Below, piece by piece: positions 1 through 35,099 of a stretch of DNA of 35,099 nucleotides (the first letter of the stretch is position 1; each line of letters opens with the position of its first letter). Under the pieces are notes generated by a model. The model had not been told where the DNA came from, ran no database searches, and was given only the letters and a program-made list of their open reading frames with translations. The stretch comes from Candidatus Woesearchaeota archaeon (GTDB taxonomy: Archaea; Nanobdellota; Nanobdellia; Woesearchaeales; UBA12501): assembly GCA_016180035.1 (NCBI GenBank), contig JACPCA010000007.1, forward strand, positions 1-35,099, read 5' to 3'. The translations under genes and the position numbers were made by a program.

Positions 1-1
1 A

Positions 2-196
2 CGGGGTGATATCTTGGCGAAGTATGCTCGTGAATGGATTATTAGGGTTCAGGATATTTCTCGGTTTGTTCGGGCTCAGCGCGCCCATGCTCTTGCAGGA
101 GGTGAAGAGGATGTGATGATCCCTAAGCAGAGGGTTTATCCAGTCCATGACAGCAGTGTGGCAGCAAGGCTGGGATTGGAACAGGCACAGCCTTAA
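2..196 (+). CDS. C-terminal end of an unidentified protein (partial)
   Basis: The frame is open from the window edge to a TAA at 194-196, so this is probably the tail of a gene that begins upstream. A TTG at 14 could also be a start. The visible 64 residues are rich in Arg, Ala and Gln and include an AQRAHALAGGEEDV stretch. I recognise no domain. The next gene begins 25 nt downstream with its own TATA-like box in the spacer, so the two are probably transcribed separately. Confidence 0.45.
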   Translation, partial: RGDILAKYAREWIIRVQDISRFVRAQRAHALAGGEEDVMIPKQRVYPVHDSSVAARLGLEQAQP

Positions 197-221
197 ATAC
201 TCCCCGTATCTCCCTCAAGGC

Positions 222-731
222 ATGGCATCTGATAACGGTCATTCCCGTCGTGAAGTTCTTGGCATGATAACCGGAGCTCTCGGATTTTATGCTATTGGGG
301 GCGGCCTGTCTGGCTGTGGTGCCGGCCAGCAGCATCTGCGCATTCTCCATCCAAATGATTTATCGAAAGAATTATCGGACAAGCTCGGTGTCTGTGTTGG
401 CGTCGGCGATGTCTCTTCGATGGGTGCCAGCTATTACCCAAACAGCGAGAGCATGAGGACTGGCGTGCAGCGAGACGCTATTCGAGACTTTTATGCACGA
501 TGCGACATTAAAGAGCCATCTCCTCAAGAATTCGGCTCTGGGCTGGAAGTCTATTTCCTTTCTGGCGGAAGTGTTGACCAGTCCGGGGAGAAAAAAGGCC
601 TTGCAGCCATCGCTGTCCCTGAAGGCGCTATAAAGGACGGAGAAACGATCAGGGGTATTTCAAGCCAATATGGTGTTCTCTACCGCGACCTGACCCCAGC
701 GTATCACGGCGAGCCGTTAGGGGATGAATAA
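222..731 (+). CDS. Predicted Tat-exported lipoprotein of unknown function
   Basis: The N-terminus carries a twin-arginine motif (SRREVLG, about residues 8-14). A hydrophobic Gly/Ala-rich stretch follows, then a lipobox LSGC near residue 30. This predicts Tat export in folded form and lipid anchoring to the outer face of the membrane, as is common for archaeal lipoproteins. The mature part is about 140 residues, soluble-looking, without repeats or a recognisable catalytic motif. The start at 222 is preferred over 147 because TTAAATAC at 193-200 lies at box A distance and the signal peptide then sits at the N-terminus. The function of the mature domain is not known. Confidence 0.7.
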   Translation: MASDNGHSRREVLGMITGALGFYAIGGGLSGCGAGQQHLRILHPNDLSKELSDKLGVCVGVGDVSSMGASYYPNSESMRTGVQRDAIRDFYARCDIKEPSPQEFGSGLEVYFLSGGSVDQSGEKKGLAAIAVPEGAIKDGETIRGISSQYGVLYRDLTPAYHGEPLGDE

Positions 732-856
732 CAAGATAGTACCCTAAAAATAAGATAGACACCTTCGATAATTACTTCTTTTTAGTGGTAAAAAACGAAA
801 CATTTATATACGGGACGACCATCAGCTTTTTAAGGATCGAGAACAAACCAAGGACC

Positions 857-1378
857 ATGACAGAAACACTGGCTGACGCGGTCCAGCGGCACCTGAGCGA
901 TGCGCTGGGATTGAAGGCTTCTTTTGTCAAAGAAGCGGTTGCAAGAGCGCAGCCAGCAGAACAGCAATCTTCTTCTCCATCAGGCTTGCCGAGTTCTTCA
1001 TCTTCCTTGTCATCTATCAGCTCGCTTGTCGGAACAGCCAGCATGACAGCTGCCCCAACAATCGGCCAGGGCGTTTCGTCAACGCTGGATCAGGACGTCA
1101 AGTACGTGAAATCCGGCGGTCCGGCACAAGATCGTCAGGACGGCCGCTACGAGGCAAAAGCCCTGCAAACCATGAAAGAAGGAAGGCAAGCATCGACGTA
1201 TGCCATCGGCCTTGACGAGGACGGCGGCGTGGGCTATGACACGCTCAACGATGCTGTCGGCGAGATGTATTCTACCGAATCTGGCCACGGTGGTGACCAG
1301 TACCATTCTGCACCCCACTCCATGCTCGGCATGACCTACGATGCCTGCTGCGATCCGAACAATCAATACTTGGGATAG
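857..1378 (+). CDS. Hypothetical protein with Ser-rich linker and Gly/Asp-rich C-terminus
   Basis: About 173 residues. A short N-terminal helix-prone segment (ETLADAVQRHL) is followed by a low-complexity Ser/Pro/Gln linker at about residues 35-60. The C-terminal half is polar and ends with vicinal cysteines (YDACCDPNN). There is no signal peptide, membrane segment or known domain. The ATG at 857 is chosen over an upstream GTG at 785 because CTTTTTAAG at 825-833 sits about 27 nt before it. A second TATA-like run (TTTATATA, 803-810) lies further upstream. No function is assigned. Confidence 0.55.
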   Translation: MTETLADAVQRHLSDALGLKASFVKEAVARAQPAEQQSSSPSGLPSSSSSLSSISSLVGTASMTAAPTIGQGVSSTLDQDVKYVKSGGPAQDRQDGRYEAKALQTMKEGRQASTYAIGLDEDGGVGYDTLNDAVGEMYSTESGHGGDQYHSAPHSMLGMTYDACCDPNNQYLG

Positions 1379-1447
1379 TCAAGTAATTAGAATTTGTCAA
1401 GTAGCATTAGAATAGATTTATAAAATTCCACGAATCTTGCGATTCCT

Positions 1448-1705
1448 ATGATCTGGCAGGATATCGTCATCGCCACAGCACAAGTGCTGTTTGGGTATTC
1501 TCTCATCTATCAGGTCTATCAGGGGTTCAAGCATAAGAAAGGCTTTCTGTCATTCCAGACGTCCCTCTTGACGACCATCGGGCTTGCTGCCATGACGGTA
1601 GCCTACCTCACACTCCACCTGTACCTCTCCTCTGTCCTTTCTGGGTTTATTGGAATATTATGGCTGCTCTTGATGATCCAAGCGATATTGTATAAGTCGT
1701 ATTGA
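1448..1705 (+). CDS. Small membrane protein with three predicted helices
   Basis: 85 residues with three hydrophobic segments (about 5-24, 38-58 and 60-80) and a basic loop FKHKKG between the first two. Size and topology resemble the single three-helix unit of small PQ-loop/SemiSWEET-type proteins, but no PQ motif is visible, so this is only a topological analogy. The box A TTTATAAA at 1415-1422 is 26-33 nt before the ATG, which supports this start and an independent, leaderless transcript. Substrate and partners are unknown. Confidence 0.65.
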   Translation: MIWQDIVIATAQVLFGYSLIYQVYQGFKHKKGFLSFQTSLLTTIGLAAMTVAYLTLHLYLSSVLSGFIGILWLLLMIQAILYKSY

Positions 1706-1752
1706 AAGGATGCTCACAAAAATAGCAAGAATGGAGGGCCTGAAACTGACCA

Positions 1753-2415
1753 TTAATTCCGTTTTGATCTTTTCTCTTTAGCTTGCTTTTCTACAATCAA
1801 AAATAATTTGTCGAGTACTCCAATGGGAATGTCAAGATTCATCCTTGTTTTAAGAGTTTCTAAGAAATAGCCCAAATCAAAAGCAGCCCTGTCTTTCCCC
1901 AGCCCTATCTGTTTTTTTGCTTCATCAATGATGATGTCCCAGTCAATTTTTGTTGAATTGATGATTTTTCGGGCATCATCCTTATCTTTCATCCTGTCCG
2001 TAGCACATTTCATAAGGATGATGTCGTGTGGATCTGCAATTTTTAAGATCAGATTGCCTTCAAACTGGTGGATCTGCTCTGCTCTTTTTCTCATGTCATC
2101 GGAAAAGATAAAATCTATCACTTCTACGACAAATAGGTCAAAACGCTCATCATCAAGCCTGAACATCTCCGGGATATTTCTTTTTACACCGTACACTTTT
2201 ATGGCATCCATCTCTGCATAGCCAAGAGACTTTACTGCTTCCTTGAAGGCCTCGCGGTCTTTCTCATTCTCAAAGACAAGATCGATATCCAACGTGGCAT
2301 CTTTAAAGCCAAGGAACATCATGGCAGTCCCGCCTATAGCATAAACAGTTATCTTTCTGGTGAGCCGCCTCGCGACGTTTAATAATAATTTTTGTTGTTG
2401 GTCTATAGTGATCAT
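1753..2415 (-). CDS. AbiEii-like nucleotidyltransferase (predicted toxin)
   Basis: 220 residues of the DNA polymerase beta-type nucleotidyltransferase superfamily. The nucleotide-binding GG lies at residues 28-29 (IGGTAMMFLG), followed by a metal-binding DID at 43-45. A third acidic position is probably in RFDLFVVEV. In AbiE and related type IV toxin-antitoxin systems this family acts as the toxin, for example by adding nucleotides to tRNA. The gene follows the winged-helix gene with a 4-nt ATGA overlap, the usual antitoxin-then-toxin order. The pair is visibly AT-richer than its neighbours, which suggests recent acquisition. Whether it is a phage-defence module or a stabilisation module cannot be told from sequence. 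Confidence 0.75.
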   Translation of the reverse strand: MITIDQQQKLLLNVARRLTRKITVYAIGGTAMMFLGFKDATLDIDLVFENEKDREAFKEAVKSLGYAEMDAIKVYGVKRNIPEMFRLDDERFDLFVVEVIDFIFSDDMRKRAEQIHQFEGNLILKIADPHDIILMKCATDRMKDKDDARKIINSTKIDWDIIIDEAKKQIGLGKDRAAFDLGYFLETLKTRMNLDIPIGVLDKLFLIVEKQAKEKRSKRN

Positions 2416-3032
2416 TTGTATTCCTCCAAATCTTTTTTATTAAAAGGAAGATAAATTTTCCATGTTCTCTCGATTTCCATAAAATCTTTGGATCTCAATC
2501 CTGGAACAATGTATTCAAATTTATGTTTTCTTTTTGGCAAGGCACTACTTCTAAACTTGTTACTCATTCTTCTTACTTTCATAATCTGACGAGCAAGATC
2601 ATACAATGCCCCAACTTGCCCTTCAATATGGTCCTCTTTAGCAAGATGGTATAGCCCCACCCAATCATTCATTTTTTTGAACAAGGCTAATGAAGCGAGA
2701 ATGGCTCTAAAACTTTTAGTTTTAATAGCGTAGATGAACGTTTCTTCTAAACTTGGTCCTTTCCCGTATATTTTATGAATTAGTGGTGTTGAAATCTTAA
2801 TTGGAGAATGTCGATTGATGATCTCGTAGTAACTCTTACCCCCCAATTTATTATCAAGCGAGATAGTGTAAACTCTTCGATTATTACTCTGTCTCTTGGT
2901 TGTAACATATCCCTCTTTTCGAAGACGATAGATATAGTAAATTGCCATTTTTTTATCTATGTTGAGTATGTCCATTACTGAGACTACTGTTTGAATTCCT
3001 GCAAGTTTTTGGAGGAGTTTACTTTTTTCCAT
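2412..3032 (-). CDS. Winged-helix protein, predicted AbiEi-like antitoxin/regulator
   Basis: 206 residues. Positions 12-60 look like a winged helix-turn-helix (VMDILNIDKKMAIYYIYRLR, then a basic wing with KRQSNNRRVY). The C-terminal part is basic and probably contacts the partner or RNA. Its place directly upstream of, and overlapping, a nucleotidyltransferase gene matches AbiEi-type antitoxins, which neutralise the toxin and repress their own promoter. A box A on the minus strand (ATTTATATA, 3055-3063) is 23-31 nt before the ATG, so the operon starts leaderless here. Alternative view: an independent transcriptional regulator. Confidence 0.65.
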   Translation of the reverse strand: MEKSKLLQKLAGIQTVVSVMDILNIDKKMAIYYIYRLRKEGYVTTKRQSNNRRVYTISLDNKLGGKSYYEIINRHSPIKISTPLIHKIYGKGPSLEETFIYAIKTKSFRAILASLALFKKMNDWVGLYHLAKEDHIEGQVGALYDLARQIMKVRRMSNKFRSSALPKRKHKFEYIVPGLRSKDFMEIERTWKIYLPFNKKDLEEYK

Positions 3033-3242
3033 AGTTTAATGTAACTATAACTATTATATAAATGTTTCTATAAATACAATGATTATGTTTAATGTAGTCT
3101 GGTCTATTAGATAAGTAAAACAACAAAATAATTATATACCTGCCCAATAGGGGGGTTAGTATCCATGCCACCACCCAATTAACAATCTTTAAATACCACC
3201 TCCTGCTCTCAGGAATCAGAGAGACAAGAAGAGAAGAGGCTT
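3033..3242. promoter_or_regulatory. Divergent promoter region between the AbiE-like pair and the exosome operon
   Basis: This AT-rich spacer holds the minus-strand box A for the AbiE-like operon (3055-3063). It also holds a plus-strand TTTAAATA at 3186-3193 that should drive the rnp2-psmA-exosome operon, giving a leader of several tens of nucleotides. No gene is visible between them. Confidence 0.55.
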
Positions 3243-3276
3243 ATGGCACTTTCTCTTGGTAATCGAGAGAATTCAC

Positions 3277-3636
3277 ATGAAAAAGCGACAAATAAAGCCG
3301 TTATTACCGACCTTACGGGAAAAGAAGCGTTATTTGGTTTTTGAAGTGATTTCTAAGCGCAAACTAACTGACTTTTCTGAAATCCAGCACCAAATATGGC
3401 GTTCCATACTTCAGCTGTACGGCGAGGCAGGAGCTGCTGCTGCAGGAGTATGGATCCTTCCAGAAAAATATAATGCGCAGAAGCAGCGCGGCATCCTCAA
3501 GGCGAGCCATACCACTCTTCCCCAGATGAAAGCTGCCCTTGCCTTCGTCACCCACGTCGGAAACGACCAGGTGGTTGTCCGGAGCAGGGGAGTGTCCGGG
3601 ATGCTGAGCAAGGCGCAAACCATCATGCTCTCCTAA
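3277..3636 (+). CDS. rnp2: Ribonuclease P protein component 2 (Pop5)
   Basis: 119 residues matching the archaeal Pop5/Rnp2 family. Characteristic features are RYLVFEVIS at the first strand, a GEAGAAAAGVWILP segment in the middle, RGILKASHTTLPQMKAAL, and the closing VVVRSRGVSGMLSKAQ. Pop5 with Rpp30 assists the catalytic RNA in removing tRNA 5' leaders. It is the first gene of the superoperon, 13 nt before psmA; the Rpp30 gene that often precedes it is not in the window. The ATG at 3277 gives a typical family length, and a TTG at 3256 would add seven residues. A short overlapping reading frame at 3243-3344 has a better Shine-Dalgarno and could influence translation. Confidence 0.88.
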   Translation: MKKRQIKPLLPTLREKKRYLVFEVISKRKLTDFSEIQHQIWRSILQLYGEAGAAAAGVWILPEKYNAQKQRGILKASHTTLPQMKAALAFVTHVGNDQVVVRSRGVSGMLSKAQTIMLS

Positions 3637-3649
3637 AACAGGTGATACT

Positions 3650-4381
3650 ATGCAACCAATGAGCCATCAAGTCATGGGATATGATCGTGCCATCACGATG
3701 TTCAGCCCCGACGGCAGGCTTCTCCAGGTGGAGTATGCCAAGAAGACGGTCCGCCAGGGATCCACTGCCATCGGCATCGTCTGCAAGGACGGCGTCGTGC
3801 TCGCCACCGACAAGCGCCTTGTTGATCCGCTTGTCGTCGTCGAGGCTGTCGAAAAGATCTTTAAGGTTGACGACCACATCGGCGCGACAGCAGCAGGCAT
3901 CCTGTCCGACGCTCGCGTACTGATCGAGCGGGCCCAGCTCCGAGCCCAGCAGCACCGCGTCACGTACGACACGCCGATCGATATTCTCTCTATTGTGAAG
4001 GACATCTGCGACCTCAAGCAGATCTGCACCCAGTCCGGCGGGCTTCGGCCGTTCGGCGTTTCCATTCTCGTCGCCGGCATTGACGAGTCCGGCCCGTCGC
4101 TGTACGAGACCGACCCGACAGGAATCTACTTTAAGTACCATGCTGCCGTCATCGGAGAAGGCGAGACAGAGATCGAAGAGACGCTCCAAAAAGAGTACAA
4201 AAAAGATATCACTGTCGAAGACGGCCTCCGCCTTGCCGTCAAGGCCCTGAACAAGGCGCTTGATGAGAACTTCAATGTGGACAGGCTCGACTGCGCCTTC
4301 ATCAAGGCAGACACGATGACGCTCCAGCACCTGTCTCGAGAGAAGTGCGACAAGCTCCTCAAGGAGGTCAAGAAAAAATGA
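3650..4381 (+). CDS. psmA: Proteasome subunit alpha
   Basis: 243 residues, the usual family length. The N-terminus carries the alpha-type signature YDRAITMFSPDGRLLQVEYA, which forms the gating helix region of the 20S ring. GSTAIGIVCKDGVVLATDKR follows at the start of the Ntn-hydrolase fold; alpha subunits are not catalytic. Seven copies form the outer rings that bind PAN-type ATPases. The gene lies between rnp2 and sbds. Its final TGA overlaps the sbds ATG by 4 nt, implying translational coupling in the classic archaeal exosome-proteasome superoperon. Confidence 0.97.
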   Translation: MQPMSHQVMGYDRAITMFSPDGRLLQVEYAKKTVRQGSTAIGIVCKDGVVLATDKRLVDPLVVVEAVEKIFKVDDHIGATAAGILSDARVLIERAQLRAQQHRVTYDTPIDILSIVKDICDLKQICTQSGGLRPFGVSILVAGIDESGPSLYETDPTGIYFKYHAAVIGEGETEIEETLQKEYKKDITVEDGLRLAVKALNKALDENFNVDRLDCAFIKADTMTLQHLSREKCDKLLKEVKKK

Positions 4382-5100
4382 GCATCAAAGGACGGGTGAC
4401 CATGGATCACGAGCGGGTCTCGTTTAACCTGGCCCGGCTCCGGAAAGGCGGAGAGACCTTTGAGGTTGCCGTCGACCCAGACCAGGCCATCGCCATGAAA
4501 AGCGGCAGGCAGATCGATATCCACGACGTGATTCGCAGTGAAAAGATTTTTGCCGACGTCAAGAAAGGGCTGCTTGCTTCCGAACATCATCTCCAATCCT
4601 TGTTCGCCACGACCGACGTGCTTCAGATCGCCAAGCAGATCATCATGCAGGGAGAAATCCAGCTGACCGCCGAGCATCGCGAAAAGGTCCGGGAAGAAAA
4701 GCACCGCAAGATCGTCGCGCTCATCGCCAGAAATGCCATGGATCCCAAGACCAAGCTTCCCCACCCCCCGCAAAGGATCGAGAACGCGATGGAAGAGACA
4801 CGGGTCAAGATTGATGAATACAAGACTGCAGAAGAGCAGCTGGATGCGATCATCAAAAAGCTGCGGACCGTCCTGTCGATCAGCATGGAGACCAAGAAGA
4901 TCTGGATTAAGGTGCCGGCAGAGAATGCTGCCAAGGCATACAATGCCCTAGTCCCATTTGCCAAACCTCAGCAGGAGAAGTGGAACAATGACGGCTCTCT
5001 CGAGTGCCACGTTGGCATCCCTGCGGGCATGGAAGCTGATCTTTATGAACGGCTGAACAAGGTGACCAAAGGCGCCTGCCAGACGCAGGTCGTCGAGTGA
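4378..5100 (+). CDS. sdo1: Ribosome maturation protein SDO1/SBDS
   Basis: 240 residues with the three-domain SBDS layout. The N-terminal FYSH-like domain has ARLRKGGETFEVAVDP near 18-33 and ADVKKGLLASEHHL near 60-74. The helical middle domain contains IARNAMDPKTKLPHPPQRIE. The ferredoxin-like C-terminal domain starts near 165. The protein helps release the anti-association factor aIF6 from new large subunits. The ATG at 4378 overlaps the psmA stop; an ATG at 4402 is possible but would trim conserved residues. It is cotranscribed with psmA. Confidence 0.95.
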   Translation: MSIKGRVTMDHERVSFNLARLRKGGETFEVAVDPDQAIAMKSGRQIDIHDVIRSEKIFADVKKGLLASEHHLQSLFATTDVLQIAKQIIMQGEIQLTAEHREKVREEKHRKIVALIARNAMDPKTKLPHPPQRIENAMEETRVKIDEYKTAEEQLDAIIKKLRTVLSISMETKKIWIKVPAENAAKAYNALVPFAKPQQEKWNNDGSLECHVGIPAGMEADLYERLNKVTKGACQTQVVE

Positions 5101-5204
5101 GATGAGCTGGGATAACTGAATGCCAGAAATGCATAGGAATATAAACAACGGCAAAAAATCCCGGTTACTATCAGAAAAAACGATGATTAGGCACATAAAG
5201 AATC

Positions 5205-5240
5205 AGGTGAATACTATAAGAACTAGGTGAATACTATGAG
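5205..5240 (+). repeat. 20-bp tandem duplication of the rrp4 ribosome-binding site
   Basis: Two adjacent 20-bp units (about 5201-5220 and 5221-5240) differ at only three positions. Each has AGGTGAATACTAT followed by AAG or GAG. The second unit supplies the Shine-Dalgarno AGGTGA and the ATG at 5236. The first has the same Shine-Dalgarno but ATA in place of ATG. Confidence 0.8.
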
Positions 5241-5961
5241 TGATGTTACAAGTGTATTGAAAGTTCAATCCCGAGACGTGGTTGTCCCTGGCGAGGTTCT
5301 TGCTGTCGGGATGGATTATCTCCCATCATTCGGAACGTATCGGAGCAGAGAGACCATCAGGGCTGCCCGCCTTGGCCTGGTCACTGTTGAAGGAAAAGTG
5401 CTCAAGCTCATCCCGCTCAGCGGAGCCTACCTCCCCAAGCGCGGCGACATGATCATCGCAAAAGTGATCGACATCCTGATGAGCGGCTGGAGGGTTGACA
5501 CGAATTCTCCGTACTCTGCCGTGCTTCAGCTGAAAGACGCATCCTCCGGCTATATCGAAAAAGGCGCAGACCTGACCAAGTATTTTGCGCTGGGCGATTA
5601 CGTTTCTGCAATAATCACCAATGTGACGAGCCAGAAGCTGGTGGACGTGAGCATGCGCGAGCCGGGGGCTCGGAAGATCATCGGCGGCAGGATCATCGAA
5701 GTCAGCACCAACAAGGTCCCGCGCATCATCGGCAAGCAAGGATCCATGGTGTCGTTGATCAAGGAAGCAACGGGCTGCAAGATCACTGTCGGCCAGAACG
5801 GATTAGTGTGGCTGGAAGGGCATCCTCTCATGGAAAATCTCGCGGTTGAAACCATCAGAAAGATTGAAAAGGAAGGCCACATTTCTGGAATGACAGACAA
5901 GATCAAGGCATTTCTTGATTCACGATTGAAAGAGACCAAGCATTTTGATGAAGAACAATAA
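5236..5961 (+). CDS. rrp4: Exosome complex RNA-binding protein Rrp4
   Basis: 241 residues forming the RNA-binding cap of the archaeal exosome. An N-terminal domain (VVPGEVLAVG) is followed by an S1 domain (about 60-140; GDMIIAKVIDI, WRVDTNS). A KH domain follows, with the GxxG loop in RIIGKQGSMVSLIKEATG near 165-182. The cap guides substrates into the Rrp41/Rrp42 ring. The gene starts 135 nt after sbds, behind a duplicated AGGTGA ribosome-binding site. The extra spacer could hold an internal promoter or a lost gene, but I see neither clearly. The ATG at 5236 is preferred over a GTG at 5227 because of the Shine-Dalgarno spacing. Confidence 0.95.
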   Translation: MSDVTSVLKVQSRDVVVPGEVLAVGMDYLPSFGTYRSRETIRAARLGLVTVEGKVLKLIPLSGAYLPKRGDMIIAKVIDILMSGWRVDTNSPYSAVLQLKDASSGYIEKGADLTKYFALGDYVSAIITNVTSQKLVDVSMREPGARKIIGGRIIEVSTNKVPRIIGKQGSMVSLIKEATGCKITVGQNGLVWLEGHPLMENLAVETIRKIEKEGHISGMTDKIKAFLDSRLKETKHFDEEQ

Positions 5962-5977
5962 TATTGAGGATGGCACA

Positions 5978-6736
5978 ATGACATACACCAAACGATTCGA
6001 CGGGCGAAAGGCATTTGATGAGATCCGCCCAATATCTGCAAAAGCAGGGGTCATCCCCCGCGCTCATGGCTCTGCCGTGTTCACGATAGGAAAGACCGTG
6101 GCATACGCTGCCGTGTACGGGCCTCGCGAGCTTCATCCGAAGTTCCTGCAAAACCCAAAAACAGGCATTCTGCGCTGCCATTACAACATGATGCCGTTCT
6201 CTGGATCCGGCGAGAGAGTAAAGCCAGGCCCAAGCAGGCGCTCGCGGGAAATCTCATTGGTTACCGAAAAGGCCCTTCAGCCAGTCGTTGACCTTTCCCA
6301 GTTCCCTAACGCTGTTGTTGACGTCTTTATCGAGTTCCCGCAGACCGATGCAGGATCACGATGCGCTGGCATCTGCGCAGCATCCATCGCTCTTGCTGAC
6401 GCCGGCATCCCCATGACTGATCTGGTGGCTGCGGTGAGCGTTGGCATCGTTGATGACAAGGTCCTTGTCGACCTCAATTATGACGAGGAAGCGTATGAAG
6501 AAGGCCCTGTCGCGGACATCCCTGTCGCAATCCTGCCATCAACAGGAGAATTTTCACTGCTCCAGATGGATGGGGAGATCAGCAAGGAAAATCTTCTTAA
6601 GGCCCTGAAGATGGGCCAGAAAGCAGTCGCACAGATCAATAGCGTGCAGAAGCAGGCCCTCAAGGAAAAATATGCTGGCCAGGAAGCAGATGTGGCGGAC
6701 AGCAATACTTCTGGCGGTGAGTATCATGATGAATGA
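5978..6736 (+). CDS. rrp41: Exosome complex exonuclease Rrp41
   Basis: 252 residues of the RNase PH fold, the catalytic subunit of the archaeal exosome, which degrades RNA 3' to 5' with phosphate and can also add tails. The N-terminal FDGRKAFDEIRPI is diagnostic. The arginine-rich PSRRSREISLV segment matches the RNA/phosphate-binding loop, and VDLNYDEEAYEEGPVADIPVA contains the acidic active-site residues. The acidic C-terminal extension is short. The start at 5978 follows a GAGGAT Shine-Dalgarno and lies 16 nt after rrp4. The stop overlaps the start of rrp42. Confidence 0.96.
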   Translation: MTYTKRFDGRKAFDEIRPISAKAGVIPRAHGSAVFTIGKTVAYAAVYGPRELHPKFLQNPKTGILRCHYNMMPFSGSGERVKPGPSRRSREISLVTEKALQPVVDLSQFPNAVVDVFIEFPQTDAGSRCAGICAASIALADAGIPMTDLVAAVSVGIVDDKVLVDLNYDEEAYEEGPVADIPVAILPSTGEFSLLQMDGEISKENLLKALKMGQKAVAQINSVQKQALKEKYAGQEADVADSNTSGGEYHDE

Positions 6737-7514
6737 AAGCCTTAAGCAGCACCTGATTGAATGCCTCAAGCACAACGTGCGCCATGACGGCAGAAAGCTG
6801 GACGAGTTCCGGCCGATCACCGTCGAGTACAATATCTCCAGGTCCGCAGAGGGATCTGCCCGTGTGAAGGTCGGCAACACGGAAGTGCTCGCCGGTATCA
6901 AGCTCACCGTCGAAAAACCTTACCCGGATACACCAGACCATGGGTCGCTGATGGTTGGTGTCGAGCTTCTTCCGCTGTCGTCTCCGGCATTTGAATCTGG
7001 CCCGCCAAGCATTGACGCTATCGAGATAGCGCGTGTGGTGGATCGTGGCATCCGTGAAGCAAAGGCTATTGACACGAAAAAGCTCTGCATCACCTACGGC
7101 GAAAAGATATGGACGGTATGTATTGACATCTGCACGATCAATGATGATGGAAACTTGCTTGATGCAGCTGGGCTTGCTTCGCTTGCTGCACTCCAGGATG
7201 CCTGCTTCCCTTACTATGACGGCACACAGCTTGACTACAAGAAAAAGACGGACGTGAAACTCCCCGTCCTTAAGCTTCCCCTCCAAGTGACGGTCTACAA
7301 GATCGGCGACAAGCTCTTGGTGGATCCTCTTTCAGAAGAGGAATTCGTCTATGATGCTAGGCTGACCGTGACGACTACCCCTGACGGGACGATCTGCGCC
7401 CTGCAGAAGGGCGGTGAAAAACAGCTGTCACTTCAAGAGATCGAGCAGATGATCACCATGGGGACAGAGAAGGGCCATGAGCTGCGAAAGTACCTTAAAG
7501 ACGCTGGGAACTGA
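6729..7514 (+). CDS. rrp42: Exosome complex subunit Rrp42
   Basis: 261 residues of RNase PH fold, the non-catalytic partner alternating with Rrp41 in the hexameric ring. Family features are VRHDGRKLDEFRPI near 18-31, SARVKVGNTEVLAGIKL, and ESGPPSIDAIEIARVVDRGIRE. The Rrp41-type acidic catalytic motif is absent, as expected. Start codons at 6726 and 6729 are adjacent, both overlapping the end of rrp41, with GGTG upstream. In many archaea rpl37ae follows; here the next gene is rpoK. Confidence 0.95.
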   Translation: MNESLKQHLIECLKHNVRHDGRKLDEFRPITVEYNISRSAEGSARVKVGNTEVLAGIKLTVEKPYPDTPDHGSLMVGVELLPLSSPAFESGPPSIDAIEIARVVDRGIREAKAIDTKKLCITYGEKIWTVCIDICTINDDGNLLDAAGLASLAALQDACFPYYDGTQLDYKKKTDVKLPVLKLPLQVTVYKIGDKLLVDPLSEEEFVYDARLTVTTTPDGTICALQKGGEKQLSLQEIEQMITMGTEKGHELRKYLKDAGN

Positions 7515-7586
7515 CGAAAGGGAGCAAGGTAAGAAAGGGAAAGCTCAAGAAAGCTTCTCAACGTGATGAAGGCGGCGGTGGATATC

Positions 7587-7916
7587 ATGAGTGCTAAAAA
7601 AGAAGAATCAGGCAAAGAAGGGCAGGACAAGCTGACGAAGTATGAGAAAGCGAGATTGCTCGGGAGCAGGGCGCTTCAGATTTCCATGGGCGCGCCATTT
7701 CTCGTCAAGCTCAGCGAAAAAGACATGGAAGAGATACGGTACGATCCTTTGGAGATTGCAAAGAAGGAATTAGAGCAGGGAGTGCTGCCGATCGCCATCA
7801 AGCGCGTCTATCCGGAAGTGCGGCAGGACGTTGTCGAAAGCGAAGACCTTAAGGAGCCGGCAGAAGAAGTAAAGGCAGAGGCTGGTGTTGAGGAGACTGC
7901 GCCAGAAGCGGATTGA
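7587..7916 (+). CDS. rpoK: DNA-directed RNA polymerase subunit K (Rpo6/RPB6 homologue)
   Basis: 109 residues. The core [18 protein letters not shown] (about 17-34) and the following [22 protein letters not shown] are the conserved RPB6/omega signature used in clamp assembly and polymerase stability. The protein has an acidic 30-residue C-terminal tail ([21 protein letters not shown]) that is longer than in the minimal archaeal subunit. The ATG at 7587 has GGTGGAT just upstream and fits better than an upstream GTG at 7563. It is probably the last gene of the superoperon, 72 nt after rrp42. Confidence 0.92.
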
Positions 7917-7950
7917 GGCAAAACGCCATTTTTTCTTTACACAATGATCT

Positions 7951-8940
7951 TTACGCAATAAACCAACTTCCCTGATAGAACACCACATCAATCTTGTCGC
8001 CAACTTTTTTTGCATCGTTCATCTGCCCCTTGACTGCTGCGGGCTGGTATGTTTCTGGATCAAGAATTTCGACGGCAGGGCTTGTTTTTGTTATCTCCGC
8101 AGTGTGCTTGGGGAGGACAAGAGGAGTTTCGCTGCGAAGGTCGATGGTTCCGTTCTTCTGATGCTGGAGGTCGTACCCTACGATTGCCTTTCCTATCCGC
8201 ACGACGCGGTACATCTTTTCTTTAACGACGATGACATCGCCTCGGGCAAAGCCCGGCAGGGTCAGCACGGTCGTCATCCGGTAGATATCCTTGCTTTTCT
8301 GGTGGTCGCGCCCGTGGATGTGGCCGGTTGTCTTCAACATCCCGCCAAAACGGCGCTGGAGCCGCTGGGCAATGAATGGCGTTGCACGCTGGGAGCTGAG
8401 ATAGAAATCAATGCCGCTGGGAGATAACGCTTCTTTCGTCAGCAGGCGCCCTTTCGAGTTCCGGAGGATATCATCCCTGGCAGCAGTGATCGTTGCCTCG
8501 TCCGAATTGCGAAGCTGGAGGACGCTTTCGAAATAGTCTGTCCCTTCCCTGCCGCACTGCTGGCACATGGTCAGTTCGAGCTTGAAGGGAAGCACGGCGC
8601 TTCTGCCATCCCAGCTTGCCGTGAGCTGATGCTCCTCCATGGTCCCTGTCGCTGTCGGCCGGAGATGAGGGACAGCGAGCGTGATCGGGCTTTTCGATTG
8701 GATGATGGCTTTGATGTGCTTGAGCAAGACGTTGTTCAGCAAGCGTGATGCCACCATGGCCCGTCCAGAATAGTATCTCTTGCAGCCGGTGCAGTATTTG
8801 ATGAGGATCTCTTTCTTCAACATCGCGTCTGGAAGCCCTTGCTGCTGGCATTGCTGGCAAAGATCACCGGTCGCGTTGCCAGCTCCGCATTTGGGGCAGA
8901 AGCGCCGCCGTTCTCGTTGTGGTGTTTTTGTCGTGGCCAT
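7951..8940 (-). CDS. nmd3: NMD3 family protein (large-subunit biogenesis factor)
   Basis: 329 residues. An N-terminal zinc-binding part has repeated CxxC pairs (FCPKCGAG, CQQCQQQG, YCTGCKRYYSG, MCQQCGREG). Further features match archaeal NMD3, including GIDFYLSSQRATPFIAQRLQRRFGG cut by conserved positions and the OB-like end ILDPETYQPA. Eukaryotic NMD3 is the 60S export adaptor; the archaeal protein probably acts in large-subunit maturation. The ATG at 8940 is 33 nt from a shared TATA box and opens directly on the zinc domain. An earlier in-frame ATG at 8967 would overlap the promoter. Confidence 0.88.
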   Translation of the reverse strand: MATTKTPQRERRRFCPKCGAGNATGDLCQQCQQQGLPDAMLKKEILIKYCTGCKRYYSGRAMVASRLLNNVLLKHIKAIIQSKSPITLAVPHLRPTATGTMEEHQLTASWDGRSAVLPFKLELTMCQQCGREGTDYFESVLQLRNSDEATITAARDDILRNSKGRLLTKEALSPSGIDFYLSSQRATPFIAQRLQRRFGGMLKTTGHIHGRDHQKSKDIYRMTTVLTLPGFARGDVIVVKEKMYRVVRIGKAIVGYDLQHQKNGTIDLRSETPLVLPKHTAEITKTSPAVEILDPETYQPAAVKGQMNDAKKVGDKIDVVFYQGSWFIA

Positions 8941-8968
8941 AATCTTATCACAGGAGCAAATACGCAAA

Positions 8969-8977
8969 CTTTATAAG
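8969..8977. promoter_or_regulatory. Shared bidirectional TATA box (nmd3 / signal peptidase)
   Basis: CTTTATAAG reads as a good box A on both strands. It is about 28 nt before the ATG at 9001 and about 33 nt before the ATG at 8940 on the opposite strand. No other TATA-like run is present in the 60-bp spacer. Confidence 0.7.
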
Positions 8978-9000
8978 CCTCCCATCGGCTCTTGCATGCC

Positions 9001-9597
9001 ATGAACAAGGAGGAGTTTAAAAAAGTATGCCAGCGCACATGGCATTTTCTATGGGAAGAGGACTCTTTTGCCAGCTGGCTGGTGAACATCCTCGTCGCCT
9101 TTGTCCTGATCAAGTTTATCGTCTATCCCGGATTAGGCCTTGCGCTTGGGACATCCTTCCCTGTCGTCGCCGTAATCTCCGGCAGCATGGAGCACGACGG
9201 CAATTTTGATGAATGGTGGCAAGAGCAAGCCTTGCTGTATAAGAGCTATGAGATCACCGAAACTGATTTTAAGGAGTACCCATTCCGGAACGGGTTTAAC
9301 AAAGGCGACATCATGGTGCTGCACGGCGTTCGAGAAGGCAGTGCACATCAGGGCGATGTGCTCGTGTTCCAGACATCCTTCAGGAAAGAGCCTATCATCC
9401 ACCGCATCGTGAACATCACGGCAAGAGAGGGAGAGTATCATTATCAAACAAAGGGAGATCATAATCCTGGCTCGTGGGATTTTGAAAAAGATGTCCCCGA
9501 CAGCGCCGTCCTTGGCAAGGCAGTCTTTAGAATCCCTCTTTTAGGGTACGTCAAGATCATTTTTGTCGAGCTGCTCAAGCTCCTGCATCTTGCATGA
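9001..9597 (+). CDS. Signal peptidase I, Sec11/archaeal type
   Basis: 198 residues. One N-terminal membrane helix (about 26-42) is followed by the catalytic serine in VISGSMEHD (Ser62) and the catalytic histidine in PIIHRIV (His134). The conserved acidic residue is in KGDHNPGSWD (Asp153). Ser plus His instead of Ser plus Lys is the ER/archaeal form. A C-terminal hydrophobic segment near 180-197 may be a second membrane anchor. The enzyme removes Sec signal peptides outside the membrane. The ATG at 9001 has the box A at 8969-8977 in the leaderless position. Confidence 0.92.
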   Translation: MNKEEFKKVCQRTWHFLWEEDSFASWLVNILVAFVLIKFIVYPGLGLALGTSFPVVAVISGSMEHDGNFDEWWQEQALLYKSYEITETDFKEYPFRNGFNKGDIMVLHGVREGSAHQGDVLVFQTSFRKEPIIHRIVNITAREGEYHYQTKGDHNPGSWDFEKDVPDSAVLGKAVFRIPLLGYVKIIFVELLKLLHLA

Positions 9598-9676
9598 TCA
9601 ATAATTGTCAGCCTCAAGGCATGTATACAACGTGCAAGCAAACGCTTAATCAAGAAGTATCGTTCAAGGTGACTCC

Positions 9677-9997
9677 ATGTTTTGTCCAACCTGTAAAAGC
9701 TTACTCGTTCCGAAGAAAATCGGGAAAGGGATGGTGATGGGCTGCTCCTGCGGCTACACTGCCGGAAGCAAATCAACCCTCATCGTGAAAGAGACGGTCA
9801 AGAAAGATCCCAAGGCCGCGGTTGATGTTGTTGACCAGGACAAGGGAGAGACGCTGCCATTGACCGACGCGAGCTGCCCGAAGTGCGGCAATGATAAAGC
9901 GTATTACTGGCTTATCCAGACGAGAGCATCCGACGAGCCAGAAACAAAGTTTCTGAGATGCGCGGCGTGCAAGCACACCTGGAGAGATTATAGTTAA
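9677..9997 (+). CDS. tfs: Transcription factor S (TFIIS-like RNA cleavage factor)
   Basis: 106 residues, typical archaeal length. The N-terminal zinc ribbon uses Cys3, Cys6, Cys23 and Cys25. The C-terminal TFIIS zinc ribbon uses Cys67, Cys70, Cys95 and Cys98. The acidic pair Asp86-Glu87 (in RASDEPETKF) enters the polymerase active site and stimulates RNA cleavage during backtracking. The final TWRDYS is conserved. It stands 79 nt after the signal peptidase gene with a weak GGTGA before the start. Confidence 0.96.
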   Translation: MFCPTCKSLLVPKKIGKGMVMGCSCGYTAGSKSTLIVKETVKKDPKAAVDVVDQDKGETLPLTDASCPKCGNDKAYYWLIQTRASDEPETKFLRCAACKHTWRDYS

Positions 9998-10028
9998 ATT
10001 TATATATCTCCGTTCTATACAGCTTGGC

Positions 10029-10268
10029 ATGGCTATTGAGATAGATGCGGTCTGGAAAGATGGAAAAATTCTTCCGTTAGACAATATCAGCTTAGACAAC
10101 AATACCCGAGTAACCATTCACCTCCCGGAGATTAACCGAGGAGAAAAAAAGAGCCTCGCCGGTGCATGGAAAGATTACAAAACAAAAGACGGAAAAAGTT
10201 TAGATGATGTTAAAAAAGAAATTTATGACAGCCGTAAGATTTCTACACGCAAAGAGACAAGGTTATGA
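10029..10268 (+). CDS. DUF104 (AF2212-like) antitoxin
   Basis: 79 residues beginning with the diagnostic IEIDAVWKDGKILPLDNISLD of the AF2212/DUF104 family. These are small antitoxins normally encoded with PIN-domain (VapC-type) RNases. The C-terminal half is charged (WKDYKTKDGK, DDVKKEIYDSR) and should bind the toxin. AATTTATATAT at about 9996-10006 provides a box A about 27 nt before the ATG. The stop overlaps, by ATGA, a start codon for a frame that reads like a PIN toxin but is soon broken. The antitoxin therefore appears orphaned. Confidence 0.85.
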   Translation: MAIEIDAVWKDGKILPLDNISLDNNTRVTIHLPEINRGEKKSLAGAWKDYKTKDGKSLDDVKKEIYDSRKISTRKETRL

Positions 10269-10401
10269 CGCGATGCCTCGATACTGACATTATTAGTAAC
10301 AAACAATGTTAGTAACAAACAATGAAAAGCATTTTTCAAGAATTCCTGGTTTGCAGATAGTGAGATGGGAATAGAGTTATTTTCTATTTGGGGGAATAAT
10401 A
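10265..10401 (+). pseudogene. Remnant of a PIN-domain (VapC-type) toxin
   Basis: The frame that overlaps the antitoxin stop by 4 nt begins MTRCLDTDIIS, the usual start of a PIN RNase (first catalytic Asp in LDTD). It then reaches a stop after 15 codons. The break coincides with a 16-bp tandem duplication (TTAGTAACAAACAATG at 10289-10304 and 10305-10320). Downstream, another frame contains FADSEMGIELFSIWGNN, vaguely like the ExxL region of PIN toxins, but no intact reading frame remains before the convergent gene at 10402. The identification rests on context and one motif. Confidence 0.5.
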
Positions 10402-11193
10402 TCATCCGTGGAGTACCCTATCAGCATCTTCAACAGAAAGCTCTCGCACTTGCGCTGCTTTTGCCGCATACCAGATCGTTCTTGTCCTTTCTGTCACGGT
10501 TGGCGGGATGCTTTCTTGGTGCGCAATGAAATGATACGCTGCCACCACATCAAGGTCCATGCTCACGACTGCTGCGTGGTTGCCCGGATGCTTTGCGGCA
10601 TAATCAAAGAGCGCAACAACAAGGGAAGCATCGGCTTCTGACGGGGATGTTTTTTTCGTTTGTGGAACAGAAGGAATGGCTTGATTGAAGCGATAAACTG
10701 GAAACGCTTGAAGAAGATGGCTGAATTCTGCAGCAACTCTGATAAGTTGGAGGACATTAGTCCGGTACTGCCCATCGGCATTGTCCTCCTCACCATCCTC
10801 CTTTAGTTGAAGCCTTGTTTTCACATCGGATCCATTCTCCTTGCTGTTTTCTCGCCTTTCCTGCCCTCTTCGCAAAGCATATCTTTGCCGATGAGGCAAT
10901 ACTCTCGCCATGTTCCTTCCTAAGTATCTTGCGCTGCCGCTAAATACGCCTAAAGCATTTTCGAGCTCTGCATGGATATAGGGGGTGACATAAAACGGGA
11001 AGCGGGAAAGGCTGTGCCTCATTTCAGCAAGCTCTTCGCGTGTACGCACCATATCGTCGGCAACGTGTAAAAGATCCGTTGCTTTTTGCAGCTCCCTTAC
11101 CCGGCGTGGAAGATCAGTGATGGCAAATACGTTTGCATCAAGAAATACAGCATCATAGCATGCTGCAATAGATTCAAGGTCAAATGGCGGCAT
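10402..11193 (-). CDS. PIN-domain-like protein
   Basis: 263 residues. The N-terminal AVFLDANVFAI carries the first PIN acidic residue. Near residues 190-230, SEADASLVVALFDYAAKH and VVSMDLDVVAAYHF supply the remaining acidic positions of a PIN ribonuclease fold. The middle (about 110-145) is a charged, probably disordered insertion (RRGQERRENSKENGSD). The start at 11193 is preferred because CTTTATAAGC, read on the minus strand at 11216-11226, lies 28 nt upstream. The protein is longer than VapC toxins and has no adjacent antitoxin. It may be a housekeeping RNA-processing nuclease; substrate unknown. Confidence 0.65.
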   Translation of the reverse strand: MPPFDLESIAACYDAVFLDANVFAITDLPRRVRELQKATDLLHVADDMVRTREELAEMRHSLSRFPFYVTPYIHAELENALGVFSGSARYLGRNMARVLPHRQRYALRRGQERRENSKENGSDVKTRLQLKEDGEEDNADGQYRTNVLQLIRVAAEFSHLLQAFPVYRFNQAIPSVPQTKKTSPSEADASLVVALFDYAAKHPGNHAAVVSMDLDVVAAYHFIAHQESIPPTVTERTRTIWYAAKAAQVRELSVEDADRVLHG

Positions 11194-11285
11194 TTTGCTA
11201 AGGAAAAAAAACAAAGCTTATAAAGATGTTGCATAACTGATTAGGGAGTACAAAAGAGGAAGAGATAAGAACTGTAGGGATTACC

Positions 11286-11546
11286 ATGGCAAGCTCCGAG
11301 ACTGACATTCACCGCTATATTCACAACAACCGGCTTTCCATCATCGCCAAGCCCAGCGCTCCCCGCACGGAGATTCTTGGACGGGATGAATCACGCAAGG
11401 CACTTCGCGTTGCCATCGCTGCGCCGCCGGATAAAGATAAGGCAAATGTGGAATTGATACGGTTTCTCAGCAAATTGTTAGGGAAGAGAGTTGGTATCGT
11501 GTCTGGCCGGACATCAAAGAAGAAAGTGGTGGAGATTGTTGAGTGA
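11286..11546 (+). CDS. DUF167/YggU family protein
   Basis: 86 residues with the family signature KPSAPRTEILGRDESRKALRVAIAAPPDKDKANVELI broken by normal variation, then LSKLLGKRVGIVSGRTSKKKVVEI. DUF167 proteins are small alpha/beta folds found in all domains of life and have no established biochemical role. There is no clear box A immediately upstream; TTATAAAG at 11219-11226 lies about 60 nt before the start. Confidence 0.85.
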   Translation: MASSETDIHRYIHNNRLSIIAKPSAPRTEILGRDESRKALRVAIAAPPDKDKANVELIRFLSKLLGKRVGIVSGRTSKKKVVEIVE

Positions 11547-11561
11547 TGCAATGAACAGCCC

Positions 11562-11717
11562 ATGAGCATATTTCCATTAAAGATCACTGCCCTGTCCATG
11601 AGCCTTGCCAGCGACGGCTACCACCAGCCAAACGAGAGATTCCGCTGGAGCCAAGCAGAGAAAGGCATCATGATGGTTGCGGCGTACTTCAGAAATTTAA
11701 GCTTGGCAGCGCAATAA
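11562..11717 (+). CDS. Possible 51-residue protein, unknown
   Basis: A short frame starts 16 nt after the DUF167 gene and reads MSIFPLKITALSMSLASDG at its start. It has no domain, signal peptide or evident Shine-Dalgarno. It could be a real downstream cistron, the remnant of a longer gene, or chance. It fills the only open space before the convergent gene at 11794. Confidence 0.25.
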   Translation: MSIFPLKITALSMSLASDGYHQPNERFRWSQAEKGIMMVAAYFRNLSLAAQ

Positions 11718-11793
11718 GATGCCTTCTTAATAATGCATTTTCTTCTGGAAGGATTCTGCTGTTTTTATTGAAGGATTACCAAAAACAAGCGCA

Positions 11794-12339
11794 TCATGCC
11801 AGCGCCTGCAGAACAGCATCAATCTGCTGCCGGAGATGCTCTGGAGAACCGTCGTTCGTGATTGTCGCGTCCGCCCTTGCTATCGGCCCAAGGCAGTTTG
11901 ACTTTTCGACCTCGTCCTTGTCGCGCGATTCTGCCTCCTGTTTCGCCAGCGGCCGTTCCTTGCGAGAGGCAAGCCGTGCATGGCGGAGCTCTCTGCTGGC
12001 ATGGACTGCCACCACCACCACGAGATCATTCAGCTCTTCCTTGAGATATTCGTACTCTTCAAGGCTCCGCATGCCGTCGATCACCACGTTTTTTCCCTTC
12101 GCTTCTGCCGCCTTGATCCGAGGCAAATTGAGAAGGGCAAAGGCATGCATGCCGTAGGTGTCGCGCAGCTCTTCCCGGACAAGCTTCTCGTTCTGCTCAT
12201 TCCTTGGCCAGCCTTTTTTTTTCAGCTCTTCATCAACAGCATCGCCAAATCGGATGCGGGCAAAGCCTTTCTTTTCGAGAATCTCTGCTGCCGTGCTTTT
12301 TCCGCTGCCGGGAAGCCCGACGAGGGCGATGGTGGCCAT
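11794..12339 (-). CDS. P-loop nucleoside/nucleotide kinase-like protein (UPF0200-like)
   Basis: 181 residues with the Walker A loop GLPGSGKS at 8-15 and RFGDAVDEELKKKG near 28-41, the typical second motif of the archaeal UPF0200 family. VVIDGMRSLEEYEYLK near 84-99 supplies the Walker B-like acidic residue. A lid-like stretch rich in Arg and Lys (RHARLASRKERP) follows. Members resemble adenylate and dephospho-CoA kinases, but the substrate is not established. A box A (TTTTATATAA on the minus strand, about 12361-12370) lies about 27 nt before the ATG. Confidence 0.8.
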   Translation of the reverse strand: MATIALVGLPGSGKSTAAEILEKKGFARIRFGDAVDEELKKKGWPRNEQNEKLVREELRDTYGMHAFALLNLPRIKAAEAKGKNVVIDGMRSLEEYEYLKEELNDLVVVVAVHASRELRHARLASRKERPLAKQEAESRDKDEVEKSNCLGPIARADATITNDGSPEHLRQQIDAVLQALA

Positions 12340-12408
12340 GGTAACGGAGAATGTTCTTGATTATATAAAAGCTTCTTATCATTATCAAATAGTGGACAAG
12401 CGCAGAAA

Positions 12409-12421
12409 GAAAATTTATAAG
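12409..12421 (+). promoter_or_regulatory. Plus-strand TATA box pointing into the 3' end of a minus-strand gene
   Basis: AAATTTATAAGAA lies 27 nt before an ATG at 12443, the geometry of other promoters in this window. The frame it opens is only 18 codons long. The transcript would be antisense to the membrane-protein gene at 12464-12847. Confidence 0.4.
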
Positions 12422-12463
12422 AATACAGGGCTTTGTTAGCTTATGAACCCCGATTGTAATGCT

Positions 12464-12847
12464 CTATTTCTTAATCAGATTATCAATCTCTTTTTCTAAT
12501 CGTTGAAAAGCGCTTTTCATCTCACTCTCCATCCTTCCAACAGATGTTTTGACCTCTCCTATTTCTCTGTCCATACCATACACCTTCGTTTTTAGAGGAT
12601 TAAGATACACTTTCCAGATAGTAAACGCACCACCAAGACCAGTTAAGACAAACTGCCAGAACGCAGGAATTGTGGTGACAAGCTCATCTATCGGGTCATC
12701 AGTGGCTAAAGCAAAGACCAAGAAAAATATCATGAGAACCATAAAAAATACAGAGAACCCATACATCTTCTCTTTTTTCTTAGAAATATAATAAAAGAGG
12801 AGTGCACAGCCGAGCGATATAAAATATAAGACAAGATAAACACCCAT
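12464..12847 (-). CDS. Small membrane protein with C-terminal coiled coil
   Basis: 127 residues. Hydrophobic segments at about 3-20, 28-48 and 60-82 are followed by a charged heptad-like tail (about 90-127; REIGEVKTSVGRMESEMKSAFQRL, shown here across conserved positions) likely to form a coiled coil in the cytoplasm. A Shine-Dalgarno GAGGTG lies about 9 nt before the ATG, so this gene has a leader. No known family is recognised. The terminal layout resembles membrane anchors that oligomerise through the tail. Confidence 0.65.
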   Translation of the reverse strand: MGVYLVLYFISLGCALLFYYISKKKEKMYGFSVFFMVLMIFFLVFALATDDPIDELVTTIPAFWQFVLTGLGGAFTIWKVYLNPLKTKVYGMDREIGEVKTSVGRMESEMKSAFQRLEKEIDNLIKK

Positions 12848-12942
12848 TTAGGCACCTCTTTCTATTCTGTAAGATATACAGTAATAAAAAGGTTGTCATT
12901 AGTTTATAAATCGAACGCTTTCTTTCTCAATCAAACCACAGA

Positions 12943-13245
12943 CGTTATTGAAAAGTTCTCGCTTCGCTCGCCAGCGCCTTCAAAACTCTGGATGTGAGTT
13001 TGATGGCGCTGCGTCCCCGGATGGGGCGCTCAAAAATCTCTGGATTTTTGGCGTCTCGCAAGGAGAAACAGAAAATCTTGGGGATTTTCTTAGTTGCGCT
13101 CGCTTTGCTCGGCAACAACAGGAAATTTTTTGATTTCCTTAGTTGCGCTCGGCTAACGCCTCGGCAACCAGCCCCCTGCAACGCGCCCGAAAGCGAGTAT
13201 CGGGGGAGTTTCGACCTTATGACGCTGGGGCACTTTTCAATAACG
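12943..13245 (+). repeat. Structured repeat element, family 3, copy A
   Basis: About 300 bp between a perfect 14-bp inverted repeat (CGTTATTGAAAAGT at 12943-12956 and its complement at 13232-13245). It is filled with hairpins: 12972-13010 (CAGCGCC...GGCGCTG), 13027-13055 (around AAAAATC/GATTTTT), 13071-13090, and two GTTGC...GGCAAC stems around 13094-13167. CCCCC/GGGGG at 13172-13176 and 13202-13206 encloses an AACGCGCCCGAAAGCGAG-type loop. The last two blocks recur, inverted, at 33005-33153. No convincing coding frame is present. It sits between the membrane-protein gene and thyA. Confidence 0.75.
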
Positions 13246-13301
13246 CCGTTTTTCAGCAAAATATATAAATCATCAGCCAAGCTTGCTGGTCGGGGGTCCT
13301 G

Positions 13302-14165
13302 ATGAAAGAATACCTTGACATCGTGCGGTATGTTCTGGAGAACGGCCAGCGGAAGGTCAACCGGACTGGCGTGGCAGCGCTGAGCTGCTTTGCCTACTTC
13401 TACAAGGTAGACCTCCAGAAAGGATATCCTCTTCTGACGACAAAAAAGATGTATTTCAACTCCATGCTCCATGAATTGCTATGGTATCTGAAAGGAGAAG
13501 CGGATATCAAGAGCCTGCGCAAGGTCACGAAGATATGGGATGCATGGGCTGATGCAGAAGGGCGGCTGGAGACGGCGTACGGCCGCTTTTGGAGAAGGTA
13601 CCCCTGCCCGGAGTCTGGCGTTGATGGAGAAAAATGGGGAAGCAAGTGGAAAACGCGCGATCCGGAAACAGGCCAGCTCGTCTTTGACCAGATCAAGTAC
13701 GTCATTGACACGCTGAAAGAGGTCAAGGCAAATCCGGAAACGAGAAACCTGCGCAGGATGGTCGTGGTTGCATGGCATCCGGGCAATGCTGCAGAGAGCA
13801 AGCTGCCGCCGTGCCACTACACGTTCTGCTTTAACGTGATCGGCAACAAGCTCAACTGCCACCTCACCCAGAGGTCAGCAGACCTTGCTCTTGGCGTGCC
13901 ATTCAATCTTGCCTGCTATGCCCTCCTCACCATGATCATCGCGCGGATCACCGGTTTCGAGCCGGGGGAGTTCGGCCACACTCTCATCGACGCGCACATT
14001 TACGAGAATCACATCGAAGGCTTGAAAGAGCAGCTCCTGCGTCAGCCAAGACAGCTTCCCACGATCCGGTTTCCAGACAAGCCTCTTGAAGAGCTGCGCT
14101 TCGAGGATTTTGTGCTGGAGGGCTATGATCCGCACCCCAGCATCAAGTTTGATGTCGCGGTGTGA
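13302..14165 (+). CDS. thyA: Thymidylate synthase (ThyA type)
   Basis: 287 residues. It converts dUMP to dTMP using methylene-tetrahydrofolate as carbon donor and reductant. Visible family motifs are RTGVAALSCF near 21-30, GYPLLTTKKMYF at 41-52, and the nucleophile Cys171 in LPPCHYTFCF. RRMVVVAWHPGN precedes it, and LTQRSADLALGVPFNL and DAHIYENHIEGL close the site. A WGSKWKTRDPETG insertion makes it slightly longer than the bacterial enzyme. TATATAAAT at 13261-13269 and GGGGGT just before the ATG give it its own promoter and ribosome-binding site. It is followed, 84 nt on, by the DHFR-SHMT fusion that recycles its folate product. Confidence 0.96.
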   Translation: MKEYLDIVRYVLENGQRKVNRTGVAALSCFAYFYKVDLQKGYPLLTTKKMYFNSMLHELLWYLKGEADIKSLRKVTKIWDAWADAEGRLETAYGRFWRRYPCPESGVDGEKWGSKWKTRDPETGQLVFDQIKYVIDTLKEVKANPETRNLRRMVVVAWHPGNAAESKLPPCHYTFCFNVIGNKLNCHLTQRSADLALGVPFNLACYALLTMIIARITGFEPGEFGHTLIDAHIYENHIEGLKEQLLRQPRQLPTIRFPDKPLEELRFEDFVLEGYDPHPSIKFDVAV

Positions 14166-14249
14166 ATGAAAGAAGTTGCTGTTGAAGTAGAGAGCATGGC
14201 TGGTTAAGCAACAATTTGGAGAGCATACAACCGATTTGAAAACAACACC

Positions 14250-16043
14250 ATGGCAAAGGTCATCATCATCGCGGCGCTGGACGAGAATCGCGTCATAGGA
14301 AACAAGAAATCCCTGCCATGGCGCATCCCCGGCGACTTCCGCCACTTCAAGGACACCACCGACGGCCATGCCGTCATCATGGGCAGGACTACGTTTGAGT
14401 CGCTGGGAAAGCCGCTGCCAAACCGCATGAACATCGTCCTTACCTCACGCCCATTCAATGCGCCTGGCGTGTCTGTCTCCAAAGATCTTCGCTCTGCCAT
14501 CATCACCGCTGCCGCGCAGGGATACGGCAGCATCTTCCTGATCGGCGGCGCTTCTGTGTATGCAGAAGGGCTCCAGTACGCCGACGAGATGATCCTCAGC
14601 CATATTCCAGGAACACACGAGGGCGACACCTTCTTTCCGCAGTGGGATGCGCAGCAGTGGCAGATGGGCAGGGAGCAGCAGCGGGAGGGATTTGCTGTGC
14701 GATGGTATAACCGTATCAGCAACCAAGACGGCCATGCGCACACTGCTACGGCCACTCCGGCTGCCGCGGCATATCATCCTGCAGTTTATCCTGCATTATC
14801 CCGTTCCGATCCAGAACTCCACCAGCACGTCATCGGAGAGCGCCGGCGCCAGCAGGAAACCCTGAACATGATCCCGTCAGAGAATTATGTCAGCCCTGCT
14901 GTTCTTGAGGCAAGCGGCTCTGTCCTCGCCAACAAATACGCGGAGGGATATCCGAAAAAAAGGTATTATCAGGGCAACGCAAATGTTGATGAGGTTGAGC
15001 AGCTTGCCATCGACCGCGCCAAAAGGCTGTTCGGAGCAGAGCATGCCAATGTCCAGCCATACTCCGGCAGCCCGGCGAACATGGCGGTGTATTTCGCGCT
15101 GCTGAATCCTGGCGACACCATCCTCGGCATGAAGCTGGACATGGGCGGCCACCTGACGCACGGCCACAGCGTCAACTTTTCCGGAAAGCTGTACAATATC
15201 GTGCAGTACGGCGTTGACCGTGAGACAGGGCTGCTCGACATGGAGGAGATCCGCGAGCTTGCCCTGCAGCACCGCCCGAAAATCAGCGTCTCTGGCGCAA
15301 CAGCATATCCCCGCATCATCGACTTCAAGAAGTTCCACGACATCGCCAAGGAAGTCGGGGCGTACAGCTTTGCCGACATCTCCCATATTGCCGGACTCAT
15401 CGTCGGCGGCGCGCACCCGTCTCCCTTCCCGTTTACGGATGTGGTGATGACGACGACGCACAAGACCCTGCGCGGGCCGAGAGGGGCGATGATCCTGTGC
15501 AAGGAGGCCTACGCAAAAGCCATCGACAAGGCAGTGTTTCCAGGGCTGCAGGGCGGCCCTCACATGAACACGATTGCGGCAAAAGCAGCGGCATTCAACG
15601 AAGCCCTGCAGCCGCAGTTTCGCGACTACGCCCAGCAGATTGTGCGAAATGCGAAAGCGCTGGCCAGCACGCTGATGGATCATGGCCTCACGCTTGTCAG
15701 CGGCGGGACAGACAACCACCTTCTCCTGGCCGATCTCACCTCCCAAGGTGTCGGGCTGGGGCGGAAAGCTGCTGTTGCGCTTGAAGAGGCAGGCATCGTG
15801 ATGAATGCCAATACTATCCCGTACGATCAGAGCACGCCTTTCAGCCCCTCCGGCCTTCGCATGGGAACGCCAATCCTCACCACGCGAGGGATGAAAGAGG
15901 AAGAGATGCGCCAGGTCGGCGAGTGGATCGCTGCGGTCGTCAACGATATGGGCAACACGGCCCTGCAGCAGAACATACGAAAGAGCGTGGTAGAGCTCTG
16001 CAGCAGGTTTCCAGTATACCCGGCATACGGAGAGGGCTGTTGA
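14250..16043 (+). CDS. Bifunctional dihydrofolate reductase-serine hydroxymethyltransferase fusion
   Basis: 597 residues in a single uninterrupted frame. Residues 1-158 are a complete DHFR: VIGNKKSLPWRIPGDF with the acidic residue Asp29, the NADPH-binding GRTTFESLGKPLP, and LIGGASVY. An Ala/Thr/His-rich linker of about 25 residues follows. From about 186 to the end lies a full SHMT: RQQETLNMIPSENYVS, the substrate-binding YSGSPANMAVY, and the PLP lysine Lys405 in TTTHKTLRGPRG. No ATG lies between the domains at a place that would give a whole SHMT. DHFR reduces the dihydrofolate made by ThyA, and SHMT recharges it from serine, so the product is ThyA's cosubstrate. The next gene starts 1 nt after the stop. 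Confidence 0.93.
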   Translation: MAKVIIIAALDENRVIGNKKSLPWRIPGDFRHFKDTTDGHAVIMGRTTFESLGKPLPNRMNIVLTSRPFNAPGVSVSKDLRSAIITAAAQGYGSIFLIGGASVYAEGLQYADEMILSHIPGTHEGDTFFPQWDAQQWQMGREQQREGFAVRWYNRISNQDGHAHTATATPAAAAYHPAVYPALSRSDPELHQHVIGERRRQQETLNMIPSENYVSPAVLEASGSVLANKYAEGYPKKRYYQGNANVDEVEQLAIDRAKRLFGAEHANVQPYSGSPANMAVYFALLNPGDTILGMKLDMGGHLTHGHSVNFSGKLYNIVQYGVDRETGLLDMEEIRELALQHRPKISVSGATAYPRIIDFKKFHDIAKEVGAYSFADISHIAGLIVGGAHPSPFPFTDVVMTTTHKTLRGPRGAMILCKEAYAKAIDKAVFPGLQGGPHMNTIAAKAAAFNEALQPQFRDYAQQIVRNAKALASTLMDHGLTLVSGGTDNHLLLADLTSQGVGLGRKAAVALEEAGIVMNANTIPYDQSTPFSPSGLRMGTPILTTRGMKEEEMRQVGEWIAAVVNDMGNTALQQNIRKSVVELCSRFPVYPAYGEGC

Positions 16044-16044
16044 T

Positions 16045-16689
16045 ATGGCATCTGCGCCTGACACGGCATCCGAGTATATTCCTGAGTATGTTCCTGGTCA
16101 TGTTCAACAGGGCTGCCGCGGCGGATTTTTCGCATCAGCCGGCACTGTTCTCTTGACAAGACACTGGCATAAGTATGCTATTGCCTTTGGCGCAGTGATC
16201 CTTCTGCTTGCCGTGCTTGCCACCAAAAATCTTTTGTTCCTCTCCTTGCTGCTGAGCATGAACATGCTGCTGAGCGCTCTCCTCCGGCCGTTCAAGCGAT
16301 TTCTGGGCGGATTTGCCAGCGGCATAGAGCTGGTGACGCTCAGCACGGTGCTGGCAGGCATGGCCTACGGCTCATGGATCGGCGCCTTGTTCGGCATGGC
16401 ATCTCTTGCCGTGAACTTTTTTTTCCTTGGCCGGATGACGATGTTCACTCTTCTTGTCCTGCCGGCGTACGGGCTCATCGGCTTGCTGGCTCCGCTCGTG
16501 ACGGCAGCGAACGTCACTATGGCAGGCATCTTTTTTTCTATCGCGTACAACAGCCTTGTTTCCATCGCCATCCTCTCCTTTTTTCGCGGCAGCATGCTCA
16601 AATGCCTTGCCTTTAGCTCCACGAACATAGTATTTAATGTTCTGGCATTCACCTATCTCGCTCCTTTCATGGCAAGATTGATGGTATAG
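16045..16689 (+). CDS. Polytopic membrane protein, paralogue 1 of 3 (possible transporter subunit)
   Basis: 214 residues. A polar N-terminus of about 45 residues is followed by about six hydrophobic segments. The motif LLRPFKRFLGGFASGIELVTLSTV with MAYGSWIGALFG recurs in the next two genes. Size, helix count and the Gly-rich AYG region resemble substrate-binding S components of ECF vitamin transporters, but no ECF ATPase or T component is in the window, so this is inference. It starts 1 nt after the DHFR-SHMT stop, which implies translational coupling to folate metabolism. Confidence 0.7.
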   Translation: MASAPDTASEYIPEYVPGHVQQGCRGGFFASAGTVLLTRHWHKYAIAFGAVILLLAVLATKNLLFLSLLLSMNMLLSALLRPFKRFLGGFASGIELVTLSTVLAGMAYGSWIGALFGMASLAVNFFFLGRMTMFTLLVLPAYGLIGLLAPLVTAANVTMAGIFFSIAYNSLVSIAILSFFRGSMLKCLAFSSTNIVFNVLAFTYLAPFMARLMV

Positions 16690-16757
16690 ATAAATAATCA
16701 GACGATTATGATAGAGATTGAGGAGGTAAAACTGACGGAACCTCAAGAGGCAGCACC

Positions 16758-17336
16758 ATGGCAGACCAGCGCTCCACGACGGCAAAAGAAGTTTATAGCT
16801 TCTGCATGAAGAAGCCGATGAGGAATTACCTGCTGTTCTTTCTCGCAGCCCTGCTGGCTATCCTGCTTGCCGTCTCCTTCCGCTCGATGTTTGTGATCCT
16901 GCTCCTGCTGGCCATCAACGCTGTCCTGTCGCTGATCATCCGGCCCTTCAAGACAGTCCTGAGCGGGATAGAGATCGTGACCTTCAGCACCGTGCTGTGC
17001 AGCGTTGCTTACGGGCCGAAAACAGGGATGCTGGTCGGGCTGGTTTCCATCATCGTCAGCCTTCTCTGCCTTGGCAGGTTCACCAATTATGCCGTGCTGA
17101 TGGTGCCGGTCGTGATGCTGCTGGGCTACCTCGCGTTTTATCTCTCCGCCTTTGGCATTGCCGCAGCCGGCATCATCATGACCGCGGCGTACAACCTGGT
17201 CATCTTCTGCATCATCATCTTTCTTGGGGGAAATACGGTCAAAGGGTTTTCTTACATCGGCGTCAACATCGTGCTGAACATCTTTCTTTTCAGCGTCCTG
17301 GCGCCGATAGCCTTAAAAATGATGGTATCCCCATGA
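16758..17336 (+). CDS. Polytopic membrane protein, paralogue 2 of 3
   Basis: 192 residues with about six hydrophobic helices. The shared motif reads LIIRPFKTVLSGIEIVTFSTV followed by VAYGPKTGMLVG. NIVLNIFLFSVLAPIALKMM near the C-terminus also matches paralogue 1 (STNIVFNVLAFTYLAPF). It lies 68 nt after paralogue 1. A GAGGAGGT at 16720-16727 is too far from the ATG at 16758 to be its normal ribosome-binding site. The stop overlaps the next start by ATGA. Confidence 0.7.
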   Translation: MADQRSTTAKEVYSFCMKKPMRNYLLFFLAALLAILLAVSFRSMFVILLLLAINAVLSLIIRPFKTVLSGIEIVTFSTVLCSVAYGPKTGMLVGLVSIIVSLLCLGRFTNYAVLMVPVVMLLGYLAFYLSAFGIAAAGIIMTAAYNLVIFCIIIFLGGNTVKGFSYIGVNIVLNIFLFSVLAPIALKMMVSP

Positions 17337-17992
17337 ATACTATGACTGGAAAAGAGGCCATAGCTGCAAAACCGACTGGGCTGGCTGGAGCTCCGCCAAG
17401 CAGTGGATTAAGAGGATGGAGAAGATTTCGAGAATTTCTCCAGGCAAGAGACGTGTTCCAGAACAGGATGTTCCGGCAGGGAATACTATCATTCTTTGTG
17501 GTGGTAATCCTGCTTCTCCTCCTGTTCTCCTTCCGCTTCCTTTTTGCCGTCGTGCTTCTGATCCTTGTCAGTATCATCATCGGATTTGCGCTGCGGCCAT
17601 TCCGCTCCCTGTCTCTCGGCGTTGAAGTCGGGCTTTTTGCCACCGTCGTCAGCTCGATGACGCACGGCATCAAGGCAGGCATCATCGTCGGGCTTGCGGT
17701 CCTGACCGCAAAGCTTATCGCAGAAGGAAGCCTGAGCGTGTACAGCCTTGTCATCTATCCCTCCCATCTCATCGTCGCCGTGATGGCCGGGCTCTTTGCT
17801 GATGCCAGCGTCGTGACAGTAGGGATTGCAGCAGCGCTCTTCCACAATCTTTTTACCGGTATCCTGAGCTTTTTCTTCCTGGGAGCGCCGGCATCAAAAG
17901 TGTTCATCTACACCAGCACGAACATTCTCTTCAACCTGCTCTTGTTCTCGGCAGTTGGACCTGCAGTCATTCGACTGCTTACAGCAGGGTGA
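17333..17992 (+). CDS. Polytopic membrane protein, paralogue 3 of 3
   Basis: 219 residues when started at the ATG overlapping the previous stop; a longer upstream frame would run through paralogue 2 and is rejected. A charged N-terminus of about 50 residues precedes about six helices. The shared motif reads FALRPFRSLSLGVEVGLFATV with MTHGIKAGIIVG, and the C-terminal NILFNLLLFSAVGPAVIRLL repeats the pattern of its neighbours. Divergence between the copies suggests an old tandem duplication, perhaps with different substrates. Confidence 0.7.
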   Translation: MNTMTGKEAIAAKPTGLAGAPPSSGLRGWRRFREFLQARDVFQNRMFRQGILSFFVVVILLLLLFSFRFLFAVVLLILVSIIIGFALRPFRSLSLGVEVGLFATVVSSMTHGIKAGIIVGLAVLTAKLIAEGSLSVYSLVIYPSHLIVAVMAGLFADASVVTVGIAAALFHNLFTGILSFFFLGAPASKVFIYTSTNILFNLLLFSAVGPAVIRLLTAG

Positions 17993-18032
17993 TTCAGAAC
18001 CAGGAACACGCTGGCAGGTGCTATCTGTATCG

Positions 18033-18455
18033 TCACCCCCTCCTATTCTTCTGAAAGTGGGGTATTCGGGGGATAAGAACGCAGGCTATCGCGCTGATGA
18101 TCGCCATCCAGTAATATCCAAAGCCAAGCGCCATGCCGATAGCGCTCGAGAACCAGATGCTTGCTGCAGTCGTCAAGTTCCGGACGTTAGCGCCCTCTTT
18201 GATGATGAGACCTGCCCCTAAAAAGCCGATGCCAGTGACGATCTGGGCAGCAATCCGTGATGTTGATTCAGGATCCACCCGAGAGGACAGCATAGTGAAC
18301 ACCATAGCTCCCATGATGACAAAGGTGTGCGTGCTGATGCCAGCGACCTTCCTGCGGGATTCCCGCTCAGCGCCGATGAGGATGCCGGCAATCAGGCTGA
18401 GGACAAAGGAAAAAAGAAACGACGGCTCATGCGGGGTGAGAAGATTGAATGCCAT
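18033..18455 (-). CDS. MgtC/SapB family membrane protein
   Basis: 140 residues. Family features are LSLIAGILIGAERESRRKVAGISTHTFV cut at the conserved ERE, QIVTGIGFLGAGLIIKEG, and VRNLTTAASIWFSSAIGMALGFG. There are four predicted membrane helices and no cytoplasmic C-terminal domain, so this is the short MgtC form. MgtC proteins are linked to growth in low magnesium and to ATP synthase control in bacteria; the archaeal role is unclear. A box A (ATTTATAT on the minus strand, 18479-18487) is 28 nt before the ATG. Confidence 0.88.
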   Translation of the reverse strand: MAFNLLTPHEPSFLFSFVLSLIAGILIGAERESRRKVAGISTHTFVIMGAMVFTMLSSRVDPESTSRIAAQIVTGIGFLGAGLIIKEGANVRNLTTAASIWFSSAIGMALGFGYYWMAIISAIACVLIPRIPHFQKNRRG

Positions 18456-18524
18456 AAAACATTATGGGGGTATGAAGAATATAAATGTTACTAAACTCTG
18501 TCCAGATTCTTTTTTTCTTGCGAG

Positions 18525-18716
18525 TTATAACAAAAAATAATAAAAGTGCCCATAAGGGCACAACGGAACAAGCGCGCCGCCACGTTCGCAGTGCTCTATC
18601 AATTCCATTTTTTTGCTCCTCAACAGTGTGGAGCAAAAAAATGGACATGACTCTCCTATTGCGATGCGTGGCGGCGCCGTAATCCGTTACAGGCCCTTGG
18701 CCTGTTGTATTGTGAT
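18525..18716 (+). repeat. Structured repeat element, family 1, copy A
   Basis: Nested hairpin element. The outer arms are GCGCCGCCACG (18574-18584) and its complement (18667-18677), spanning 104 bp. The central 15-bp perfect stem is CCATTTTTTTGCTCC (18605-18619) with 18630-18644. Flanking small hairpins are GTGCCC/GGGCAC (18546-18561) and ACAGGCC/GGCCTGT (18689-18705). The ends are A-rich on the left and TTGTATTGTG on the right. It fills the intergenic space between mgtC-like and tmk and matches, inverted, the element at 25128-25300. Confidence 0.8.
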
Positions 18717-18805
18717 TTTGCTTCGCTTCTCCACGGTACTGTCATGATCCTATACTGAACTCCAGAAGCAGAACATTTAAAAATTCACCCTCCTTCATAC
18801 GAACT

Positions 18806-19426
18806 ATGAAAGGCCTTTTTATCGTCATCTACGGCGTGAACAATATCGGCAAGACTACGCAGGCCATGAAGCTGGTGGATCACCTGAAGAGAGAGGGCTA
18901 CAAGGCAGAGTATCTCAAGTATCCCAATTATGATTCCCCCACAGGCCGGCAGATCAGCGAGATCCTCCGCTCCGGCAGGCCGCAGGCGATGACAGAAGTG
19001 GAGTTCCAGACGCTGTACTTCAAGAACAGGCGTGAGTTTGAGCCGGCGCTGCAGAAGAAGCTCGAGGCTGGCACAATCGTTGTTGCGGAAGATTATGTCG
19101 GCACAAGCCTTGCCTGGGGCTCTGCAAAAGGGGCAAGCTATTTCAAGCTTAAGACCCTGAATGCCGGGCTCATCCAGGAAGATGTCGCTATCCTGCTGCA
19201 CGGCGACCGGTATGTCAACTCTGTCGAGCACGGCCACCTGCATGAGACAGACCCGGAGCTTGCAGAAAAAGTGCGGCAGAAGCATCTGGAGATCGGAAAA
19301 AAGCTCGGCTGGCTTCTGGTGGATGCGAATCAGCCGCTTGAAAAAGTGTTTTCAAATGTTCTTAAGGCAGTCATGCCGGTAGTCGAGATCCGCATCCTGT
19401 ACCCGATGATGCAGAAGAGAGGATAA
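18806..19426 (+). CDS. tmk: Thymidylate kinase-like protein
   Basis: 206 residues. The P-loop GVNNIGKTTQ lies at 10-19. KYPNYDSPTGRQISEIL corresponds to the substrate-binding segment and FQTLYFKNRREFEP to the next helix. VVAEDYVGTSLAWGSAKG corresponds to the dTMP kinase DR[YF]..S..AYQ motif, with the usual Arg missing after Asp. It would phosphorylate dTMP to dTDP, the step after ThyA. ACATTTAAAAA at 18773-18783 is a box A about 27 nt before the ATG, so the mRNA is probably leaderless. Confidence 0.82.
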   Translation: MKGLFIVIYGVNNIGKTTQAMKLVDHLKREGYKAEYLKYPNYDSPTGRQISEILRSGRPQAMTEVEFQTLYFKNRREFEPALQKKLEAGTIVVAEDYVGTSLAWGSAKGASYFKLKTLNAGLIQEDVAILLHGDRYVNSVEHGHLHETDPELAEKVRQKHLEIGKKLGWLLVDANQPLEKVFSNVLKAVMPVVEIRILYPMMQKRG

Positions 19427-19429
19427 TTG

Positions 19430-19484
19430 GGTGGTGGGTAGTAGGCAGTTGGCCCAACGTGCCCCCCAACCTACTGCCCACCAC
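19430..19484 (+). repeat. Long imperfect hairpin after tmk
   Basis: GGTGGTGGGTAGTAGG and CCTACTGCCCACCACC form an imperfect stem just after the tmk stop, enclosing a short loop with CCCAACGTG. There is no downstream T-run, so it is not a classical intrinsic terminator. It may protect the mRNA 3' end or be a small palindromic insertion. Confidence 0.55.
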
Positions 19485-19533
19485 CAAAAACAGATTCACA
19501 ATATTTATAAACAAAACTGATCCCTTCCAACAC

Positions 19534-20286
19534 ATGGCTCCTTCCGTTTGGCTGTCAACGATCTTGAGCGTGCTTCTCGTCAGCCTTATCTCTTTCGTCG
19601 GTGTTCTTGCCCTGTCGCTCAGCGCAAAGGCGCTCAAGAATATGCTGATCTATTTTGTGAGCTTTGCAGCCGGCGCCTTGTTCGGCGATGCGTTCCTCCA
19701 TCTTCTTCCGGAAGCGGTGGAAGAAGCAGGATTCGGGCTTCATGTCTCCCTCTACATCCTCATCGGCATCGCGTTCTCATTCGTGGTGGAGAAGGTCATC
19801 CACTGGAGGCACTGCCACCTGACCATGACGAAGGAGCATGCGCATCCTTTTGCCGTGATGAACCTGACTGGAGATGCCGTGCACAACTTCATCGATGGCC
19901 TGGTGATCGGGGCAAGCTATCTTGCCAGCTTTCCTGTCGGTGTTGCAACGACCATCGCCGTCGTGCTGCACGAGATTCCCCAGGAGATCGGCGACTTCGG
20001 CGTGCTCATCCACGGCGGGTACACCAAAGGCAAGGCGCTGTTCTTCAATTTTCTCACCGCACTGACAGCCGTTGTCGGCGCCATCATCGCACTGGCGGTC
20101 GGCGATGCGACAGGAAGCATGACGTCGTTTCTTGTTCCGTTCGCTGCCGGCGGGTTCATCTATATCGCCGGCTCTGACCTCATCCCGGAACTGCACAAAG
20201 AGATCAAGGCAGACAGGTCCATCCTCCAGCTGGTGTCGTTTCTTGCCGGCATCGGCATCATGGTAGCACTGCTGGTCGTTGAGTGA
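19534..20286 (+). CDS. ZIP family metal transporter
   Basis: 250 residues with about eight membrane helices. The helix-IV motif HNFIDGLVIGASYLASF and the helix-V motif HEIPQEIGDFG carry the metal-coordinating residues of ZIP importers (zinc, iron or manganese). A His-containing loop WRHCHLTMTKEHAH lies between helices III and IV. TTTATAAAC at 19504-19512 is 22-30 nt before the ATG at 19534, so this start is chosen over an in-frame ATG at 19459. The metal is not certain. Confidence 0.93.
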   Translation: MAPSVWLSTILSVLLVSLISFVGVLALSLSAKALKNMLIYFVSFAAGALFGDAFLHLLPEAVEEAGFGLHVSLYILIGIAFSFVVEKVIHWRHCHLTMTKEHAHPFAVMNLTGDAVHNFIDGLVIGASYLASFPVGVATTIAVVLHEIPQEIGDFGVLIHGGYTKGKALFFNFLTALTAVVGAIIALAVGDATGSMTSFLVPFAAGGFIYIAGSDLIPELHKEIKADRSILQLVSFLAGIGIMVALLVVE

Positions 20287-20366
20287 GAGATCGAGAAGAA
20301 AGGAGATAATAAAAAGAAATGGCAGGAGATAAAAAAAACGGCAGACGGTTATAGCTCACCACAAAA

Positions 20367-20489
20367 CTATCCGCCCTTTTCTTGCTGTTCTTCTTTCTTA
20401 TCCTGTTCTATCGTTGTCACTGCCTGCTCTGGTGCAAAAAACGTGTTGAGCTTTTTCACCCGGAGCTGTGCGTTCCAGCTTGCTGTCAT
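20367..20489 (-). CDS. Small 40-residue protein, unknown
   Basis: The frame MTASWNAQLRVKKLN... ends in a Glu/Gln/Lys tail (EQDKKEEQQEKGG). A strong Shine-Dalgarno (AAGGGGTGA) lies 4 nt before the ATG, better than most in this window, and a TATA-like run lies further upstream. No domain is recognised. It sits convergent to the ZIP gene and just downstream of dut on the same strand. Confidence 0.45.
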   Translation of the reverse strand: MTASWNAQLRVKKLNTFFAPEQAVTTIEQDKKEEQQEKGG

Positions 20490-20547
20490 CGTGTCACCCC
20501 TTGTTTAAAGACTGCGATATTTTTTCTCCAAACTCCTAACTACCAAC

Positions 20548-21072
20548 TCATGTCATGCCAGTATGGCCGAACCCTCCTTCTCCGCGATCAGTGGCGTCCA
20601 GCTCGCTGACGTCGTGCAGCTGTGCCGTCTCTATCTTGTTGAACACGGCCTGTGCAATCCTGTCGCCGCGCTGGATGTCCAGCGGCGCCTTGCCGAAGTT
20701 GAAAAGGATCACGCCGACAATGCCGCGATAGCCGGAATCGATCGTGCCGATGCCGTTCATCAGCCCAATGCCGTGCTTTGCGGCAAGGCCTGACCGCGCC
20801 CGGACGTGCATTTCATACCCCTCGGGGACAGCAACTTTTATTCCGGTAGAAACAAGCTTGAATTCGCCGGGCTGAAGGACCGTGCTCTCCGCGGCGTACA
20901 AGTCCATGCCAGCATCGCCTTTTCTTGCGTAGTGTGGGGTTGGAAGATCCTTATCCACCTTGCAGATCCTGACCTGGAGAACAGGCGGAGCTGGCGATGA
21001 TGCATTCTCTGCTGATGAGTTCTCTGTCAAGGAGGAATCCATTGAAGGAGCCATGATCATGGAGGTATTCAT
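20548..21072 (-). CDS. dut: dUTP diphosphatase (dUTPase)
   Basis: 174 residues containing all five dUTPase motifs in order: GDAGMDL, ARSGLAAKHGI, NGIGTIDSGYRG, GDRIAQAVF and RGEGGFGHTG. It hydrolyses dUTP to dUMP, keeping uracil out of DNA and feeding ThyA. An N-terminal Ser/Pro-rich extension of about 30 residues is unusual and probably disordered. A box A (TTTATATA on the minus strand, about 21098-21105) is 29 nt before the ATG at 21072, supporting the long form over internal ATGs. Confidence 0.95.
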   Translation of the reverse strand: MNTSMIMAPSMDSSLTENSSAENASSPAPPVLQVRICKVDKDLPTPHYARKGDAGMDLYAAESTVLQPGEFKLVSTGIKVAVPEGYEMHVRARSGLAAKHGIGLMNGIGTIDSGYRGIVGVILFNFGKAPLDIQRGDRIAQAVFNKIETAQLHDVSELDATDRGEGGFGHTGMT

Positions 21073-21148
21073 AGCGATAGTATTCTCAACAGCGCTATAT
21101 AAATTCAGTTATTCTCTAACATATCATGTTTAGAAATGTATATTCAAT

Positions 21149-21682
21149 CTATTCAATTTTTTTGTCGCCCTTGTCAAAGGAAAACATGTCGTGAAGGCCG
21201 TCTTCTCGTATCGAGCCGCTTTCTGCATCCACTTTGATGTTGAGCGTCTTGAACGTTTGAGTAACATAGGTGACATTCACGACCAGCCCGTGCTCTTTCG
21301 TCGCCTGGAGCACCATGACTTTCTTGACCGGCCGCTCTGCCGGATACTTTTTCTCCTGAAGATCATGGCATAGTGCGGCAACAGAATCAATTGTTTGGCG
21401 GACGTGCTTGGTATCAACAGCGATGATCCGTTCTGCGTCTTCCTTAAATATCTGCTCGTCTTCTTGGATGGTGAAGCTGCTGTCGTCATCCATGCTTTCG
21501 AACGTCGTCATGGTGTCGTTCTCATTGTAGTAGCCGACCTGCCACTGCATGCCGACCTTGCCTTTTTCTTCTCCGATCATGACAAAGAGGTGGGCGAGGT
21601 AGGAATGTGGATGAGAAGATTCCCACGCCTTGTATATCTGCTGCGATTCCAGCTGCCGTAGTTTTGAAAGAAAATCCATCAT
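21149..21682 (-). CDS. Hypothetical soluble protein, unknown
   Basis: About 177 residues, acidic, with no signal peptide or membrane segment. It begins DFLSKLRQLESQQIYKAW across its first helix. A mid region has NENDTMTTFESMDDDSSF, and the second half contains KKVMVLQATKEHGLVVNVTYVTQTF, which looks like two beta strands. No family is recognised. A box A (CCATATAAACC on the minus strand, 21702-21712) points to the ATG at 21682 or the adjacent one at 21679, not the ATG at 21694. Confidence 0.6.
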   Translation of the reverse strand: MMDFLSKLRQLESQQIYKAWESSHPHSYLAHLFVMIGEEKGKVGMQWQVGYYNENDTMTTFESMDDDSSFTIQEDEQIFKEDAERIIAVDTKHVRQTIDSVAALCHDLQEKKYPAERPVKKVMVLQATKEHGLVVNVTYVTQTFKTLNIKVDAESGSIREDGLHDMFSFDKGDKKIE

Positions 21683-21748
21683 TTGGGAGAACAAGAGATG
21701 GTTTATATGGTTTTTGGTGGGTATGGCTCTGTAGAAAATCTTTCTTCG

Positions 21749-21903
21749 TTTTTAGCCGTCAAATGCCTGTTTTCGGCTAAAAAAAAAACAGATTTTGGGC
21801 GCCGCCACGCTTAACTTATCTTGTTAAGTTTATTTTTTTCCCACCCTGCCCGGGCGAGGTGGGAAAAAAATAAAGTTTTCAAAGAAAACCACGGCGGCGC
21901 CCC
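21749..21903 (+). repeat. Structured repeat element, divergent relative of family 1
   Basis: The outer arm GGGCGCCGCC (21797-21806) pairs with 21893-21902. Inside are CTTAAC/GTTAAG (21810-21828), a perfect 17-bp stem TTTATTTTTTTCCCACC (21829-21845) with 21858-21874, and GTTTTC/GAAAAC (21875-21889). A further stem TTTTTAGCCG/CGGCTAAAAA (21749-21783) flanks it on the left. It shares the GCGCCGCCACG arm with the other elements but not the outer hairpin module. Confidence 0.65.
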
Positions 21904-21964
21904 AAATAGGGCAATATTTTCTAATGAGCAGGCGGTTATGATACCCGTCTTTGCTGTACTAACC

Positions 21965-23170
21965 TTATCTCCGTCCCCCTCTCATCCATGCCAGCTTTTC
22001 GGCTTTTTTACGGAGGCGAGCCCTGCGCTGCTCCTCTGTTTCTCCATCTCTTTTGACTGGCGCATTCAGTGATGCGTTCTGCGCTTGCCCGGCTGCTTCT
22101 TGCGCTGGAACATGATCCAGCGGGTGATGAAGGCTGTCAATGCCGCTCCCTCTTGCTCCTTCTTTGCCAGCATCGCCGCCATTTTCGGTATCATCGTCAT
22201 CATCTTCATTGTCTTTATCACTATCGTCTTCCTCATCGTCAAGGCCATCAGCTTCCGTAGCATCATCGTCGTCATCGTCAGGATCAATTGCTTCTTCAGT
22301 CACTCTTCGTTCCAGACGGCTTGGCCTGCCGGCCCGTTGGATGCCAACTTCAAGCTCCTGGAGCTGGAAGCCGTACGTTGATTGTATATAGCTCTGGACG
22401 GACGTTAGGATCTGCCGTCCCCATGCTTGCATATCTCCTTCTCGTATCATGACATCAGTAAACCGGCGCACCGCGTACTCCAATCCATCCTTTTCCGCAG
22501 CGAGAAGCTCGGTGGCGCCGCCGTGCATGAATACATACGGATACATCCGCCGCAAAGCATCAATTTGCGCCCGCCGGCCTTTATCCTTAAACCTGTTTAG
22601 GAGAAAGAGGACAACGGTCGTCCCCTCGGATTCAAGCTCTCTCATGTGGGCAAGCAGGTCATCGGGGGAGAGAAAGCGGTCCATCGGCTCCGTGCTTCTT
22701 TTCATGACATCCTTGATGGTGAATCGTTCGTATGCCTTCCACATCTCTTTCATGAGGCCCTCTTTTGTTTTTCCAGGCTTCAGGAGGTAGCACGCCCTCC
22801 GTTTTTTATTCCTGCTCTTGACTTCTACAAGGTAGATATCCTTGACGCCTTCTTGCTCTGCGATGCGGTAGAATTTTTGGTAGGGCAGCTCTTCTTCTGT
22901 CAAGCCGCATGTGGATCGGAATGTCTCGTAGAATCCTGAAAGGGTCACGAGGCGGGACGCAAGATCTGCTTTTACTTTCTGCAAGAACCATCCCGGAATG
23001 CCATCATTCGGCCCGCGCTCCTCTTTCTTAAGAAGCTCGGAGAGTGAAAGAAAATGGGCTGCTTTCTGGTAAGGGGGCTCTACTACGCGGACAATGTCCT
23101 CCAGCTTATAGTACGCTGAAGGATCTATCTCATAATTCGTGCCAAAAGGGATAGCTGGATCTCTTGCCAT
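21965..23170 (-). CDS. Hypothetical protein with long Asp/Glu-rich linker
   Basis: 401 residues. A folded-looking N-terminal part of about 290 residues includes RACYLLKPGKTKEGLMKEMWKAYERF cut over two helices, and VVLFLLNRFKDKGRRAQIDALRRMYP, which looks like an alpha/beta unit. A very acidic stretch of about 45 residues follows (DPDDDDDDATEADG, EEDDSDKDNEDDDDDTENG), and then a basic C-terminal tail (EEQRRARLRKKAEKLAWMRGGRR). No known domain is recognised. A box A (GGGTTTATATAG on the minus strand, 23192-23203) is 27 nt before the ATG. It is transcribed divergently from the endonuclease Q gene across a 74-bp spacer. Confidence 0.65.
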   Translation of the reverse strand: MARDPAIPFGTNYEIDPSAYYKLEDIVRVVEPPYQKAAHFLSLSELLKKEERGPNDGIPGWFLQKVKADLASRLVTLSGFYETFRSTCGLTEEELPYQKFYRIAEQEGVKDIYLVEVKSRNKKRRACYLLKPGKTKEGLMKEMWKAYERFTIKDVMKRSTEPMDRFLSPDDLLAHMRELESEGTTVVLFLLNRFKDKGRRAQIDALRRMYPYVFMHGGATELLAAEKDGLEYAVRRFTDVMIREGDMQAWGRQILTSVQSYIQSTYGFQLQELEVGIQRAGRPSRLERRVTEEAIDPDDDDDDATEADGLDDEEDDSDKDNEDDDDDTENGGDAGKEGARGSGIDSLHHPLDHVPAQEAAGQAQNASLNAPVKRDGETEEQRRARLRKKAEKLAWMRGGRR

Positions 23171-23244
23171 ATGCTGCGGGCAATAGGGATTCTATATAAA
23201 CCCTCCTGGTAACATTTTTAAAGGTAGGTGGGATTTGGCGTTCC

Positions 23245-24591
23245 ATGGCTGTGCATACCACTCCCCTCTTCGCCGACTTCCACATCCATTCCAAGTATGC
23301 CCGCGCCTGCTCGAAAGACCTCGATCTTGCCCATCTGGAACAGTATGCGCGGATGAAGGGTGTTGACATTCTGGGAACTGGTGACTTTCTTCACCCCCAA
23401 TGGCAGGCAGAGCTGAAAAAGCACCTGCATGATAATGGGACGGGCATCCTTCGGAGCCAGTCCGGCTTTCCCTTCATCCTCCAGACCGAGCTCTCGTTCA
23501 TGTATTCTGACGGAGGAAAAGGGAGGCGCGTGCACTTGCTCGTACTGGCCAAGAGTATGGAGGTCGTGGATCAGATCACCGAAGCCATGAAGAAGCATGG
23601 ACGGGTGGATTATGACGGCAGGCCGGTGTTCGGCATGACGTGCCCGGCATTCGTGGAAGAGATGATGCAGATCGATCGTGACATCGAGATCATTCCCGCG
23701 CACATCTGGACGCCGTGGTTCAGCCTGTTCGGCTCCAACTCCGGATTTGACAGCGTCAAGGACTGCTTTAAGGACCAGGCCAATCACATTCACGCGCTGG
23801 AGACCGGATTATCCAGCGATCCCCCGATGAATTGGCGGCTTTCCCAGCTGGACAAGTACCAGATCGTGTCGTTTTCGGACTCCCACAGCTTCTGGCCGTG
23901 GCGGATGGGGCGGGAAGCGACCTTGTTTGATATTGACCAAAAAAAATTGTCGTATGCCGCATTCTTGAGCTCTCTTCGGACTGGAGATCGGCTTGCTGGA
24001 ACAGTGGAAGTGAATCCGAATTATGGAAAGTATCATCTTGACGGGCATCGCAGCTGCAAGGTCTGCTTCACTCCGGAAGAATCCAGAAAGCACAAGAACA
24101 TCTGCCCGGTGTGCCGGAAGCCGCTGACGATCGGCGTGCTGAACCGTGTTGAAGAGCTGGCAGACCGGCCAGAGGGATTCGTACGGCCTGACGCTCCCCT
24201 ATTTCATTCCATGATCCCGCTTTCAGAGCTTCTTGCTGCTGCATTGGGCAAGACGGTGGCGAGCAAGCCGGTGTGGGCAGAATATTCCAAGATAACCGAG
24301 CCCATCGGCCCGGAATTCGACGTCCTGCTTCGCGCGCCAGAAGAACAGCTGGTGGCAGCAGCGGGAGAGAAAATTACCGGCCTTATCCTTCAGAACAGGA
24401 AAGGGCTGCTCCACGTCACCGGCGGTTTTGATGGAGAGTACGGGAAGCTGGCCATCCCCGGACAGGAGTTGGTACACCAGCAAAAGCAACGATCTTCTAA
24501 AAAAACCAGAGAAGCGGCGCCAACAGCGTCATCCATGCCCCAGCATACGCCAGTCAAGCGCTCTCAGCGCGGGCTTGAGGAATGGCAGTGA
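23245..24591 (+). CDS. Endonuclease Q (PHP-domain DNA repair nuclease)
   Basis: 448 residues matching EndoQ, which nicks DNA 5' to deaminated bases (uracil, hypoxanthine) and abasic sites. The PHP domain starts ADFHIHSKYARACSK with metal ligands His13 and His15, and DILGTGDFLHPQW follows. A zinc finger uses Cys271, Cys274, Cys287 and Cys290 and is followed by PLTIGVLNRVEELADRPEG, a very characteristic EndoQ segment. The last residues, QRGLEEWQ, resemble a PCNA-interacting peptide (Gln441, Leu444, Trp447) at the end of a disordered tail. CATTTTTAAAGG at 23212-23223 is the box A. Together with dUTPase it limits uracil in DNA. Confidence 0.9.
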   Translation: MAVHTTPLFADFHIHSKYARACSKDLDLAHLEQYARMKGVDILGTGDFLHPQWQAELKKHLHDNGTGILRSQSGFPFILQTELSFMYSDGGKGRRVHLLVLAKSMEVVDQITEAMKKHGRVDYDGRPVFGMTCPAFVEEMMQIDRDIEIIPAHIWTPWFSLFGSNSGFDSVKDCFKDQANHIHALETGLSSDPPMNWRLSQLDKYQIVSFSDSHSFWPWRMGREATLFDIDQKKLSYAAFLSSLRTGDRLAGTVEVNPNYGKYHLDGHRSCKVCFTPEESRKHKNICPVCRKPLTIGVLNRVEELADRPEGFVRPDAPLFHSMIPLSELLAAALGKTVASKPVWAEYSKITEPIGPEFDVLLRAPEEQLVAAAGEKITGLILQNRKGLLHVTGGFDGEYGKLAIPGQELVHQQKQRSSKKTREAAPTASSMPQHTPVKRSQRGLEEWQ

Positions 24592-24695
24592 TGTCCGGTT
24601 GAGGGATGTTTGATCGGTTTTGTGGCTGTTTGTTATAAACGAAAAGACAAAAACAGAGAAATAAAGAAAAAACTGATGATAAAAGGAGAAAAAAT

Positions 24696-24713
24696 GTCCC
24701 ACGAGCGTGGGAC
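24696..24713 (-). terminator. Terminator-like hairpin after the small basic protein gene
   Basis: On the minus strand GTCCCACGCTCGTGGGAC forms a perfect hairpin, followed by ATTTTTTC. It lies 10 nt after the stop codon of the minus-strand gene at 24724-24825. Confidence 0.65.
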
Positions 24714-24723
24714 ACTGGAAGAT

Positions 24724-24825
24724 TTATCGCCTTCTCCGCTTGGAGGACGACTTTTTCTTTGATGATTTTCTGCTGCTTGATCTCTTCTTACCAGCAGATG
24801 CTTTTCTTCTTCGTCTTGCTGCCAC
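24724..24825 (-). CDS. 33-residue Arg/Lys/Ser-rich basic protein
   Basis: Starting from GTG, the frame reads AARRRRKASAGKKRSS and continues as Ser/Lys clusters to a C-terminal KRRRR; almost every residue is Arg, Lys, Ser or Ala. GAGGTG lies upstream in the ribosome-binding position. A box A (ATTTATAAAG on the minus strand, 24893-24902) lies further up, and a hairpin plus T-run follows the stop, so all signals of an expressed gene are present. The composition suggests nucleic-acid binding or compaction, like protamine or histone-tail sequences, or a ribosome-associated peptide. It is too short for family assignment. Confidence 0.6.
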   Translation of the reverse strand: MAARRRRKASAGKKRSSSRKSSKKKSSSKRRRR

Positions 24826-25035
24826 GTTACACACCTCTTTTTCGTTTTTTCTCGCGAAAAAACAATGTTATGAAACTTTATACTCTTTTTTCTTTATAAA
24901 TATTTCGTTTTTGGCATAATTTTTGCGGCGAACGCCATTTTTTGTTTTTGTTGCGCCATTGCCGCGCTTGTTTCTGCCGTGCCGCCATGTTTTTTGTTTC
25001 TGTTTTATTTTTCTTGTTCGTTTCAGGACAAAAAA

Positions 25036-25460
25036 TGATTAACGTGCCATGGTACAACGGACATCAGCGCCGCCGCCTATCGATTTGTTCTTCCAACCCT
25101 TTTTTCTTTCAATTTTTGTCAAAAAACAATAAATGTGCCAGGGGCACAACGGGGTATGGCGCCGCCACGCATAGGCCTATAGATCATGTCCGTTTTTCTT
25201 GCCCCTCACCGGTGTAGGGCAAGAAAAACGGAATTGATGGAAAATTGCAATCGTGGCGGCGCGGGTGTCCCGTTACCGGCTCTGCCGGTTTTATTGTTCT
25301 TTTATGAAATTAAACGCGACGGCGCGGATGTCCGTTAATGCTCTTAGGCATTTTTGTTGTTTTTGGTTATGACTTGCAAAAAAATGGAATTGGTAACGTA
25401 CTGCAATCGTGGCGGCGCATATGTCTCGTTACAGGCCTTTGGCCTGTTGTATTGTTTTCT
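25036..25460 (+). repeat. Nested cluster of family 1 structured repeats (copy B plus partial copies)
   Basis: The complete copy is 25128-25300. Its arms GCGCCGCCACG (25159-25169) and complement (25252-25262) span 104 bp. The central stem CCGTTTTTCTTGCCC (25190-25204) pairs with 25217-25231. Small hairpins are TGTGCC/GGCACA (25134-25148) and ACCGGC/GCCGGT (25275-25289). Outside it, 25058-25076 pairs with 25316-25334 at 17 of 19 positions, nesting the copy in a larger palindrome. A right half-copy (25374-25460) repeats the CGTGGCGGCGC arm at 25408-25418 and the ACAGGCC/GGCCTGT hairpin at 25431-25447. The T-rich stretch 24910-25035 holds further weak GCGGCG/CGCCGC fragments. No gene is visible from 24826 to 25583. 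Confidence 0.8.
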
Positions 25461-25583
25461 CCTGAACTTAATCGCAGTGTCGCCATACTGCATTCTTTAT
25501 TTACCCAACACTTCTAAACCTTCCTAAACCTTTAGCGAAAGCTTCAGCAAGTATGCTTAAAAGAGACGCTGCCATAGGATGGT

Positions 25584-25736
25584 ATGGTGAGAACCATGAT
25601 GCCAACCATCCCCTTCAGTGCTGGAGCGTACCGCGGCGCAGATAGGATTCATATGCAGCTGTACGCGCCAACACCAGAAACCATGCTGTGGAAGAGCAGG
25701 GGAAAACTTCCTTTATTTTTATTTATGGGCGGGTGA
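25584..25736 (+). CDS. Possible 50-residue protein, unknown
   Basis: The frame begins MVRTMMPTIPFSAGAYRGAD and ends with a hydrophobic LPLFLFMGG. GCTTAAAA at 25555-25562 is 22-29 nt before the ATG, the same geometry as leaderless genes in this window. No domain is recognised. It lies between two repeat elements, so it could be a chance frame. Confidence 0.3.
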   Translation: MVRTMMPTIPFSAGAYRGADRIHMQLYAPTPETMLWKSRGKLPLFLFMGG

Positions 25737-25740
25737 TTCA

Positions 25741-25961
25741 CTCAAAACTCGCATCGTTGAAAGCTTGTGAATGAGTTTGTGGAATCCTAGATCAGATGGT
25801 TTTACTTTGTTAGCCACTCGAAGGAGAGATATTCGCCGGAGCGAAGCGGAGGCTACCGACACATCGATATAGTTCCTCCGACGGAAGCTTATTTTTAAAA
25901 AGCATTTTGTTTTCCTTCCGGTTAATCGAGAAGTTGTGCGATGAGGAAAGAAAACAAAATG
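25741..25961 (+). repeat. Structured repeat element, family 2, copy A
   Basis: About 220 bp of consecutive hairpins. The first stem is around AAACTC/GAGTTT (25745-25778). A 31-nt core at 25832-25862 is identical to 33785-33815 and contains TTCGC-CGGA-GCGAA. The GCTTATTTTTAAAAAGC palindrome follows. A terminal 17-bp stem CATTTTGTTTTCCTTCC (25903-25919) pairs with 25945-25961 at 16 of 17 positions. The 25-nt terminal loop holds AGTTGTGCG (25932-25940), conserved in copy B. No coding frame is evident. Confidence 0.8.
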
Positions 25962-25971
25962 GGTGGGAACA

Positions 25972-26622
25972 TTACTCACGGGCGGCTGATCGGTGATCCG
26001 ATGTTGGATGAAGAAGATTGTATCCCCTTGGCACAAACACGCCAGCAGGAGCCTGCTCATAGTGATGGATATGCCCGTTATGAAGACTGTGCTGCTCACG
26101 GTACCTCACATCAAGCCCTTCCAGCGCAGCGCAGAGAACCGTGATGAAGAGGCCGCTGGACATGACAAAGACATCCTTCGCGGCAAACTCCTGCTTGAGC
26201 CTTTCTTTGATGCGAAGCGCGCGCCCATGCACATGAGAAAAAGGCTCTCCATGTTCTCTGTTATCGTTATGATACAGAAAATGATGCGTATTTGGGTGGG
26301 CAGGGGGAGTGTCACCGACAAGATGAGCGTATGATTGCCCGTTGAGATCGCCATGGTCCCGTTCATTGAGGTTGGGATCAATGAGGACCTCTAATCCAGG
26401 ATGATGGACGGCATCACCACCAATTGGGATGGCTGTATCGAAGTGGCGTGCGGCTGATCCGCAGAGCAGCACGTCAAGGTGAACATTACGAAAGCGCTCG
26501 GCTAATCTCCTTGTCTCCTGCCTGCCTTCAGGTGTCAGCGGAGCATCAAGAGCGATACCCTGGAATACCCTGTTTCGGTTATGCCATGTTTCGCAATGCC
26601 GCGCGATGTAGATGTTTTCCAT
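25972..26622 (-). CDS. Histidine-phosphatase superfamily protein with altered active site
   Basis: 216 residues. ARHCETWHNRNRVFQG (7-22) matches the phosphohistidine motif RHGET with Gly replaced by Cys; the nucleophile His9 is present. LDAPLTPEGRQETRRLAERF and NERDHGDLNGQSY follow the family pattern. The second catalytic His, normally in SHG, is missing: the sequence reads VMSSGLFITV (Ser155-Ser156-Gly157). The protein may therefore be inactive or use another residue such as one of the many nearby histidines. The gene begins 11 nt after the stop of the exported-protein gene and is probably in the same operon. The ATG at 26622 is chosen because it places the motif at the N-terminus. Confidence 0.75.
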   Translation of the reverse strand: MENIYIARHCETWHNRNRVFQGIALDAPLTPEGRQETRRLAERFRNVHLDVLLCGSAARHFDTAIPIGGDAVHHPGLEVLIDPNLNERDHGDLNGQSYAHLVGDTPPAHPNTHHFLYHNDNREHGEPFSHVHGRALRIKERLKQEFAAKDVFVMSSGLFITVLCAALEGLDVRYREQHSLHNGHIHHYEQAPAGVFVPRGYNLLHPTSDHRSAARE

Positions 26623-26633
26623 GGTATTCTTGT

Positions 26634-27656
26634 TCACGCCCAATACTCCGCCCTGTCTGCGCACCAGCCGCTGAGCGTTCCGTCAATGCCGATGCTGCGC
26701 TCGCAGTTCTTCCGCCATTCCTGATACGCTTCTGGGCCATACGATGGAATGCGGGCAGGCCGTGTCACGCCGGGAATGTCCGCGTCGAGATAATAGCTTG
26801 GAGAATCGAACGTGAAGCTCGTGCTGTGGTCGAAATCGTCATCATATACGGCAGCAGCGTAGAGCGGGCTATACCCGCTATAACCTCCTGCGCCGTAATA
26901 ATAAGAAGTGTCATAATAATACGGGTGCCGATAATCATCGCCGTAATGATAGTCACCGCCGATAGCAGGGTATGCGCCATAATATCCTGCAGGATCGGAA
27001 TAAGCGGCACGGTATCCGTCAGAGCTTCCATAATCATAATAATTGTAGCCATCATAATATCTGCGTTCGCATACTCGCTTCCATTCGACATAATCGCTCC
27101 AGTCCGATGTGGAGGGATCAAAGTATCTGCACATTGGCGGCAGGCTGGAATACGATGGCGAATAAGAATAGGATGATGGAGAATACGCGCGCGAGTATCG
27201 CCGGCAGTCATGCTCCTGATCACGGAAGCCTGCAAGATCCTCATCCGTCACGTCAACACCGCTCTTGGCTGCATCGCGAAGAAGATCGTACTGGTCATCG
27301 ATCAGGTCGCGCACGCAGCGCCGGTATCTGGCGTCGGAAGAATACAACTGAACATCATTGTAGTATGGATTGTTACGGAATCTTTGGGAAAGGACAGCAT
27401 CGCGGAACGCCCGCTGCTCGTCAACCAGCGTGAGAAGCATGGTGATTTCTGCCTGAAGCTGCTCGAGCGCCGTCTCAAATCCGGCGACGGCCTGGCCTGT
27501 AGCTTCCTGCTGCATGGCCTCGACTTGAAAGATCTCATCGTCGTGAGGAATTTCAAAGGTGATGGCGATTGCTGATGAAAGTGACAGGATAACAAGTATC
27601 GAAACGAATGCTGATGCGATGGCTGAAGCAACATAGCGTGTACGGCGTATCATCAT
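26634..27656 (-). CDS. Exported Tyr/Gly/Ser-rich protein
   Basis: About 340 residues. A signal peptide or membrane anchor (RRTRYVASAIASAFVSILVI and on, ending near SSAIA) is followed by a helical Glu/Gln-rich part. A long low-complexity region dominated by Tyr, Ser, Gly and Asp comes next (for example YDGYNYYDYGSSDGY and YYGAGGYSGYSPLY). A short motif repeats: YVEWKRVCERR near residue 200 and YQEWRKNCERS near 320, each with one Cys; a related RYRRCVRDL lies earlier. This suggests a surface or adhesion protein with disulphide-stabilised repeats. CTTAAATA on the minus strand (27684-27692) is the likely box A. No known family is recognised. Confidence 0.65.
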   Translation of the reverse strand: MMIRRTRYVASAIASAFVSILVILSLSSAIAITFEIPHDDEIFQVEAMQQEATGQAVAGFETALEQLQAEITMLLTLVDEQRAFRDAVLSQRFRNNPYYNDVQLYSSDARYRRCVRDLIDDQYDLLRDAAKSGVDVTDEDLAGFRDQEHDCRRYSRAYSPSSYSYSPSYSSLPPMCRYFDPSTSDWSDYVEWKRVCERRYYDGYNYYDYGSSDGYRAAYSDPAGYYGAYPAIGGDYHYGDDYRHPYYYDTSYYYGAGGYSGYSPLYAAAVYDDDFDHSTSFTFDSPSYYLDADIPGVTRPARIPSYGPEAYQEWRKNCERSIGIDGTLSGWCADRAEYWA

Positions 27657-27767
27657 ATCCCCCGGCAAGAGGGAGGGAGAAACACTATTTAAGCGTTTCT
27701 GTTTTTGTCACCAAACAATAGGCTCGAACGAATACGCGAGATATTTGTAGGGCCTATTTGGGAATTT

Positions 27768-27793
27768 GCTCCTTTCCTTGCTAGGGAAAGAGC
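27768..27793 (-). terminator. Hairpin directly after the ParA-like gene
   Basis: On the minus strand GCTCTTTCC pairs with GGAAAGGAGC (27785-27793 with 27768-27777), starting immediately after the stop codon at 27794. There is no T-run after it, so it may be a processing or termination structure, or simply a 3' hairpin. A second inverted repeat, ATAGGC/GCCTAT, lies at about 27717-27757. Confidence 0.4.
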
Positions 27794-28825
27794 TCATGTT
27801 TCATGGCCTGATATCATATGCATCACCTCGGGGATGTTGTTGTCTTTCACATATCTTTCGGCATATCTCGTGAGGGGCACCTCAGCCCAGGGCTGTCTCG
27901 CAAAATGGTAGGCGAGCGCCTGCTTCCGTGCTCCCTCTGGGTAGGTGTCGTCATACAACGGCTCATCTTGCACGACCATCTCGGTTACTTTGCGAAATTG
28001 GCGTGCGGCGGGGGATGGCCTGGCAAAGACAGAACACCCTTGCTGCGCTGTTTCTTCCAGCGCTTTGCTGTTTTCTATCGGCGGGCCGACAAGCTGCCCG
28101 GTAAATTCGGCGTATAATAACGCCAGTGTAGAACGAGCGTCATGGCTGCCGGGCAGATAGTGGGTGGGGAGGATGCGGCTGATCCTCACGCTCTTGTCGA
28201 ACAGCCGGGAAAAGGCGGACAGGGTTCGTGCCATCTTTATTGCATAATGGATTCCTTCAGTGGAGGTGGGGATGCTGAGGATGGCTTCTGTTGAGGAGAA
28301 CAGGGCGTTTTGGGACAGCAAGGAGAGAGATGGCCCGCAGTCGAACAGGAGATAGTCATATCGTGATGATGATGCCTCGCGTAATAATCTTCTGAAGAGC
28401 TGGCGCTTGTTCAATTCTTCAAATGCGAGCAGCTCTGCGTCGTGATGAAATCCCTGGCTTCCCATCACGTCGAGATTCGTGCCGAGCGCGGTCACGCACG
28501 ACGACAAGGGAAGAGCGTCTATTATGTAATGATACAGGTTTTTCTGGCGAAGCTGCTGGAGGTACAGCTGGCGTGATGATCGATGCTGCAGCGATCGCTG
28601 TCGTGGCAGTCCTGGCCGGCCTATCGGTGAGTGGAGATCAGATGGGTGGAGATCAACAGACGAGTGAAGATCAACAAGCAGCACTCTTCTTCCAGCCCTG
28701 GCTAATCCTGCAGCAATATTCAGCGGTATTGCAGATACTGATACCGTGGATGCAGACACTGCAGGAACAGAGGACGGCGAGCCGTCGCCCTGGTCATGAC
28801 AGCTCAGAATACATATCTTGCGCAT
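27794..28825 (-). CDS. ParA/MinD-like protein lacking the Walker A motif
   Basis: 343 residues aligned by eye with ParA. MRKICI begins the first strand, and IPLNIAAGLARAGRRVLLVDLHSS is the helix plus Walker A' strand. YDYLLFDCGPSLSLLSQNAL is the Walker B region, and AILSIPTSTEGIHYAIKMARTL the following helix. Where KGGxGKTT should be, the protein has CHDQGDGSPSSVPAVSASTV, with no Lys or GKT, and an insertion with repeated LHS/DLHP units follows. ATP binding as in ParA is therefore unlikely. GAGGTGA lies 5-8 nt before the ATG. It overlaps the upstream small gene by 32 nt, like a ParA with a small partner. Confidence 0.75.
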   Translation of the reverse strand: MRKICILSCHDQGDGSPSSVPAVSASTVSVSAIPLNIAAGLARAGRRVLLVDLHSSVDLHPSDLHSPIGRPGLPRQRSLQHRSSRQLYLQQLRQKNLYHYIIDALPLSSCVTALGTNLDVMGSQGFHHDAELLAFEELNKRQLFRRLLREASSSRYDYLLFDCGPSLSLLSQNALFSSTEAILSIPTSTEGIHYAIKMARTLSAFSRLFDKSVRISRILPTHYLPGSHDARSTLALLYAEFTGQLVGPPIENSKALEETAQQGCSVFARPSPAARQFRKVTEMVVQDEPLYDDTYPEGARKQALAYHFARQPWAEVPLTRYAERYVKDNNIPEVMHMISGHET

Positions 28826-29114
28826 GGTCGGTCACCTCTTCAAAATCGTCTAGGTCTGGAAAGTCCGTATCGTCTTCTCGGGTATCTCGAAGTTGATCTG
28901 ATGATGTGGGGGAGGTTGGATGGATGGCTGCTGCCATGGTGTGGAAGGCTTCGCGGAGGGCGTTTTGTTGGGGGAGGTACAAAGAACCGTAATAATGGCA
29001 GCTTTGGCTCATGAACGTGAGCATGACCTGCAAGGAAACCATCTGCTGGATGGATTGCAGGCACCTGTTGCTGCTGCCTCTTCTTTCACTGTTGGTATGG
29101 ATGGTAGGTGTCAT
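28794..29114 (-). CDS. Small acidic-tailed protein upstream of the ParA-like gene
   Basis: 106 residues from the ATG at 29114, or 119 if a GTG at 29153 is used. The N-terminal half is polar and Gln/Ser-rich (SNRCLQSIQQMVSLQVM). The C-terminal 35 residues are very acidic (DTREDDTDFPDLDDFEEV). GAGG lies in front of the ATG. Its 3' end overlaps the ParA-like start by 32 nt, so the two are cotranscribed and may interact. No domain is recognised. The box A for the pair is probably TTTATATA on the minus strand at 29187-29195. Confidence 0.5.
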   Translation of the reverse strand: MTPTIHTNSERRGSSNRCLQSIQQMVSLQVMLTFMSQSCHYYGSLYLPQQNALREAFHTMAAAIHPTSPTSSDQLRDTREDDTDFPDLDDFEEVTDHAQDMYSELS

Positions 29115-29164
29115 GGTGGGGTTCCTCGGGTGGTATCCCTTGATTTCAGCCACATAAGGCCGTA

Positions 29165-29538
29165 ATGGATAGTTTCCTTTTTTGCGTATATAAATATTTT
29201 CAAAAGAATATACCGTATATACCTCATTCTTGACATCAGTATAGGGATTTGGGAATTTCCCGCCTTGAGATTCAGGAAAATTGAAAAGTGGTATAAGGCG
29301 CCATAAAGACTGAAAAATGTATTTTTAGACATTTACTATTTTAAAATACTAAATTTCATGCTTCACGACATAGGGAATGTTTGTGACAAAAAAGTCATCA
29401 GTGGGAATGGAATTTAAACGGCAAAAAAGAGGAGTGGCAACAATGGAGCAGGACGATTTGATATGGTTCAATGATGTCAGTGCCAGAAAAAGATGATAAA
29501 GGAAAAAGATTTTATAGAGCAATAGCTTCCATTCTTCC
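29165..29538. other. AT-rich intergenic region with two promoters and a palindrome
   Basis: It contains the minus-strand TATA box at 29187-29195 and a palindromic TATACCGTATA at about 29210-29220 just upstream of it, which could be an operator or part of the BRE. GATTTTATAGAG at about 29508-29519 is the plus-strand box A of the gene at 29539. A 29-codon plus-strand frame near 29410 and a minus-strand frame near 29540-29349 are present, but neither has strong support. Confidence 0.45.
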
Positions 29539-30186
29539 ATGATCACCTCACGGGCACGGCTTGCTATCGAACTCTCCAAGCTCAAGGCGTTTGAACATCC
29601 CGATCACCTTACGGAACAATACATGACCGACTCCGAAATCGCTTCCGAGATTCTCTGGAGCGCATATTATGCAGGAGATATTGAAAACAAGATCGTCGCT
29701 GATCTCGGCTGCGGCACCGGCATTCTCGGCATCGGAGCGCTTCTCCTGAGAGCAAAGAAGGTCTATTTTGTGGACGCTGATGAACACGCGCTGGCCGTGC
29801 TGCGCGATAATCTCCAGTCCGTTGATACCGGTGTCTCCACACCCGTGATCATGCAGGGTGATGTTGGAGAATTCAAGGAAAAGGTTGATACGGTGCTGCA
29901 GAACCCGCCATTCGGGACCAGGACAAAGCACGCTGACCGGGACTTCCTCCTCAAGGCCTTCCAGGTGAGCAGAACGATCTACACTTTCCATAAAACAACC
30001 AGCAAGGACTTCATCGCCAGCATCGCGAACGACAACCAGTTCAAGATCGCTAACTATTTTGAATTCGGCTTCCCCATCAAAGCAACCCAGCTGTTCCATC
30101 ACCAGCGCATCCACCGGATCAAGGTCGGGTGCTGGCTGCTGCGGAAGGCGGATGTTGCGTCGTTTGAGAAACCGGCTCCGTCCTAA
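29539..30186 (+). CDS. METTL5-like N6-adenine rRNA methyltransferase
   Basis: 215 residues. The SAM-binding motif I is VADLGCGTGILGIGALLLRAK at 53-73. Motif II is VYFVDADEHAL, and the catalytic NPPFGTRTKHADRDFL near 121-136 is the NPPF form typical of the METTL5 family. EHPDHLTEQYMTDSEIAS near 19-36 is also typical. Eukaryotic METTL5 modifies one adenine in the decoding region of 18S rRNA; the archaeal homologue probably acts on 16S rRNA. GATTTTATAG about 27 nt upstream is the box A, so the mRNA is likely leaderless. Confidence 0.88.
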   Translation: MITSRARLAIELSKLKAFEHPDHLTEQYMTDSEIASEILWSAYYAGDIENKIVADLGCGTGILGIGALLLRAKKVYFVDADEHALAVLRDNLQSVDTGVSTPVIMQGDVGEFKEKVDTVLQNPPFGTRTKHADRDFLLKAFQVSRTIYTFHKTTSKDFIASIANDNQFKIANYFEFGFPIKATQLFHHQRIHRIKVGCWLLRKADVASFEKPAPS

Positions 30187-30276
30187 ATCTTCCTGTTGGC
30201 AGTGCTGCAATGGAAAAGATTCTGGACGGAGCTCCCAAACAGGAATATTTATAAATCCGTAAAAAAAAGCATGGTC

Positions 30277-31473
30277 ATGAAAAAGGTGATAATTTTCTCA
30301 TTATCAATTTTCTTATTGTCAATTTTACTTGCAGGCTGCGGTACGGATGATAATTCCCTGAATACTGAAAACAATCGGATAGGGATAGATAAAATAACCC
30401 ATGACATAACTCAACAGGAAGTTAATCGCATCACCGAAGAGCGGACTAAAGAGATTACCGAAAAGATCACTAATCAAATGGGGGGAAGCATCGATACAGC
30501 ACCAGATTGCGATCGCACTCCCACAAAACGGCAGTTCGCCAGCGAACCGTATTATACTGGTCCATTAATCGATACCCACTTTCATATGCCGGTAACTTCA
30601 GAGATGGTCAGCAACATTGCCATACAAGCCGGATTTGAGGACATGCCTCATATAGGAAAAATACCGACGAGCAAGATCATCTGCCAGATGGAGAAAGAAG
30701 GAATAACCAAAACATTTGGTTTTTTTATGGCCCCAAACAGGTTGCTAAGCCAATCCGTGAGCAATGTCAAAGAGATAGACCAGAAATACCCTGGAAAAAT
30801 AGTAAGCTTTTTCCAGTCACCCCTGCCGTTGCAGCAGCTTTTTCCAGACGCCTCTGAAGTAAACAGCGTGTTTACCAATAACCCTGGCTTATACGAGGGG
30901 ATGGGAGAAGTAAGATTTGATTTCAATGGAGCCCAAAACGACATGCCGGACGGTAAATATGAGCTGGAAATGTATGGCCTGTCTGATCAGCACAATCTCA
31001 TTGTTCAACTGCATCCTGCGAAAGGCCAGGCGGAAATCTTAAAACAAGTGCTGGAAAAATACCCTCACGTTATTTTTCTCGTCCATTTAATGAAAGACGA
31101 ACAACCGGAAATGATTAAGCTTCTGGAGACGCATGATAATATGTATTACTCGTTAGACGCAGAACTAAACTATATTTACGGATATCAAACCATCCAGAAC
31201 AATAACGGGCCAACCAAAGAAGAATATGTCTCGTTTACCAAAAAAAATTTTGATAGATTATTGGATGAAACGCTGGATAGATGGAAGCCAGTTATAGAAC
31301 AGCATCCGGATAAGTTCACCTGGGGTACAGATCGATGGTTTACCTGGCATTTTGATGAAGACGTTGGCGCATTGCTGGAAGAATTTGGCCGTTCCTTCAT
31401 CGGCAAACTTGACCCGGTGGTGCAAGAAAAGTTTGCTTATAAGAATGCAGAAGAAATGCTGGCCAAGAGGTAG
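30277..31473 (+). CDS. Lipoprotein with amidohydrolase-type TIM barrel
   Basis: 398 residues. The signal peptide ends in the lipobox LLAGC (Cys21), so the protein is Sec-exported and lipid-anchored. A charged coiled-coil-like spacer (about 35-70; EVNRITEERTKEITEKI) precedes the barrel. DTHFHM gives the HxH metal site near the barrel start, VQLHPAKG, VIFLVHLMKD and WGTDRW supply later His and Asp ligands of the amidohydrolase-2 family. The substrate is unknown; extracellular members include hydrolases and decarboxylases. ATATTTATAAAT (30243-30254) supports 30277, and an ATG at 30271 is also possible. Codon use is AT-richer than in the upstream gene. Confidence 0.75.
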   Translation: MKKVIIFSLSIFLLSILLAGCGTDDNSLNTENNRIGIDKITHDITQQEVNRITEERTKEITEKITNQMGGSIDTAPDCDRTPTKRQFASEPYYTGPLIDTHFHMPVTSEMVSNIAIQAGFEDMPHIGKIPTSKIICQMEKEGITKTFGFFMAPNRLLSQSVSNVKEIDQKYPGKIVSFFQSPLPLQQLFPDASEVNSVFTNNPGLYEGMGEVRFDFNGAQNDMPDGKYELEMYGLSDQHNLIVQLHPAKGQAEILKQVLEKYPHVIFLVHLMKDEQPEMIKLLETHDNMYYSLDAELNYIYGYQTIQNNNGPTKEEYVSFTKKNFDRLLDETLDRWKPVIEQHPDKFTWGTDRWFTWHFDEDVGALLEEFGRSFIGKLDPVVQEKFAYKNAEEMLAKR

Positions 31474-31484
31474 GCAGTGGCAGT

Positions 31485-31524
31485 GTAGGCTTTCTCCACA
31501 GCCAGAAACCGGCATCTTTATAAA
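31485..31524 (+). repeat. Imperfect direct repeat flanking the restriction-modification genes (left)
   Basis: CTTTCT, a CACAG-like block, GAAACCG and then CATCTTTATAAA occur here in the same order as at 33221-33258. The repeat includes the TATA box of each downstream gene. It could be a duplication that accompanied insertion of the restriction-modification genes. Confidence 0.45.
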
Positions 31525-31565
31525 CTATTGGGCTAACAGAAGATAGGTAAACTGGTGAAATGGTT

Positions 31566-32393
31566 ATGCAATACCTAAACAAAATTATTAATGGTGATGT
31601 TCTCGAAGTAATGAAGAAGTTACCAGACAGTAGCATTCATTTAGCGGTAACTTCCCCCCCCTATAATGTAGGAAAAGATTACGATTTCCACAACGATCAA
31701 ATGGGTTATGATGATTATTTAGCTTGGTTAAATAAAGTATGGGTTGAAACAAAAAGAGTTTTAGTACCCGGGGGAAGATTTTGTTTAAACATAGCGCCTA
31801 CCGGGATTAAAGAATTTCTTCCGATTCATCATGATTTTACAACTCAAATAAGAAAATTAGGGATGCTTTTTAGAACAGAAATTGTTTGGTATAAACAGAC
31901 TATGCTAAAACGAACTGCGTGGGGTAGCTTCAAGAGTCCATCCAACCCTCATATAGTTCCGTCATGGGAATATGTTTTAATATTTTCAAAAGATCAAAAT
32001 AAGTTGATTGATACTGAAGAAAATGCAGATATTACAAAAGAAGAATTCATGAAATTCTCAGATGGAATGTGGTATATCCCACCAGAAAGGAAAAGAAATG
32101 GTCATCCCGCACCATTCCCAGAAGATTTAATTTACCGGTTAATTAAATTTTACAGTTTTAAAGGAAATACGGTATTAGATATGTTTGGTGGAACAGGAAC
32201 GGTGGCCGCAGTTGCTAAAAAAAATAATCGTAATTTTGTACATATCGATATCTCAAAAGAATATTGTAAAATAGCTGAAAAAAGACTGACAACTGAAAAA
32301 GAAAAATTATCACAAGTAAAATTAGATATTGTCCAAAATAAAAATATTCTCATAAAAAGAATAGGTGAACCTCTTGCCGCAATCCAAAGATGA
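31566..32393 (+). CDS. DNA methyltransferase, beta class (N4-cytosine or N6-adenine)
   Basis: 275 residues. The catalytic motif IV TSPPYNVGKDYD (about 29-40) comes before the SAM motif I, DMFGGTGTVAAVAKKNN, near 205-220. This circular order defines beta-class enzymes; SPPY occurs in both m4C and m6A members. GHPAPFPEDLIYRLIKFYS is typical motif X-adjacent sequence. GGTGA 7 nt before the ATG at 31566 favours it over the ATG at 31560. The gene is clearly AT-richer than the flanking core genes and is followed, overlapping, by an HNH nuclease, so the pair looks like a type II restriction-modification system. Confidence 0.88.
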   Translation: MQYLNKIINGDVLEVMKKLPDSSIHLAVTSPPYNVGKDYDFHNDQMGYDDYLAWLNKVWVETKRVLVPGGRFCLNIAPTGIKEFLPIHHDFTTQIRKLGMLFRTEIVWYKQTMLKRTAWGSFKSPSNPHIVPSWEYVLIFSKDQNKLIDTEENADITKEEFMKFSDGMWYIPPERKRNGHPAPFPEDLIYRLIKFYSFKGNTVLDMFGGTGTVAAVAKKNNRNFVHIDISKEYCKIAEKRLTTEKEKLSQVKLDIVQNKNILIKRIGEPLAAIQR

Positions 32394-32976
32394 TAAAAAC
32401 GAAATTGTGCAGTCAGAACTATTAATGGAATTCTTCAAGAAAAATCCTAAGCGTGATATTCCTCATCCAGAAATAGTTGACTGGGTTACTACAGAATATC
32501 TTAAGTGTACCGGAAAAGTTTTTCGTGATCCAGATAGGGGAATTCGTAAACTTCATCAAGAGGGATACTTACAGAAAATTGGAAAAGGTGTTTATAGATA
32601 TGACCCTAAACATATTGAGACCAGAGAATTAGAAGACTTTACACTATCAGTAAAAGAAGCAATATTTAAGCGAGATGACTATAAGTGTGTTATCTGTGGA
32701 AGAGGAAATAAGGAGGGATTTGAACTTCATGCTGACCACATAAAACCAAAAGATTTTGGTGGAGAAGCAACACTTGAAAATGGACAAACTCTTTGTAGCC
32801 AGCATAATTTTCTTAAGAAAAACCTGAAACAAACAGAAACAGGGAAAAAACTATTCATAAGATTATACAATCTATCTAAGAAAGAAAATAACAAATCACT
32901 AATGAAATTTTGTGCTGAAGTTCTAAACGTGTTTGAGAAGAATAATATTAATGGACATATCGTTTGGAAAAGATAA
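32365..32976 (+). CDS. HNH endonuclease, predicted type II restriction enzyme
   Basis: 203 residues. A winged-helix-like N-terminal part (about 15-80; PEIVDWVTTEYLKCTGKVF, then GIRKLHQEGYLQKIGKGVYRY) is followed by the HNH domain. CVICGRGN holds Cys108 and Cys111, LHADHIKPKDFGG holds the catalytic His125, and LCSQHNFLKK has Cys144 and His147. The start is either GTG at 32365 or TTG at 32374, the latter with AGGTGA in front. It overlaps the methyltransferase gene by about 20-29 nt, consistent with coupled expression. The target sequence cannot be told from the protein. Confidence 0.85.
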   Translation: MNLLPQSKDDKNEIVQSELLMEFFKKNPKRDIPHPEIVDWVTTEYLKCTGKVFRDPDRGIRKLHQEGYLQKIGKGVYRYDPKHIETRELEDFTLSVKEAIFKRDDYKCVICGRGNKEGFELHADHIKPKDFGGEATLENGQTLCSQHNFLKKNLKQTETGKKLFIRLYNLSKKENNKSLMKFCAEVLNVFEKNNINGHIVWKR

Positions 32977-33004
32977 GACCAACGATTCTTCCATGACCTA
33001 AATC

Positions 33005-33153
33005 CGCAGCCTGAAAAACCGTATGTGCATAGCATCCCAAGGTCGAAACTCTTCCCATATTCTCCTTCGAGCGCGTTACATGGGTTGTCTCCGAGGCAAA
33101 ACCGAGCGAGATGCCAAAAACTCTCAGATTTTCGAGCACCCCCTCTGGGACGC
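33005..33153 (-). repeat. Structured repeat element, family 3, copy B
   Basis: Read on the minus strand, 33153-33106 matches 13011-13059 at about 38 of 49 positions. 33097-33031 matches 13158-13226, including an exact GAGTTTCGACCTT. The stem around the conserved AACGCG...GAA loop is CCCAT/ATGGG (33054-33058 with 33080-33084) instead of CCCCC/GGGGG, and it remains paired. The 14-bp terminal inverted repeat of copy A is not seen. It lies between the HNH nuclease and rpoL, next to the restriction-modification genes. Confidence 0.7.
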
Positions 33154-33220
33154 AGGTCTTTTGACTAGAAAAGATGGATGAACACGACGGCAGTCAAGCA
33201 AAACGAAGTTTCGCGAGAAG

Positions 33221-33258
33221 ACTTTCTACAGAACACGAAAAACCGACATCTTTATAAA
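33221..33258 (+). repeat. Imperfect direct repeat flanking the restriction-modification genes (right)
   Basis: Partner of the repeat at 31485-31524: CTTTCT, ACAG, GAAAAACCG and CATCTTTATAAA in the same order and spacing. The TATA box here serves rpoL (ATG at 33282). Confidence 0.45.
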
Positions 33259-33281
33259 TAACCACCTTCCCCTCTCCTGTC

Positions 33282-33554
33282 ATGGAATTAAACGTTCTCG
33301 AAGAGACCAAGACGCGGATGGTCGTTGAGCTCAAGGGAGAAGACCACACCTTCTGCAATTTCCTGAAGAAAGAATTATGGAACGATGACAAGGTCAAGGT
33401 GTCAACGTATGCCATGAACCATCCATCTATCGGCATCCCACGGTTGATTCTGGAGACGTCCGGCAAGGCGCCGCGCGAAGCACTCCAAGATGCTGCCAAG
33501 AGACTTTCTAAAAATATTGAAGCATTCAAGAAGGCGTCGGAAAAAGAGATTTGA
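33282..33554 (+). CDS. rpoL: DNA-directed RNA polymerase subunit L (Rpo11/RPB11 homologue)
   Basis: 90 residues, usual length. The core DHTFCNFLKKELWNDDKVKVSTYAMNHP (shown over a conserved span) and the helix APREALQDAAKRLSKNIEAF are characteristic of the alpha-N-terminal-like fold that dimerises with Rpo3 during polymerase assembly. CTTTATAAATA lies 24-34 nt before the ATG, so the mRNA is leaderless. It is monocistronic here, downstream of a repeat element and the restriction-modification genes. Confidence 0.93.
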   Translation: MELNVLEETKTRMVVELKGEDHTFCNFLKKELWNDDKVKVSTYAMNHPSIGIPRLILETSGKAPREALQDAAKRLSKNIEAFKKASEKEI

Positions 33555-33644
33555 TTGGTAATCATGTCGGTATTCTCAACAAAGTAAGATGGCAGTTGTT
33601 CCCTCTGAAAGTAATATGGCTTCTTGGCATAGCTACACATCTTA

Positions 33645-33660
33645 ACGGGCCCGCGAGGAT
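33645..33660 (+). repeat. Displaced duplicate of the tRNA-Arg 3' end (possible att site)
   Basis: ACGGGCCCGCGAGGAT is identical to 33927-33942, the 3' acceptor and T-arm end of the tRNA-Arg gene. The match continues imperfectly for seven more bases (GTAAACC against TTGAACC). Both copies have the same orientation, 282 bp apart, and bracket family 2 copy B. Confidence 0.8.
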
Positions 33661-33665
33661 GTAAA

Positions 33666-33915
33666 CCAAAACTCGCATCGTCCAAATCTTGTGGGCGAGT
33701 TTTGGGTATGCCCCAAATCAGCGGATTTTGCTTTGCGCGAAATCCACTTCAGGCTGCAAGGCGGATTTGTGGTGATGCTCTTTTTTCGCCGGAGCGAAGC
33801 GGAGGCTACCGACACGTTGATGTAGTTTCTTGGTTGGATCCTGAGGAAAGAAACGCCTTGTAGTTTTCTTCCGCTGCTGCGTGGTAGTTGTGCGGAGAGG
33901 AAGAAAACTACAAGG
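33666..33915 (+). repeat. Structured repeat element, family 2, copy B
   Basis: The first stem CCAAAACTCGC (33666-33676) pairs perfectly with 33695-33705. A GGATTT/AAATCC hairpin region lies at about 33723-33768. The 31-nt core shared with copy A is at 33785-33815. The terminal stem CCTTGTAGTTTTCTTCC (33856-33872) pairs perfectly with 33899-33915, and its loop holds AGTTGTGCG at 33886-33894. Its stem bases differ from copy A yet pair completely. It ends 12 nt from the tRNA-Arg 3' end. Confidence 0.82.
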
Positions 33916-33927
33916 AAAGAAAAAGCA

Positions 33928-34001
33928 CGGGCCCGCGAGGATTTGAACCCCGCTTTCCTGGTCCGAAGCCAGGTGTACTATCCAGGCTATACTACGGGCC
34001 C
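33928..34001 (-). tRNA. tRNA-Arg (anticodon UCG)
   Basis: 74 nt reading on the minus strand from GGGCCCG to CGGGCCC plus discriminator G. The D arm is GTAT/GTAC with a GG-containing loop. The anticodon arm is CCTGG-CTTCGGA-CCAGG with anticodon TCG, reading CGA codons. The T arm is CGGGG-TTCAAAT-CCTCG. No intron is present and CCA is not encoded. A TTTATTAAC about 24-34 nt upstream (minus strand, 34025-34035) is the likely promoter. Its 3' end is duplicated at 33645. Confidence 0.96.
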
Positions 34002-34058
34002 TTGAGCTGACCAGAACGCGCGATGTTAATAAAGATTGCTAAAAAGAGATGGAACTGC

Positions 34059-34289
34059 TCATTCCTCTTCATCACTCACTCTTGGCTGCTCGCTCTCGAA
34101 ATCGTTGATCGAATCATCATCCTCTTCCTCGTCTTCTTCCTTTCGTTTCTTTCGAGAGGGAGGAAGAGCGCATTCTTTCTTTTTTTTCAGAAGGGCTGCT
34201 GCGCTTCGCTTTTTCAGAAGCATGCGGAGGCTGAAGAAAGCAGCAAGTGATAATAGAACCCCAACAAATATCCCGATAGAGATCATCAT
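34059..34289 (-). CDS. Small single-pass membrane protein with charged tail
   Basis: 76 residues. One N-terminal hydrophobic helix (about 2-22; MISIGIFVGVLLSLAAFFSL) is followed by a basic stretch (LKKRSAAALLKKKKE) and then a strongly acidic tail (KRKEEDEEEDDDSINDFE). The positive-inside rule puts the tail in the cytoplasm. A box A (GATATAAAAG on the minus strand, about 34312-34321) is 28 nt before the ATG. No known family is recognised. Confidence 0.65.
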   Translation of the reverse strand: MMISIGIFVGVLLSLAAFFSLRMLLKKRSAAALLKKKKECALPPSRKKRKEEDEEEDDDSINDFESEQPRVSDEEE

Positions 34290-34390
34290 GATTATTCGCC
34301 GTCAGGCGCCACCTCTTTTATATCTTATCTCTTCTGTGCCTTATTGTTTTCGCATCTTTTTTTTATCGTTTATGTCTCCTGTTCCAGAGC

Positions 34391-34672
34391 TCACTTCTTC
34401 CCCAGCACGATCTCGATGGAAGACACGCGAACATCCCGTCCCTCGCTGTTCTTGAAGCCTTCGGAACCGATGACGATGTTTTTGACCATGACACTGTCGT
34501 TCAGGAATCGCTTGGACGCAACCTCGGCAACGTCAACTGCGCGGGATATGAACTTGCCGCGAGCTTTCACGATGACTTCCGGCATATTCTTTGCCGTGAA
34601 CTGTATCACGACGCCAGTCACATAATTCATGAACGGCTTGCTGCCGATAAGGATAGAGTTATCGCTTGCCAT
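34391..34672 (-). CDS. albA: DNA/RNA-binding protein Alba
   Basis: 93 residues. SILIGSKPFMNYVTGVVIQF near the start carries the conserved lysine (Lys12) that corresponds to the regulated DNA-contacting lysine of Sulfolobus Alba. IVKARGKFISRAVDVAEVASKRF and VSSIEIVLGKK complete the fold. It is a dimeric chromatin and RNA-binding protein. The ATG at 34672 is preferred over in-frame ones upstream because it gives family length. It follows rps17e by 64 nt on the same strand and is probably cotranscribed. Confidence 0.95.
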   Translation of the reverse strand: MASDNSILIGSKPFMNYVTGVVIQFTAKNMPEVIVKARGKFISRAVDVAEVASKRFLNDSVMVKNIVIGSEGFKNSEGRDVRVSSIEIVLGKK

Positions 34673-34736
34673 GTTCTTGCCCCGCGCCATCAACCCCAAA
34701 AATGGCATGCACGCCAGGAAGAATGGCAGCGCTGGA

Positions 34737-34934
34737 TTATGCTGCCGCCCGCTGCTTCCGGACAAGCCTGGTGATATAGCCTGCAATGACATTCCGGAGC
34801 TTCTTGGACGTGGTTTCAATAAACTTGCTGACCAGGACCTTATTGGCGTTAAAGTCTTCTGTGAACTGATCGCCGTAGAGATCCATCAGCTCGTTCGATG
34901 TCCGCTTGCATAGTGTCGTCTTAATCCGTCCCAT
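34737..34934 (-). CDS. rps17e: 30S ribosomal protein S17e
   Basis: 65 residues matching the archaeal S17e family: MGRIKTTLCKRTSNELMDLY, then FTEDFNANKVLV and SKKLRNVIAGYITRLVRK. A short small-subunit protein found in archaea and eukaryotes. A box A (ATTTATAAAT on the minus strand, about 34970-34980) gives a short leader. It is the first gene of a likely operon with alba. Confidence 0.95.
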   Translation of the reverse strand: MGRIKTTLCKRTSNELMDLYGDQFTEDFNANKVLVSKFIETTSKKLRNVIAGYITRLVRKQRAAA

Positions 34935-35059
34935 AGTATTTTACCCCTCAATAGAGCCTGAAAAGCTACGAAATTTATAAATGTTATGGTCAAAAGGGCT
35001 CTTGTGCTAAACCATAATTATTGCACAGTTATAAATATTAGTGGTGTGTTGTATTTCTT

Positions 35060-35094
35060 GTTTCTTGGTGAGGTGCTGTATGGAACCAAGAAAC
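35060..35094 (+). promoter_or_regulatory. Hairpin that loops out a ribosome-binding site and start codon
   Basis: GTTTCTTGGT (35060-35069) pairs perfectly with ACCAAGAAAC (35085-35094). The 15-nt loop contains GAGGTG and the ATG at 35080. A TATA-like TTATAAATAT at 35030-35039 lies upstream, so the hairpin would be at the 5' end of the mRNA. Confidence 0.6.
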
Positions 35095-35099
35095 TATGT
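35080..35099 (+). CDS. Start of an unidentified gene (partial)
   Basis: ATG preceded by GAGGTG at 35070-35075, reading MEPRNYV before the window ends. A TATA-like sequence lies about 45 nt upstream. Too little is visible for identification. The start codon lies in the loop of a 10-bp perfect hairpin. Confidence 0.5.

Follow-up and report, generated by a model that had tools for sequence, protein, structure and literature searches.

Recursively nested, MITE-like palindromes, many of them probably mobile passengers of IS5-type composites, in a woesearchaeal genome

The nested-hairpin repeats in a 35,099-nucleotide stretch of DNA from a Candidatus Woesearchaeota archaeon (the window) belong to a family of MITE-like palindromic elements in a new, modular form that nests recursively, and not to a demonstrated RNA family. 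On balance we judge it probable that they are non-autonomous mobile palindromes of the MITE-like foldback kind, many of which are passengers in IS5-type composites and whose arms are kept complementary by copying at the DNA level. Contig C58, which makes up the window, belongs to a genome of 1.08 Mb in 66 contigs (G000); this was compared with the genome of a relative in the same genus (G001), both being draft assemblies. As a BLAST query, element 1 of the window (18525-18716) gives 56 matches within G000. The family comprises at least 27 full copies in this genome, plus half copies, and 14 copies in G001 (13 found with the exact core pattern and one with a compensated core change, CGTGCTCC/GGAGCACG), i.e. 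41 homologous copies with the A/B arm sequences in common, all of these counts, taken from searches and stretches, being lower bounds. The original prediction, made from the window alone, had been staked on further copies in the genome, and these exist.

The prediction described two elements in opposite orientation, element 1 and element 2 (25128-25300), with the same 11-bp arm and the same arm-to-arm span of 104 bp, with 15-bp core stems that differ yet pair perfectly, and with outer hairpins that likewise differ yet pair; each of these statements is confirmed. The features of the two elements, of the structures around them and of a carrier MITE between them are as follows.

18510-18545 (+): outer half-core remnant TTTTTTTCTTGC and linker GAGTTATAACAAAAAATAATAAAA, a linker seen at nested-copy junctions
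18546-18561 (unstranded): element 1, outer hairpin GTGCCC-ATAA-GGGCAC, in the hairpin slot compared across copies
18574-18584 (+): element 1, stem 1 arm GCGCCGCCACG, B-type on this strand
18605-18619 (+): element 1, core stem, 5' side, CCATTTTTTTGCTCC
18620-18629 (+): element 1, central flip-flop loop TCAACAGTGT
18630-18644 (+): element 1, core stem, 3' side
18667-18677 (+): element 1, A-type partner arm of stem 1, CGTGGCGGCGC
18689-18705 (unstranded): element 1, outer hairpin ACAGGCC-CTT-GGCCTGT
21725-21930 (+): IS5-type carrier MITE with terminal inverted repeat GGCTCTGTAGAAAAT, 7 of 9 target-duplication bases matching, and its own nested palindrome with loop CCTGCCCGGGCGAG
25045-25108 (+): left half of the element enclosing element 2, C-type arm GCGCCGCCGCCTATCG...CCCTTTTTTCTT
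25134-25148 (unstranded): element 2, outer hairpin TGTGCC-AGG-GGCACA
25159-25169 (+): element 2, stem 1 arm GCGCCGCCACG, A-type
25190-25204 (+): element 2, core stem, 5' side, CCGTTTTTCTTGCCC
25217-25231 (+): element 2, core stem, 3' side, GGGCAAGAAAAACGG
25252-25262 (+): element 2, B-type partner arm of stem 1, CGTGGCGGCGC
25275-25289 (unstranded): element 2, outer hairpin ACCGGC-TCT-GCCGGT
25337-25455 (+): right half of the element around element 2, with a hairpin, the linker TTTTGTTGTTTTTGGTTATGACT, the half core TGCAAAAAAATGG, a B-type arm and the hairpin ACAGGCCTTTGGCCTGT

From the outside in, a unit has a linker rich in A and T (AATAACAAAA in G000 and ATGATAATC in G001), followed by a small hairpin, the tetranucleotide AACG and stem 1. 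Some 20 bases without pairing separate stem 1 from the core stem, which holds a loop of 10-12 bases; beyond the loop the same parts follow in mirror order. A single strand of such a unit would fold as a four-way junction, with a closing AT-rich stem, a small hairpin on either side and a long two-part central stem. The AACG/CGTT beside the hairpins is conserved in both species, while the hairpin slot itself is filled by at least six different hairpins across copies. Arms can be told apart by their unpaired parts (A/B in G000, X/Y in G001); the unpaired segments are conserved between the two genomes, and we judge the A/B and X/Y arms to be homologous. Type C arms, a third kind, have a stem of their own, GCGCCGTCGCCT. 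The folding z-score is -10.9 for element 1 and -8.5 to -8.8 for element 2, and no shuffle equals either.

Full copies are found inside half copies. In the window, half copies (25045-25108 and 25337-25455) lie on both sides of element 2, so the actual structure there is larger than 25128-25300 and extends over about 25045-25455. Such a nested build would arise from a putative central targeting, with new palindromes inserting at or close to the middle of existing ones. Pairs of small TA-flanked hairpins (TTGRYAAYTG..., GAGAGCTTTGAAAA...) also occur at exact points of nested elements (L004, L006, L007, L017, L047 and L048), points that are empty in other copies of these elements; the pairs resemble very small MITEs that duplicate TA.

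The original reading overlooked that IS5-type MITEs carry many of the copies. The terminus GGCTYTGTAGAAAAT, which occurs in the flanks of many copies, has 130 matches in G000, versus six for the reversed pattern. Fifteen of 25 terminus-bounded elements are flanked by direct repeats of 9 bp that differ at no more than two positions, where 0.6 are expected from swapped flanks, and exact target duplications in the bounded elements are of width 9 only. The common plain carrier is a MITE of 200-206 bp, and the one at 21725-21930 in the window is of this form. Ten bounded composites hold a family unit, and L004 would make an eleventh but has a true terminus at just one end; the composite L007 has a perfect 9-bp duplication, GGTGGCTGC, and in L010 and L051 eight of the nine target-duplication bases match. 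In other families of the order the terminus is again multi-copy, on MITEs with perfect 9-bp duplications. An 883-bp element between such termini in the genome G055, a copy itself without target duplication, encodes a DDE transposase of IS5 type, which matches PF01609 (1.5e-11, 45 bits, cut-off 23) and the IS5_2 model NF033579 (1.2e-34, 120 bits, below the NCBIfam cut-off of 140). Many units of G000 would be passengers in composite MITEs that have this terminus and duplicate 9 bp of the target, with an IS5-family DDE transposase moving them in trans. IS903 makes a 9-bp duplication. The two domain matches, the GGC-type terminus and the 9-bp duplication resemble the IS903-like group of the IS5 family, to which the G055 transposase, with its score below the NCBIfam cut-off, can be assigned only tentatively; the family unit, unlike an insertion sequence of that group, encodes nothing. 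No IS5-type (PF01609) transposase was found in G000 or G001, drafts that may miss the gene and for which the last search was run without a positive control, and a PF13737 search was uninformative, with zero matches even among the controls. Two further leads were set aside: a 1369-bp interval between two termini on contig C9 holds no transposase-like gene by eye, and four PF01609 transposase loci of relatives lack the terminus.

Carrier-type MITEs of other families (L102-L115, from G055, G088, G100, G070, G062 and G051) otherwise differ from one another, but all have a hairpin on one side and, in their central part, a motif close to GACAAGGGGGATGTCCCTTACGGGGAATGTC. Another repeat (CAAAACTCGC...GCGAGTTTTG and TTCGCCGGAGCGAAGCGGAGGCTACC) has two copies in the window, at 25743-25920 and 33667-33873, and modules of it also occur within the large carrier MITEs L080, L086 and L087.

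Units also exist on their own. Carrier termini are absent around both window copies and around the 13 G001 copies taken with their flanks, and stand-alone units have no target duplication, their own flanks being no more alike than swapped ones in either genome. If these units too are mobile, as we infer for both window copies among others, they may have spread by loss of the carrier ends, by recombination between palindromes or by an undescribed route. Empty sites, which the original prediction proposed to look for, are seen as presence/absence differences between corresponding gaps of the two genomes. Upstream of tmk there is a family unit in the window and a carrier MITE in G001, and upstream of another gene (L062/L087) a unit in G001 and a carrier MITE with a perfect duplication in G000. 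Beyond the gene at 23245-24591 a G001 unit precedes a small basic gene; the matching gap of G000 is empty, and the G000 copy near this gene lies on its far side. As read from the two assemblies, these differences are a pattern of mobile DNA. That the tmk and L062/L087 sites are filled in both species, by different types of element, hints at shared insertion hot spots. Both the small, very basic protein gene (about 24720-24830, minus strand) and a hairpin that follows it, AAAATGTCCCACGAGCGTGGGACAC, are conserved in G001. By a simple gene heuristic, eight copies lie between convergent genes, eight between divergent genes and 18 between tandem genes, i.e. with no preference; a role as terminators was rejected, copies not being in excess at convergent genes.

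Elsewhere in the window, judged by eye, the 597-aa frame at 14250-16043 (+) resembles a fusion of dihydrofolate reductase with serine hydroxymethyltransferase; it adjoins thymidylate synthase (13302-14165), and tmk and dUTPase are close by. At 31560-32976 (plus strand, again by eye) an HNH-type gene comes after one that resembles a DNA methyltransferase, and the two are possibly a restriction-modification pair.

The pairing of the arms was assessed on 36 aligned copies, with shuffles that ignore relatedness and with a slid control and an arm-swap test that agree with them. Nine of the 11 pairs of stem 1 have changed on both sides, and the two stems together show 76 two-sided changes versus 20 in shuffles; paired cells make up 98.7%, versus at most 58% when the alignment is slid. 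The picture is unchanged with the G001 copies alone. Own arms pair better than swapped ones, the observed value being reached by none of 5000 shuffles for all copies, by 2 of 5000 in G001 and by 53 of 5000 in G000 alone. Given the two-sided changes, the slid control and the swap test together, the base changes are truly matched, and pairing is kept in old, diverged copies. To this extent the claim of covariation beyond simple inverted duplication holds; its second part, that covariation marks selection for a folded DNA or RNA, is not supported by the kinds of mismatch and the orientations of the loop. Among 946 stem cells, 927 are Watson-Crick, seven are G·T and ten are A·C, with neither strand favoured, and pairing intermediates are nearly absent. 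Relative to the arms, the central loop of G000 copies reads TCAACAGTGT or its exact reverse complement ACACTGTTGA at 13:13, with one undecided, and that of G001 copies at five versus six, with two undecided. A flip of this kind is also seen in the carrier MITEs. Only DNA inversion turns a loop around relative to its arms. The G·T/A·C symmetry and the two loop orientations suggest that a DNA process acting alike on both strands is at work, for instance template switching or the inversion of cruciforms.

The near-perfect covariation over the 36 copies thus probably arises from copying between arms in DNA, and not from selection on RNA. Template switching or cruciform repair would keep the arms complementary and would also invert the central loop, a mechanism suggested by mismatch and loop counts that are themselves small. 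For palindromes in the mitochondria of nematomorphs (hairworms), whose arms likewise stay identical while their sequence changes between species, repeat conversion by template switching or repair, and not function, has been proposed (PMC6649704). Those palindromes lie in coding genes of mitochondria, however, whereas the archaeal family consists of dispersed homologous elements.

Neutral arm copying does not explain the core stem of G001, in which 16 of 17 pairs are invariant while the remainder of the unit has diverged, and this leaves room for a binding protein; selection may act on the core stem, whose sequence is unusually conserved. A further reading appears unlikely to us: that the archaeal host, or else a novel mobility protein, keeps the unit as a DNA device, a palindrome with a four-way junction and a core stem recognised by a dedicated protein, which would be replicated or inverted by way of a hairpin intermediate (the flip-flop loop) and would spread by a new mechanism that makes no target duplication. 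Doubtful to a similar degree is a cruciform DNA of benefit to the host, serving nucleoid organisation, recombination or segregation and kept at about 30 intergenic places. The near-constant core stem amid diverging flanks and the pairing held in old copies would suit it, as would strand symmetry and presence in all gene arrangements, but the sites turn over between two species of one genus and the units are tied to transposon termini. The narrow distribution of the family argues against it as well: BLAST gives no match in 58 other relatives, and the covariance-model search that the original prediction proposed returned, elsewhere in the order, only weak matches in four of 286 other genomes (G235, G252, G190 and G003), which are T-rich palindromes with GC-rich outer stems of similar build whose shared sequence is too small for them to be called homologues. 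A search of viral contigs with the core pattern, and one of phages and plasmids with element 1, gave no match.

That the repeats are a dispersed structured RNA, small or cis-regulatory, with stems kept by selection on the transcript, is in our estimation quite improbable. The strong two-sided covariation, the very stable folds and the conservation of core stem and unpaired arm segments between the two species are what would recommend it. A transcript under selection would be expected to accept G·U pairs on its strand but to exclude A·C. With seven G·U against ten A·C, wobble pairs are not favoured here, and as the loop is reverse-complemented in half of the copies, one strand would read two different loops. 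There is moreover no preferred gene position, and the sites differ between species. Rfam gave no family above the gathering score except a tRNA, and otherwise weak chance matches to miRNAs, in keeping with the original prediction, which recognised no described family; in the open papers, as distinct from the subscription literature, neither the palindrome family nor the carrier MITE family was found described.

The REP/REPIN elements, too, are palindromes scattered through genomes; their hairpins come in inverted pairs, each next to a conserved tetranucleotide, GTAG or CGTC (PMC3733652). The hairpins at both ends of our units, inverted and flanked by the conserved AACG/CGTT, together with the stand-alone copies without target duplication, would be consistent with elements of this kind mobilised by a Y1 (RAYT/IS200-type) transposase. 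The tag, however, is CGTT, and the large central stem is foreign to REPINs. No Y1 transposase (PF01797) was found in G000 or G001 by a search that was positive in four relatives and five controls, so the family lacks support on a defining trait of REPINs, and we regard this affiliation as very improbable. Independent inverted duplications or chance palindromes, which have nothing in their favour beyond the presence of inverted repeats, are refuted by the 41 homologous copies in two species and by structure far beyond that of shuffles.

The reading of the family as mobile, MITE-like palindromes fits its members being short, gene-less, multi-copy and intergenic, with inverted-repeat termini and strong stem-loops, and the composites having target duplications and, probably, a transposase provided in trans by a related insertion sequence. 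The family departs from the usual MITE in its three-level nested palindrome with interchangeable hairpins and linkers, in its strongly covarying arms, and in the existence of units without termini or duplications. It documents modular, self-nesting palindromes in a small DPANN genome, together with a carrier MITE family that makes 9-bp duplications across the Woesearchaeales. It is also a warning case, in that two-sided covariation need not mean selection on RNA, for which the symmetry of G·U and A·C pairs together with loop inversion offers a simple discriminating test.
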